Made by a program: the position numbers and the translations under genes. The notes under the pieces were generated by a model that saw only the letters and a list, made by a program, of their open reading frames with translations, was not told the DNA's origin and did not search any database. From the NCBI GenBank assembly GCA_032622095.1, contig CP136061.1:54757762-54821761 (forward strand): a DNA stretch of 64,000 nucleotides, written 5' to 3'. Source of the stretch: Siphonodentalium dalli (lineage: Eukaryota > Mollusca > Scaphopoda > Gadilida > Siphonodentaliidae). Shown piece by piece: positions 1 to 64,000 of this stretch. Position 1 is the first letter of the stretch. Every line of letters starts with the position of its first letter.

Positions 1-173
1 TATAGGTAATTTTTCAGGATTTAGTCGGAAATATGGCTTTTTGCCATTCATCGGAAAGCTCTCACTGAGAGCTTTCCGATGAATGGCAACAAGCCATATT
101 TCCGACTAAATCCTGAAAAATTACCCATAATTCTGCTGTGGTTAAGGAGTTGATTATTTAGGGCATTACTTTA
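1..173. mobile_element. TA-MITE, left end cut by window edge
   Basis: Two arms facing each other around a GAAAGCTCTC centre, ending in GGGCATTACTTTA (ACTGTA in other copies). The outer left arm is outside the window. Same family as about 18 other copies here; the arms would fold into a long hairpin. Confidence 0.8.
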
Positions 174-970
174 TATGCGAAATGGACCTTATTCTGGTAT
201 CTGGGCAATTTTTTCGTTTTGTTTTATGATCATTGTTATGCCTTTAATGTTTGCAATGTCGTAATCACGATCACTCCAAAAAAGGTTATTCGATTTTGAC
301 CAAATATATCCTACGTTTTCTACTTCTTGTTATGTTTGGGGAGACTCGATCTTCTTGTTAGAAATTATTTTGACTTGATAAATTGGTAAGGTTTACGCAG
401 TTCTAGGAAGAAGATACGTTTATAGCATTGAAGCCAAAGATTAGACTGTCACACCAATGTTGATATATTGTAGAGACACTGCTCAAGGTGTCATACGCTA
501 CACTGCATAGAGGCGTTGCTTCCGTCATTCGTATGCAGGCAAGAGATGGCTGGGAATAGATAGGTCTGTCTGGACTTATGAGACGCTTCTTGCTGTAATG
601 CAATAAAAACTATCGGTATAAGGTATAATCGGATCGTGATCATAACAATTCTTCGAATTAGTATTCACTTGAGCTGCACTTTTGTCATGGGAATTAGTTT
701 TTTTGTTTTTTGTCATCGAGACAACCATATGACATGACATTTTTGTTGATCATGAGTGAAATTATTGATGATGGCTGTATTTTCTCATTAGTTTTCTTTT
801 AAGGTCACACAAAAATGTGGTAACAGACACAAATTCACGACACATGGTCAGTCAAAGCACACATTTTGGAGAGGTTTAGATTGGAGAACATCAACATCGC
901 ACTTCAACCATCACCAGACTGTAACATATATCCGCAGGAAAGTCAGTCCATTGGTAGCTGAAATATGAGT
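174..970. other. No recognisable feature
   Basis: AT-rich sequence with only short chance open frames (longest 66 codons, minus strand). No splice-bounded conserved peptide, repeat unit or RNA gene was recognised. Confidence 0.5.
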
Positions 971-1048
971 TAACCCTTTCATGATGGGAGCTGCACTGGT
1001 CCAGCATTAAAGAGCCTGTGCCAGTGCATTATGTTATATATGGGTGAA
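971..1048 (+). mobile_element. TTAA-A MITE, left end only
   Basis: Starts TTAACCCTTTCATGATGGGA and runs through the family's GCTGCACTGG and CCAGTGCATT motifs, then stops abruptly at the junction with hAT-M sequence. It is a truncated copy. Confidence 0.7.
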
Positions 1049-1222
1049 ACTAAACTAAAAAAGAAATTTATTTAAGTTTCTATAGAAATTTGATAATGAA
1101 GAAACTTTACGGAGAAGATGAGGCCTAACCAGAATGAGGTCCCAGAGGGTGAATATGCTAGCCATATGCGGGATAGTGTCACTAAATTCACCCTCTGGGG
1201 ACCTTATTCTGCAAATGACAGC
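1049..1222 (+). mobile_element. hAT-M MITE, right part
   Basis: Carries the family's inner AAACTAAACTAAAAAAG segment, then the GAGGTCCCAGAGGGTGAAT arm and its inverted partner CACCCTCTGGGGACC, ending near CAAATGACAG. The left half is missing. Confidence 0.7.
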
Positions 1223-1240
1223 ACCTTATTCTCACGTTAC

Positions 1241-1358
1241 TGAGAGCTTTCCGATGAATGGCAACAAGCCATATTTCCGACTAAACCTGACTAAACCCTG
1301 AAAAATTACCCATAATTCTGTTGTGGTTAAGGAGTCGATTATTTAGGGCATTACTGTA
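1241..1358 (+). mobile_element. TA-MITE, right arm only
   Basis: One arm, from GAGAGCTTTCCGATGAATGG to GGGCATTACTGTA. The break is at the palindrome centre, a recurrent way of losing half of these elements. Confidence 0.75.
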
Positions 1359-1983
1359 TGGTTATTCCATCTCCACCTGTTCTTCCAAATATCTGGCGTC
1401 CTTTACGTTAATTGCCTTTAATCGGCATCACCTTTCTGAACTCTTACAAAGAACTTTTACTGCATTTAAATATAAGAGACTTACCTCACTGCAGAATACA
1501 AATCACTCGTGGCTGGAATGACAGAATCTTCTGAAAACTCTATATAAATTTATAGAAAATTATATTTGAGAGATAGATATTTGATATTGAATTCTTGAGA
1601 TATGTCTCGAATTTGTTGTAAAGATGTCTTCTACGGATAAATTGATTGTTAGTTTCATTTTTACGCGTTGTATATTGATTTGATATGCTGTAACTCCCAA
1701 TAGAATATATATCCGCAAGTCTCATGTTTTAGAAGGTAATCTTAAATTGAAGTTATGGGATAAGAAAATTGAATTTTGTCAACTTCCCCGAGGGAATAAG
1801 TTCCATGACTCATCGCTGAATTTAGTAGAGATTAACAGCAAGATGAAAGCTCCCAAAAGGATTTTCTCGCTTACGTTTTCAATTCAGATAATTAATTTTT
1901 TTTTTAAATTATTGTTATCTCATGGTCACTGACTTCTATTCCTCTGCTCTGTTTAGTGAATGGGTTGTAACCACGGTTACACT
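1359..1983. other. No recognisable feature
   Basis: AT-rich spacer between the half TA-MITE and the 34-bp minisatellite. Short open frames only; no domain or repeat recognised. Confidence 0.5.
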
Positions 1984-3873
1984 TACTGAGAGGAAATGCT
2001 TAATGTGTTAGTCCGATTCCTGAGATGAAATACTTGATTTGCGAGTCTGATTGCTGAGAGGAAATGCTTGATGTATGGGTCCGATTTCTGAGATGAAATG
2101 CTTGATTTGTGAGTCCGATTTCTGCGATGAAATGCTTGATGTGTGAGTGAGATTCCTGAGATGAAATGCTTGATGTGTGAGTGAGATTCCTGAGAGGGAA
2201 TGCTTGATGTGTGAGTCTGATTCCTGAGATGGAATGCTTGATGTGTGAGTCTGATTGATGCGATAAATGCTTGATGTGTGAGTCTGATTCCTGAGATGGA
2301 ATGCTTGATGTGTGAGTGAGATTCCTGAGATGGAATGCTTGATGTGTGAGTCTGATTCCTGAGATGGAATGCTTGACGTGTGAGTCCGATTCCTGAGATG
2401 GAATGCTTGATGTGTGAGTCTGATTCCTGAGATGGAATGCTTGATATGTGAGTCTGATTCCTGCGTTAAAATGCTTGATGTGCGAGTCTGATTCCTGCGA
2501 TGAAATGCTTGATGTGCGAGTCTGATTCCTGCGATGAAATGCTTGATGTGTGAGTCTGATTCCTGAGATGGAATGCTTGATGTGTGAGTGAGATTCCTGA
2601 GATGAAATGCTTGATGTGTGAGTCTGATTCCTGAGATGGAATGCTTGATGTGTGAGTCTGATTCCTGAGATGAAATGCTTGATGTGCGAGTCTGATTCCT
2701 GCGATGAAATGCTTGATGTGCGAGTCTGATTCCTGCGATGAAATGCTTGATGTGTGAGTGAGATTCCTGAGAGGAAATGCTTGATGTGTGAGTGAGATTC
2801 CTGAGATGAAATGCTTGATGTGTGAGTCTGATTCCTGAGATGAAATGCTTGATGTGCGAGTCTGATTCCTGCGATGAAATGCTTGATGTGCGAGTCTGAT
2901 TCCTGCGATGAAATGCTTGATGTGTGAGTGAGATTCCTGAGAGGAAATGCTTGATGTGTGAGTGAGATGCCTGAGAGGAAATGCTTGATGTGTGATTGAG
3001 ATTCCTGCGATGAAATGCTTCATGTGTGAGTGAGATTCCTGAGATGAAATGCTTGATGTATGAGTGAGATTCCTGAGAGGAAATGCTTGATGTGTGAGTC
3101 TGATTCCTGAGAGGAAATGCTTCATGTGTGAGTCTGATTCCTGAGATGGAATGCTTGATGTGTGAGTCTGATTCCTGCGATGAAATGCTTGATGTGTGAG
3201 TCTGATTCCTGAGAGAGAATGCTTGATGTGTGAGTCTGATTCCTGAGATGGAATGCTTGATGTGTGAGTGTGATTCCTGAGATGAAATGCTTGATGTGTG
3301 AGTCTGATTCCTGAGATGAAATGCTTGATGTGCGAGTCTGATTCCTGCGATGAAATGCTTGATGTGTGAGTCTGATTCCTGAGAGGGAATGCTTGATGTG
3401 TGAGTGAGATTCCTGAGAGAGAATGCTTGATGTGTGAGTCTGATTCCTGAGATGAAATACTTGATGTGTGAGTGAGATTCCTGAGAGAGAATGCTTGACG
3501 TGTGAGTCTGATTCCTGAGATGAAATGCTTGACGTGTGAGTCTGATTCCTGAGATGGAATGCTTGATGTGTGAGTGAGATTCCTGAGATGGAATGCTTGA
3601 TGTGTGAGTCCGATTGCTGAGATGGAATGCTTGATGTGTGAGTCTGATTCCTGCGATGAAATGCTTGATGTGTGAGTCTGATTCCTGCGATGAAATGCTT
3701 GATGTGTGAGTCTGATTCCTGCGATGAAATGCTTGACGTGTGAGTCTGATTCCTGCGATGAAATGCTTGATGTGTGAGTCTGATTCTTGAGATGGAATGC
3801 TTGATATGTGAGTCTGATTCCTGAGAGGAAATACTTGATTTGCGAGTCTGATTGCTGAGCGAAAATGCTTGAC
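1984..3873. repeat. 34-bp minisatellite, about 55 copies
   Basis: Head-to-tail units on the theme TGATTCCTGAGATGAAATGC followed by TTGATGTGTGAGTC. Variants at fixed sites (GAGATG/GCGATG/GAGAGG; GAGTCTGAT/GAGTGAGAT; TGTGTG/TGTGCG) form higher-order groups. The minus strand of the unit contains no stop triplet, so a 219-codon open frame with a 34-residue period runs from 3125 to 2466. I read that as a by-product of the repeat, not a gene. Confidence 0.95.
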
Positions 3874-4030
3874 GTTCTTTACTGAATGGATTCTGCAGAA
3901 GTATTCCTATTAATTTGTTGGAAATGTTCAGATAAAATGTTCAACAAATGGCCTATGAATTTTTTGTTAACTTATTATTAATATCTGAACATTTCCAAAG
4001 CTATTAACCGCACATCAGTATTTAGTAAAT
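3874..4030. mobile_element. TTAA-B MITE, degraded
   Basis: Holds the family motifs AATGGATTCT, AGTATTCCTATT, the paired GAAATGTTCAGAT and ATCTGAACATTTCC, and ATCAGTATTTAGTA. It abuts the end of the 34-bp array directly. The ends have lost the TTAA consensus. Confidence 0.55.
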
Positions 4031-4079
4031 AAAGTGTTAGTCCTTTAAACTGAACATGCCATGCAGTCCAACATTATCC

Positions 4080-4337
4080 CGTCCATGACTGGAGCTTCCT
4101 GAAATTTTGCAAAAACCCTGTGCCAATGCATTCTCTTATATATGCGAGTCTCCCATAGGGTACATCGCACATATAAGAGAAAACATTGGCCTAACAATAT
4201 TTAACTTGACCCTAAGCAAGTGCATGCTCTTAAATATGTGAGGCTCACTATGGGAGACTCATATATATAAGAGAATGCACTGGCACAGGATCTTCAATGC
4301 TGCACCAACGCAGCTCCCATCATGATATCAAGGGCTA
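4080..4337. mobile_element. TTAA-A MITE, nearly full length
   Basis: Contains both nested hairpins of the family: CATTCTCTTATATATGCGAG with its inverted partner, twice, joined by CATTGGCCTAACAATATTTA. Ends in CAGCTCCCATCATGATATCA near GGGCTAA, a decayed form of CATGAAAGGGTTAA. Confidence 0.75.
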
Positions 4338-4597
4338 ATGCACTTGAGATGTGAATGTTCACCAATGAACCTCGAATCCAAAACAGAGGACACTGGCATC
4401 CCTTGGGATGAGCACAATGACAAACACATATGCTTTGACGAGATTCCAATCATCTTAATGCCATTTCTGCTGTTGGGACAAATCTCATGTGGCTTCCGTG
4501 TGTCTCGAGCTACAGACTAGTCTGAGTTGGTGCGAAAAATCATTCGATTAGTTGCAACTTTCACACACTTGAGTGTAAATATCTTCTCTGTGATACT

Positions 4598-4775
4598 TAA
4601 CCCTAATGATTACTGAAGCTTCATGAAATTTTGCGAAAACCCTGTGCCAATGCGTTCTCTTATATATGCGAGTCTCCCTCGTATATATAAGAGAATGCAT
4701 TGGCCTAACAATATTTGCCAGTTCATTCTATTGTATGGGAGACTTGCATACATAAGAGGATACACTGGCAATGGG
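4598..4775. mobile_element. TTAA-A MITE, partial
   Basis: Starts TTAACCCTAATGATTACTGA and includes TTTTGCGAAAACCCTGTGCC plus the TATATATGCGAG hairpin. The right half is missing or rearranged. Confidence 0.65.
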
Positions 4776-5238
4776 TCTATATCATATATCAATTGAACAT
4801 GGTGAATACGCCCTACTTTTTGTGCATTATGGTGGGTATTGCTTTTATGACTAAGGCACTAGGTGTAGCGGAATATGAGACAATTATAAAAAATAGACCA
4901 AAATATAAAAAAAAATTCAATGACCTTAGTATATGACCTTGACCCTATATGTCATTGTGGCTCATTCCATTTGATAGACCATTATTGGCACTATGAGTTA
5001 ACATCATTTCTTCAAACACAAGGCTTGTTGGTTCTCAACAGTGGCCTTTTTCAATTTTTCTCCAAATATTTGATGCCATGGAAAGGGTTTAAAGTGTGAA
5101 ATTCCAGAGGAAGTGCATTGTGTTGTTCTTTTAATGGTAGATCTGTTCTTGTCACACTTTGAAGTTTTTCGAACCCATTCATGTTAAAACTATTACGTAG
5201 CTCAACTTTGAGAGAAAAGGTTTCCTTTTAAGGATGTC
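4776..5238. other. No recognisable feature
   Basis: Spacer with an A-rich stretch (near 4889-4918). No conserved coding or repeat signal recognised. Confidence 0.45.
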
Positions 5239-5335
5239 CATGTAGCCGAGGTGGTTTGACCATCAGACAGTCTGGGCTAGATGAGGGGGGGTGTGGTTTC
5301 TAACCCTGAGATGGGGTCAAATCGGGACCGATTAT
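5239..5335 (+). mobile_element. tRNA-related SINE-like head
   Basis: TAGCCGAGGTGGTTTGACC resembles a polymerase III A box, and GTGGTTTCTAACCCTG, about 52 bases on, resembles a B box. It shares the TCTGGGCTA block with the better copy at 54360-54650 (minus strand). Divergent; a decayed SINE head rather than a functional tRNA is the likely reading. Confidence 0.4.
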
Positions 5336-5368
5336 CAAGCTTGATCTGTGTTCAGGGAATTTCAATGT

Positions 5369-5519
5369 CAAGCCTTGAAATAGGGTGTCTGTCATTTGCA
5401 GAATGAGGTCCCCAGAGGGTGAATTTAGTGATGCTACCCCGCATAGTGGGCTAGCATCACCAAATTCACCCTCTGGGGACCTCATTCTGCAAATGACAGA
5501 CACCCTATTTCAAGGCTTG
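5369..5519. mobile_element. hAT-M MITE, short palindromic form
   Basis: 151 bp from CAAGCCTTGAAATAGGGTGT to its exact inverted partner ending CAAGGCTTG, with a short loop around TACCCCGCATAGTGGG. Flanked by a 19-bp direct repeat GTTCAGGGAATTTCAATGT (5350-5368 and 5524-5542). That is longer than the 8-bp duplications at other copies and is separated by GACT on the right. Confidence 0.85.
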
Positions 5520-5768
5520 GACTGTTCAGGGAATTTCAATGTGTCATTCTCATCTATCATAATGTGGCCACTTTGATGTGAATTGACGAAAAAATACTTC
5601 ATCTGATATTTAATAATACATAATGTGGCATATATTGACAAATGTGTGAATGCCTAAACATCTATCAATCAGTCGTTATCTACCACGCTGTTATATAATT
5701 CAGAGAAGGATACTTGCATCTGCATAATAAACATGTCTTCTTCGTAAATTTATTGGCTGTATATTATG

Positions 5769-6202
5769 CAAGCCTGTAAATAGTGTGTCTGACATTTGCA
5801 GATTGAGGTCGCCAGAGGGTGAAGTTAGTGACGCTATCCAGCATGGAAGGCTAGCATCACCAAATTCACCCTCTGGGAACATCATTATTCTTAGACCTCA
5901 ACTTCTATGGGGGACCTAAGGATCAGATTTAAGTTGTGATGTTCACCCATTAGTCGCCTCGATTATGCATTTTATCTTTTGCAAATTAGGGGATATTGAA
6001 ACTGAAAAAAGAGAAAAAGTAACTAATAAAACAAGGTTAATTTGAGGCTATAGATACATCCCAGAAGATGAAGCCTAAGCAGAATGAAGTCCCCCAGATG
6101 ATTAATTTAGTAATGCTTATCATGTAGAGTGGGCTAGTATCACCAAATTCACCCTCAGGGGACCCCATTCTTCAAATGTCAGACACACTATTTCCAGACA
6201 TG
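5769..6202. mobile_element. hAT-M MITE, long form, diverged
   Basis: CAAGCCTGTAAATAGTGTGT at the left and CACACTATTTCCAGACATGG at the right. Inside are two GGTCCCCAGAGGG-type hairpins separated by a central segment with GGGGATATTGAAACTGAAAA. The outer arms match the short form. Confidence 0.7.
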
Positions 6203-6538
6203 GTATTGAGACAGATTCTCCCAAAGGATAAATCATACTGATTCCATCCGTCATTTCTGTAGACAATTTTTAAAGTTCAGTAACATTCATATTACTGATG
6301 TCTCTCCTCGTTGGTGGTACATATGCACGAATGACGCGGACGTACATATCAACGAGCGGACGTTCGTTCATGATTATGTTTGATGTTCTATCTGAGGTAA
6401 TCAGCAGAATCCTATCTCTTCTACGCATTACGTGATCTGACTAGTAATTCTTTGTTGGGCTGTCTGATGACGAATGCCTAATGATTTCTTGCACAGTGGG
6501 TGCATTGGAAGGTCAGATGTTCCTGAATCAAGCCTGAG
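6203..6538. other. No recognisable feature
   Basis: Spacer between two long hAT-M copies. No gene or known repeat recognised. Confidence 0.45.
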
Positions 6539-6972
6539 TTTAGTGTGTCTGTCATTTGCAGAATAAGGTCCCCAGAGGGTGAATTTAGTGAGCTATCCCA
6601 CATAGCAGGCTAGCATCACCAAATTCAGCCTATGGGTAACTCATTCTGATTAGGCCTTAACTGCTATGGGAGACCTAGGATCAGATTGAAGTTCCCCAGT
6701 TGAAGTTGGTGATGCTCACCCATTGGTCACCTCAATTATGCAATGTATCTTCTGCTAATTAGGGGATGTAGAAACTTCCCAGAAGGGAAAAAGTAACTAA
6801 AAGGAATGTTAATTTGTGACTATAGATATTGCCTAGAAGATGAGGCTTAAGCAGAATGAGGTCCCCAGATGGTGAATTTAGTGATGTTAGCCCGCTATGC
6901 GGCATAGCATTACTAATTTCACCCTCTGGGGACCTCATTCTGCAAATGACAGACACACTAAACTCAGGCTTG
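6539..6972. mobile_element. hAT-M MITE, long form, complete
   Basis: 434 bp, from CAAGCCTGAGTTTAGTGTGT to ACACACTAAACTCAGGCTTG: the 20-bp ends are exact inverted repeats. Two inner hairpins flank a central spacer. No clean 8-bp duplication at the flanks. A poly-G run (about 7042-7054) lies just downstream. Confidence 0.85.
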
Positions 6973-7189
6973 ACGCTCAGTGCATATCAAGTAATTTCAT
7001 AGTTGTGTGTTTTTGGCACCTGGCTATTGGGTCTCCATTTGGGCTGGGTGGGGGGGGGGGGGGGTGTCCAATAGCTCCGTGGAAATATTCACTGATGGCC
7101 ATGCATTTTAGTTCATGTGACAAAAAGTAGAAACATAATCGACTTCTAGTCTAAAAGAACACAAAACAATTTCACACTATAAAATACCA

Positions 7190-7458
7190 CAGAGCAGGCT
7201 AGCATCACCAAATTCACCCTCTGGGGACCTCATTCTGCTTAGGCCTCATCTTCTGGGAAGTATCCACAGTCTCAAATTAACATTGTTTTTAGTTAATTTT
7301 CCTGGGGAACTTCAATCTGTTCCTAGGTCTCCCACAGCAGTTGATGCCTAATGAGGTCCCCAGAGGGCCAATTAGCCTGCTTTGCGGGGTACGCGTCACT
7401 AAATTCATCCTCTGGGGACCTCGTTCTGCAAATGACAGACACACTATTTTAAGGCTTG
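7190..7458. mobile_element. hAT-M MITE, long form, left end missing
   Basis: Begins inside the first hairpin (CACCAAATTCACCCTCTGGG), crosses the central segment in inverted orientation (TTCTGGGAAG, then GGGGAACTTCAATCTG) and ends CACACTATTTTAAGGCTTG. Confidence 0.7.
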
Positions 7459-7821
7459 TCAGAACTTGTAGAAAAATGAAAAAAAACACCAATAAACCAA
7501 ACCAGTTCCTGTAGTCACTTTGGTAAAATCATAAATGGGACACCGCAAAGGGACCTCACATTGATTGAATGCAGAATATTGCTGCACATCCAAGCATTGA
7601 CATTTGTTATGTGGCCCATAGGAGAAATATATCTGTAATTATGTGCAACCAATAAAATGGAATACAAATAACCGAGGCATATTGGGCAATAAACCTATGT
7701 TGTAAAATCTCTTGCTGGTGTGCATGGAAGGACATTAATCCATAGTTGTGGTACCGAGGAGGGCTGCAAACTGCATGATGTGACATGTGTTACACTTTCA
7801 AACAATAAGGATGCTGAAATT
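7459..7821. other. No recognisable feature
   Basis: Spacer without identifiable coding or repeat content. Confidence 0.45.
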
Positions 7822-8004
7822 ACAGCAGAATTATGGGTAACTTTTCAGGATTTAGTTGGAAATATGGCTTGTTGCCATTCATCGGAAAGCTCTCAGTGAG
7901 AGCTTTCCGATGAATGGCAACAAGCCATATTTCCGACTAAATCTGGAAAAGTTACCCATAATTCTGCTGTGGTTAAGGAGTCGATTATTTAGGGCATTAC
8001 TGTA
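7822..8004. mobile_element. TA-MITE, left tip missing
   Basis: Both arms present from ACAGCAGAATTATGGGTAAC to GGGCATTACTGTA, but the first roughly 40 bases of the left arm are absent. Confidence 0.8.
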
Positions 8005-8865
8005 TGAGAAAGGCTTCAATATGCTTGATGATCCATGTGTGACGTGATCACACTTTCAAACAAAAAAGAATCTATTTCCATTATTTTGTGATCATTTTAG
8101 AATTGGTATTTAAAACTCTTATCTTTGAAACCATCCTTGGTATTGCTGTCCGTAACACTGTTTACGTTTGGTTTGGTTTAGTCAACAGTAAACCATTGCA
8201 GGGTAAGCAGGGGACTTTTAAACTGTCAAGACCCATGCATTCACCATGGAATGGAATTACTCCTGCATGGTACATACCTACCCGCATCACATATTCATCT
8301 CTAACATTGTAATGTAAAATACTTGGGATAAAAAGTTGATAACATTCATCCACCCACAGGAGAAACATGGTGGAACGCAAATTGCTTGCGTCGGCATTTC
8401 AGGTATGGTAGAATATTTCCTTGAGTGGGAACATAAAATTTTAGATTGTCAGTTGATAAAATCATGGCCAGACACCAGGTGAGGTTTGGTATGGCTCTGC
8501 TAACCATTATGTTTTTGTGAGCAAATTTTTGCTTGGCATCGCTTGTGATCATACAATTTTCCCTGGGGTAGTCGGCTCATCTGCATCACAAAATTTTCTC
8601 ACAGAAGTTGCCTAAATCATGCAATCTAGTGCCGAGACCTTCAACTGCTGTGAAATACATTATTAACAGGTATTGACCAATAAAATACCTGTTTTATTTT
8701 TTCGATGTTATGAAGATCCCATGTCAGATCTCCATAAAGTTCTCAGGTTTTGAACTGGTGATATGATCTTTATGGACGTAGCCAGTGTATAGATTCATGG
8801 CATGATCAAGTATAGTTTATGTTTGAACTCCAGCTATAAACCTGTGTGTGACTCCACTATCCTAG
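8005..8865. other. No recognisable feature
   Basis: Spacer. Open frames up to 74 codons overlap on both strands and look like chance. Nothing conserved recognised. Confidence 0.45.
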
Positions 8866-9005
8866 GCTATCCCTATAGGCTGGCATCTGACTTACTGTCC
8901 CTATAGGCTGGCATCTGACTTACTGTCCCTATAGGCTGGTGTCTGACTTACTGTCCCTATAGGCTGGTCTCTGACTTACTGTCCCTATAGGCTGGTATCT
9001 TACTA
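8866..9005. repeat. 28-bp minisatellite, block 1
   Basis: About five head-to-tail units of CTGACTTACTGTCCCTATAG plus GCTGGYAT. The same array resumes at 9355 and 9871, so it has been split by two later insertions (9008-9352 and 9429-9870). Confidence 0.9.
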
Positions 9006-9007
9006 TA

Positions 9008-9352
9008 CTCTTGGGAACCAAATAAATGTATACACATAACACATACTCTTATTAAATTTCAAGAAAAAATCCCCCATGTATGCTGCTTATTTGGGTCCCA
9101 ATATTTGTTCTTATTTCATTCCAAATGACTGCTTTTCATCTAAAAACCACTTCATTGTGATGTAAAATTATTATTAAGAATCTGACCCGGGCTATACTAT
9201 AAACACATCTTCTCTTGGTTCCTATAGCACTAATGAAAGAATATGTTGTGAATGACCCCATTATTTCACCCCTGTACTATTATTTAATTTTGAGAAAATC
9301 CCCCCCCCCCGTAATACTATTCTGCCCCCTATGTTTATTTGGATCCCAAGAG
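9008..9352. mobile_element. Short inverted-repeat element inside the minisatellite
   Basis: 345 bp with imperfect ends CTCTTGGGAACCAAATAAA and TTTATTTGGATCCCAAGAG, each bordered by TA. It sits between two blocks of the 28-bp array. The TA borders suggest Tc1/mariner-type insertion. No coding capacity; contains a poly-C run near 9300-9310. Confidence 0.6.
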
Positions 9353-9354
9353 TA

Positions 9355-9428
9355 CTTATACTGTCCCTATAGGCTAGTGTCTGACTTACTGTTCCTATAG
9401 ACTGGTTCCTGACTTATTGTCCCCACAC
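9355..9428. repeat. 28-bp minisatellite, block 2
   Basis: Two to three units (CTGTCCCTATAGGCTAGTGT). Ends in ACTTATTGTCCCCACAC (9412-9428), which is repeated at 9871-9887 beyond an insert. Confidence 0.85.
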
Positions 9429-9870
9429 AAGAGAGTAGATGGGCGCAAAGCGCCCAGGATGGTCGAAAAGATCGAGTGATCTTCTCCTTCACCCCACGGT
9501 TTGTTGTTATTGGAGATGTTGTACACAGAAAATCGTCATGTCCGAACACGGCAAAGGTTGAGTTGAATTGAATTGAATGTTGTATGGGGAAGGGCCCACG
9601 AGCTTTAATATGGGGTATGGTGGTGGAGTCCCGAGGTGTCCCTTTAATGATTTTGTAGTTCCAGAGCGAGTCATATGGTGCGCTGGAATGAAGAACGGGG
9701 CCCGTGTTGTAATGTTAAAATTTGTTAGTTTTGTTAGTTGTTTAAAAATATGTATATGCATAAACTCAAGCAAACGCAAGCAGGAAGACACGGGACCAGG
9801 CGGATGCGGCACGTGCAGAGCGAGAGCGAGACATAGGGAGAATTGCATGCAGATTGGGCCCAGCAATTGC
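9429..9870. mobile_element. 442-bp insert with 17-bp flanking duplication
   Basis: Bounded by identical 17-mers ACTTATTGTCCCCACAC (9412-9428 and 9871-9887), interrupting the 28-bp array. A duplication of that length suits target-primed retroposition, although no poly-A tail is clear on either strand. The insert is richer in G+C than its surroundings and has overlapping open frames of 106 (+) and 121 (-) codons that I do not recognise. It could be a truncated retroelement. Confidence 0.5.
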
Positions 9871-10040
9871 ACTTATTGTCCCCACACTGGTGTCTAACTT
9901 ACTGTCCCTAGGCTGGTGACTGAATTTAATACTGTCCCTAGGCTGGTGACTGACTTTAATACTGTTCCTAGGTTGGTGACTGACTTACTGTCCCTAGGCT
10001 GGTTACTGACTTAATTACTGTTCTTATAGGCTGGCTCCTG
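9871..10040. repeat. 28-bp minisatellite, block 3
   Basis: Further units, many reduced to ACTGTCCCTAGGCTGGTGAC and separated by TTTAAT or TTAATT. This block has diverged further than block 1. Confidence 0.85.
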
Positions 10041-10636
10041 ACTGGATGCATGTTTCTATATAACTAATATATCGTTATTCTATTGATGAAGTATTCTATT
10101 CGCCATTTTTCTGTTCTAGAAATTTCAGACTAATTGTTTCGCACCTTGGTTTTCCAGTTCTTTTGCACCTTGGTTTTCACTCTGGTGCCAAATTATTGAT
10201 TGTTTATAATGACATAATGATTTGAGACGCCAAAGGAGACAGATTCGCTGTGATTCTAGTCGTAATATCGTAATTAGGTAACGTCTTTGGAGAATGGAAC
10301 ACTTCAATACAATCTATCCATTTTGCGTCAGTGCTGTATTAAGGGTCGCGTTGAATAATTTATACAATGTACACAAATGGTTCACATTGAATATTGTAAA
10401 CTGACAAGAACCTATCAATGAGTATCCTAAATTATTTTCATGTGACCAATTATTGAAGTCAGAGAAAGAACAATTAATAGATTATTTTAATGCTTCTTTT
10501 AGAGGGTCAGCAATGATTATATTGTTAAATTTTCAATAAAAATTACTTTCTTTAGTATTTTTTTAAAACTTTGAGGAGAAACATTAATAACACTGATTTG
10601 GTTCATTTTGTAATCATATTTACAATATTTCAGATA
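10041..10636. other. No recognisable feature
   Basis: Spacer with a small repeat of TTTTGCACCTTGGTTTTC near 10138-10180. No gene recognised. Confidence 0.45.
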
Positions 10637-10897
10637 CAGTAATGCCCTAAATAATTGACTCCTTAACCAGAACAGAATTATGGGTAACTTTTCTGGATTT
10701 AGTCGGAAATATGGCTTGTTGCCATTCATCGGAAAGCTCTCACTGATTAGTGAGAGCTTTCCGAATAATGGCAACAAGCCATATTTCTCAGTGAGAGCTT
10801 TCCGATGAATGGCAATAAGCCATATTTCCGACTAAATCCTGAAAAGTTACCCATAATTCTGCTGTGGTTAAGGTGTCGATTATTTAGTGCATCACTG
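10637..10897. mobile_element. TA-MITE with an extra arm segment
   Basis: TA-CAGTAATGCCC at the left and ATCACTG-TA at the right. The centre GAGAGCTTTCCG..ATGGCAA..GCCATATTT block occurs twice on the right side (10752-10786 and 10794-10830), giving three arm segments instead of two. This looks like slippage or template switching at the hairpin. Confidence 0.85.
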
Positions 10898-10959
10898 TAT
10901 AGCGGCCAAAAAATTCATACAACCACACTATGAACCAAACCGCCAGTAGTTGTGTCAAC

Positions 10960-11385
10960 AGGAACGATTGAGTTAATGTTACTATAGTACACCATAGAAA
11001 GTAAGCCCTTAAAGTTCTTGGGTTATTACTTAGGAACCATGCAGACATATCACTGACAACGGGTGTTGACTCGAATGCGTTCATGTAAGCAGATACTAAT
11101 GTCACACTCGTCCCTCATACTATAGTAAACTATATTAAGTAAATGAGTAGGGTTCACGGATTATTACTTGGGGACCAGACGTATCGCTGTGACAAGGTGT
11201 TGACTCGAATGAGTTGGTGCCAGCAGATATAAATGTCACACTCGTCCCTTGTACTATTAAACTGTAATAAGTAAATGCGTAGGGTTCAAGGATTATTACT
11301 TGGGGACAGACGTATCACTGTGACAATGTGTTGACTCGAATGAGTTGGTGCGAGCAGATATAAATGTCACACAACTCCCTCGAGA
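10960..11385. repeat. Tandem repeat of about 130 bp, three to four units
   Basis: Units share TAATGTCACACTCGTCCC, GGATTATTACTTGGGGAC, CGTATCACTGTGAC and GTGTTGACTCGAATGAGTTG. Identity falls in the first unit. The minus-strand open frames across it are by-products. Confidence 0.85.
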
Positions 11386-11989
11386 CTCCAGATCATCATG
11401 TGATATCTGACCGATATATCTATGCCATTTCACTTTATCTGCTTCTGTTTGGTTATATAGAAACATGTATCCACCTCTCACTACCTCTATTGCCTACATA
11501 AAGCCTGCCTATAAATAAAAGTTATGTTTATTACGTCAGTATAGCTTTATTAGGTCAACCTAGCTTTATTAGGTTAGTACTACTTTCGGGACATAATTGC
11601 ATATGCAAATTGCGCAGGTAACTAGCATATGCAAATTGCGCAGGTAACTAGGGACGTCCACTGACCTAAATGACATTGTGATTTTGGAACGTTTTTATTG
11701 TCAATAATTCACACACAATTGATACAAAATTCGTAAACGGATATGTGTTTCGTTCTAAAACATCTATAAACAATTAGTACAAGGCCAGCTTAGATCAACT
11801 ATAAAAGAAAACCCAAACAAGCTATTTCGCTGTAAGCTGCACTCTGGTTTTTGCATGTCATGAATGATAATTAGTTTGATTGACCTAATAAATATAAGGG
11901 CGTCATCGAAGTAACGATTGTAAAACTGACGAAAATGACAGATATACTTCACAAAAGGCAAGTTTTGTGCGATGGATAAATAAAATATG
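11386..11989. other. Spacer with a 26-bp direct repeat
   Basis: CATATGCAAATTGCGCAGGT plus AACTAG is present twice, head to tail (11600-11651). The repeat includes the octamer ATGCAAAT on the + strand. No gene recognised in the rest. Confidence 0.6.
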
Positions 11990-12125
11990 TAGCTACTGTT
12001 GTCGCTTAAACTGTTTATGTCTGCTCGGGGTATTTGGCATCTATTGGACTCGGCAGAGCCTCGCCCAATAGATGCTCAAATCCCCCTCATGGACATAAAC
12101 AGTTGAAGCGACGACACTAGCTAAT
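11990..12125. mobile_element. Hairpin element with GCATCTATTGG core
   Basis: Imperfect inverted repeat, outer arms TAGCTACTGTTGTCGCTT and AAGCGACGACACTAGCTAA, then ACTGTTTATGTC/GACATAAACAGT, closing on GCATCTATTGGACTCGGC / GCCTCGCCCAATAGATGC. The same core closes another hairpin at 49195-49370, so it is a family. Confidence 0.65.
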
Positions 12126-12244
12126 TATTATATATTACTATCTTCAAAGAATATGGACCATTGAAACGAAATAACTGCAGTCTCTGTCAGCAGATCAGGA
12201 GTACTTTAATGTTTAGCCTCCTCAAAGAGTTCTCTACCTTTCTA

Positions 12245-12468
12245 TCATTAGAGCTTCCTGAAATTTTGAGAAAAACAACCTCTGTGCCAATGCATTCTCT
12301 TATATATGCGAGTCTCCCATATTTAAGACAATATATACATTGGCCTAACAATATTTACCATGATCTTGTAAGCTAGTGCATTAGGCTCCCTATATATATG
12401 GGAGACTCGCATATATAAGAGAATCTTTAATGCTGCACCAAAGCAGCTCCCGTCATTAAAGGGTGAAC
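12245..12468. mobile_element. TTAA-A MITE
   Basis: GAGCTTCCTGAAATTTTGAG at the left, CAGCTCCCGTCATTAAAGGG at the right, with the two TATATATGCGAG hairpins between. Terminal TTAA motifs are decayed. Confidence 0.75.
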
Positions 12469-12619
12469 CGTTTCTGTCTGGTCGCTGACAAACCATAATG
12501 CCTTTCAAAATTATTGTTATAATATTTACATATCCTGTCTGCGTTACACTAAATCCTGTAGAACAACATTTACATGCCATATGGTTGGCGGGTGGTGGAA
12601 CGACATTCCTGCATGCGTA

Positions 12620-12832
12620 CAGTAATGCTCTAAATAATCGACGCCTTGACCACAGCAGAATTATGGGTAATTTTTTATGATTTAGACGGAAATATGGCTT
12701 GTTGCCATTCAACGGAAAGCTCTCACCGAGAGCTTTCCGATGAATGGCAACAAGCCATATTTCCGACTAAATCCTGAAAAGTTACCCATAATTCTGCTGT
12801 AGTTATGGAGTCGATTACTTAGGGCATTACTG
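12620..12832. mobile_element. TA-MITE, full length
   Basis: 213 bp, TA-CAGTAATGCTC to GGGCATTACTG-TA. Arms invert around CTCTCACCGAGAG. The open frames reading through the arms in both directions are shared by every copy and are not genes. Confidence 0.9.
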
Positions 12833-12837
12833 TACAT

Positions 12838-13320
12838 GTAAATTTGTCTTGATTTTCGCCCATGTCAGGTGTCAAATTGAGATATCAATATTTTGGCCTT
12901 CTAACAAGTCTCCCAATGCACATCAAAGTGTTTTATATTAATTTTAACAAAAAAAGGACAATATACCCAACCTCCTGGACCAACGCCTATATCCATAAGA
13001 TTACAAGATAAAATTAGGATACATGTTTAATAAATACAGAACACAACATGCATCAGTATCTCAAATCTTTTTATATAAATCTCTTATTTTAACCAATGAC
13101 CGAAGGAAATTGTGGGTATACTGGATTATATGCATCCCATCCTCCGTCTGTCTGTCCGTTTGAGCAGATATCTCAACATCAGGTTTGTCGGATCTCAATG
13201 AAATTCGATATTGATGTTCACTACTATGGGGACATTCAATTCCACTCGAGCAGTCGGCTTTTGTGAAATATATTCTCATGTCATGCACGATAATTTTTAA
13301 GTTTGATATTAAAATGTGAG
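12838..13320. repeat. Dispersed segment shared with 54880-55260
   Basis: CTTGATTTTCGCCCATGTCA at the left and a right part from GCAGATATCTCAACATCAGG through GAGCAGTCGGCTTTTGTG to GCGAGGTATTCTATG recur near 54.9-55.26 kb. The middle includes one unit of the ATGAAATTYGRTATTGATGT repeat also seen near 35.5 and 37.7 kb. Confidence 0.7.
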
Positions 13321-13377
13321 TTATATGCGAGGTATTCTATGCGGTTGCAAAAAAACCATGCCCCCAATACATATATA

Positions 13378-13562
13378 CAGTAATGCTCTAAATAATCGAC
13401 TCCTTAACCACAGCAGAATTATGGGTAACTGTTCAGGATTTAGTCGGAAATATGGTGAGAGCTTTCCGATGAATGGCAACAAGCCATATTTCCGACTAAA
13501 TCCTGAAAAGTTACCCATAATTCTGCTGTGGTTAAGGAGTCGATTACTTAGGGCATTACTAT
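13378..13562. mobile_element. TA-MITE with a short left arm
   Basis: Starts TA-CAGTAATGCTC and ends GGGCATTACTATA. The left arm lacks its innermost part (jumps from AAATATGG to TGAGAGCTTTCC). Confidence 0.85.
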
Positions 13563-14247
13563 ACATAACTTCGAAAAACAGTCTCCTAAAAGGAAATTGT
13601 CATGGATATCATGATTCGGGCTTTTCATAATGTTGTTTGTATGATTTATTTGTTACAATAGGCCAGTGTTACAATAATACTCAAAATTATTTGCAAAAAA
13701 TATGCACCCGTCAAAGGGTTAAATGTACCCCACATATGACCTATGACATGAGGGGAGTATATACTTTAGATCCAGCTATGTGATTCATGGCTTACTTAAT
13801 AGGTTGAAGTTAATATTTATATAATGGGTAAGAGCAGAGTTAAACCTTTCATGATGGGAGCTGCACTGGTGCAGCATTTAAAGTGATGTGAAACACTCCG
13901 GTACGGTGATCAAATAGAAATGTAGAATAATCTTGCTCAAAGTAGTTATTTTTTACGAATATAAATCCAAATTTATAACATGCAGCATCATTCTTATATA
14001 TCGATTAAATTCAATGATTATTGGTGGCGAAATCATTTGCGTTCGTTTATCGTCGTTTGTTGCGTCCCAAATCGAGATATAAATATTTACAATTTCGTGT
14101 TGTTCAGGAGCATTTCTATGGAGTGGTGTGGTCGATTTCGTTGAGATTTTGGCGATGTTAGTAGAATGTTACATCCCCCAGTTGGCACAGCGCCAGAGTA
14201 TTAACTTATCAGTTTAATGCACCCGAACAAGTCCATAATTTGTCTTT
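13563..14247. other. Spacer with a solo TTAA-A end
   Basis: Mostly unrecognised sequence. 13839-13880 is the first 40 bases of a TTAA-A element (TTAAACCTTTCATGATGGGA) with nothing of the family after it. Confidence 0.5.
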
Positions 14248-14381
14248 AAGACCAGTGCATTATCTTATATATGCGAGTCTCCCATAGGGAGATTTTGTAA
14301 CCCTTGTTAGGCCAATGTATTGAGGCGCTGTGGCAGAGTTTTCGCAAAATTTCAGGAAGCTGCAATCATGGAAGGGTTAAC
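14248..14381. mobile_element. TTAA-A MITE, right part
   Basis: CCAGTGCATTATCTTATATA through TTTTCGCAAAATTTCAGGAA to ATCATGGAAGGGTTAA. Its last TTAA (14378-14381) is also the first TTAA of the next element. Confidence 0.75.
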
Positions 14382-14690
14382 CCTTTAATGATGGGAGATA
14401 CAGTAATGCTCTAAGTAATCGACTTCTTAACCACAGCAGAATTATGGGTAACTTTTCAAGATTTAGTCGGAAATATGGCTTGTTGCCATTCATCGGAAAG
14501 CTCTTCCCGAGAGCTTTCCGATGAATGGCAACAAGCCATATTTCCGACTAAATCCTGAAAAGTTACCCATAATTCTGCTGTGGTTAAGAAGTCGATTACT
14601 TAGAGCATTACTGTATGCTGGTGCATAAGAGAATGCATTGGCAATGGGTTTTCGCAAAATTTCAGGAAACTCCATTCATGGAAGGGTTAA
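14378..14690. mobile_element. TTAA-A MITE interrupted by a TA-MITE
   Basis: TTAACCCTTTAATGATGGGA starts at the TTAA of the preceding copy. The element is broken by a TA-MITE at 14401-14613, then resumes with TGCTGGTGCATAAGAGAATG and ends CATTCATGGAAGGGTTAA. Order of events: TTAA-A first, TA-MITE second. Confidence 0.8.
14401..14613. mobile_element. TA-MITE nested in TTAA-A
   Basis: 213 bp, CAGTAATGCTC to GAGCATTACTG, with TA on both sides. The arms are close to perfect inverted copies around CTCTTCCCGAGAG. Confidence 0.92.
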
Positions 14691-15127
14691 TAATTGCATA
14701 GAGTTAAAGTGAGACACTTATTCTGACAAATTAAGGATTCATCATTAGGAACTCAAATAATTTGTATGTTGCTAACTAGCTTTGCCTCAAATATACATTC
14801 TTGGTATCAAATTAGATTAATCTATACATTGCATATGAGCAGACAATAATTCATAAGCCCCATAAAAATTGGTTGATGCGATAGGGAGTATTGCCTCGGA
14901 GAGAATAAAAGGGTCCCTATATTCTACAGCATGTAACAGTAAAGAACATTTGTATGGAGAGTATAATATTAATGCTAAAAAATGCTAATGAATTTCTGTT
15001 ACTTTTTAAGAGTATACTGTGTGTTCATACTCCATATATGAGTATCTTATATATGTAACAATATATTTTCATACTTAGAATGTGATAAAATAAGCAACTT
15101 CTATGCTTAATTTGAGGTGTAAACATT
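14691..15127. other. No recognisable feature
   Basis: AT-rich spacer, no gene or repeat recognised. Confidence 0.45.
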
Positions 15128-15240
15128 ACAGGCAATTTAACTCTTTCTATACTAAATACTCATTGATGAGTAGTTACCATAGGAAATGTTCAGTAATAAG
15201 TTCAACAAACAACCATAGGTAATTTTTGTTGAACTTTAAT
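15128..15240. mobile_element. TTAA-B MITE, end fragment
   Basis: TTAACTCTTTCTATACTAAA, then ACTCATTGATGAGTAGTTAC, GGAAATGTTCAGTAATAAGT and a short inverted TTGTTGAACTTTAATA. The other half is absent. Confidence 0.7.
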
Positions 15241-16227
15241 AAGGGTCAGATGCACGTTTGGCCAAACTTTCCTGGTATTTCTAAATGGATTTTCTCAAAA
15301 TCTGTCAGGAATTTATTTGTGAAATTTGGTACAAGCGATTATTGTGATACAATATTTAAGAACCATCGAACAATTGGTTATTAAAATCTCATTTACTTGA
15401 CTTTTATGGCATGGAAAATACTTAAAATTTCACCGTTTTCAGGTACCAAGAACTTCCGTAATTTATATTTGTTTCAAAATTGCAGATCATATGTCCATGA
15501 TATCATATCTGAAGATCATGAGAGGAGACTTAATTTTTCTTGATTTATGAAATTTGATGATTATTTTCACTTAGAAAGACAAGTACCCACAAAAATAATT
15601 TTCTATCTTTGAGAATTTTCATGTCATTCATGCATGTTGTTCAATGAAAAATTGGGCTGAGATGAGTTCTGGGTCATGGCTTCATAACCATGTTAAAGCT
15701 GACCACCATATCTCTTAAACACTGTGGCCTAATTTCTGTTGATTGTTCCCTGCTTGAGTGGATCACACTGCATCATATCAACAGTTGTTTTCATTGGGCT
15801 GGAATATTTCTGACTGCTTTATTCTTCATTATAATATATGGTGGTATGACACTATATTATGCAATTAAAAATATAACTCCACAAAATGATATAAATGAAG
15901 CCTCCTCTCATAGAGCCAAGACAATAAGCTGTTTGATGATTGGAGTTTTGTGCGAAATTATTAATTATTCTAGCAGTTCTTGGTACCTAAAGGGACAACA
16001 AAGAAAATAATATTTTCAACCTCTCAAATGTATTAAAATCCATTGTTTTTGTTGTCTCTTAATAACTGCTCAGATTCTACATGCAATGAAGATAGTGATA
16101 TGTGAAATTCAAGATTTTTTGCGGATAGATCAAGAGAAATACTTTGTTGAAAATCTCTTGCCATATTTGGCTCTATTTATGCAAAACGTGCATGTCCATC
16201 TTAATATCTGTACATTTCCCACCAATG
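15241..16227. other. No recognisable feature
   Basis: About 1 kb of AT-rich sequence. A 106-codon + frame at 15690-16010 contains a hydrophobic stretch but no family signature, and its start has no acceptor or promoter context that I can defend. Confidence 0.45.
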
Positions 16228-16493
16228 AATATTCCTTTCATGACTGGAGCTTCTTGAAATTTTGCGAAAACATTGTGCCAATGCATTCTCTTAAATATGC
16301 AAGTCTGCCATAGTAGGCCTCGCATATACAAGAGAACACATTGGCCTAACAATATTTACCTTGACCTTGTAAGCCAACTAGCTAGTGCATTCTTAAATTT
16401 CTCTTATATATGGGAGACTCGCATATATAAGAAAATGCAGTGGCACAGGGTTTTTATAGCTGCACCAGTGGGGATCCTGTCATGAAAGGGTTA
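16228..16493. mobile_element. TTAA-A MITE
   Basis: From TCCTTTCATGACTGGAGC to CCTGTCATGAAAGGGTTAA, with both inner hairpins. Its terminal TTAA (16490-16493) is shared with the TTAA-B copy that follows. Confidence 0.8.
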
Positions 16494-16609
16494 AGAATCT
16501 TTCTGCACTTGTATTATCATTCGAACATCCCTCCAAATGAGTAATAGACTGTTCCAATGTATACTTATTATAACCGATTGGGAGAATCCATTTAGTATAG
16601 AAAGGGTTA
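16490..16609. mobile_element. TTAA-B MITE, half
   Basis: Begins at the shared TTAA, goes through TTTCTGCACTTGTATTATCA and AGTAATAGACTGTTCCAATG, and ends ATCCATTTAGTATAGAAAGGG-TTAA. Confidence 0.8.
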
Positions 16610-17412
16610 ATGAATTTTACCCTGTGTCTCATCTATATGCCAGTCACTACTGCCAAGACAACCTTGATCCCTTTCATAGCCTTTGACCCCTTTTTGTTTT
16701 AATCTCAAGACAATTCAAGCATTCGGGACATTTCCAGAACACCGCTGACCTATTTATATTGATTGTCTGTACTTGTCGAGAGTTATATTGCTGCACCGTG
16801 ATAGATTGATAAATCTATTAAACCGTGGCTAATGATCTTCATCGGGCGGTCTCGTCTTTACGATATCTTGATGTCGATTGAAGCTTACGGAGATTAGTAG
16901 GCATTGGGTAAAACCTCTGCTGGCTGTCATCTGCTTGTCACGTCACTTTACTATCGATGCCCCAGGTCCAGCCAATCAGATAGAACTCATTGACACCTTT
17001 AATTGTCTCAATCATAGCCCTTTATGACGTTTAATAAGCCGGTTGTTCCCCAGTTCCGTCCCGGGATGTCTTTGCCACGCGTTTTATTACTCACATTTAT
17101 AGACGGCACCTGGCGGGACCACTAGCAGTGATATATTGCACCAAAGCAATCAGAGAGCTTAGCCTCGATATTCTGCAAAATCCCGGCGCTGTATATCCGT
17201 GTTCATGAAGTCATGGCAGCATAATTTCCACCAAGAATAATGAGTTTGTCCCGACATCATTCTTCTATCAGGATATAGGAAATATCTGCTTATTCCGTCA
17301 GAATGAACAGTAAGCCCATAACCGTGGTAACCAGGATTTTAACTCCGCCTGCCTTTCTTACCTGAGATTTGGATTTTATCTGTGTTCGGTTGTTTTTGGA
17401 TCTAACTGTATC
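16610..17412 (+). promoter_or_regulatory. Non-repetitive block upstream of candidate first exon 1
   Basis: About 800 bp free of the window's MITE and satellite families, rising in G+C. It includes CCAATCAGA (a CCAAT-box-like motif, 16973-16981) and TATGACGTTTAATAAG. Its position directly before an ATG exon with a good donor makes a promoter and 5' UTR plausible. No TATA box or start site can be fixed from sequence alone. Confidence 0.35.
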
Positions 17413-17469
17413 ATGGCGACTTTGCACAGATTTCTTAGTGTGGATATACCGAGCCAAAGCTTTGGAAAG
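17413..17469 (+). CDS. Candidate alternative first coding exon 1 of the synaptotagmin gene
   Basis: Nineteen codons from ATG to a GT donor (AAG|GTCAGA), ending in phase 0. The peptide fits the pattern MATLxRFLSVDIPxxxFGK. A second exon of the same length at 20243-20299 is 15/19 identical in protein, with several of the DNA differences silent (CTT/CTC, GTG/GTT, ATA/ATT, CCG/CCA). That is the signature of coding constraint, not of a copied repeat. The donor phase matches the acceptor of the C2A exon at 30643, the next confident coding exon on this strand. The peptide has no membrane segment, so an isoform starting here would lack the N-terminal anchor usual in synaptotagmin-7 unless it lies on an unseen exon. 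I do not recognise the peptide from a known family. It could instead be the first exon of a different, unrecognised gene. Confidence 0.5.
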
Positions 17470-17674
17470 GTCAGAATTATGTATTCATTGTAATAACCAA
17501 GAACGATCTCTACCAGGTAAAATCTGTTAGGTGTTTAAGATTTGGTAACACATTGTCATTTCAGCTGGAAACTCCATGTTGAAAATTTTTATGGTGCAGG
17601 AAAGATTGTGACAATTAAGGTTAATTTCACTGCAGATTCATTCCACTGCACATGAAAACCACTGACCCCTTGTA
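17470..17674. other. Intron start after candidate exon 1
   Basis: Begins with the GT donor at 17470. No further feature recognised. Confidence 0.35.
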
Positions 17675-17923
17675 TTAACCCTTTCTATACAAATACTCAT
17701 TGACGAGTAATTATCCTTTAGGAAATATTCAGACACTAAATTCAATAAATAACCATAGGTCGTTTGTTGAGCATTTCCCTCCAATAAATAGGATTCCTTC
17801 TGCACTTGTATTATCCATTGTCTGCTTATTGTTTTTAGAAAACCCATCCAGATGAATAATAGACCATTCCAATGTATACTTTATGACTGATTGGGAGAAT
17901 TCATTTAGTATAGAAAGGGTTAA
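17675..17923. mobile_element. TTAA-B MITE, full length
   Basis: 249 bp including TTAA at both ends: TTAACCCTTTCTATAC at the left and TTTAGTATAGAAAGGGTTAA at the right. Includes TTGTATTATCCATTGTCTGC and GAATAATAGACCATTCCAAT. The best reference copy of the family in the window. Confidence 0.88.
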
Positions 17924-18207
17924 ACAACTAACAAACATGCTCCGATACATGAGTCATGTTACTCTCCCTATGAGTGGATTGTAAATCTGCCCTTATTTGG
18001 AATCAAACCAGCTACACTTATACTGGATGGCTTATGATGGTCTATTAATTGTGACAAGCAATCACTGTTGGGGGGATATAATTTTAATGGGGTGCTTGTG
18101 GTCTTTTGAAATGAATCCGATGTAAACTGTCAACTAATCTAATTTAATCATTCCCAAACCAAAGGATGTGATTTCAAAATCAGAAAAAAATATATGTCCA
18201 CTCAAGA
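17924..18207. other. No recognisable feature
   Basis: Spacer, nothing recognised. Confidence 0.4.
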
Positions 18208-18209
18208 TA

Positions 18210-18422
18210 CAGTAATGCTCTAAATAATCGACTCCTTAACCACAGCAGAATTATGGGTAATTTTTTAGGATTTAGACGGAAATATGGCTTGTTGCCATTC
18301 AACAGAAAGCTCTCACCGAGAGCTTTCCGATGAATGGCAACAAGCCATATTTCCGACTAAATCCTGAAAAGTTACCCATAATTCTGCTGTGGTTAAGGAG
18401 TCGATTATTTAAGGCATTACTG
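18210..18422. mobile_element. TA-MITE, full length
   Basis: TA-CAGTAATGCTC to AAGGCATTACTG-TA, arms around CTCTCACCGAGAG. Shares the left-arm variants TTTTTTAGGATTTAGACGG and AACAGAAAGC-type changes with the copy at 12620, suggesting a close common source. Confidence 0.9.
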
Positions 18423-18458
18423 TACCAGCTGCATTAATTCAGTTGTGAACACAACCTC

Positions 18459-18597
18459 TTAACCCATTCATGATGGGAGCTGTGCTGGTGCAGCATTTAA
18501 GATCCTGTGCCAGTGCATTCTCTTATATATGTGGGAGCCTCGCATATATAAGAGAATGCACTAGCTTACAAATGCGAGGTCAAGTTACTGGCCTCGA
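18459..18597 (+). mobile_element. TTAA-A MITE, left part
   Basis: TTAACCCATTCATGATGGGA, then GCACTGG-type motifs and one complete TATATATG hairpin, ending after GCGAGGTCAAGTTACT. The right half is missing. Confidence 0.75.
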
Positions 18598-18792
18598 CGC
18601 AACCTGTTGGGGTCTTAGTTTTTCCTTCAACCTATCATGTGTTGATTCATTACAATCTCATCCCTCTCGTCCAATTGATTACAGACAGATTTTTGCCTCA
18701 TAAGCTGTTAGATACAATTATCTCAAACATCCAACCATGGCAAAAGATTCCTATAACCTAACGCTTCTTTGATAATAAAAAAATTGGATTAC
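18598..18792. other. No recognisable feature
   Basis: Spacer, nothing recognised. Confidence 0.4.
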
Positions 18793-18889
18793 ATGAGATC
18801 CCCAGAGGGTGAATTTAGTGATGCTAGCCCACTAGGCACCCTCTCGGGACCTCATTCTTAAAATGACAGTCACACTAAACTCAGGCTTG
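18793..18889. mobile_element. hAT-M MITE, shortened copy
   Basis: GATCCCCAGAGGGTGAATTT at the left, an inner deletion, then GACAGTCACACTAAACTCAG to GGCTTG. The outer left arm is missing. Confidence 0.7.
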
Positions 18890-19104
18890 ATTTTCACTAT
18901 TGTGATAAAGCAAATTTTTTGCAGGTATTGTAAGAAAATACTTTACAATTAGAACTGCAACAATTGTGACCGTTAGCATTTCAATTTCATTTGACTGAGA
19001 CTGCATGGTGTGCATTTCTGTATACATAAATGCATACCTTGCAGCTTGCACATTTTATGTATATTAGCATTATGACATCGACCCCATCAGCACCACTACT
19101 TTGG
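18890..19104. other. No recognisable feature
   Basis: Spacer, nothing recognised. Confidence 0.4.
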
Positions 19105-19171
19105 TTAACCCTTTGACTGGGTCATGTAAAGGTTAATGCTGCACCAGCACAGCTCCCGTCATGAAAGTGTT
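19105..19171. mobile_element. TTAA-A MITE, collapsed copy
   Basis: Only the two ends remain: TTAACCCTTTGACTGGGTCA and GCTGCACCAGCACAGCTCCC followed by GTCATGAAAGTG. The whole hairpin middle is gone. Confidence 0.6.
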
Positions 19172-20242
19172 TAAAAATTCAAATTTTCTAAAGTCAAATG
19201 GTACTGAAACATTTTCTCTGTTTCCAAGTCAACATACATCACTATGTTTTGAGAATATTGATTTAAACATGAAATATCTATCTTCTGATGTTACCTGTGC
19301 CTGTTTGACACTGGAGATTACATGTTGATAGGGATAACTTTAATACAGATACCCATATAATCTGTGACTCGGATTTCTAAGTTCGTAGCCCGGACACTTC
19401 TATTGACTTATTAGGCGTGAACCGAAGCCACCTCCTGCTTTCGCAAAGCTTCATTAGCTCCCTTGTTTGTAGTTTGCCATGAAACATTATACACCGTGTT
19501 GTGTGGCAATCATGGCTCAGACTCTATACAAAGATTCCTGTGAACTCACATGTTAATATCCGCTTTTATGGTGTTGCTGACATCGCTAAAGGAAAGATAA
19601 ATGAGATTTGTCTCGGGAGACTTGCTCACCAGGTCGCCACATTTGACACTGCCTTCTCAAACCTACGCTCCTCCACATGTTTCAGATCTGGTTCACTGCC
19701 TTGCTCTATTAATGCTGGTGTATATTCATTCATTTCGGATAGTGATTCAGTGTTGCATACTGCGTTACTGGTTTTGTAGCTCTTGACCAAGATCTGTTGC
19801 CATGGAAACTAATCTCGCTTAATATTTGGTCACTTCCAATACATTTTTACCTGTGATCTTACCTGTGATCGTGGATAGGGAATATTTGGCTGTTAAAAGT
19901 TGTTTTGTGGCAACTTTTAGAACATTTTATTTATGGTAATCTTAGAAAATTCACCGGATACTTTTATCATATTCATCGTTTCCATGGAATATATTTAACA
20001 TCTTGCTGCTGCTGAATTCACTGAAACTATGAAAAGGTTGCCATTGAATTTAAATAATGGTGTGCCTATAGAAACTCTGAGATTCGCCAGTTGTTAAGGA
20101 TATAGTGACCCTTTACTGTTTGCGTCATTCATGGCAACTTTGAAGACATTCATCAGTTGCCATGGATACTGGTTCGTTTGCTGAGTTCCTGGAAGGGAGT
20201 CACTTGTCTTGGATTAAAAGCATTTCTGTCTGCTAATCATTC
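19172..20242 (+). promoter_or_regulatory. Non-repetitive block upstream of candidate first exon 2
   Basis: About 1 kb without the window's repeat families, in the same relation to the second ATG exon as 16610-17412 is to the first. It holds a 92-codon + frame (19501-19779) with no family match that I can name, and at 20131 a decayed relative of the ATG exons. Promoter function is inferred only. Confidence 0.3.
20131..20187 (+). pseudogene. Possible decayed third copy of the short first exon
   Basis: CATTCATGGCAACTTTGAAG matches the start context of the exon at 20243 (CATTCATGGCGACTTTGACA) over about 17 of 20 bases, 112 bp upstream. After four codons (MATL) the frame diverges from the paired exons and no donor in the right place is seen. 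A relic or a coincidence. Confidence 0.25.
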
Positions 20243-20299
20243 ATGGCGACTTTGACAAGATTTCTCAGTGTTGATATTCCACATAAAGGCTTTGGAAAG
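20243..20299 (+). CDS. Candidate alternative first coding exon 2 of the synaptotagmin gene
   Basis: ATG followed by 18 codons to AAG|GTCAGC, phase 0, exactly the same length as the exon at 17413. The peptide again fits MATLxRFLSVDIPxxxFGK; only the residues at x differ. Both exons conserve FGK and the GGTCAG donor. Like exon 1, it is compatible in strand and phase with the acceptor at 30643. A Helitron-like 5' end begins only 12 bp into the following intron. Two start exons about 2.8 kb apart imply alternative promoters if real. The main doubt is whether they belong to this gene. Confidence 0.5.
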
Positions 20300-20311
20300 G
20301 TCAGCTGTAAT

Positions 20312-20420
20312 CTATATATAAAACCAGATGTCCGTCTGTCTGTAACCCTGTCACGCTTTCCCACCTTTATGAAATTTCAATCATAAATCCAAGTTATCGC
20401 AAATTTGGACCATTCCTGCC
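20312..20420 (+). mobile_element. Helitron-like 5' end fragment
   Basis: TCTATATATAAAACCAGATG followed by TCCGTCTGTCTGTAACCCTG, the usual 5' start of the Helitron-like elements here (compare 41282). No hairpin/CTAG end follows, so it is truncated. Confidence 0.5.
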
Positions 20421-20510
20421 ATGTATCATAGCAGACAAACAATAAAACTCCATGTCGATTAATTAGAGCATTACGGTATGTACATCCAACATGTCTTAAA
20501 ATATGGAACC

Positions 20511-20873
20511 AGACATTTGCAGAATGAGGTCCCCAGATGGTGAATTTAGTGATACTGCGCAACCCCCCCCCCCCCCCCCCCCCCAATCTCCTCTGGAAAG
20601 TTTCTTTGTTACCAAATTTCTATAGAAACTTCTTCACATAGATTCTATTTCTTTTTTAGTTTAGTTTCTCTTTTTCCCCAAATTGCATAATCAAGGTTCC
20701 CAATGGGTGTACATCACAATATTCACCATTTTGAAACTTCAATCTGAGTAAGCAGAATGAGGTCCCCAGAGAGTGAATTTGGTGATGCTAGCCTGCTATG
20801 CAGAAGAGTGTCACTAAATTCACCTTCTGGGGACCTCATTCTGCAAATGACAGACACACTAAACTCCAGCTTG
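20511..20873. mobile_element. hAT-M MITE with a poly-C expansion
   Basis: Left arm CATTTGCAGAATGAGGTCCC, a run of about 30 C (near 20555-20584) where the first hairpin loop should be, the central segment in inverted orientation, then the second hairpin and AAACTCCAGCTTG. Confidence 0.75.
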
Positions 20874-20890
20874 CTTGTTATTATAGACCC

Positions 20891-21039
20891 CAAGCCTTGA
20901 AATAGTGTGTCTGTCATTTTCAGAATAAGGTTCCCAGAGGGTGAATTTGGTGATGCTAGCCCACTATGCGGGGTAGCATCACTAAATTCACCCTCTGGGG
21001 ACCTCATTCTGCAAATGACAGGCAATATTTCAAGGCTTG
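20891..21039. mobile_element. hAT-M MITE, short palindromic form
   Basis: 149 bp, CAAGCCTTGAAATAGTGTGT to ATATTTCAAGGCTTG, loop around CTAGCCCACTATGCGGGG. The right arm lacks a few bases (GGCAATATTT). Confidence 0.85.
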
Positions 21040-21597
21040 ACCCTATAGAAACATTTTTGCCAAAATCAAAATTCCAGTTGAAGCACAATATAGAATATGA
21101 TGTGAATATAATACAATTAAAAGCTGGAAAGCTATACTAGTTTAGAGATCTTTCTATTACGTTTTTGTATCAATTTCAGGATAAGTGGTCACTCTGAAAT
21201 CTAAGGACACTTTGCATGTTCCAGAAATACTAAGGCTACTTGATTTGACGTTAAAAGCGTAAGGACGAATCTTGAGCCTCCTCGTCACTCTATAACAAGC
21301 TCGTTGGCAGATCGGATCAATGCTTACTTTATGACGATGACGATTGCATGATATTTATTAATTGGTTGTATTTTAGCGAGACTCCCTGAAGACTGTGCTA
21401 GTATGTCATGCTGATATAATCATATTTGCGCGTTTTAATGGGTTTCCGGCTTTCTGTCTTGACACAGTTTGCCTTTCCAGGAAATGACACTCGTTTCAAA
21501 AACACATCACTGTGAGCTTATATTGCTTCCGAAATTATAAATAGTAGTGATCAAGTACAGATAGTTCATACTTAACACTTCAGCTAGCCATAACTTT
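21040..21597. other. No recognisable feature
   Basis: Spacer, no gene or repeat recognised. Confidence 0.4.
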
Positions 21598-21913
21598 AGC
21601 CTTGAAATAGTGTGCCTGTCACAGTGGGCTATCATCACTATATTCACCCTCTGGTGACCTCATTCTGCTCAGGCCTCATATTCTGGGAACTATATCTGTT
21701 GTCTCAAATTAACATTTTTTTAGTTACTTTTTCCCTTCTGTTCAGTTTCTCTATCCTCTAATTTGCAGAAGATAAAATTCATAACCAAAGTGACTAATGG
21801 GTGAACATCACCAACTTCAACTGGGGAACTTCATTCTGATAATGTGTCTCCCATAGCAGTTGAGACCTCAGCAGAATGAGGTTCCCAGAGGGTGAATTTG
21901 GTGACAATAGCCA
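21598..21913. mobile_element. hAT-M MITE, long form with trimmed ends
   Basis: CCTTGAAATAGTGTGCCTGT at the left, the remainder of the first hairpin, the central segment (AACTGGGGAACTTCATTCTG) and the start of the second hairpin (GAGGTTCCCAGAGGGTGAAT), then lost. Confidence 0.7.
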
Positions 21914-22101
21914 AAATAAAAATAGCCCGAGAAGCAAAACCCTTCTTTCTTTTTTTTTGCCAAATCTAAAATAAATACATAACATGTAAGACCATCTGCA
22001 TGTGAGCGTTAACAGTATACATACATAGTAACTTTATGTGGTGCACAACTTTTTACTGTGGTGTTTTCTCGAAGCTGTGGCTTTGATGGTTGGAAAGGAT
22101 A

Positions 22102-22312
22102 CAGTAATGCTCTTATTAATTGACTTCTTAACCACAGCAGAATTATGGGTAACTTTTCAGGATTTAGTCGGAAATATGGCTTGTTGCCATTCATTGAAAG
22201 CTCTCGACGAGAGCTTCCGATGAATGGCAACAAGCCATATTTCCGACTAAATCCTGAAAATTTACCCATAATTCTGCCGTGGTTAAGAGGTCGATTAATT
22301 AGAGCATTACTG
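22102..22312. mobile_element. TA-MITE, full length
   Basis: TA-CAGTAATGCTC to GAGCATTACTG-TA, arms around GAAAGCTCTCGACGAGAGCTT. Nearly perfect arms. Confidence 0.9.
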
Positions 22313-22714
22313 TATAAAAGGAGATGGTCCAACAAATGGCTGGATTTAGTGTATTGTCGCCCTTTAAACAGATGTCTGAGTTCAGTAAGCGACCTTTACC
22401 ATAGTCATATAAACTTATATTTTATTGTCAATACTCAAACGGACATGGGACTTTTAATCCCTCAAATTCCTGCAGCTAACTAAGCTTGAACTGGTTTAAC
22501 GAATACCCCAAGCTTCCACATCCCTCAGATCCCTTTCAACTTACACTAGTTTGACTATTTGACTAGAAACCAAAATTAATCAAGTCTATGCTGGAACACT
22601 GCATGCAGGGTAGCCATATTATTGCAATGTATAGAATGACCTTATATCTACCCATCAGCTCTGAGCAAGTCAAGATTCTCACAAGGTCTGGTATAATAAT
22701 AATGGCGCTCAATC
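22313..22714. other. No recognisable feature
   Basis: Spacer, nothing recognised. Confidence 0.4.
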
Positions 22715-22898
22715 TTAACCCTTTCAGTGCCAAGTCCGATTTTTGTATCAACCCATATTTCCTTGATCATTTTTCAAATTTATTGATTATAATAATGTGA
22801 TATACTGATGTATCACATTATTATAATCAATAAATTTGAAAAATGATCAAGGAAATATGGGTTGATACAAAAATCGGACTTGGCACTGAAAGGGTTAA
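22715..22898. mobile_element. TTAA-C MITE, perfect palindrome
   Basis: TTAA at 22715-22718 and 22895-22898. Between them is a 176-bp element: an 84-base left arm (22719-22802), an 8-base loop and a right arm (22811-22894) that I read as an exact inverted copy. Ends CCCTTTCAGTGCC / GGCACTGAAAGGG. The TTAA duplication and CCC start fit a piggyBac-type origin. Only copy in the window; identical arms suggest recent insertion or arm conversion. Confidence 0.92.
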
Positions 22899-23124
22899 AC
22901 ACTGGTGTCCGAACTCATTGATTATCAATGGGAAATGAATAATCAGCTTGTTTAATAATTTATCACTGCTGAGATTTTATCCCCTCCAGGGATTCAAACC
23001 AGAGAATTAATTACTGGTAGCAGCACAGGACAGGGGCGTAAGTAGCAGACACCAATATATACAAGAAAACTAAGATGCATGCATCAGGTCGGCCGTGAAC
23101 TATCTACCATAGAATTGTTGTAGC
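22899..23124. other. No recognisable feature
   Basis: Short spacer, nothing recognised. Confidence 0.4.
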
Positions 23125-23508
23125 TATCGATTATACATTTTGGAACACCTGTCTGTATGTATGTGTGTATGCATGTGTGTATGTGTTATAGACTCTAACA
23201 CTGCTCGACTGATCCGACTCGGATTTGGTATTTAACGTGTCAACTTGACCTCGCTCATAGGCATGTTTCTGGACCTTGACCGATCCGACTAAAAATTTGT
23301 GTGTAGGACTACTTCGATCCCGGGAGCAATATGGACGGGTCCAATTTCACTTGGGACCATGTTCTTGAACGTGCTGATATAGGCATGTTTCTGGACCAAT
23401 TGAACAATAGTTTGGCCAGACGCTGTATATACTGGGTACTGTCCAGATGGAGGCGATCACAAAAAAAAATCCCTAAATAGCCCGAACGAAGTCGAGTACA
23501 TCAGCTAG
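23125..23508 (+). mobile_element. Helitron-like non-autonomous element
   Basis: TATACATTTTGGAACACCTG with TGTATG repeats at the left; at the right CCCGAACGAAGTCGAGTACA then TCAG-CTAG-T. The 3' stem is weakened (CCCGA/TCGAG). Its end touches the next element. Confidence 0.6.
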
Positions 23509-24007
23509 TTTAATATATATTTTGGACATTTGTCTGTCTGTTTGTCTGTTAGCTATGGCCGGGAAAACTGCCGGACAGATTTGACGAAATTTGATACCTA
23601 GGGGAAATTATTTCCAGGGAGTATTTTGGACGGGTCAAATCTTGATCCCGACCTGACTTTGACATTCAAAAAGATCAATTCAAGGTCAAATCTGGTAAAA
23701 CGGAAGTATTTCAACGAAATATAATACCTACTGTTACTTTTGTCCCAGGAGTGTTTCGGGTGGGTCAAATCATGACCCTGACCTGATCTTGACATTCAAA
23801 ATTGTCAATTCAAGGTCAAATCGGGTGAAGCCGGGCGGATTTCGACGGGTACTTTTGTCGTGACTTTTGTCCGGGGAGTGTTTTGGACGGGTCAAATCGT
23901 GACCCGACATGACGTTCACCTTTAAAATGGTCAATTCAAGGTGAAATCGCGCAATTCTCCGAAAATCAGAGGGGAACATCCCGGACGAAGTAGGGTCGAC
24001 CAGCTAC
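23509..24007 (+). mobile_element. Helitron-like element, head to tail with the previous
   Basis: ATATATATTTTGGACATTTG start, inner units carrying CAATTCAAGGTCAAATC and GTGTTTTGGACGGGTCAAAT, and a 3' end CCCGGACGAAGTAGGGTCGA then CCAGCTACT, a changed CTAG. Contains TCAAGGTCA half-sites. Confidence 0.65.
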
Positions 24008-24182
24008 TATTATATATTTCTAGATTTAGTTACAAACTAAATACCTGTATATTGTACAAAGAAATGTTTGACAAATATATCTGTATCAATATTACCATAC
24101 GGGTCATTAAAATAGATACGACGAAACAAATTTTGAAGGGTGCATGTATCAGGTAAATTTTTATATTTCAAATGATGACAGG

Positions 24183-25845
24183 CAAAGGCGTAGTGGTTAA
24201 AAATATATTGGTACGGCCATGTAATTATTGACCGCACTGACATCGAAGCGCCGAGATGCTATATATGGGGGGATGGTTTGGAAGAGGGGTATCCCCCCTT
24301 CCCAAAATGAGAAAAAAAAATGTATTCTTGCATTGAAATGTAGCGATTCTGTGCAACCGAGAGCGATTTTAACCGACATCCATTCACTTTGACAATTCGC
24401 GTGTACGATGAGAGTGCTTAGGCCTACTTTTATACTTTTTACTATCCAACGGATACAGATCACCAGCTGCTCTTTATTGGAGAGGTCTGTAGTCTCGTCG
24501 GCGAGAATTCCATACATATCAGTGGCTTTTATTGCAATAGCTATATCTCTGACTATGGTATTCCCGAATATTTTTATAATCTCGTTCTGAATTTGTGGGC
24601 AAACAAAGAGGTCTTTTTTTTATTCAACCATGCAAGAAATTGTGGGTCATCTTCTGCCCGGAGTTGGCAAAGCTGCATGAAATTCGACCTAGAATCTTCA
24701 TGACCACGAAACGCCAAGCCCTGCTTACAAAGAAACTTTATGCAGGACATTATTTTGATTAGACATTTTCTGTTCAAGGCCTTCTCCTCATAATGGGCTA
24801 CAGACAATTCTTCACCGATATCAGATGTTCCTGGCATAATACGCTGAACCGCTTCTTTATGATAATCTGACAATTCATGGGCGTTAAAACCTTGGCGGGA
24901 CCGACATGCTTCTTTCCAATTTACGAACCCTCGTGTTATGAATGTTGGCTCAACTTTACGCGACGATAGTTTCTTCTCTCGGTAGGCTTGTATGCAAATT
25001 CCACAATATGCAGCATCAGATGTTTCATTATAGTGTATCCACGGCCTGGTTATTGCCATTTGCCAGGGTAAGTTCTATTTCGGCAATGTCAACCGCATAA
25101 ATACGACTTTGGGTTTCGGTAGACATATACTACTAGTAGAATTTTCATGTTCACTGAACAAGGGTCTAATGGATTCATAATGAGTCTCACTCACTGTGGC
25201 CGTACTCTCAGCTTCATCGCCAGTATTGGCAGTTTCGGGTAGCATTTGTTCATGTTCGACAGAATGGACACCAGGCATAACTTGATCTTGTCCTGTGTTT
25301 TCATTAGCTGTGCTAATAGTAACATTTGATTTGAAATAATTTGACATAATTGATCATTTGATGGTGACAACTGAAAGTCATGAAGCCTGGAGCAGGGATA
25401 TATAGTCAGACTATAGTAACACTATGGCCGAACTAACATTGAACCCACCCTGGGCATCGTAGCTTTCAGCAATTACCATTTCAAATAACGCGCGACAAAA
25501 ACATTCGGTTATGCCCCTTTGATCGCGCAGTACATATCTCGTGAATGCATTGTTCGACGTCGGAATGTAATCGATTGACGTATATACGCTATACAACGTA
25601 ACCGATATACGGCAACGTTTCTTTATAAACCAAATGAACTCGAGGCATAATACGACGTAAACAAAAACTGGGTTACCTATATATAGATGGTTAAATGTGT
25701 GACTGAATCACATTGTAATACGTTGTGCGTCATTTACCAAGTGTTTGGAGAACGTGGCCGCTAATATTTGCCTATTCAGTATTATTTTTTGGTGAAATAT
25801 TGGTACGGCCAAAACCGTCCGGCCGTACCTACAACTACGCCCTTG
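24183..25845 (-). mobile_element. hAT element with perfect 8-bp target duplication
   Basis: 1,663 bp. ATGACAGG at 24175-24182 and 25846-25853. Ends CAAAGGCGTAGTGGT and, inverted, CAAGGGCGTAGTTGT; ATTGGTACGGCC recurs just inside both ends. It holds a truncated, broken transposase gene on the minus strand and lacks the catalytic and dimerisation part, so it cannot move by itself. Confidence 0.9.
24197..25347 (-). pseudogene. Truncated hAT transposase with TTF-type zinc finger (ZMYM1/DUF4371-like)
   Basis: Reads from ATG at 25347. The first 90 codons are an acidic, low-complexity leader ending in PKPKVVF. After an in-frame TAG (about 25075) the same frame continues as a TTF/MYM-like finger: WIHYNETSDAAYCGIC, then GFVNWKEACRSRQGFNAHE and LSDYHKEAV, giving a C-x2-C pair and an H-x5-H pair. 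Then comes the LAFRGHEDSRSNFMQL segment typical of these hAT proteins. A frameshift near 24583 moves to the frame with GILADETTDLSNKEQL, the start of the RNase H-like core. Past that the sequence is unrelated. One stop, one frameshift and a missing C-terminus make it dead. Family assignment rests on recognised motifs. Confidence 0.85.
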
Positions 25846-25853
25846 ATGACAGG

Positions 25854-27176
25854 AATGCGGAAAGTTGAAGTACCTACGTAATACTGGCTATCCGAATGAA
25901 GAGATATACATGTATATAAAAACCAAAATAGAAGATGACTGCTGGCGACAATGTTTTCCAAAAAAATTCAAAGCATTCGATAGCTCCCATCTAGTTGTCA
26001 GCCCGAAGATCAATATAAAGTGTGGTGACTATCAGATGAGGGATATGTCTGTACATTTGCTAAACAACTCAGTCATGCAAAAGAGAATCAAACAGTAAGA
26101 TACCAAATTGCTGCCTGTGGTAATGTTTTTTAACGAAATTCGGGAAAATTAGATTACTCTCACCCTGGTTATCCAGAAGATCATTGTGGAATCTGGTGAC
26201 GATCGGACAAGGGGTGTCGTCTGTAGGATCAACCAAATTATTTAGCCATAAAAATAGTAAAATTTAAGATCACTGCTGGCAAGTGATGTCTTCACAAGGA
26301 CAGTTTGAGAACAAAATATGGCTCACATCTAGCGGTGACCCAAACTATCCACAATTCGAAATTTAGCAGGGTGTACTGCTTGTGGCCATGTTTTCCCCGC
26401 AAATTTGATAGACTGATGGACAAAACCACTGAATCCGTTGAATCAATATACATGTATACATGGATTAATTTATATGCATTGTTATACACAGTACTGGTAT
26501 ATAAAGGTACTGAAAATAACAATATTACTAGTATACACAAAATAAACCATATATCATGGCTATGGGTTCTAATATCCGAATATGACAGCTGAGAACTTGG
26601 TGTGAATTGAAGAGTGGTGGTGTCTCAAGCATATCTAACCCTCCACGTTAGAAACATGCCATTAAATGTCATAAGTATAATCCAGCTTGAGGACAGAAGT
26701 TATCCATAAAACCCCCCTTAATTCAACCAGGTCCTCGCGCGATGTATGGTCGATCACATGATGATCTAGGGGGGGATTATAATTGTTGTTTAAAAACAGC
26801 ACTGCATGTAAATATAAAATAAAATAGTGCTACATCTTATTACAGATTATTGCCATATATAATCAGTGACTATACAGACAGTCTGACAAAATAAAGTTTC
26901 AGTGACACTCTATCCGAAGAGGGGAATAATTCCATCTGTTACAGTCAATGGAGCAATTATGAATCTGGAAAGGTGAAATTTCTAAGTAATACTAGATATC
27001 GACATGACGCGATAACATATAACGTAAATGCAATATGGCCGCTGGCGACCATTTTTTCCTGTAAAATTAAAAAAATATTTGATAGCTCTCATCTGATAGA
27101 TCAATATCAAGATAAATATGAAGTTTGGTGATGATCGGATGAGTGAAGTGGACTGTGCTAAACGGTTTAGTAATGC
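25854..27176. repeat. Decayed array of repeats of roughly 150-230 bp
   Basis: Several loosely spaced segments share TGCTGGCGACAATGTTTTCC, AAAATTCAAA..TTTGATAGCTC, TCATCTG and AAGTTTGGTGATGATCGGATG-like strings (about 25900, 26090, 26290, 27030). The hAT element inserted at its left edge. Divergence is high and unit borders are uncertain. Confidence 0.5.
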
Positions 27177-27480
27177 TTAAAAAGATTCTTACCTTAATAG
27201 TTTTATGTTCACTTTATAAACTTCACTGAGTCATCTTTGTCATGTATTGAGTTTGATATCTTTTGTTAACAGTTTATAAATCATGTATGTCTCATGTTTG
27301 TTATTTTAATTTATGTGTTTATTATCATTAAATAAAGTTGCATTCCTTAAAAAGATTCTTACCTCAATGTTTTTATGTTCACTTTATAAACTCCACTGAG
27401 TCATCTTTGTCATGTATTGAATTTGATATCTTTTGTTAACAGTTTATAAATTATGTATATCTCGTGTTCGTTATTATATT
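27177..27480 (+). repeat. Direct repeat of about 170 bp, two copies
   Basis: TTAAAAAGATTCTTACCT starts each copy (about 27177 and 27347); they share TTTTATGTTCACTTTATAAA, TCTTTGTCATGTATTGA and TTTGATATCTTTTGTTAACA. The first ends in ATTAAATAAAGTTGCATTCC, a poly-A-signal-like end, which may mark a retroposed 3' tail. Confidence 0.75.
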
Positions 27481-28199
27481 ATATACACTTTATAGTGTGT
27501 TTCAGAACGAAAAAAAAATGAATAAAATCAACAAATTTGTAAATTTTAAAACAATTCAAACGTTGTTGTATTCCATGTCCCAGCCCGGACATATACACCA
27601 AATTTCAATAATATTCATTGAGAAACAACAGACCAAACGCCATATAACACCCCGTATACATCTTTTATTCCGAGTTGGCACGCGTCGATTGGGGCGAGTT
27701 AGCCCTGGGGCGAGTACGCCGATTCCGGCACCTTCTCTATTTGCAGCAGGTATACGTTTACGCTGGTTTACGCGTAATTTAATATACAAAGTTCCCCAAT
27801 TGGTATCGTAAATAGAGCGACCTTATTTGACAGAGAATGCCTCTGTTATTGATTATAAAGTTGCTATACATTAAAAACGACAAATTCACATGCTCGTTCA
27901 AGCGCAGTAGTCTATTTTCCCCATGTTAAAGGACATCCACAAATACTAAATAACGCTAACCTACTGCCGAATGTTTTACACGACAACTGTTAACATATTT
28001 GGGCTGAATTCATCTGACGCGGTATTATTCCTCAAAATAAACAACAAAACCATCATTACTCGGAAATGTAGTTTGGGCTAACATTTACATAAATCCTCCA
28101 CATCATTATTCCGACACACACGTCAGATGAAAATCAGCCATGAAGTAAACGGCCAAATTGGCCGAAATGACTTTATTTGGCCCCAAAGCCTGGAATAAT
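27481..28199. other. Spacer with a short GGGGCGAGT motif repeat
   Basis: GGGGCGAGTTAGCCCTGGGG continues into CGAGTACGCC (27692-27720). Overlapping open frames of 115 (+) and 77 (-) codons have no recognised domain. Nothing else found. Confidence 0.4.
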
Positions 28200-28434
28200 A
28201 CCGCATGATCTATTATTCATTTGGATGGGTTTTCAGCAGACAACAGATAATACAAGTACAGAATGAGTGCTATTTACTGGAAGGAAATGTTCAGATAATA
28301 AGTTTGTTGAAGTTATTATCTGAACATTCATTCAGAATGAGTGCTATTTACTGGAAGTAAATGTTCAGATAATAAGTTTGTTGAAGTTATTATCTGAACT
28401 ACTCATCAATGATTAATTATTATAGAATGGGTTA
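28200..28434. mobile_element. TTAA-B MITE with a duplicated hairpin
   Basis: TCTATTATTCATTTGGATGG at the left. The hairpin segment CAGAATGAGTGCTATTTACT to ATTATCTGAAC occurs twice in tandem (about 28259-28399, period 70). The end is ATTATAGAATGGGTTAA. Confidence 0.75.
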
Positions 28435-28919
28435 ATACATTTTCATTGTCCCGTGAGTCCAATGACTTTAATTTGGCCAGGTAATTTTGTATTTACTCAT
28501 GACTTCTTTGCTGCATTAGGGTTCTTTAACGTGCTCATATTGATGCACATGGGACAACCATTAGCATTGGATCCGTGTCATATTCATATAGCTATTATAG
28601 CATCATTCCCGAACATAACACTTTGAGAGGAGCGGAGTTAAGAATTTGATCCATTATGGTTTTTAGATGTTTCTGAGATTCTTTTGCTTCAGAATTATTT
28701 TCAGAGCACTGATCATGGCATCGATGATCGATTTGTGATGCTCTCAGTACTAGGATTTCATCGATCTCTCACTCTTGCAAAGTGCCTGAATTTTGTAAAA
28801 AAAATTGAACAAGCATATTCTGCCAATTATACTAAAACTTTAATCCGGTGTTATGTTTTATGTTTTTAGTAATATTTTCCTAGCCAATATGAGTACTTCA
28901 TTGATTTATGTCTAAGTTA
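28435..28919. other. No recognisable feature
   Basis: Spacer, nothing recognised. Confidence 0.4.
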
Positions 28920-29238
28920 TTTACCCTTTCATGACAGGAACTGTGTTGGTGCAGCATTAAAGATCCTGTACCAGTGCATCTCTTATATATATTTGAGTCT
29001 CCAATAGGAAATTTTGCAAAAACTCTGTGCCAATGCAATCTTTTATATATGTGAGTCTCCCATAGGGAGCTGCGCATATATAAGAGAATGCACTGGCTTA
29101 CAATGTAAATTTTGTTAGGCCAATGTATTCTCTTAATATGCGAGGCTCCCTATGGGAGACTCGTATATATAAAAGACTGTATTGGCACCGGGTTTTCGCA
29201 ACATTTCAGGAAGCTCCATGCAGTCATGGAAGGATTAA
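28920..29238. mobile_element. TTAA-A MITE, extended copy
   Basis: TTACCCTTTCATGACAGGAA to CAGTCATGGAAGGATTAA, with three hairpin segments instead of two and the motif TTGTTAGGCCAATGTATTCT. Confidence 0.8.
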
Positions 29239-29272
29239 ATAACAGTCCATTCCATTTTCTGCTAAAAATAAT

Positions 29273-30070
29273 TAGGCCCCTGCGAATCGGATTTTTTCTA
29301 TCGAATCAAATACTGAATCGAATCAGGTAAATGGTATTCGATTTCGAATCGAATCGAATCAGACATTGTGTTGACATGTGAGTAGTTCATAAACAAAAGT
29401 AAATACTAATGAGAGAATTCATCGTACACACCAGCATTAATCCCTTGTGTGGGTTGTGGGATTGTCAACTGGAACTGATTCATTTTATCCACGGAAACAG
29501 CCGAATATGGACGATGTAATACGGAAATAAGTTGAGTTTACTCAAAATCGGGAATGACACATCGGAACGAGTCATTTGCACCGCTGGTGATGGTTGTTGT
29601 AGCTATATAATATCTATGTTATAATTGATATCACAACTTTTGTGTCCGACTAAAAGGTTCAAGGAACAGTCATGCTGTGAGCATAAGATTATAATCAAAG
29701 GGCGATATCAATTCAAATCTTGATAGTGGGAAGCATATTTAATAGCTCAGAGACTAGTATGCCGATCTGTGGGGCAGAAAATAAATTGATTCAACAATAC
29801 CATCGTTATCTAAAGGTGCTCAGAGTCATCACATTGTTTCTAGCATTATAGACCCCATGTGACGGCACAATAGTGTTATTCCGTCAACGGGCGAGCCGAC
29901 GAATCATGTGTGTGCAACAGGAAACTGGTAAAAACGCTGACCGTAAACGACATCATTTGACTCAACCGTCGGCGAGATATTCGATTCGAAAACAACGTCA
30001 ACAAGATTCGAAATAAAATCGAATCGAATCGCAGGAACGATTCAAAATTTCGAATATTCGCTGGGCCCTA
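29273..30070. mobile_element. Non-autonomous hAT element, GAATCGAAT-rich ends
   Basis: 798 bp. Ends TAGGCCCCTGCGAATCGG and, inverted, TAGGGCCCAGCGAATATTCG. Flanks AAAATAAT / AAAATTAT give a 7/8 match for the expected 8-bp duplication. Subterminal clusters of CGAATCGAATCGAATC occur on both sides, as expected of transposase binding sites. No coding capacity. Confidence 0.78.
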
Positions 30071-30165
30071 AAAATTATGTCTGCACGGCATTGTAGGATT
30101 TCAAGAATATCCTATAATACTCCTTGAAGATCATGACTTCACATAATTACGGTCTTCGAAAATTG

Positions 30166-30412
30166 CTTAAAGCTTTCTATACTAAATGGATTCTCCCACT
30201 CAGTCATGAAAGTATACATTGGAATTGTCTATTATTCATCTGGAGGGAATTTTAGGAAATAAAAGCAGATGACACAATAGAAATTAGGTGCCGAATAATT
30301 CCTATTGATTCAGTGATTACCTGGTGGGAAATGTTCAGATAATAAGCTTATTATTTGAACATTTTCTGAGGGATAACTACTTGTCAATGAGTTTTTAGTA
30401 TGGAAAGGGTTA
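30166..30412. mobile_element. TTAA-B MITE, nearly full length
   Basis: CTTTCTATACTAAATGGATT at the left (TTAA changed to TTAAAG) to TTTTAGTATGGAAAGGGTTAA. Ends about 230 bp before the C2A exon. Confidence 0.82.
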
Positions 30413-30642
30413 AATAGTATTTGAATTTGGTTAGCAGAAATAAGTCATGCAGGAAACCATGAATTTTATAATCCATATCTCCCAACATGTGCATCAACCC
30501 CCTTCCGCCCCTCCCATCATACCTTAGGCCTGATATCTTATACAGACCATAATGCATACATTTCAAGGTACTCAGGGTTAAAATATATTACATATTGATC
30601 TTGTTTTAAAATCTCATTTATTTTCCTTCATTTCTTTCACAG

Positions 30643-31033
30643 CTGTTGGGTGCCATCGGCAAAACACAGTCCATGCCGGAGGACTCGAGCGTGTGGAGTG
30701 GGGTGCGTAGCATCGCAAATAAATTCTGGGACGACGAACCTGAGGAAGCGGCCGCATCAGCAAACGCGAAAGCTCAGCAAGCGATGGACGACACGGCGGA
30801 AGGAATTGACTACAAACTGGGACGGATTCAATTCAGTGTTGGTTATGATTTCGCCACGATGACCTTGACATTGAAAGTATTCCGGGCATCAGGTTTACCC
30901 GCTAAGGACCTTTCAGGCACAAGTGATCCTTATGTTAAAATTATGTTGTTACCTGACAAAAAGCACAAACTGTTGACAAAAGTTAAGAAAAAGAATTTAA
31001 ACCCACACTGGAATGAGTGCTTTCTATTTGAAG
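30643..31033 (+). CDS. syt7: Synaptotagmin-7-like exon: linker and first half of C2A
   Basis: Acceptor TTTCTTTCACAG|CTG (30641-30642), phase 0. Donor GAAG|GTAAGA at 31034, phase 1: 130 codons plus one base. About 58 residues of linker, rich in Ala and acidic residues, lead into the C2A start [12 protein letters not shown], then [32 protein letters not shown] and [13 protein letters not shown]. The wording is closest to vertebrate synaptotagmin-7 C2A. The two loop-1 calcium ligands (Asp in AKD and in SDPY) and the KKKN basic patch are present. The product is a calcium sensor that binds membranes and promotes vesicle, granule or lysosome fusion. No ATG lies suitably at the front, so the protein starts on an upstream exon. 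The gene symbol is by similarity. Confidence 0.94.
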
Positions 31034-31460
31034 GTAAGATTATTTAACCCTTTATTTAAGGAGGAGGTCTGATTAATTTTGAATAGTGATTGCCATGGAA
31101 ATTTCCCCAGCAAAAGTTATATATGAAGCTGTTGTCTGGGAACTAAAATAGCCATATCATTAAACAGACATAACATTTAACTGGCGGCTGGGTTTGGTAA
31201 GTAGGCAATTTTTTTCTATAAATTTATTTTTGAGAATTTTTTTCTGGAATTATAATATGACCTAGTTTTGAAAAATCAATAAATAATTCAAAAATAAATA
31301 CATCAACTTTCTAATGGAACAAATTCCAAGCCGACCCGTCAGATAAATGTGTATTGGTTTCAATACCGCGCAAAGTCACACCCAGAAATATTTGCAACTC
31401 TGTAACTTTTGATGCGGAGATTTGCATGGAAATTCCCATTCAAAATTGGTTGAATTAACG

Positions 31461-31910
31461 CCTCCATAATACTAGGATTCTCCCATTCAGTTATAAAAGT
31501 GTATTTTGCAATGGTCTATTATTCATTTGGAGGGATGTTCAGCTTATAAAAGCAGATGACATACAGACGGAATGATAATACAAGTGCAGAAGGATTCATA
31601 TTTAGTTGTGACATGGGAATTAAATGTTCAGATAATAAGTTCAACAAACTACCTGGTATACAGTAATGCTCTAATTAATCGACTTCTTAACCACAGCAGA
31701 ATTATGGGTAACTTTTCAGGATTTAGTCGGAAATATGGCTTGTTGCCATTCATCGGAAAGGTCTCGCCGAGAGCTTTCCGATGAATGGCAACAAGCCATA
31801 TTTCCGACTAAATCCTGAAAAGTTACCCATAATTCTGCTGTGGTTAAGAAGTCGATTAATTAGAGCATTACTGTACTTCCTTTGCTGCCAGCTGGGATGT
31901 TCAGACAATA
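31461..31910. mobile_element. TTAA-B MITE interrupted by a TA-MITE
   Basis: GGATTCTCCCATTCAGTTAT, GGTCTATTATTCATTTGGAG and ATGTTCAGATAATAAGTTCA lead to a TA-MITE at 31661. After it only a short GATGTTCAGACAATAC remnant is recognisable. Confidence 0.7.
31661..31873. mobile_element. TA-MITE nested in TTAA-B
   Basis: 213 bp, TA-CAGTAATGCTC to GAGCATTACTG-TA; arms around GGTCTCGCCGAGAGC. Almost perfect inverted copy. Confidence 0.92.
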
Positions 31911-32654
31911 CATAACAACAGGCAGAGAATCACCCTGTGAATTTCAACCGAAAAATTCCAGCCATTTTAGAAAACACATCATCTGAATTACCCACAATGG
32001 TTAATATGTACATACATGTACTACATAATTCTGGACAAATTTTCCACAGATAAATAAATGGCAATGAATCCAACATTAAGAGTTGCTGCTTATAAGAATG
32101 ACAGAGCATTCTGCAAATTTTGATATAAAATTTATCAAAATAACTACTTTGAACAAAATTATGTTCTATTCCCACTCGACCAGCACAACACTCCATTACA
32201 TTATGTTCAATTCCCTCACAATGTCTAATTTTTGTATCCATCCTTTTTCAATTTCAAAATGCATAACTGCAGGTTTTCAGTAGGAACTTTTTTTCTTCTG
32301 TTCTCTCATTTGTTGAATATCAAAATTCTCCCAACATAACGAGTTTATCGTATGAAAAAAAACTAGAGCTTTATGCCTTTTTGGAGAAGCTCTTAGCACC
32401 CATTCTCCACACCCAGTCACAACAATTGGCACTGTGGGGTTAATCGCGTTGATAGTTAAAGAGCGTTCGTATCCGCAGTGTCGTTGATAAAGACCGTATG
32501 CGTGTAGTGTGATTCTTACGTCTGGGTCCAGGCGTGAGCATGACTGTATCCAGACATGAGCGTGTTGTGTGATTCTTACGTACTTAGGGCTTCCTAGGAA
32601 CGGGGGAGACAGTTTTTCCGCCCGAGGTGATCTTCACCTTGAAACGGGCACCCA
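31911..32654. other. No recognisable feature
   Basis: Intron sequence. Opposed open frames (103 codons minus, 66 plus) are not recognised. GTGTGATTCTTACGT occurs twice (about 32507 and 32567). Confidence 0.4.
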
Positions 32655-32940
32655 CAAATGATATATATGTGTGTGTCCTTTATAGACTCGAACCGATTGA
32701 GCTCAAACTTGCTACCTAGGGGTACTTTTGTGTGGGAAGTGTCATGGATGGGTTAAATTGTGACCCCGACATGACCTTGACCTTGAAAATGATCAATTCA
32801 AGGTCAAATCGGGTAAAACTGGCGGATTTCCACGAAATTTTACACCAGTAGGTGCAGCATGCGTGTCTCGGAAGCTGTTGCAATTGCTTTTTCGAACAAA
32901 GCCATGAGACGAACCACGCCAGTGGCGGCTAACCTGCTAG
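32655..32940 (+). mobile_element. Helitron-like element, short
   Basis: ATATATATGTGTGTGTCC start, TGACCTTGACCTTGAAAATG and ATTCAAGGTCAAATCGGGTA inside, ending AACCTG-CTAG-T. The usual CCCG/CGGG hairpin before the end is replaced by unrelated sequence, so the end may be rearranged. Confidence 0.55.
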
Positions 32941-33194
32941 TATGATATATTATTGGTTTTAGACAGTCACAGAGAATCATATGAATTTATGTCCATAGTT
33001 TCATGTTGTTCATGTGCTAAACTTCATTAGGATTTTGTTTTATTGGTTCAGTGTTATTCCAGCCCATTCTCATTAGGATAGTCTAGACATAATGTCCTTA
33101 TATGGGGTTTAAATCATTTATTTGGTTGTGAAAAGCCGAACAATCTCATTACGTAACACTAGTTTCCTCTTCCTGCTGCCATGTCAGACTGTGG
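32941..33194. other. No recognisable feature
   Basis: Spacer, nothing recognised. Confidence 0.4.
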
Positions 33195-33435
33195 TATAAG
33201 GTATGAAATGAGTACACACTATACAGCTCCTGGCTGTTGAACTTAAGGGTATGAGATGACTACACAGGTCCTGGCTTATGAACTTAAGGTATGAGATGAC
33301 TACACAGGTCCTGGCTTATGAACTTACGGGTGACTACACAGGTCCTGGCTTATGAACTTAATGGTATGAGATGACTACACAGGTCATGGCTTATGAACTT
33401 AAGGGTATGAGATGACTATACACTACACAGGTCCT
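33195..33435. repeat. Tandem repeat of about 41 bp, five to six units
   Basis: GGGTATGAGATGACTACACA then GGTCCTGGCTTATGAACTTA. One unit has lost GTATGAGA and the last is interrupted by TATACACT. Confidence 0.9.
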
Positions 33436-33442
33436 GGCTCTC

Positions 33443-33760
33443 TTTAATAATTGGATTATTCCATTAGTTATAAAAGTATACACTGGAATGGTTGATTATT
33501 CATCTGGAGGGATGTTCAGGAAATATAAAAGCAGACGACAAACAAACAAACATATGATACATGTACAGAAGGATTCCTATTACGACAAACAAACATATGA
33601 TACATGTACAGAAGGATTCCTATTAACATATGATACATGTACAGAAGGATTCCTATTAACATATGATACATGTACAGAAGGATTCCTATTAACATATGAT
33701 ACATGTACAGAAGGATTCCTATTCATAGAAGGGAAATGTTCACATAATAATTTCAACAAA
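33443..33760. mobile_element. TTAA-B MITE carrying a young minisatellite
   Basis: ATTGGATTATTCCATTAGTT and GGTTGATTATTCATCTGGAG at the left; GGAAATGTTCACATAATAAT at the right. The segment around ATGATACATGTACAGAAGGA, single in other copies, is repeated here. Confidence 0.8.
33550..33726. repeat. 33-bp tandem repeat inside TTAA-B
   Basis: Five units of CATATGATACATGTACAGAA plus GGATTCCTATTAA; the first carries an extra ACGACAAACAAA. The last units are identical. Because 33 is a multiple of three, open frames run through on both strands (YDTCTEGFLLT, 11 residues); not genes. Confidence 0.92.
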
Positions 33761-33778
33761 ACGGCTTCTCTCACCCAG

Positions 33779-34023
33779 TTAACCCTTCCATGACTGGAGC
33801 TTCCTGAAATTTTGCAAAAACCCTGTGCCATTTCATTGTCTTTTATAGGGAGCCTTGCATATAGAAGAGAATACATTGGCCTAACAATATTTATTTTGAC
33901 CTTGTAAGCCAGTGCATTCTCTTTATATATGCGAGGCTCCCTGGGAGACTCGCATATATAAGAGAATGCACTGGCACAATCTCTAATGCTGCACCAGCAC
34001 TGCTCCCATCATGAAAGGGTTAA
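33779..34023. mobile_element. TTAA-A MITE, full length
   Basis: TTAACCCTTCCATGACTGGA to CATCATGAAAGGGTTAA, with both hairpins. Shares its right TTAA (34020-34023) with the following TTAA-B. Confidence 0.87.
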
Positions 34024-34376
34024 ATATATACATTGGAATGGTCTATTCTTCATCAGAAGTGATGTTCAAAAATTATAAGCAGACGACAGATAAACAGATA
34101 ATGCAATTACAAAGATTCCTTTCATTGGTGGGAAATGTTTAGATAATAAGTTCAAAAAAATTATTATCTGAACATTTCCTAAGGGAAAAACAGTAATGCT
34201 CTGTAAATATGGCTTGTTGCCATTCATCGGAAAGCTCTCGTCGAGAGCTTTCCGATGAATGGCAACAAGCCATATTTCCGACTAAATCCTGAAAAGTTAC
34301 CCATAATTCTGCTGTGGTTAAGCAGTCGATTAATTAGAGCATTACTGTACTTGAGTATTTAGTAAGAAAGGGTTAA
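34020..34376. mobile_element. TTAA-B MITE interrupted by a TA-MITE
   Basis: Starts at the shared TTAA, with TACATTGGAATGGTCTATTC, the GGAAATGTTTAGATAATAAG hairpin and CCTAAGGGAAAAA. After the nested TA-MITE it ends TTGAGTATTTAGTAAGAAAG then GGTTAA. Confidence 0.82.
34191..34347. mobile_element. TA-MITE with a deleted left arm, nested
   Basis: CAGTAATGCTCTG then jumps to TAAATATGGCTTGTTGCC; the right arm is complete to GAGCATTACTG-TA. About 55 bases are missing from the left arm. Confidence 0.85.
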
Positions 34377-34415
34377 AGGCATTGTTAGTATTGTGTATCG
34401 ACCATCCTTCTAGTT

Positions 34416-34684
34416 TTAACCCTTCCATGACTCGAGCTTCCTGAAATTTTGCAAAAATTCCTGTGCCTATGTATTCTCTTATATATGCGAGTCTCCCATA
34501 GGGAGCCTCGTATATATAAGACAATATATTGGCCTAACATTATTAACCTTTTCCTTGTAAACCAGTGCATTGTCTTATATTGTCTATGCGAGGCTCTCTA
34601 TGGGAGACTTGCATATATGAGAGAATGCACTGGTACAGGATCTTGATTGCTGCACCAGCACACCTTCTGTCATGAAAGGATTAA
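34416..34684. mobile_element. TTAA-A MITE, full length
   Basis: TTAACCCTTCCATGACTCGA to CTGTCATGAAAGGATTAA, with both hairpins and TTGGCCTAACATTATTAACC between. Confidence 0.85.
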
Positions 34685-34936
34685 TCAATTTCAATCAGTT
34701 GCTGTTATTATATGTCGAAGAATACGGGTTATACTGGATTACATTACAGTTCATTGGTCGGGCCCCGCCATCCATCTGCACAGATCAATCAGAAGACAGG
34801 TCATTGGATATCAATTAAATACGGTCATTTCCTCCGTCGATAAAACTGGCATAATATGACTTAGCAGCTTACTGTCGGGATCTGGATACTAGTACAGGGC
34901 CTGATAGGGCAGAATAATCGTACAGGGCAGGGTAAT

Positions 34937-35300
34937 CAATCAATCAATCAATCATTATTGGAAAAAGCACATGCTAAAATATGTTTGCTTTATAGAAATA
35001 TAGACAAAAAAATTCGAACTTATAAACTGAACATAACAAATATAATATACATGTAGCTGTACGTAGACATACATAATTACCATCCAACAAGAAGGCGCTC
35101 ATGTTTCTTTATATTGTCTACTTTCTTCTTTCTTAATTCAAAGGCATGTTTAATAAAATTACAGATATGTTTTTTATCTATCGCATAGATAACCAATGCA
35201 TCTGTATTGACAGTGAGATGATATATACAATGTATTAATTGTTGTAAACTCTGATAGGGTCTGAGGTCCCAAGAGGAAGCAAAGGAAAGCAAGATTTAAA
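34937..35300 (-). mobile_element. Possible 3' end of a LINE on the minus strand
   Basis: Read on the minus strand, a 71-codon frame (35292-35077) rich in Lys, Arg and His ends with FIKHAFELRKKKVDNIKKHE. About 110 bp later comes a (TTGA)n tract (ATTGATTGATTGATTGATT at about 34937-34957). Basic C-termini followed by a short-unit tail occur at the 3' ends of several non-LTR families. No reverse transcriptase motif is present; the call is tentative. Confidence 0.3.
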
Positions 35301-35454
35301 TTCTCTGTCTTTATATAAATGACATCTGTTTCTAAGGCACACAGAATTAAATGGTATAGTGCTCTGCACTCCTTGAGTTCATAGAACTATTACAATAAAA
35401 CCTCTCATGTCTTTGATAATAAACCTTATCCCAAAGGATGGCTGGAATACTGTC
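35301..35454. other. No recognisable feature
   Basis: Short spacer. Confidence 0.35.
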
Positions 35455-35800
35455 TAGCCATCTTTCCAGCTCTCCGTCCGTCTGCCTGTCTGCTCATATA
35501 TCTCAATCATGGGTGATCGGATCTCAATGAAATTTCGTATGCAGTATTGGCATCAGGAGGGCTTTCAAATGGTTCATTAATGCTGTTCACATTTTCCATG
35601 CAAGAGTTATCCCTCTCTGTTTATCTGAAAATGATGGATTTCCGTTCATCTGCTCTTATATCTCAACCATGGGTTATCTGATCTCAATGAAATTTGGTTT
35701 GTACGTTTGGCAATATGAGAGCTTTCAATTGATGTTATTCACATTTTGCATTCAAGAGTTATCCCTCTTTTTTTATCTCAAAATGTTGGATTTCCGTCTC
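35455..35800. repeat. Repeat of about 170 bp, two units
   Basis: Each unit has CCGTCTGYCTGCTCATATAT, CTCAAYCATGGGTKATC, GATCTCAATGAAATTT and CAAGAGTTATCCCTCT. Related units lie at 13140, 37681-38043, 39762 and 55075. The dispersed, partly tandem behaviour and CTGTCTG starts resemble Helitron cargo here. Confidence 0.75.
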
Positions 35801-35935
35801 ATTTAATTGTCAAGTAATTTGTTCGTTCACCACATTTTTTTTCACAATTTGGTTTCCATCCTGCCAATATCTCAATTTTTCACCATGGGGGTATCCAAGC
35901 ACCTATGGTGCAACCTCTTGTGTTATCTAATGATT

Positions 35936-36049
35936 TGCCTCCAATGAATAGGAATCCACGTCCATTTATATTTCCTGAACATTCCTTCAGATGAATAATG
36001 TATACTTATGTAACTGGTGGGAGAATCCATTTAGTGAAGAGAAGGTTAA
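35936..36049. mobile_element. TTAA-B MITE, half
   Basis: CCTCCAATGAATAGGAATCC, GATGAATAATGTATACTTAT and GGGAGAATCCATTTAGTGAA to GAGAAGGTTAA. Confidence 0.72.
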
Positions 36050-36126
36050 GTGTTTATTGTTCACATTAGGGTTTTGTTTTAAGCTGACACCATAGAAAAT
36101 TTAAAAAGTGCATGGCCACAATTTTT

Positions 36127-36273
36127 AGCCCTTTCAAGTTCTAGGTAAATATTGTTAGGCCAATGTATTCTTTTATATATGCGAGGCTCCCTATGGGAGA
36201 CTTGCGTATATAAGAGAATGCATGCATTGGGTTTTCTCTAAATTTCAGGGATCTCCAATCATGGAAGGGTTAA
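36127..36273. mobile_element. TTAA-A MITE, half
   Basis: From GCCCTTTCAAGTTCTAGGTA and TTGTTAGGCCAATGTATTCT to CCAATCATGGAAGGGTTAA. Confidence 0.75.
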
Positions 36274-36589
36274 TAACTCTGCGATAATGAGATTTAACAT
36301 ATCAAAACCATTGTTATGTAAACATTGCTACAGTGGAATTACTGATAAAACTCCATTTTATCCAAAAAGAATCCATAGTTTACTAAAAACTTGATGGTAA
36401 ACAATATAGAAAATGTCAAAAGCATTGAAATATATTCCGAAAATCATGTTCAGACTAAATTATTTGAAATTAATAAACGGTTAGCAATGTTTGTTGACAA
36501 ATCACTGTAACAGTTTGTTTACATGTACATAACAATGGTTTCAACATGCAAAATTTTTTATTGGAGAACTATCAATAATGAATATATTA
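36274..36589. repeat. Dispersed repeat with AACCATTGTTATGTAAAC ends
   Basis: CAAAACCATTGTTATGTAAA near the left and its inverse TACATAACAATGGTTTCAAC near the right form a loose inverted pair. The same motif lies at about 45591 and 53433. Probably an old MITE; ends not defined. Confidence 0.45.
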
Positions 36590-36670
36590 AAACCTTCCAT
36601 GACTGGAGCTTCCTGAAATTTTTGAAAATCCTCTACCAATGCATTCTCTTATATATGTGAGTCTCCCAAG
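36590..36670. mobile_element. TTAA-A MITE, end fragment
   Basis: CCTTCCATGACTGGAGCTTC through CCAATGCATTCTCTTATATA to GTGAGTCTCCCA, then stops. Confidence 0.7.
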
Positions 36671-36736
36671 TTAAAGGAGTTTAACTATTTATCCATGTTC
36701 TTATTTGTTATGATGTATTACAGACATTTATAATCC

Positions 36737-37006
36737 CTATAAATACACACACTTCATACACATCAAACAAACCAGCTTGTTCTGTTGGACCCACCATGCT
36801 GTAAGTTCACATTTGAATGCAGATTCTTGGTACACTGGGACCATGCAGTCTTTGATGAATATTGATTGTTCTTTTCTTAAATAGTCCTTGGCTTTTATTT
36901 CTTTAGGATCTCGGGCACTTACATATTCATAGAGTTTTTTTGTCCCGGTATTTATCAATATGTTATTTACAGGAAGGGAGATCATTCTGAAACCAGTATG
37001 AGTCAA
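36737..37006 (-). CDS. Unrecognised 89-codon open frame, possible exon or retrocopy fragment
   Basis: On the minus strand, a polypyrimidine-poor but valid AG (TGGTTTCAG, about 36989) precedes MISLPVNNILINTGTKKLYE, then YVSARDPKEIKAKDYLRKEQ and SIFIKDCMVPVYQES. Composition is unlike the AT-driven chance frames around it: balanced charge and few low-complexity runs. I cannot name a family. It ends in a stop with no donor needed. It could be a last exon of a gene on the other strand, a retrocopy fragment or chance. Confidence 0.3.
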   Translation of the reverse strand: MTHTGFRMISLPVNNILINTGTKKLYEYVSARDPKEIKAKDYLRKEQSIFIKDCMVPVYQESAFKCELTAWWVQQNKLVCLMCMKCVYL

Positions 37007-37053
37007 TCACTATCTTGTATACTGTCACTTTGATCTTGGCTTTTCGGGACAAT

Positions 37054-37195
37054 TGTAGCAGACGACATACGGAAAAACAGATGATGCAAAAGCAGATGGG
37101 GAAATGTTTAGATGATAAGTCAACAAACGACCATTATTGATCTTATTATCTGAACATTTCCAAAGGGAATGACTAATTAATGAGTATTTCATATT
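37054..37195. mobile_element. TTAA-B MITE, right part
   Basis: GCAGACGACATACGGAAAAA, GGGGAAATGTTTAGATGATA, its inverse TTATTATCTGAACATTTCC, then ATTAATGAGTATTTCATATT. Confidence 0.7.
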
Positions 37196-37680
37196 GATTG
37201 ATTGGGGTTTAATGTCAGTGTATGTCACTTTCAGCAACTAAGGCCATATCAGGACATTGCCAGTTTTAGTGGTGGAGGAATCCACACACTTATGGCTAAT
37301 CTAACAGTGATTTCAATGGCTGATAAACTCACAGACCATGTGCTGCAATTTGCAAACCACTGGCCATCAGCGAGTAATTGGCAACTCCACCAGATAACGA
37401 TTTTGTGTTACAAAGTCCATGACGGAAACATGTGGATTTAAAAAAAAAGGAGGGGGTATACTGTTTTCCCTCTGTCCATCTGTCTGTGCATCCGGATGGG
37501 TGCACATTTGAGCCTCAGGTGGTCAGGCGAGGAGCCTGAGACAAAGTTGATATGATCAACCACATAATGTCAAACTACCATCTAATTCCCTTTATTCCGT
37601 ATAATTTATGAGTTAAGTGGTAGTCATAAGTGTCAAACCTGTCAATAACAAAATAAATACCACTTAAAGACCAAATGTAT
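37196..37680. other. No recognisable feature
   Basis: Spacer. The 79-codon + frame at 37202 is not recognised. An A-rich run and CTGTCCATCTGTCTGTGCAT at about 37472 may be the edge of another repeat. Confidence 0.4.
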
Positions 37681-37887
37681 GTATGTCCGTCCATCTGTCT
37701 GTCAAATGTCTCAGGATCTCAATGAAATTTGGTATGGATGTTCACTACTGTGAGGAAATTCAATGGAGTGTTCAATCATTTTGTTCAGGTTTTCCGTTCG
37801 AGATTTATTCAACTTTGTTTATCTAGAAATGTTAGTCCTTCCATGTGTCCGATGTCTGTTCAGGTCATAACTTGAACAGTAATGCTC
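37681..37887. repeat. 170-bp dispersed repeat unit
   Basis: CCGTCCATCTGTCTGTCAAA, GGATCTCAATGAAATTTGGT and ATGGATGTTCACTACTGTGA. Continues into the duplicated segment that starts at 37888. Confidence 0.75.
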
Positions 37888-38349
37888 GGATCTCAATGAA
37901 ATTTGGTATGGATGTTCATTACTATGAGGACATCCAATGGAGTGTTCAATAGTTTTGTTCGTGTTTTCCAAACTGGAGTTATTCAGCTTTGTTTATTTGC
38001 TGATTTTTGGGTCGTCTCCCTGAGTATCTCAGTCATAGGTATAATATTCACACTAGGTGGTATGCCACAGGGTTTCTGATATAAGGGCACTGGTTCCCTT
38101 TTAGGGTCTCTTTCCCCTAGTCCAATTTTCCCCTCCGACATATTACCCTACTTGATCCACGTATTAATGACTACATCACCTGTGTGTCTGCCATTAAATA
38201 AAACCCAACATGGAATGATAGTTTTATTTGCCACCTATTAAATTCTTATCACTTTTGGACTATTTTGCAGAAAGAATACTTTTTCAGGGGTACACACATT
38301 GACATTTACATTTACTGCCTTATTCCGAAAGATATCAAAGTGGTCATCG

Positions 38350-38421
38350 TTTCCAACTAAATCCTGAAAAGTTACCCAAATTCTGCTGTGGTTAAGGAGT
38401 CGATTATTTAGGGCATTACTG
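38350..38421 (+). mobile_element. TA-MITE, right-arm remnant (copy 1)
   Basis: TTTCCAACTAAATCCTGAAA to GGGCATTACTG-TA. Also present in the duplicate at 43649-43721, so it predates the duplication. Confidence 0.8.
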
Positions 38422-39234
38422 TATGGTTGATTCTGCCTGGGCTGGTTACATCCTCAAATAACATCTGTTCTGATTTATGATTATGTAGACCAGCCACATA
38501 TGTTAGCCGCTGACGGTACAAAAAATTGTCAGTACACTTGTTTGTTTTACCGGCAGATTTACCCTGAAGTCCTCGATGCAAAATTACAGTACCTTAATTT
38601 CTATATCAAATTTCTGAAGTGCCAAACGATAAAACCCCTTCAATTTGTTAAAAGTAAAAAGCGATTATGAATCAATGACTTGATCTATGTATATGTTCAG
38701 AACATAGTGACTGATTTATCGACTGATTTACTCAATATTAGCATTTATTATATCCTTCTCCATCAAATAGTGGGAAAATGCCGTGGTGTAGAACGTTATA
38801 TCAATCGCTTGGACCGACTCGATGGATAACATGCACTGACCTACTCTATGGATAACACAATAAATAGTATTACTCTCTCGGATATCACTTCCGGTAATTA
38901 TAGCAGAATAAAACAATGGGCACTTTTTCTGTGTGCTCAATATTTTGTGGTGTGCAAATCAATTGAATTGATGTAAACATGTCCACTTCCGACTGCGAAT
39001 GTCAAAGTTTTCTAACAATTTGCAGTGAACTGTAGAATAAAACTAGCAATTTTGGGTGATTTTATAACGTAACTCAAGTAATAAAAAGAACTCCTACATT
39101 CAGCCGCTCTTGGAAATTCTTTGAGCCATTCATGAGATAATCCGGGTATTCAACCAAAACACGTAGGTATTCTCTGTATATTCACAATTAGTTTATTTCC
39201 CTCCAGTGCATGGTTACAGGGGTATCATTCCCCC

Positions 39235-39631
39235 TAAGTCTGAGTTTACTGTGACTGTCATTTGCAGAATGAGGTCCCCAGATGGCGAATTTAGTGACGC
39301 TGTCCCGCATATTTGCTATGGGAGATATAGGCTCAGATTGAAGATCCCAAATGGTAAATATTGTGATGTACACCCATTGGGAACCTCGATTATGCATAGT
39401 GTCGTCTGCCAATTTGGGGGATATGGAGAAACTAAACTAAAAAAGAAATAGAATCTATATTAAGGAAGTTTCTATAGAAATTTGATGATAAAGAAACTTT
39501 CCAGAGAAGATGAGGCCTAAGGAGAATGAGGTCCACAGAGGATGAATTTAGTGATGCTATGCAGGATAGATCACTAAATTCACCCACTGGACCTCATTCT
39601 GCAAATGACAGACACACTAAACTGAAGCTTG
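39235..39631. mobile_element. hAT-M MITE with 8-bp duplication (copy 1)
   Basis: ATTCCCCC at 39227-39234 and 39632-39639. Ends TAAGTCTGAGTTTACTGTGA and CACTAAACTGAAGCTTG. Central segment GGTAAATATTGTGATGTACA, then CTAAACTAAAAAAG. One of the loci that fix this family as hAT-type. Confidence 0.9.
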
Positions 39632-40175
39632 ATTCCCCCAGAAAACAGAAACCATGTTATTATTCCACCCTGTACTGTTATTTGGCACTTATAAAGAGTA
39701 GCACTTCGAATTATTCATTCATAAATATTACAGAATCTCATGTGTGTATGATCAATGTTAGGATCTCAATGAAATTTGGTATGGATGTTCATTACTATGA
39801 GGACATCCAATGGAGTGTTCAATAGTTTTGTTCGTGTTTTCCAAACTGGAGTTATTCAGCTTTGTTTATTTGCTGATTTTTGGGTCGTCTCCCTGAGTAT
39901 CTCAGTCATAGGTATAATATTCACACTAGGTGGTATCACACGACACAATCGTTTCGACGATTCTACGACCAATTCCACGATTCTGCGGCTTGACAACCAC
40001 GGTGCTGCGGCAGTTCAACGATTCTGCGGCCTTATTATACGTGATATTTTATGACAAACATAGATAAAGAGGCCTTTTACTGAATTGGGACGATAAAAGT
40101 GGGCTTCTTCTTGCATGCATCGTGTAGAGTAGACTTTGCAGTTCCACCAGGTTAATTCACGGAATACATACGAAG

Positions 40176-40379
40176 ATGAGATCTATACATAAAATGAGTC
40201 ACAATCGGCTCGGTCAAGTCTGGATAATCCGATCAAACCGCGAACCGATCGCAAAAAGTAATTTCTTGGGCTACAAGGGGACATTAACGGTGCGAAAATT
40301 AACATCCAACGTAAGCTTTGATAAGCATAAATGTATTATTTGTCAAATTCGTACCCCCGTTGACGCAATATTCAATTAA
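40176..40379 (+). CDS. Short open frame with a CIICQ motif inside the 3.41 kb element
   Basis: Sixty-seven codons starting MRSIHKMSHNRLGQVW and ending FDKHKCIICQIRTPVDAIFN. The K-C-I-I-C-Q string resembles N-terminal zinc-binding motifs in some large transposon-associated proteins of invertebrates. No partner cysteines or histidines follow before the stop. Position close behind the left inverted repeat would suit a first exon. Weak. Confidence 0.2.
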   Translation: MRSIHKMSHNRLGQVWIIRSNREPIAKSNFLGYKGTLTVRKLTSNVSFDKHKCIICQIRTPVDAIFN

Positions 40380-40917
40380 ACTATACACAGAAATGCAGTA
40401 ACGGTGTCAACTATTTGACAACGCCCCACTTCGACCATGACAACGACGATTGGGCGACTCGTTGAACGGTAATTTTCATTTGTATACGATGTATCGGTCA
40501 CTGCACTGTCATCGGACAGCTTATTTATGCGTATAAGCCCGTGTATGCTGCATCAATAAATGTTTGGAACAGTGCCTTCGTTGTACAATGCACATGTCCT
40601 GGATTCAATACAGTACTGTGTATTTACTGCATGATCCCCACATGTGAAGCTATAGAGACCAAGTCACATAAGAGATATAGTCATGGATTGGACAAAGCGT
40701 GACACACATGCTCGTGTAAAAATATATGTTGATACGGGTCGTAAACCCAAGCCAACCACTGACTATTGACTATAAATGAGTATGTTGGACTAGTATGCAT
40801 ATAGTATGAATTTTATTTGATACATTGTTTTGAAAACTGTACAAATATTTATCGACAACACGAATTTTGTATTTTCGCATTCCGGCTAATCTTCAGCCGT
40901 AACATTACTTCGTACTC

Positions 40918-41279
40918 GATAGACTTTCATATAGACTATAGAAACAGCCATATGCGTGCGACGTGACCTTGACCTTGAAATCGGGTCAATTCAAGGTCAA
41001 ATCGAGAATTTTGATGGGATTTTCACGAAATTTGATACATTGGGTTACTTTTGCCACTGAGTGTTTTGGACGGGTCAAATCGTGACCCCGACCTGACCTT
41101 CAAAATGATCAATTCAAGGTCAAGTCGGGTAAAACCGGATGGATTTCGACGGGCATGTTTGTCGGGTACTTTTATCCGGGCAGTGTTTTGGACTGGTCAA
41201 ATCTTGACCCCACTTGACCTTGACCTTCAAAATGGACAATTCAAGGTCAAAGCCCGGACGAAGTCGGGTCACCTTCTAA
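40918..41279 (+). mobile_element. Helitron-like element nested in the 3.41 kb element
   Basis: GTGACCTTGACCTTGAAATC, GGTCAATTCAAGGTCAAATC, then CCCGGACGAAGTCGGGTCAC and CTT-CTAA-T. The hairpin and CTRR end are intact. The 5' end is unclear. Confidence 0.65.
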
Positions 41280-41281
41280 TA

Positions 41282-41510
41282 TCTATATAAAAGCTGAGTG
41301 TGTGTGTCTTTCTGTAACTATGTCATGCTTTACGATGCGTTCAAAATATATGACCCTCATATCCATTGCGCCCAATTATTTATCATTTTCTGCACCACAT
41401 CTTAGAATAAGCGAGATCACCGAGTCGCGGCCATATTGGATTACCCAGACCCCATTCCGCGGTTTAAGTCTACGTGTCAAAGTTCTGGAGGTGCATTCCA
41501 TATAATGATT
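41282..41510 (+). mobile_element. Helitron-like 5' end, next to the previous
   Basis: TCTATATAAAAGCTGAGTGT followed by GTGTGTCTTTCTGTAACTAT. Starts two bases after the CTAA end of the preceding element. No clear 3' end found. Confidence 0.5.
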
Positions 41511-41630
41511 TTTTAATATTCATGAAATACATGTCCGCGTTCACGGAAAATATATAGCGGTAATTAAGGACGGATGATATAAATGATTTATATAGAGGAT
41601 CCCCAACGATAAATGTTGGGATATAACATT

Positions 41631-42015
41631 TTATAAAACGAGTTTGATAACTTTCTTTATGCCCTTTTTAAAAATATCAAAATCTTTAAAAGAAGCTGAA
41701 AATGCATGCACAATGGATATATTTACGGTGTCGACCGAGACGCTACACAAAGGTATACGACAGAATAGCGCACTCTGGCTGGCGACGAAAAAATATAGTT
41801 CCCCAATTTGCCTCTTTGTTTTTGTGTCTATTTTCGTCAATGCAAAGGAGTTGGGACCAAAATTTCCAATATCTAATGTTGGTGTCATGCGCGGCTTTTC
41901 GAAAGTACTATTAATCCGCGCGGTCATTGCGGGTGTGATGTCAAGTATCCCGGGAAGCACGCACATATTCATCATTAGTGGATATAAGGAAATATGCAAT
42001 ATTAGGATCTTTTAA
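41631..42015. other. Opposed open frames of about 123 codons, unrecognised
   Basis: Both strands stay open over nearly the same stretch (41644-42015 plus, 41631-41999 minus). Neither shows a motif that I can name. They may be remnants of the element's coding region or chance. Confidence 0.25.
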
Positions 42016-42279
42016 TGATACAATATATACAACTTTGCCAAAGTGAAAAAAAACCACATTTAAAATGGAACATTATTTTGTCTTGAATGTGTCTTTACTT
42101 CCTCTTGTGTTGTGGTAAGGAAATCAATATTATTTTTGTTAATCCGTCTTTTTAGCTCGTTTTCCTTCTTAAAATATGATTATGTGATAAAGTGGATTTC
42201 AAATTCGTCCCAGTTATTTGCAAAATAATTTATTAACCTTGTCCATTTTAAAGTCAGCTTGAAAAAACACATTAGAGAT

Positions 42280-42432
42280 TATCTATCCCTCCCCATTTCC
42301 ATATCTCTCTCCCTATCTCTCTCACATCTCTCTCCCCTCTCTCTCCCCTCTCTCCACCCCCTCCTCCTCTCTCCCTCCCCTCATATCTTCCTCCTCTCCC
42401 CTCTTTCTCCCTAGATATATATATATATATAT
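42280..42432. repeat. CT-rich simple repeat and TA tract
   Basis: CTCTCTCCCCTCTCTC-type polypyrimidine run for about 130 bases, then TATATATATATATATAT (about 42416-42432). Confidence 0.9.
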
Positions 42433-43648
42433 ATTAAGTTTCATGTGTGGAGTTAATTTCTAAGGCGACCATTCTCCATCATCGATACCACAACGCAACT
42501 GAGAATAAGACATGTTGGCGATAAGAAAATACCGAGACATTGTGAGTCGACTGCGTACAGACAGACGGAAGGAAAGTTGGATAGGCGGAAAGGCAATTTA
42601 AATCATGTAATGTGTGGAGCACATATATGGAAATTAAACATGTACAGTATAGCAATATACGATTCGACATTACGTTATTTTCCTCAGCTGGCTCCAAATA
42701 AAAGAGTCTTAATCTCGCAGGCTTGAGGTCGTGTGATTCATATGCGTATTCATGTCTATAGCGAGCGTGCCATTCATTAGAAAACGACTTCTCGTGAGCA
42801 CAAGTTAATGAAATTTCAATTGCTGGTCGCACAATCGTCGTTGTCATAGTCGACTCATCGGCGTTGTCAATTGAATGCGATGATACCCCCGCAAATATGG
42901 ACACAGCGCCATCAATCACAGAACTGAGGTTAACATCAGTTGTGAAAAATCACCCAAAGACGTATGGTTATGTTATTATTTGGTTTCCACTCAATTTTAT
43001 AGGACATTATATATTTTTTCTAAACTCTGAAGACGAATTTCACTCAATGATGTGTGTAAAACCAGAACAACCGGTCTATTTGTGTCAAAGATTATGTATT
43101 GTTGTGCTAACTGTCTAGTGCTGAACTCTCTATCGATTATCGAATCGAAGATCGCCGTAACTAATAGAAATATAATATATGGTACATATACCTACATATT
43201 TCTGGATTTATTCATTCTTTATTTTTTTTTTAGTTTTTATCGCATCGGCATGGTCGCAGAATCGTTAAATTGCCGCAGCACCGTGGTTGTCAAGCCGCAG
43301 AATCGTGGAATTGGTCGCAGAATCGTCGAAACGATTGTGCCGTGTGGGTATGCCACAGGGTTTCTGATATAAGGGCACCGGTTCCCTTTTAGGGTCTCTT
43401 TCCCCTAGTCCAATTTTCCCCTCCGACATATTACCCTACTCGATCCACGTATTAATGACTACATCACCTGTGTGTCTGCCATTAAATAAAACCCAACATG
43501 GAATGATAAACCAAAGATAGTTTTATTTGCCAGCTATTAAATTCTGATCACTTTTGGACTATTTTGCAGAAAGAATACTTTTTCAGGGGTACACACATTG
43601 ACATTTACATTTACTGCCTTATTCCGAAAGATATCAAAGTGGTCATCG

Positions 43649-43721
43649 TTTCCAACTAAATCCTGAAAAGTTACCCATAATTCTGCTGTGGTTAAGGAGT
43701 CGATTATTTAGGGCATTACTG
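43649..43721 (+). mobile_element. TA-MITE, right-arm remnant (copy 2)
   Basis: Duplicate of 38350-38421; reads TTACCCATAATTCTG where copy 1 has lost two bases. Confidence 0.8.
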
Positions 43722-44533
43722 TATGGTTGATTCTGCCTGGGCTGGTTACATCCTCAAATAACATCTGTTCTGATTTATGATTATGTAGACCAGCCACATA
43801 TGTTAGCCGCTGACGGTACAAAAAATTGTCAGTACACTTGTTTGTTTTACCGGCAGATTTACCCTGAAGTCCTCGATGCAAAATTACAGTACCTTAATTT
43901 CTATATCAAATTTCTGAAGTGCCAAACGATAAAACCCCTTCAATTTGTTAAAGTAAAAAGCGATTATGAATCAATGACTTGATCTATGTATATGTTCAGA
44001 ACATAGTGACTGATTTATCGACTGATTTACTCAATATTAGCATTTATTATATCCTTCTCCATCAAATAGTGGGAAAATGCCGTGGTGTAGAACGTTATAT
44101 CAATCGCTTGGACCGACTCGATGGATAACATGCACTGACCTACTCTATGGATAACACAATAAATAGTATTACTCTCTCGGATATCACTTCCGGTAATTAT
44201 AGCAGAATAAAACAATGGGCACTTTTTCTGTGTGCTCAATATTTTGTGGTGTGCAAATCAATTGAATTGATGTAAACATGTCCACTTCCGACTGCGAATG
44301 TCAAAGTTTTCTAACAATTTGCAGTGAACTGTAGAATAAAACTAGCAATTTTGGGGGATTTTATAACGTAACTCATGTAATAAAAAGAACTCCTACATTC
44401 AGCCGCTCTTGGAAATTCTTTGAGCCATTCATGAGATAATCCGGGTATTCAACCAAAACACGTAGGTATTCTCTGTATATTCACAATTAGTTTATTTCCC
44501 TCCAGTGCATGGTTACAGGGGTATCATTCCCCC

Positions 44534-44933
44534 TGAGTTTACTGTGACTGTCATTTGCAGAATGAGGTCCCCAGAGGGTGAATTTAGTGACGCTATCCCG
44601 CATATTTGCTATGGGAGATATAGACTCAGATTGAAGATCCCAAATGGTAAATATTGTGATGTACACCCATTGGGAACCTCGATTATGCAAAGTGTCGTCT
44701 GCCAATTTGGGGGATATGGAGAAACTAAACTAAAAAAGAAATAGAATCTATATTAAGAAGTTTCTATAGAAATATGATGATAAAGAAACTTTCCAGAGAA
44801 GATGAGGCCTAAGGAGAATGAGGTCCTCAGAGGATGAATTTAGTGATGCTAGCCCGCTATGCAGGATAGATCACTAAATTCACCCACTGGGGACCTCATT
44901 CTGCAAATGACAGACACACTAAACTGAAGCTTG
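44534..44933. mobile_element. hAT-M MITE (copy 2)
   Basis: ATTCCCCC at 44526-44533 and 44934-44941. The left end has lost AAGTC relative to copy 1 and starts TGAGTTTACTGTGACTGTC. The first hairpin keeps GAGGTCCCCAGAGGGTG where copy 1 has GATGGCG. Confidence 0.88.
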
Positions 44934-45062
44934 ATTCCCCCAGAAAACAGAAACCATGTTATTATTCCACCCTGTACTGTTATTTGGCACTTATAAAGAG
45001 TAGCACTTCGAATTATTCATTCATAAATATTACAGAATCTCATGTGTGTGTGATCAATGTTA

Positions 45063-46680
45063 GATCACAGGCTATAGTCTATCCTCTCAGACATTATCAG
45101 GAATCTATTAAATATGTAACAAAAGTGGCATGATAACAATATGATATTATCTTAGCATGAGTTTTGACGGTGGATGAGATGATTCTAGGCTAGGCCATGT
45201 TACATCTGCACAGATTTCGACATCATGCCATGAATTAATTCCAGGCTCCAGTATCCTCCTGTCAACCTTTTACATGTGCCTATTGATTTACTATAATATA
45301 TTGAATGGCGAAATTGCCTTTTGTCTGACGAGTAATCTCATTGTATTGGTTGATGGAGGGACCCTGTTGAGAACATTGGCATTCTATTGGATTAGGTATA
45401 CATGGCCATTTAAAGTGATCAGACCTGTCATAGATTTATAGGACAAAAGTTTAAAAAGGTTAAAGAGACCTATCCTTGAGTAAATGTTCAAAAAATATAA
45501 AAGTCTGTAAAAACTTCACTGCTAAGAATAACATGGAGAAATAGATCAACTTTGTTCTTTATATATTCATGTAATGAAATTCTGTGTGTTGAAACCATTG
45601 TTATGTAAACAAAAATGTCAACAGACATCATTGATCGTGTATGTTAATATATTTTAGTCTGAATATGATTTTCAGAATATTTTTCAATGCTTTGACCTTG
45701 CATGCTGTTGGATTAGGTATACACGGCCAACTAAAGTGATATCAGACCTCTCATTGAGATATAGGACAAAACCTTTAAAATATTAAATTACAAACATAGT
45801 CCAAGTCTGCTCGTACGTAAACCAACCTAATATATTGGGATAGCGAGATGCTGTTTGACATACGAATGTTTCAATAGCATTTCTATGACATGGTTTATGC
45901 GTTAGTGACCAGCTCACATAAAACCATCAATAAATGTAATCAAATATCACAATTGCGACAATAAACAGGTTTATTCCATAGGAGACATGATATTTGTTCT
46001 GAACACCACATCAGTTTGTCAATTGATAGCAGTAATTTAATGTGAAAAAAGATGTTTACCACAGTGTTTACATATTTATAAAAGTATGCAAACTCTATTG
46101 ACATCATGAAGTGACATTGGCATATTCTGGTAAATATATTCACGCACGCATAAGGTAAACATAAACAACAGTCTTCACCATGTGGTTGTAAATAATTCTG
46201 TCACCTATACCCTGTAATTTGTAAATTTAAATTGAATATATATAGGGAGACGTTCAATGTAAGAAATGTTTAACTAATAAGTAATATAGGACCACTTACA
46301 ATAAATATAAACACATAATAGTGATGGGATGTTAGAATATATTAAAAGCACATGATGTCCCAAATAATGTTTATTAAGGGTGTATTCGATTGTTTATAGA
46401 GGCTGAACATTGCCGAACACTTCGGCTTTCAGTATAAGCATAAACAAATTGATGTTAATCCTGATAAACCGGAATATTCTATGCATAATTTAACATGAAA
46501 GTTATAATATTATACACCATTATGACCATAAGATGTCACTCTTTCCGATACCGGTATATATAGCACCAGGTATTGATTTGTTAGGTAAAATCAAGTAAAA
46601 TAGACTAAAATTCCCGCCACCAAGCCTGGGCGTGAACCGTGTCATAGAAATGTTATCAGAATGTACTCATATGTAAAATA
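45063..46680. other. Old repeat-derived sequence
   Basis: TTGGATTAGGTATACAYGGCCA and CAGACCT..CATTGAGATATAGGACAAAA occur twice (about 45389-45450 and 45708-45780), bracketing AAACCATTGTTATGTAAACA (45592). CAAGTCTGCTCGTACGTAAA and ATATTGGGATAGCGAGATGC (45800-45853) match the hairpin element at 54005. No gene recognised. Confidence 0.45.
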
Positions 46681-46823
46681 CAGTAATGCCCAAAGTATAT
46701 GACCCTTTAACCACAGCAGAATTATGGGAAATTTTTCAGGATTTAGCCGGAAATGTGGCTTGTTGCCATTCATCGTAAAGCTCTCACCAAGAGTTTAGGG
46801 GTCGATTATTTAGGACATTACTG
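46681..46823. mobile_element. TA-MITE with most of the right arm deleted
   Basis: TA-CAGTAATGCCC, left arm to GAAAGCTCTCACCAAGAG, then directly TTTAGGGGTCGATTATTTAG to GACATTACTG-TA. Confidence 0.82.
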
Positions 46824-46909
46824 TAACTGGTGGTCTTGAACCCTGAATACTTCTTTAATATAAAGTATGAAATTTCAGAATTAATTGTTTGAACCATGTA
46901 TACGTCTTT

Positions 46910-47170
46910 AACCATTCCATGACTGGATCAGCTTCTTGAAATTTTGCAAAAACCCTGTGCCAATGCATTCTCTTATTTATGCGAGTCTCCCGTAGGGAGC
47001 CTCACATATATAAGAGAATACATTGGCCTAACACTATTTACCTAAGCCTTGTAAGCCAGTGCATTCTCTTATATATGCGAGACTCCCTATGGGAGACTCG
47101 CATATATAAGAGAATGCACCAGCACAGGAGCTTTAATGCACCAGCTCAGCTCGCGTCATGAAAGGGGTCA
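46910..47170. mobile_element. TTAA-A MITE
   Basis: TTAACCATTCCATGACTGGA to GCGTCATGAAAGGGGTCAA. Two strong hairpins; the second, TCTCTTATATATGCGAGACT with CCCTATGGGAGACTCGCATA, is nearly perfect. Confidence 0.83.
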
Positions 47171-47689
47171 ACGAAAGTTAAACAACCTTAATCTAAAGTA
47201 ATTGTGGAATAGCTGTGTGTCCCCTTGTATGGTATCGATCAATATTAAATGCCGTATACATCTTAAATCTTTTATTGTTTGAGAGCAAAGAGCTTTTTGA
47301 TGCCAAGCTGTCACTGATAAAATCTCTTGTGTTTCCCCTGCTGGGATATAAACTAATCCGCACGATCTTTTGTTACAATCTCTTTTCAATGGCTTCATAT
47401 GTTATGTCCATTTGCACTTTTAAAGTAGAAAATTCTCCTTAAAGTAGGTCTCTGTCACAAATGTCATCTTGGTAAGAATAAACAGTTAAAATAGAATTAA
47501 TAGGGATGTTAGAATGTCTTTGTGTGCTTGGTGTCCTATTTTGAATTTCTCTCGCACCTCCATACCTCTGACCAGACCAGGCTCCCAATATTAATAGGGA
47601 CATTCTATTGTACCAATCCCACAAGTTTTATAAATGTTGCAACTGGGTCATAACTGTTAACATGCACTGTTCAATGACATCCTAAACAG
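47171..47689. other. No recognisable feature
   Basis: Spacer; short open frames on both strands, none recognised. Confidence 0.4.
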
Positions 47690-48532
47690 AACCAACCAAC
47701 ATCAGGGCATTATAACAGGACCAACTAACATCACAGCTAAATTGGTACCCACCAACATAACAGCTAAATTGGGACCCACCAACATCACAGCTAAATCGGG
47801 ACCCACCGACTTCACGGCTAAATTGGGACCCACCAACATCACAGCTAAATTGGGACCCACCAACATCACAGCTAAATCGGGACCCACCGACATCACAGCT
47901 AAATTGGGACCCACCAACATCACAGCTAAATTGGGACCCACCAACATCACAGCTAAATCATGACAAACAAAATCACAGCTAAAGCAGCATCCACCAACAT
48001 TGCAGCTAAGGCAGGACCCAACAATATTGCAGATAGGCTAAAGGACCCACCAACATCACAGCTAGAGAACGACCCACCAACATTACTGCATAGTAGACCC
48101 ACCAACATCACATTTAAAAGCAGGGCCCACCAACATCACAGCTAATTCATGACCCACCAACATCACAGCTAATTCATGGCCCACTAACATTACAGCTAAT
48201 TCATGGCCCACCAACATCACAACTAAAAGCCGGACCCACCAATATCACAGCTAAGAGCAGGACCCACCAACATGGTAATAAAATCAGGACTCGCCAACAT
48301 CACAGTTAAAAGCAGGACCCACCAACATCACAGCTGAAGCAGCACCCACCAATATTATAGCATTGTATCAGGACTTCCCAACATCACAGATCAACAGGAC
48401 CCACCAACATAACAGCCAAATTCGGGACCCCCCCCCCCCCCCTCCCCCCTCCAACATCACAGCTAAAAAGCAGGATCCACCAACATCATAGCTAAAAGCA
48501 GGACCTACCAACATCATAGCTAAAAGCAGGAC
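47690..48532. repeat. 27-bp minisatellite, part 1
   Basis: About 28 units of ACCCACCAACATCACAGCTA plus AATTGGG, very regular at 47720-47950 and more varied to the right (GCAGGACC forms). A poly-C run lies at about 48428-48443. The 9-codon period leaves frames open on both strands (GPTNITAKL / MLVGPNLAV); not taken as genes. Confidence 0.93.
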
Positions 48533-48786
48533 CAAGTCTTGAAATAGGGTGTCTGTCATTTGCAGAATGAGGTCCCCAGAGGGTGAATTTAGTGATGCTA
48601 CCCTGCATAGCGTGTTAGCATCACCAAATTCACCCCCTGGGGACCTCATTCTACTTACAACTCAGCAGAATGAGGTTCCCAGAGGGTGAATTTGGTGATG
48701 CTAGCCCACTATGCGGGGTAGCATCACTAAATTCACCCTCTGGGGACCTCATTCTGCAAATGACAGGCACCCTATTTCAAGGCTTG
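48533..48786. mobile_element. hAT-M MITE inserted in the minisatellite
   Basis: AGCAGGAC at 48525-48532 and 48787-48794 is an exact 8-bp duplication, although the array also contains this string. Two complete hairpins stand side by side: CAAGTCTTGAAATAGGGTGT at the left, CACCCTATTTCAAGGCTTG at the right, with the central segment reduced to TACTTACAACTCAG. Confidence 0.88.
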
Positions 48787-48835
48787 AGCAGGACCCACCA
48801 ACATCACAGCTAAATCAGAACCAACCAACATTGTA
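48787..48835. repeat. 27-bp minisatellite, part 2
   Basis: Resumes AGCAGGACCCACCAACATCA and fades after AACCAACCAACATTG. Confidence 0.85.
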
Positions 48836-49194
48836 GTGGCATTGTATCATCGATGATCTACAGATGTCATTTTGCTTTGAGGGAACACATTTTGCAATTA
48901 AGTGACCATTGTAAGGCATTGTTATATGTTCATTTCATACATATATTTCTACATAAATCGGATTGTCTTTCTCCCTGTTAATTACTGCCAATGATATATC
49001 TTGACAAATACCTTATACTTATCTCGTGCCCTCCAATTGATTAAATGTATAGCACGTTATCAGATGTATTATTACAAGGAGCAAATGCAGACACTAAGTA
49101 AATTGATACATTACTCACAGATTTATGTCGGGAGTTCCATATACATGACTGGAATACCAGTCTCTAGATCGATTTTAACTAAAGTCACATATAG
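48836..49194. other. No recognisable feature
   Basis: Spacer, nothing recognised. Confidence 0.4.
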
Positions 49195-49370
49195 TCAGCT
49201 CGCTCTGATATGTAGAGAATATCCGTATAGTGCAGCTGAAGAATTTATTTTTGCGAGTATGTGGGCATCTATTCGCCGAGTCTCCAGGCGAGCCAAATAG
49301 ATGCCCACATACGAGCAAAAATTAATTCTCTGTTCAGCTACACTATGTGGATGTTCTGTTTATCTGCCGA
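49195..49370. mobile_element. Hairpin element, second copy of the GCATCTATT core family
   Basis: Arms GTAGAGAATATCCGTATAGT with TACACTATGTGGATGTTCTG outside and TTTTTGCGAGTATGTGGGCA / TGCCCACATACGAGCAAAAA inside. The loop side is CATCTATTCGCCGAGTC..GGCGAGCCAAATAGATG. The core matches 11990-12125; the outer arms differ. Confidence 0.72.
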
Positions 49371-49762
49371 ACAAATTTAAATGTATTTTATCACAGTTTT
49401 TGTCAAAAAACATCTAAAATTTCACAGGCTCCTTATAGAGAAGCGATAACATACGTAGGGTCTTTATGTGTATAGAGACTAATTAATTATGAAACAGTTT
49501 TGTATTCATGCGACTGCACTGCAAGATAGTCCACTTTATAATTTCTGAATTATACCCGAAAAATAGCATCGTGTAATTTCTAATAAGATCTTGATTCTGC
49601 TGGAGTTCAGCTGGTCCAAGTTCTTGTAACCTTTCTTCCTCGCATATTATTAAGTTTATCTGTCTAGTAGAGGATGCTTTATCTGTCTATAGTAGACGGA
49701 TAGAGGCGTGGTTTATCTGATGGGCTTTATATGTATAGTAGAGAGGGGTAGGAGGTGGATAA
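49371..49762. other. No recognisable feature
   Basis: Spacer; TCTGTCTAGTAGAGG and TCTGTCTATAGTAGACGG form a small imperfect repeat. Confidence 0.4.
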
Positions 49763-49975
49763 CAACCCTTTCTTTACTAAATGGATTCTCCTGTCAGTTA
49801 TAAAATTATACACTGGAATGGTCTATTATTCATTTGGAGGGGTCTCCAGAAATAATGAGCAGTCGATAGACAATAGAAGTGCAAAACGACTACTTAATTG
49901 ATGTGAATTAAATGTTCTTATTATCTGAACATTTCCTGAAGGAACTACTCATCAATGAGTACAGAAAGGGCTATA
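49763..49975. mobile_element. TTAA-B MITE
   Basis: CCTTTCTTTACTAAATGGAT to AATGAGTACAGAAAGGG, both TTAA lost. Contains GGAATGGTCTATTATTCATT and TCTTATTATCTGAACATTTC. Confidence 0.78.
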
Positions 49976-51871
49976 CTCTGTCATCTTGTTGGTAGCTGCT
50001 CACTTAGATCTTATGGTTGTAGAATATTCCATTCACAGGTCTGGCACATCCCGAGTTAAACTATTATAATTATAATAAACTATAATATTTTAATATGGAT
50101 ATTGCCCCTTCATGAATCTGATAAAAGAGGCATATTGTATATCTACTTTAAGTTATAATTTTTGGAGTATGGTAGCCCGTTCGTTTGTATTTTCTTGCAG
50201 AACAAGAACAAATGTTCTTTATTTTCTAATAATGTACAAACTGAACATGTTCTTTTGTCTATATCAGGTTTTGCATGTTTTTATCTATCCGACTCAATAG
50301 CTAATTTATGTGCACTTATTCGCATGACACTAAATGTCTCATTGTTGATTTTTGGTAAACCAAAGCCCAAATATTTCGGAGTTTTGATCTTCTTGTAAAA
50401 TTTACCAAATAAATTCAGTTTGCTGTCGATTCCTTCCTTTGAAAAATTCTCATCAATGTTGAATTTCAATGATCTTTGGTATGCTTATGAACCTCAATGA
50501 GGGAAGGTATATCCATGTGGAACGGGTTCCCTCCTTTAATTTGATGCAGAGTTATGGCCCTTTGGGTGAAAATGTATCTGTACAAACTTTGGATCCAAGT
50601 GATTGTAGGTCATGTTTTAATGATCGTTAGTATGCTCATGAGATAGTTTTGTCCATTCATTTCTTCTGAAGTTACGTCCCTTAAAATTTAACTCAAAAAT
50701 ACATCCATCCTTGAATCTCTGTCATCTTAGTGAACGTTCAGATGACCATGATTCAATCGTCATTGGAGGAATCGGGCCTGACAAAATCATGGATAGTTTG
50801 TTCACACAATTGCAATGTCATAAGCCATGGTTAACCACATGATTGACTATACCCTACAATATATCCATCTACTATTTTTCCATCACAAGTGGAGGTAACA
50901 AAGGATATGCCATGATTTTGAATATAAAATCAAACAGTGCTTGATGTTAATGTTTTACTTGCGATCTTGCAGTGAGCATGCGCAGTCCAACTACCGGTTA
51001 CGTAACCCATGACAGAAAACTTTCCACTTAAGATTGAATCATGGACCGCGATGGTCGTCTGAATGTTCACTAAAATTGGATGTGAATAATCTTTGGAAAA
51101 GTCATAAACTACAATGGGATGAAGGTATCCATATGCAACATAGGATTTAATAGTCCAGTCATCACAGGCCGGATGAAGACACGTTAACGAAAAGTCACAT
51201 TAGCAGGGGATACTCTCAGTGTTTTTCACTTATCGAGGCATTAATGATTTCCTCCAGCGATCCAGTAGACAATATTTCTCGGCAATTACGGCATGTCGAT
51301 ATATTAAACCTGTGCAAAGCATTGAAGCATGAACTACTGTATAGGGAAAATCAAAGATATCAATATGATATCATGACTGGTACAGGCTCATAAAATTCCA
51401 GACATCAGTGGATTACAAGGCAGCCTTATATTAAATTATAGCCAGCATGTCTTTGAGCCCTGTGTTAGTCTATTACATTCATGTAGATGACTGGCAACTT
51501 GGATATCTAAGCCATTGTGACCTCATGGCAGTTCATAGACTGGTGCCCTGGAAAGCGAAACCATTGTGATATCAATCACTTTTTTTGGCTGGTGCCAGCT
51601 GGATAGTTAAAATAGGTTACTTTTCACATATAATACAATATATTGGAAACTGTTTAAGAGCGTACACATATTGTTCAGTTAATAGGCAGGTTTCGAACTG
51701 TAGGTTCCCGTTCAAATGGCTAACGTCAAGTTGTACATTTGGCAAAAATGTCACGGATTTCATGGTTCAATTTCACACTCAATGACTTAATTGTCAGTTC
51801 GCGTTCAATAGATAACTGCATTTGGAAGACGGATACATATAGTTGAGTCACGGGTAGTGGGTGGTCAGACA
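49976..51871. other. About 1.9 kb without a recognised feature
   Basis: AT-rich intron sequence. Some phrases (CTCATGAGATAGTTTTGTCC, GGTATATCCATGTGGAACGG) look like tired repeats of the GATGTTCATTA type. Frames of 60-80 codons, none with a domain. Confidence 0.4.
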
Positions 51872-52485
51872 TCTCATATATATTTTGAAGACCTCTGTTT
51901 GTATGTTTGTCTGTATGTATGTCATTTATACAAATCTACGATTCTCGACCAATCGGGACGAAACTTGGTACGTGTGTGTAGTTTGACCAGGCGGTCGTCG
52001 TTGTCGTATTGCCGAGCCCGTGCGACGCCAGCTTAGCGCATGCGCAGACGAAATCTCGGAAACGGGTGGAGCTATCGACTTGAAATTTGGTATGTGAATG
52101 TATCTTGCCCCGAATACGAATTTTATCGGGTCGCCGAGCCCGTGCGACACCAGCTTCGCGCATGCGCAGACGAGATCTCGGAAACGGGTGGAGCTATCGC
52201 CTTGAAATTTGGTATGTGAATGTATCTTGCCCCGGATACAAATTTTATCGGGTCGCCGAGTCCGTGCGACGCCAGCTTCGCGCATGCGTAGACCAGATCT
52301 CGGAAACGGGTAGAGCTATCGACTTGAAATTTGGTTTTTGAATAGCCCGGACAACGTCGGGCTGGGTAGAGCTATCGACTTGAAATTTGGTTTTTGAATA
52401 GCCCGGACAACGTCGGGCTGGGTAGAGCTATCGACTTGAAATTTGGTTTTTGAATAGCCCGGACAACGTCGGGCTCATCGGCTAG
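51872..52485 (+). mobile_element. Helitron-like element with repeated 3' hairpins
   Basis: A-TCTCATATATATTTTGAAGA start; 3' end GCCCGGACAACGTCGGGCTC then ATCGG-CTAG-T. Inserted between A and T, as Helitrons do. Inside are three units of about 122 bp (period measured 52057 to 52179), then three 56-bp units (52308-52475), each with its own AGCCCG..CGGGCT hairpin. Confidence 0.85.
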
Positions 52486-53127
52486 TCTATTATATATTTT
52501 GGGAGATCTGTGTGTGTGTGTGTGTGTCTGTCTGTGTGTTCGCGATGGACTCGAAAACGGCCAAGCCGATTTCGATGAAACTTGATATGTGGGGGGTACT
52601 TGCGGCCGTGGAGTGGCATGGGCCTGTTAATTTTCCCGTGCGATGTGACCTTGACCTTGAAATCGGGTCATTTCAAGGTCGAACGCCTGAGTATCACGGG
52701 ATTTCGATGAAAATTAGTGTCTAGGGATACTTTCGTATGGCGAGTGTCGTAAGCCTATTCGTTTGCCCATGCGATGTGACCTTGAAATCGGGTCAATTCA
52801 AGGTCAAATCGCGAATTTTGATGGGATTTCGACGAAATTTGATACGTTGGGTTACTTTTGTCCACTGAGTGTTTTGGATGGGTCAAATCGTGACCCCGAC
52901 CTGACCTTGACCTTCAAAATGATCAATTCGAGGTCAAATCAGGTAAAACCGGATGGATTTCTACGGGTACTATTGTCGGGTACTTTTGTCCGGGCAGTGT
53001 TTTGGACGGGTCAAATCGTGACCCCCACCTGACCTTGACCTTCAAAATGGACAATTCAAGGTCAAATTGCGCAATTCGCCGAAAAGCAGAGGGGAAACCG
53101 CCCGGACGAAGTCGGGTCCAGCTGCTA
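52486..53127 (+). mobile_element. Helitron-like element, head to tail with the previous
   Basis: TCTATTATATATTTTGGGAG begins at the T after the upstream CTAG. A TG-rich run follows, then four diverged units with TGACCTTGACCTT and TCAAGGTCAAAT, ending CCCGGACGAAGTCGGGTCCA then GCTG-CTAG-T. Confidence 0.83.
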
Positions 53128-54004
53128 GTATATATATAATTCCTAAATTCAAATGGCAGACATGTCTGGTTAGATTAAATGGTCTTCATATTGGTCATTT
53201 CGCTTGATGAAGGTGAACTGCTTTATACGTTTGGGGACAAAGATCTGCTATGCCACATCTATGTTTATATACCTGTGGTACTGAGAAAATCTGAAATATC
53301 AAATTTCATATTGATATCTATCAAATACATTTCCTGGAAATGGTGATTCTCAGAAAATTTACACTAAAAAATATTTCCAAGGTTTTTGGTGTAAATTATG
53401 AAATTTTATTGTTTTGTTTTAAAAGTTTTGTTTACATAACAATGGTTTCAAAATGTGAAATTTCATTATTAGAGTGTCATCAGTAATGAACATAAGAACA
53501 AACTTTATCAATATCTCGATGTTCTTCTTGGTGGTGATGTTTTTACAGACTTTTATATTTTTCAACACTTATCCACTGCGAGCACCTTAGTTCCCTTTAA
53601 ACCATTGTGACTTGGTTTAAACATTGTTTATTTATCCACCAAACATATTATTATGTTACATAAGATACATTGAACATGGAAATATAGAAAGAATTGTTAT
53701 AATGGATATGGTAATATGTGATATATCTGGTAGAGAGGGAGAATGACAATAAGCACATGGCTTTTCGATTGTCGTTCTCCCCATGTATCATCAAGTGCCC
53801 CTGTAAAATGCATATATAAATCATCCTGGGATTTTACATCGGTATTTGGACCAGACATTAGATAGATAATTCGGATATTACATTGGTTCTGGGATTTTTT
53901 GGGTATTAAGAATAAGAGGAGAATTCAGGAAAAAAAGACGTAGATGGAGGGGGAGATGACAGAGGGTGAAGTGGAACGGATTCTTTTGTTATATTACGCG
54001 TTAA
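53128..54004. other. Old repeat-derived sequence
   Basis: TTTGTTTACATAACAATGGT (53433) and TTTTTACAGACTTTTATATT match segments at 36.5 and 45.5 kb in inverted orientation, so part is a decayed copy of that dispersed repeat. The rest is unrecognised. Confidence 0.45.
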
Positions 54005-54190
54005 ACCATTGTGACTTCAAGTCGACAGATATACAACTCTGCTATAGTCGAAGTCTGCTTATATATAAGATATTGGATATAGCGAGGTAAAATAGCATCA
54101 CTCTTATCCCAATATCTTGGCTGGTTTAAGTACAAGCAGACTCGGACTACTCTGCCGCGACCTATACTTTACCGTAAAGAAGACGGGTTC
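54005..54190. mobile_element. Hairpin MITE with ATATTGGGATAGCGAG arms
   Basis: CTCTGCTATAGTCGAAGTCT with GCAGACTCGGACTACTCTGC, and AAGATATTGGATATAGCGAG with CTCTTATCCCAATATCTTGG, are inverted pairs. A half copy lies at 45800-45853. Confidence 0.6.
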
Positions 54191-54359
54191 CCTCGATAAC
54201 TAAACCAATGTGACCTTCTTGATCAGACTACCACTTTGGATAGCTATATATACACCATTATGATATTAGGCTGATTAATATAAGTGTTCTGTCAAGAAGA
54301 ACATTACCCTAACTAAAATACATTGTGAATTACTCGATTGAGTTTGTGTATTAAAGACA

Positions 54360-54650
54360 TGACTGAAGTATGTTCGCCCCTGACATATATATCAGAGAAA
54401 TTGTGGCTCAAATGCGCTTGCTTTAGTAAGCGTGAACAAATTGTCATTTCTTATCGAAATGGCCATGTATTGATCGGAGTGGCACATTGAGATGCTCCTT
54501 AACTCAGATAAAGCTTGAACATATGTCCCGATTTTTGCCCATGTCAGGGATCGAAACCTTGCCAACCTTGTTTAGCCCAGATTGCGATGAGTGAATTGAG
54601 TGTATCCACGAACTAACCAGCTCAGCGGCTACAGGGACATCCTTAAAAGG
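54360..54650 (-). mobile_element. tRNA-related SINE
   Basis: On the minus strand from about 54645: TAGCCGCTGAGCTGGTTAGT is A-box-like and AAGGTTTCGATCCCTGACAT B-box-like. The boxes are about 73 bases apart, longer than in a tRNA, with the TCTGGGCTAAA block also seen at 5239. The unrelated body (CGAAAATCGGGACATATGTT, then ATGGCCATTTCGATAAGAAA) recurs at 54790-54900 without a head, supporting a mobile family. Confidence 0.55.
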
Positions 54651-54879
54651 AAGCCCTTTCACCGAGAGTTGGGTTCGTATCAGTCTGAACATGGGTTCGA
54701 ATATTGACATGCAACGGATCTGCCATTATATAGTACAATGCACCAAAATTGCACATGTGACCATATGATTACTGGTACTGGCATATATATATCTCAGAGA
54801 AATGGAGGCATGAACAATTTCTCATTTCTTATCGAAATGGCCATGTATCGATTGCACATTGAGAGTCCCTCCACTCAGA
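54651..54879. repeat. Headless SINE body copy and spacer
   Basis: ATATATCTCAGAGAAATGGA to TTATCGAAATGGCCATGTAT repeats the SINE body at 54390-54470 in the same orientation. Confidence 0.5.
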
Positions 54880-55260
54880 TCAAGCTTATACATGTAAATA
54901 TATCTTGATTTTCGCCCATGTCAGGTGTCAAATTGAGATACAGTAATGCCCTAAGTAATCGACTCTTTAACCACAGCAGAATTATGGGTAACTTTTCAGG
55001 ATTTAGTCGGAAATATGGCTTGTTGCCATTCATCGGAAAGCTCTCAGCAGATATCTTAACATCAGGTTTGTCGGATCTCAATGAAATTTGGTATTGATGT
55101 TCACTACTATGGGGACATTCAATGACACATTCAATAGTAACATTCCACTCGAGCAGTCGGCTTTTGTGAAATATATTCTCACATCATGCACGATAATTTT
55201 TAAGTTTCATATTAAAATGTGAGTTATATGCGAGGTATTCTATGAGATTGCAAAAAAACA
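54880..55260. repeat. Dispersed segment shared with 12838-13320
   Basis: Left part CTTGATTTTCGCCCATGTCA, right part GCAGATATCTTAACATCAGG to GCGAGGTATTCTATGAGATT. In this copy a half TA-MITE sits at the point where the other has CTGTCTGTCCGTTTGA. Confidence 0.7.
54941..55046 (+). mobile_element. TA-MITE, left arm only
   Basis: TA-CAGTAATGCCC through GGATTTAGTCGGAAATATGG to GAAAGCTCTCA, then flanking sequence. Broken exactly at the palindrome centre. Confidence 0.82.
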
Positions 55261-55529
55261 CGCTCACTCATGACATATTTTTCGGTATCCACTCAAAAAC
55301 ACTAGATATCCTCTATATATTTCTATTGTGCCTTATCCCAGGAGGCCCATGTAAGGCACTTGCATTCCTCCTAATACCCTGCACTCTCTCAAATGTCATA
55401 TATAAACACACAAAATAATCATAAACAGCCGAATGTTTGCAAAATAACTATGGCAACATTAACCTGATTCACAGTAATCCATTCAGAAGGGCTCAGTCGT
55501 ATAAATAGTCTTAAGCTCTACTAAGGACC
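55261..55529. other. No recognisable feature
   Basis: Spacer, nothing recognised. Confidence 0.4.
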
Positions 55530-55974
55530 CAAGTCTGTCATTTGCAGAATGAGGTCCCCAGAGGGTGAATTTAGTGACGCTATCCCGCATAGCCAGCTAG
55601 CATAACCAAATTCACCCTCTTGGGACCTCATTCTGCATGGCCTCATCTGCTATAGGAGACATAAACTCAGATTGAAGTTCCCAAGTGGTGAATATTGTGA
55701 TGTACACCCATTGGAAACCTTGATTATGCAATGTGTCGTCTGCCAATTTGGGGATATAGAGAAACTAAACCAAAAAAATATATAGAATCTATGTGAAGAA
55801 GTTTCTATAGAAATTTGATAATAAAGAAACTTTCCAGAGAAGATGAGCCCAAGCATAATGAGGTCCTCAGAGGGTGAATTTATTGATGCAAGCCCACTAT
55901 GCGGGATAGTGTCACTAAATTCACCCTCTGGGGACCTCATTCTGCAAATGGCAGGCACAGTAAACTCAGGCTTG
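55530..55974. mobile_element. hAT-M MITE, long form, with perfect 8-bp duplication
   Basis: TAAGGACC at 55522-55529 and 55975-55982. Ends CAAGTCTGTCATTTGCAGAA and CAGTAAACTCAGGCTTG. Both hairpins and the central segment are intact. Best single proof of the family's 8-bp target duplication. Confidence 0.93.
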
Positions 55975-56005
55975 TAAGGACCTAGTGTCTTTATTCGGGG
56001 AGTTA

Positions 56006-56217
56006 CAGTAATGCTCTAAGTAATCGAATTCTTAACCACAGCAGAATTATGGGTAACTTTTCAGGATTTAGTTGGAAATATGGCTTGTTGCCATTCATCG
56101 GAAAGCTCTCCCAAGAGCTTTCCGATGAATGGCAACAAGCCATATTTCCGACTAAATCCTGAAAAGTTACCCATAATTCTGCTGTGGTTAAGAAGTTGAT
56201 TACTTAGAGGATTACTG
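56006..56217. mobile_element. TA-MITE, full length
   Basis: TA-CAGTAATGCTC to GAGGATTACTG-TA, arms around GCTCTCCCAAGAGC. Confidence 0.9.
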
Positions 56218-57220
56218 TACAACTAGTCGGAGCATAACAATCAAAGGCTATGTCGCCTTACTTTTTCAGCTCCTGTGAAGGAATATCCATCAGTACAAGT
56301 GTCTTTGATCTAAGGGTTATGGGCGGGATCTAAGGGTTATGGGCGGGATCTAAGGGTTATGGGCGGGATCTAAGGGTTATGGGCGGAACGTACATGGTTA
56401 GAATTGAATCCAAATAATCTGATAACAGAAGTGAGACTAGAAGTTGACTCTGATTTTTTGCAGCAGAATGACGCACATTTGTAATCAATGCATGCATGAT
56501 TGAGAGGGCAGTGCAGGTCTTGTAGCATTAGTTTGACATGATTGAGAAGGCAGTGCAGGTCTTGTAGCATTAGTTTGGCATGTCAGCTAGAACTTTGAAT
56601 TGCGAGAAACAATCCTGGCGGCGGCATTTAATAATAACTTTTTGTAATTTATCGCGAAGTTCATTTGAGACGCTGCGAGAATGGCGTTACAATAGTCGAG
56701 TTTTGAAAAACAAATGATGAGTTTGCAAAGATGTCTGCGACAAATACCGTCGTAATTAAGATTAACATTAGATTGTTGATTTCCAATCCAGAATTTTTAC
56801 TGTTCTACATCTGAATTAATTTGATAGCAATGTCACAAGGCCCCCCCCCCCCCTCCCTGTAACAAATGGTTGTATACTGGAATCAGCTTGTCTGTTTCCT
56901 TAGTACCATGGGAACCTGTGTGCCTGCAATTTAATATGAGGTCTGTCCTACTTTATGTAGTGGAGCTATTCCACTTTTTCAACTGAAATTTTTTTTAAAC
57001 CTTGTAATTTTGTCCGACCTTGTGCTATTTCATTTATTGGTCAGTGTTATTGAAACTTGGCACAATTATTGACCATCATCGTATAAACCTGTGCACCTGC
57101 AATTCTGAGATCCATCCAAGCTTTAGTTATCCCCCTTTTTGACTTAGAATGCAACATACATAATTATGAACAGCAATAATGATCCTTTTTCGAATGCAAA
57201 TATTTGAATTTGCCTACCCT
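56218..57220. repeat. Spacer with two small tandem repeats
   Basis: GATCTAAGGGTTATGGGCGG occurs four times in tandem (56307-56386). CATGATTGAGARGGCAGTGC plus AGGTCTTGTAGCATTAGTTT occurs twice (56494-56578). A poly-C run lies at 56840-56853. The rest is unrecognised. Confidence 0.8.
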
Positions 57221-58085
57221 TAACCCTTTCTATACTAAATTAACTTGAATTCTCCCACTCATTTATAAAAGTATACATAGGACCCACTCAGTTATAGAAG
57301 TATACATAGGACGCACTCAGTTATAGAAGTATACATAGGACCCACTCAGTTATAAAAGTATACCTAGGACCCACTCAGTTAAACAAATATACATAGGACC
57401 CACTCAGTTATAAAAGTATACATAGGACCCACTCATTTATAAAAGTAAACATATGACCCACTCAGTTATAGAAGAAAACATAGGACCCACTCAGTTAAAC
57501 AAATATACATGGGACCCACTCAGTTATAAAAGTATACATAGGACCCACTCAGTTATAAAAGTATACATAGGACCCACTCAGCTATAGAAGAAAACATAGG
57601 ACCCACTCAGTTATAAAAGTGTACATAGGACCCACCCAGTTATAGAAGAAAACATAGGACCCACTCAGTTATAGAAGAAAACATAGGACCCACTCAGTTA
57701 AACAAATATACATAGGACCCACTCAGTTAAACAAATATACATAGGACTCACTCAGTTAAACAAATATACATAGGACCCACTCAGTTATAAAAGTATACAT
57801 AGGACCCACTCAGTTAAACAAATATACATAGGACCCACTCAGTTATAAAAGTATACCTAGGACCCACTCAGTTAAACAAATATACATAGGACCCACTCAG
57901 TTAAACAAATATACCTAGGACCCACTCATTTATAAAAGTATACATATGAATGGTCTATTATTCATCTGGAGGGATTTTCAGGAAACATAAGTAGACAAAT
58001 AATACTAGTACAGTACAGAAGGAGTCCTATTTATTGTATGGAAATGTTCATATAATAACTTATTATCTGGACATTTCCTAAGGGA
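57221..58085. mobile_element. TTAA-B MITE blown up by a 29-bp minisatellite
   Basis: TTAACCCTTTCTATACTAAA at the left; after the array GAATGGTCTATTATTCATCT, GGAAATGTTCATATAATAAC and ACATTTCCTAAGGGA. The right TTAA end is replaced by a hAT-M insertion at 58086. Confidence 0.87.
57245..57945. repeat. 29-bp minisatellite inside TTAA-B
   Basis: About 24 units of TACATAGGACCCACTCAGTT plus ATAAAAGTA, with two alternating variants: ATAAAAGTATAC and AAACAAATATAC (also ATAGAAGAAAAC). The founder is the family segment CCCACTCAGTTATAAAAGTA found once in other copies. Confidence 0.95.
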
Positions 58086-58718
58086 AAGCCTGAGTTTAGT
58101 GTGCCTGTCATTTGCAGAATGAGGTTCCCAGAGGGTGAATTTAGTGATGCTATCCCACACAGTGGGCTAGCATCACCAAATTCACCCTCTGGGGACCTCA
58201 TTCTGCATGGCAGACATAGTCTCAGATCATTCTGCATGAGAGACATATACAGTAATGCTCTAAGTAATCGACTTCTTAACCACAGCAGAATTATGGGTAA
58301 CTTTTCAGGATTTAGTCGGAAATATGGCTTGTTGCTATTCATCGGAAAGCTCTCCCCGAGAGCTTTCCGATGAATGGCAACAAGCCATATTTCCGACTAA
58401 ATACTGAAAAGTTACCCATAATTCTGCTGTGGTTAAGAAGTCGATTACTTAGAGCATTGCTGTATATATAGTCTCAGATTGAAGTTCCCAAATGGTGTAT
58501 ATTGTGGTGTACACTAATTGGGAACCTCGATTAATCAATGGGTTCTCTGCCAATATGGATATATAGTCATATAGAGTAACAAAATGGAGCCGAAGCAGAA
58601 TGAGGTCACCAGAGGGTGAATATTTAGTGATGCTAGCCCTCTATGCTGGATAGCGTCACTAAATTAACCCTCTGGGGACCTCATTCTGCAAATGACAGGC
58701 ACACTAAACTCAGGCTTG
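58086..58718. mobile_element. hAT-M MITE, long form, with a nested TA-MITE
   Basis: AAGCCTGAGTTTAGTGTGCC to GGCACACTAAACTCAGGCTTG. Flanks CCTAAGGGA / CCTAAGGAA are an imperfect 8-9 bp duplication of TTAA-B sequence. The element is broken between its two hairpins by 58250-58462. Confidence 0.88.
58250..58462. mobile_element. TA-MITE nested in hAT-M
   Basis: 213 bp, TA-CAGTAATGCTC to GAGCATTGCTG-TA. Third layer of a nest: TA-MITE in hAT-M in TTAA-B. Confidence 0.92.
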
Positions 58719-58801
58719 CCTAAGGAACATATACTCGCCAATACTCTTCCCAAAATTTCCCCTTCTAAACTATGATTAAAGTCATCTTTTTGACATTTTG
58801 A

Positions 58802-59355
58802 TCTCATATATATTTTGATGACCTGTTTGTTTGTCTGTATGTATGTTTGTCTGTCATTTATACAAATCTACAATTCTCGACCGATCGGCACGAAACTTGG
58901 TACGTGTGTGTAGTTTGACCAGGCGGTGGACGTTGTCGTATTGGCGAGCCTGTGCGGCGCCAGCTTCGCGCATGCGCAGACGAGATCTCGGAAACAGGTG
59001 GAACTATCGACTTGAAATTTGGTACGTGAATGTATCTTGCCCCGGATACGAATTTTATCGGGTCGCCGAGCCCGTGCGACGCCAGCTTCGTGCATGCGCA
59101 GACGAGATCTCGGAAACGGGTGGAGCTATCGACTTGAAATTTGGTATGTGAATGTATCTTGCCCCGGATACGAATTTTATCGGGTCGCCGAGCCCGTGCG
59201 ACGCCAGCTTCGCGCATGCGCAGACCAGATCTCGGAAACGGGTAGAGCTATCGACTTGAAATTTGGTTTTCAGACCAGATCTCGGAAACGGGTGGAGCTA
59301 TCGACTTGAAATTTGGTTTTTGAATAGCCCGGACAACGTCGGGCTCATCGGCTAG
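58802..59355 (+). mobile_element. Helitron-like element, sister of 51872-52485
   Basis: A-TCTCATATATATTTTGATGA start, two to three units of about 122 bp, then GCCCGGACAACGTCGGGCTC and ATCGG-CTAG-T. It has only one terminal hairpin where its sister has three. Confidence 0.87.
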
Positions 59356-59492
59356 TTATTATATAATATGCTTGATGTGGTCTTCAGATAATATAGATTC
59401 CTTCATGTGGTGTTATTGTTTAACAATGAAGTAGTTTTCTGTGTAGGTCCATCTAAACTTTCCATCTCCTAACATGGAAACCCTTTAATGTA

Positions 59493-59703
59493 CAATAATG
59501 CTCTAAATAATTTGCTCCTTAACCACAGCAGAATTATGGGTAACTTTTCAGGATTTAGTCAGAAATATGGCTTGTTGCCATTCATCGGAAAGATCTCACA
59601 GAGCTTTCCGATGAATGGCAACAAGCCATATTTCCGACTAAATCCTGAAAAGTTACCCATAATTCTGCTGTGGTTAAGGAGTCGATTATTTTGAGTATTA
59701 CTG
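59493..59703. mobile_element. TA-MITE just before the C2A exon
   Basis: TA-CAATAATGCTC to GAGTATTACTG-TA, arms around AGATCTCACAGAGCTT. Its right end is 82 bp before the exon, close to where branch point and polypyrimidine tract lie. Confidence 0.88.
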
Positions 59704-59785
59704 TAGTCCAATTCCACTTAGCCCCCTGGGACAGTCGCACCTCTAGTTTCTAGTCAGCAAGTACATACTTTGTTCTTCTTTTCAG

Positions 59786-59955
59786 GTTGGCCACACAACA
59801 AATTATTAGAAAAAACCTTATATCTCCAAGTGATCGACTATGACAGATTCAGTCGGGATGACCCGATGGGAGAGACCTATATCCCTCTTAATGAAATCGA
59901 CTTGTCACACAACCCGACCACATGGAAATATCTACAGCCTTGTAAGGATTCCAGG
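59786..59955 (+). CDS. syt7: Synaptotagmin-7-like exon: second half of C2A
   Basis: Acceptor TTGTTCTTCTTTTCAG|G (AG at 59784-59785), phase 1; donor AGG|GTGAGT at 59956, phase 0; 170 bp giving 57 codons with the base carried from 31033. The peptide includes LYLQVIDYDRFSRDDPMGE, TYIPLNEIDLS and TTWKYLQPCKDSR, the end of C2A. The three loop-3 calcium ligands (D-Y-D and the later Asp in SRDD) are kept, so with the first exon all five expected acidic ligands are present and the domain should bind calcium. The next exon should begin C2B; none is seen by 64000. Repeats crowd it on both sides (82 bp before, 33 bp after). Confidence 0.95.
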
Positions 59956-59988
59956 GTGAGTTCGGCATTTATTACGCCCAAGTCTGAG

Positions 59989-60408
59989 TTTAGTGTGCCT
60001 GTCATTTGCAGAATGAGGTCCCCAGAGGGTGAATTTAGTGACGCTATCCCGCATAGTGGGCTAGCATCACCAAATTCACCATCTGGGGACCTCATTCTGC
60101 TATGGGAGACATAAACTCACATTGAAGTTCCCAAATGGTGAAAATTGTGATGTACACCTATTGGGAACCTCGATTATGCAATGTGTCGTCTGCCAATTTG
60201 GGAATATAGAGAAACTAAACTAAAAAAAAATTGAAATTGTGTGAGGAAGTTTCTAAAGAAACTTGATAATAAACTTTCCAAAGATGAGGCCTAAACAAAA
60301 TGAGGTCCCCAGAGTGTGAATTTAGAGATGCTAGTCCACCATGTGGAATAGCGTCACTAAATTCACCCTCTGGGGACCTCATTCTGCAAATGACTAAACT
60401 GAGGCTTG
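59989..60408. mobile_element. hAT-M MITE 33 bp behind the splice donor
   Basis: CAAGTCTGAGTTTAGTGTGC to GACTAAACTGAGGCTTG, long form with both hairpins. No 8-bp duplication is evident. A read-through of the donor would enter its open arm. Confidence 0.87.
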
Positions 60409-61381
60409 AATGCATGTTATCCCACATATATTTAAAGGTCAAAATTCTAAGGTGACATGTCATTGTAGGAATTAACTCAGTCTCTCCTGCACGTCAGTTA
60501 AATATGTAAGATAATTTAGAGCCATATTTCTTGGAGTTGTATTAACGCAGCTGCAAATCGGCTGTCTGCTTCATCATATTGACACGGTTAAGTTTAGTTT
60601 GTGATGTCTGAGAATATCTCCGAAGGGAACGACTAGCCCAGTTATAATATGGTTAACTTTAGATGAGAGTGACTGGCCTGTTTTCCAAGCTTAAATGTGC
60701 TTCATTCCCTGTGCTCACCCGTGGGACGTCAGAATAATCAGCAGCAATGTCATCGTCAGGACGGTGTGCAGGAAACTCCATCTGTCGTCGTCGGGAAGGA
60801 TTTCAGAAAGATAATTATCCCTAGATCCCAGGCGCAGCTAAGTTGAATTATTCTGAGGTACTACCATGACACATGATATGTGAATCAGACCGTTCCCAAT
60901 TCCCATAATTCCCCTTGGGAGATAACTTACGATCTTTCCGGCCAATGTTACATACATGATCAACGTGATGTTGATCGGGACTGTATATTGTTGATATTGA
61001 TGATCTTAGAAAAGGGTAGCAGGCTCTGAATTAACTTCAGGGTAACTGGATTCAAATCACAATTTGCGATGCAATTGCCAATTTCTGCTAAGGCCAAAGA
61101 AAAAAGATACTATGTTTCCGCACATCGACCGACCCTAAAAATAACTGCCGACCCTAATCTTTTTATTGATATTTTGAGAAAAAGCTGAAATTTCTTTAAA
61201 AAACAAAAACAAAACAAAAAACCAAATGTTTACCACCAATGCACATACATAATAAATGTTCATTATAGTGTGCAAAACACATGGTTTCTAACATATCCCT
61301 GTGTAAAGTGACCATAAAGTGACAGCTGGACCTCAACAGTTAAAACTCCAGTTGTGGATGGATGGATTCATGGATTGATGG
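60409..61381. other. Intron sequence without a recognised feature
   Basis: No family from the rest of the window is seen, and no C2B-like peptide. It is among the longest repeat-poor stretches in the window. Confidence 0.45.
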
Positions 61382-62293
61382 TAGTGATGTGGACCGGACC
61401 GGACCACCTTGGGTGGTCCGGTCCACTGCCAAGGCGGTTCAGTCCGGTCCAGGCCATTCCGGTCCGGTACACATGCCTGGACCGGTCCAAAACGGTCCGG
61501 TCCACCTATAATAGGCTATATGTTAATGAATTCTCTGTTTTCTCAAAGTTTTTACTCTGTATAGTACAAACTATAAGGTTACTGAGTTCAGTGCATTGCA
61601 AAGAGTCCATATATGTTAAAACTTACATTGTTTGCCGATTGTATGCATCATTGTCTGTCTCTGGTGGGATATACTGGGAACGATGCACGATAATAGTATT
61701 TCTAGTAATGCGAACATGCACTAATTAAATGTATTGGACATATATATAGCTAGGGCCAGAATCTGTTATAACCAATCTAACATGGCACTCAACTGATCGT
61801 ATGCCTGATTCGTATCATACTTATTTTCATTAAATTGAAATTTAAACGAAATAACTATACTGATGACAATTATACAAATGTCTACTAATATGACTACTAA
61901 ATTAATATTGGAGTCTTGGAGATTGTGATGGCTGATTGTATAGTCCTGACAATTACAGTTATATACCTAAGTACAACTACTATTGGATTAATGTGACTGT
62001 CTTGTCTTTCATTATAAGTAAAAGTACATCCATACATTGTTTTCTTGGCATGAAACGTTTAATAGATATTAACCACTTGAATGCGTCAACACATCGTTGC
62101 TAATTGATATGACGGCAAATACGCAATAATATTATCGATAGTTTATTATATCTGAAGTAAAATAGTGGACCGGACCGGAGAGTACCGGACTGGCGGCAAA
62201 AAGCGGTCCGGTCCAGTGACGTCCGGACCGGACCGCGGTCCACCCCTGGACCATGGACCGGACCGGTCCAAAGCGGTCCGGTCCGCATCACTA
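61382..62293. mobile_element. Non-autonomous hAT element, GGACCGG-rich ends
   Basis: 912 bp. ATTGATGG at 61374-61381 and 62294-62301 is an exact 8-bp duplication. Ends TAGTGATGTGGACCGGACCG and, inverted, TAGTGATGCGGACCGGACCG. Both subterminal regions (about 130 bases each) are packed with GGACCGG/CCGGTCC. The AT-rich middle has no gene. Confidence 0.92.
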
Positions 62294-63146
62294 ATTGATG
62301 GGCATGATTTTGCAATTTTAATTTCCTAAGAGTGGATCTCAGGCCTGCTTTTATAATAAGCCTTGTTTGGGAACTATCAAGAGACATGGCAGGTGTGTAT
62401 CGCTATATATATAGAGGTTATCACCACACATGGTAAGGATAGAGCTACTGTTTCCAAAAACCAGACATGCTACTATACTAGCAGGTTGGATGTACATGTA
62501 CTGGCTACCTCCAGACACTGGGATGTAGTCATCACAATACAAGTACCGGTGTAATGGTGGTATTATGGCTAAAATTCTCATAAAACGTTAGCGACATCAA
62601 TTTCATACCAAGTAATATAGTCAAAATTATGAAAATGTGGTATGTGAATAACAAATCACACACTTAAGCATAAACCAAGTTTGATCTTTTATTCAATCTT
62701 AATGTAGATTTCCACTGTGTTGTTCAAGTAATACTTTCCCCACAACATGAGTTGGCATTTTATGTCACTTCGGTCGAGGTAGTTCAATATTTCTGCAACT
62801 GGATAAAAACTAAAAATATAAAATAATAACTAAAAATTCCCTACCTATACCTACCCTAATTTTTTCACACCATTAGCGGAAACATACTATCTTTTTGTTT
62901 TGGCCTAACCAATTTACAATGAAAAAACATATATTGGTAGGGAATGCGATACAAAATCTACCCAGTGCTGCAAAATACTATACAAATTTTTTAAATTAGA
63001 TCTACCCCTGATTAGGGTAGTCTGCACTATGAAGAGATGTCCTAGAATTCTATGAAGATTTGTAATAATTTCCAAATTGTTGATTTGAACCTGCCCTTCA
63101 TACTGGACTATTTACAGAGATAGAGGAATAGAAAATGTAATATTTC
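62294..63146. other. No recognisable feature
   Basis: Intron sequence, AT-rich; nothing recognised. Confidence 0.45.
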
Positions 63147-63352
63147 CAAGCCTTGAAATAGGGTGTCTGTCATTTGCAGAATGAGGTCCCCAGAGGGTGA
63201 ATTTAGTGATGCTACCCCGCATACACCTCAGCAGAATGAGGTTCCCAGAGGGTGAATTTGGTGATGCTAGCCTGCTATGCGGGGTAGCATCACTAAATTC
63301 ACCCTCTGGGGACCTCATTCTGCAAATGACAGACACCCTATTTCAAGGCTTG
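63147..63352. mobile_element. hAT-M MITE, short form with a half-deleted hairpin
   Basis: CAAGCCTTGAAATAGGGTGT to CACCCTATTTCAAGGCTTG. The first hairpin is cut after CTACCCCGCATA and followed by CACCTCAGCAGAATGAGG; the second is complete. Same layout as 48533-48786, with one arm lost. Confidence 0.87.
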
Positions 63353-64000
63353 GTCCTGCTATTATTAGCTCAACTTTACTTTGTAAAGTTTGAGCTATTG
63401 CCATGGCTTTGTCGTCCGTCGTCTGTGTGTGCGTGTATGCGTGTGTGCGTGTGTACGGGCGGCGTCAACAATAGAGGCTACAGGACGTACCTTTGATCGG
63501 ATCATTATGAAATTTGTCATAGCTGTTGACATCAACATTTGTACCGGAATGATTCATTTTGGGGTCATACGGAAAAAAAAAACATGGCCGCCAGTGGCCA
63601 TCTTAGATTTCAAAATTCAATCCATTAGCACGGGCTACAGGCCGTACTGTTCATCTGATCGTCATGAAATTTGTTATGGATGTTAATATTGACATGTAGA
63701 TGGGAACGAGTAATTTTGAGGTCATTCGTCCAAAAAACATGGCCGCCAGCAGCCATCTTCGATTTTATTCTTTGCATGACTAAATCCTTTAGCACGGGCT
63801 ACAGGTCGTACCTTTAGTCAGATCATCATAAAATTTGTCATGGATGTTAACAATGACATGTAGATGGGAACAAGTCATTTTTGGGTTATTCGGGCAAAAA
63901 ACATGGCCGCCAGCAGCCATCTTGGATTTTACTCTTTGTATGACTAAATCCTTTAGCACGGGCTACAGGTCGTACCTTTAGTCTGATAATCATGAAATTT
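63353..64000. repeat. Start of a satellite with units of about 163 bp
   Basis: Units share AGCACGGGCTACAGGTCGTA, ATGAAATTTGTCATGGATGT, TGACATGTAGATGGGAAC and AACATGGCCGCCAGCAGCCA. Successive GGGCTACAGG copies start near 63634, 63796 and 63959; an earlier, more diverged unit starts near 63470 (GAGGCTACAGGACGTACC). A GTGTGTGCGTG run at about 63423 leads in. The array continues past the window. Confidence 0.88.

Follow-up and report, generated by a model that had tools for sequence, protein, structure and literature searches.

Exons 1A (17413–17469) and 1B (20243–20299), on the plus strand of the 64,000-nucleotide window (the whole stretch of DNA that was analysed), are best read as the products of an old tandem duplication of the first coding exon in a synaptotagmin-7 (Syt7) gene, each with its own promoter, each spliced to exon 2 and neither supplying a membrane anchor, a reading to which we give a probability of about 0.7. 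The ancestral first coding exon of Syt7 would have been duplicated in tandem long ago, and each twin would now have a separate promoter and be joined by splicing to the common exon 2. Both starts would then lead to the same 345-residue Ca2+ sensor, with two C2 domains and a leader of 19 residues but without a membrane anchor. The choice of promoter would mainly set where and when the unanchored Syt7 is made, the protein itself differing only at residues 5 and 14–16. We infer the splicing to exon 2, the status of 1A as a first exon, the separate promoters, the cytosolic location and the function from the features described below.

Similarity and constraint of the twin exons

Both exons begin with ATG, are 57 bp long and end in a phase-0 donor (1A, MATLHRFLSVDIPSQSFGK, donor AAG/GTCAGA; 1B, MATLTRFLSVDIPHKGFGK, donor AAG/GTCAGC), with starts 2,830 bp apart. 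Of the 19 residues 15 are identical, and of the 57 bases 45. Silent differences are found in four codons (8, 10, 12 and 13) and residue changes in four others (5, 14, 15 and 16). The earlier note had described the twin ATG exons in just these terms (57 bp, 2.8 kb apart, 15/19 residues, AAG/GTCAG in phase 0, silent differences), and that description was borne out; its statement that the leaders differ only in the tail was not, as residue 5 differs as well.

The best local alignment between the 2-kb surroundings of 1A and 1B consists of a single block of about 66 columns, running from two bases before the ATG (TC-ATG) to the fifth base of the intron (GTCAG). It scored 74, compared with a maximum of 38 in 300 dinucleotide shuffles in which both sides were shuffled. 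Outside the block, 19 of 20 steps of 20 bp showed 10–35% identity when compared without gaps, and the step adjoining the ATG showed 50%. By this comparison the flanks of the twin exons are unrelated, and the similarity is confined to the ATG exon and its donor. With flanks unrelated and bases diverged, the pair does not stem from a recent duplication or from an unmerged haplotype. An assembly error in which two haplotypes were kept can yield tandem near-copies, but allelic copies would align in their flanks and these exons match at only 45 of 57 bases; the likelihood of such an error is negligible.

A search of the whole genome (2.2 Gb) with the 1A peptide returned two places, both of which are the twins. 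The 773 bp before exon 1A (16640–17412) matched only itself, and a 1,141-bp piece spanning the upstream block and exon 1B (19180–20320) matched itself and exon 1A over 64 bp; in these searches with the 1A peptide and the upstream blocks, a missing match is no proof of absence. A search of genome contigs gave 23 stretches with the pattern and no relative.

Selection on the leader was assessed by comparing the two copies. The Nei–Gojobori method gave dS = 0.74 and dN = 0.17 (ratio 0.23; 11.7 silent and 42.3 other sites), in a pairwise test that has few silent sites (about 11) and cannot tell which copy, or whether both, has been selected. In a simulation, 12 random changes were put into the 54 bases that follow the ATG. 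A stop-free frame with at most four residue changes resulted in 0.22% of 100,000 trials (P about 0.002), and 30% of the trials held a stop. Along with the preservation of ATG and donor, the bias toward silent change indicates selection on the leader peptide, albeit from a small sample of sites. One feature of the twins counts against the main reading: the base at donor position +3 is C, which makes a weaker site by consensus. In the gene model to which the twins are assigned, exon 4 likewise has a GTCAG donor.

Initiation, candidate promoters and a third copy

An in-frame TAA at 20234 precedes the ATG of exon 1B by two codons (six bases), with no AG lying between. The exon therefore cannot be entered from upstream in the leader frame and must initiate. 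When 1A was spliced in silico into an exon containing 1B, a stop was found in frame for 7 of 7 AGs (20100 to 20242). From these two observations, A and B are alternatives. Mutually exclusive internal exons would both be entered in frame via a splice acceptor, which the stop and the lack of an AG exclude for 1B. No such restriction applies to exon 1A: upstream of its ATG the frame stays open as far as 17314 and AGs are present at 17313, 17333 and 17365, and thus 1A may be internal in a longer form. The first codon at which the twins match is their common ATG, which speaks against internal use of 1A. In sequence and phase the pair has the properties of alternative first exons that arose by duplication, with initiation forced for B only.

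A single promoter upstream of A might also serve both exons, the choice being made by splicing, as is proposed for the downstream cassettes of chelicerate sDscam in passages of PMC4835542. The exons lie within 3 kb of each other, and AGs are available both upstream of A, as listed above, and upstream of B (20184, 20194, 20198 and 20219). Nevertheless, a transcript running from A into B stops in the A frame for every one of the AGs tried. Exon A would thus have to be wholly skipped and an untranslated exon placed before B, and we consider this arrangement highly unlikely.

The separate promoters of the preferred reading were sought in the sequence before each exon. The earlier note had placed each twin behind a block poor in repeats. 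Comparison of 204 kb with itself confirmed that these blocks are real (16619–17410, putative promoter A; 19183–20240, putative promoter B), but they are not special. The 204 kb holds 48 such repeat-free runs of at least 700 bp, and the blocks are therefore no mark of promoters. The CpG observed/expected ratio in the last 600 bp is 0.91 for A and 0.46 for B, which places them in the 85th and 32nd percentiles of all 600-bp windows and in the 75th and 17th percentiles of the 517 unique windows. CpG content was dropped as a promoter mark because it was not decisive. Seven 9-mers are common to both upstream blocks, and no promoter signature separable from background was found in the two blocks, which counts against the main reading. 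A bacterial promoter scan is not meaningful for animal DNA.

Five RFX-like dyads are present upstream of 1B, at 19220–20169, each within four mismatches of GTTGCCATGGCAAC, which we take to be a form of the RFX X-box. The 204 kb contains 49 such sites, and the next densest kilobase holds two. The 14-mer GTTGCCATGGAAAC at 19796–19809 of the window, presumably an X-box-like dyad for RFX, has 2,356 copies in the genome compared with 11 for the reversed control, an excess of about 200-fold. Ten loci carrying GTTGCCATGGAAAC were compared, five of them picked for close motif pairs or triplets, and 9 of the 10 have longer sequence in common with another of the ten. The nine form three repeat groups with no long matches between groups and little in common beyond the core. 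Sharing is weak at one of the GTTGCCATGGAAAC loci (L025; about 120 bp at 71%), and at another only 18–20 bp are common (L027). Block B itself showed no long match to the ten loci (best 28 bp, E = 0.007). As the motif is carried by repeats dispersed genome-wide, the cluster was not used as evidence and the idea of an RFX promoter was rejected; the cluster upstream of 1B may be old repeat DNA.

Block B also contains a third copy of the exon, which is new here. A search of both strands of the 204 kb with the first 33 bases of 1B and its leader gave as best other match positions 20125–20157 on the plus strand, starting 118 bp ahead of the 1B ATG and corresponding to the 5' half of the exon. It agrees with 1B at 27 of 33 bases; exon 1A agrees at 26, and the next best place at 21. 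Across the whole genome, the 19-mer TCATTCATGGCRACTTTGA has an exact match only in this copy and in 1B, and four other places carry it with one mismatch. The 3' half is not recognisable (33/66 over the whole exon, equal to background). An ATG at 20131 opens a frame of 17 codons that is closed by a TGA ending at 20184. Judged by these matches, 20125–20157 is a decayed or partial duplicate of the twin exon, and it would form an upstream frame if transcription begins 5' of it.

The third copy has neither a full frame nor a donor, which suggests that copies die out at this locus. One twin alone might then be in use, with the other a relic on its way to the state of the copy at 20125; the pairwise test is blind to which copy is constrained, and one of the two could have died recently. 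However, both twins keep ATG, frame and donor despite their diverged flanks, and the changes between them are biased to silent ones. We regard a relic as distinctly unlikely.

The synaptotagmin-7 gene model and the membrane anchor

Exon 2 (30643–31033, plus strand) has a pyrimidine-rich acceptor in phase 0, matching the twins, and encodes a linker and the beginning of C2A, ending in phase 1. The remainder of C2A is encoded by exon 3 (59786–59955, plus strand). Exon 4 (C2B) and exon 5 (C2B and the stop) lie beyond the window, at 54831790–54831904 and 54871791–54872095 of the contig (G000:C1). Joined to exons 2–5, either leader gives in frame a predicted five-exon, 345-residue C2A–C2B protein. 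Its best match among solved structures was Syt7 (6ank; 398.9 bits, 168 of 268 residues of the chain identical), compared with 294.8 bits for Syt1 and 225 for Syt3. Identification of the gene as Syt7 is supported by these C2 domains, in keeping with the synaptotagmin named in the earlier note. The exon that had been placed at 59786 belongs to the gene, with its span corrected to that given above. As for the proposal that the twins are alternative first exons of Syt7, it holds in that both fit exon 2 in phase 0, B must initiate, and leader and linker are without a transmembrane (TM) stretch; beyond this it is retained as the probable reading. One stretch in a viral contig collection was reported to encode a relative of Syt7 exon 2 and is possibly host DNA.

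Compared with 6ank, the acidic positions of C2A are all kept in the two loops compared. The last acidic position of C2B, in exon 5, is occupied by Glu (RNEL) instead of the Asp (RNDV) of 6ank. On our assumption as to which acidic C2 residues bind Ca2+, the Glu may alter the calcium affinity of C2B.

As the link of the twins to exon 2 rests on sequence, they might instead start a transcript other than Syt7, such as that of a short gene in the 20.3–30.6 kb interval or at another place. This is very improbable. The acceptor of exon 2 is pyrimidine-rich and in matching phase, and no other start exon was found for it. Inspection by eye of the 26 plus-strand ORFs of at least 50 residues between 20300 and 30642 revealed no other gene, short exons being missable in such a scan, and leader plus linker matched no Pfam family above its cutoff.

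Within the Syt7 model, no anchor is evident from the residues of either leader form, as leader plus linker contain no strongly hydrophobic stretch, no cysteine and no glycine-2. The maximum hydropathy over 19 residues is 0.84 with 1A and 0.71 with 1B. Neither form has the N-terminal TM domain of a classical anchored synaptotagmin.

Vertebrate Syt7 genes encode a TM-anchored form, and an anchor exon was also sought nearby. With the N-terminus of mouse Syt7 as a tblastn query, the best hits were a repeat-like one in the 204 kb (E = 0.28), one outside the hydrophobic part in a further 100 kb upstream (E = 0.19), and, in the whole genome, one 36 Mb away (E = 0.678). The most suggestive match to the anchor query lies between the twins, at 18836–18943; it is weak (E = 0.72 for the 204 kb) and has a hydrophobic part with CRYCKK after it. 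The first half of this match consists of repeat DNA, and no GT after the hydrophobic part is in phase 0, the phases being 2 and 1. It was not counted as an anchor exon for these reasons, although it may be one. A scan for an ATG, a hydrophobic stretch and a donor, from 70 kb upstream of the window to exon 2, gave no candidate at the strict setting and six at a looser one, of which one was in phase 0. The loosest scan, started 170 kb upstream, gave seven in phase 0. None of the candidates from these scans resembled a Syt anchor by eye. As a control, mouse Syt1 was used as the query and detected a Syt1-like anchor exon (E = 8.3e-11); synaptotagmin C2 exons lie on that strand at a distance of about 10 kb. 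The method is thus able to detect anchor exons. A divergent Syt7 anchor exon may still be present, as Syt7 anchors may be less conserved. Conceivably the anchor exon has been wholly lost, leaving only a soluble Ca2+ sensor and replacing the choice between anchored and unanchored forms by a choice between two promoters with near-identical products, although we think this unlikely.

Known systems and other features of the window

The earlier note regarded an unanchored Syt7 as unusual. This was overstated, as passages of Craxton 2010 (PMC2823689) give evidence for Drosophila Syt7 variants without a TM domain. There, TM-less Syt variants are described as usual in the repertoires of many animals and for many Syt genes, and most invertebrate Syt13 genes as having two alternative N-terminal exons, one of them TM. 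The Drosophila Syt7 variants resemble the forms predicted here in having no membrane anchor, whereas the same passages are silent on two homologous anchor-less first exons. According to passages of PMC7224696, exon 1 of the Drosophila gene is TM-coding and a single SYT7 band was seen with a C-terminal tag. This result counts against abundant unanchored Syt7 in Drosophila, and the variants may be minor.

The choice of a first coding exon is shared with a known synaptotagmin, but there the exons differ in anchoring, while the present pair consists of near-copies that both lack a TM stretch. Passages of PMC3228551 describe initial exons as most probably chosen via different promoters and cite Drosophila silver as having two homologous ones. 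Those tandem exons are likewise similar in length, frame and sequence. Silver is, however, a different gene, and the copies described here comprise just 19 codons and are accompanied by a damaged third copy. The 5' units of chelicerate sDscam and vertebrate Pcdh, as presented in passages of PMC4835542, are also arrayed in tandem and joined to shared exons, generally with a promoter before each. Those cassettes diversify domains of surface proteins, whereas here the protein would be nearly unchanged.

No literature on paired or alternative first exons in Syt7 was found in our search, which is a weak negative, and four peptide strings gave no literature match. Both an unanchored Syt7 and the use of homologous first exons from multiple promoters are already known, and the present Syt7 pair appears to be a new example. 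In passages of PMC8452306, mouse SYT7 needs palmitoylation for its stability and localisation, and gamma-secretase cuts within the TM domain. If the main reading is true, a Syt7 with no anchor, cysteine or glycine-2 would be a natural test of a free cytosolic C2 pair, and the near-identical leaders would show that promoter choice can be maintained with hardly any change in the protein.

Several repeat features were observed in the window. MITE-like foldback repeats with near-perfect inverted arms, as judged by eye, are located at 18220–18415 and 59500–59690, and similar pieces occur elsewhere in the window. Broken frames on the minus strand at 24200–25074 may be a transposase remnant; they matched DUF4371 with E = 1.7e-7, just below its cutoff, and gave a weak zinc-finger match. 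A minisatellite with a 34 bp unit and 55.5 copies occupies 1986–3872 and contains long open frames on the minus strand, of up to 632 codons.
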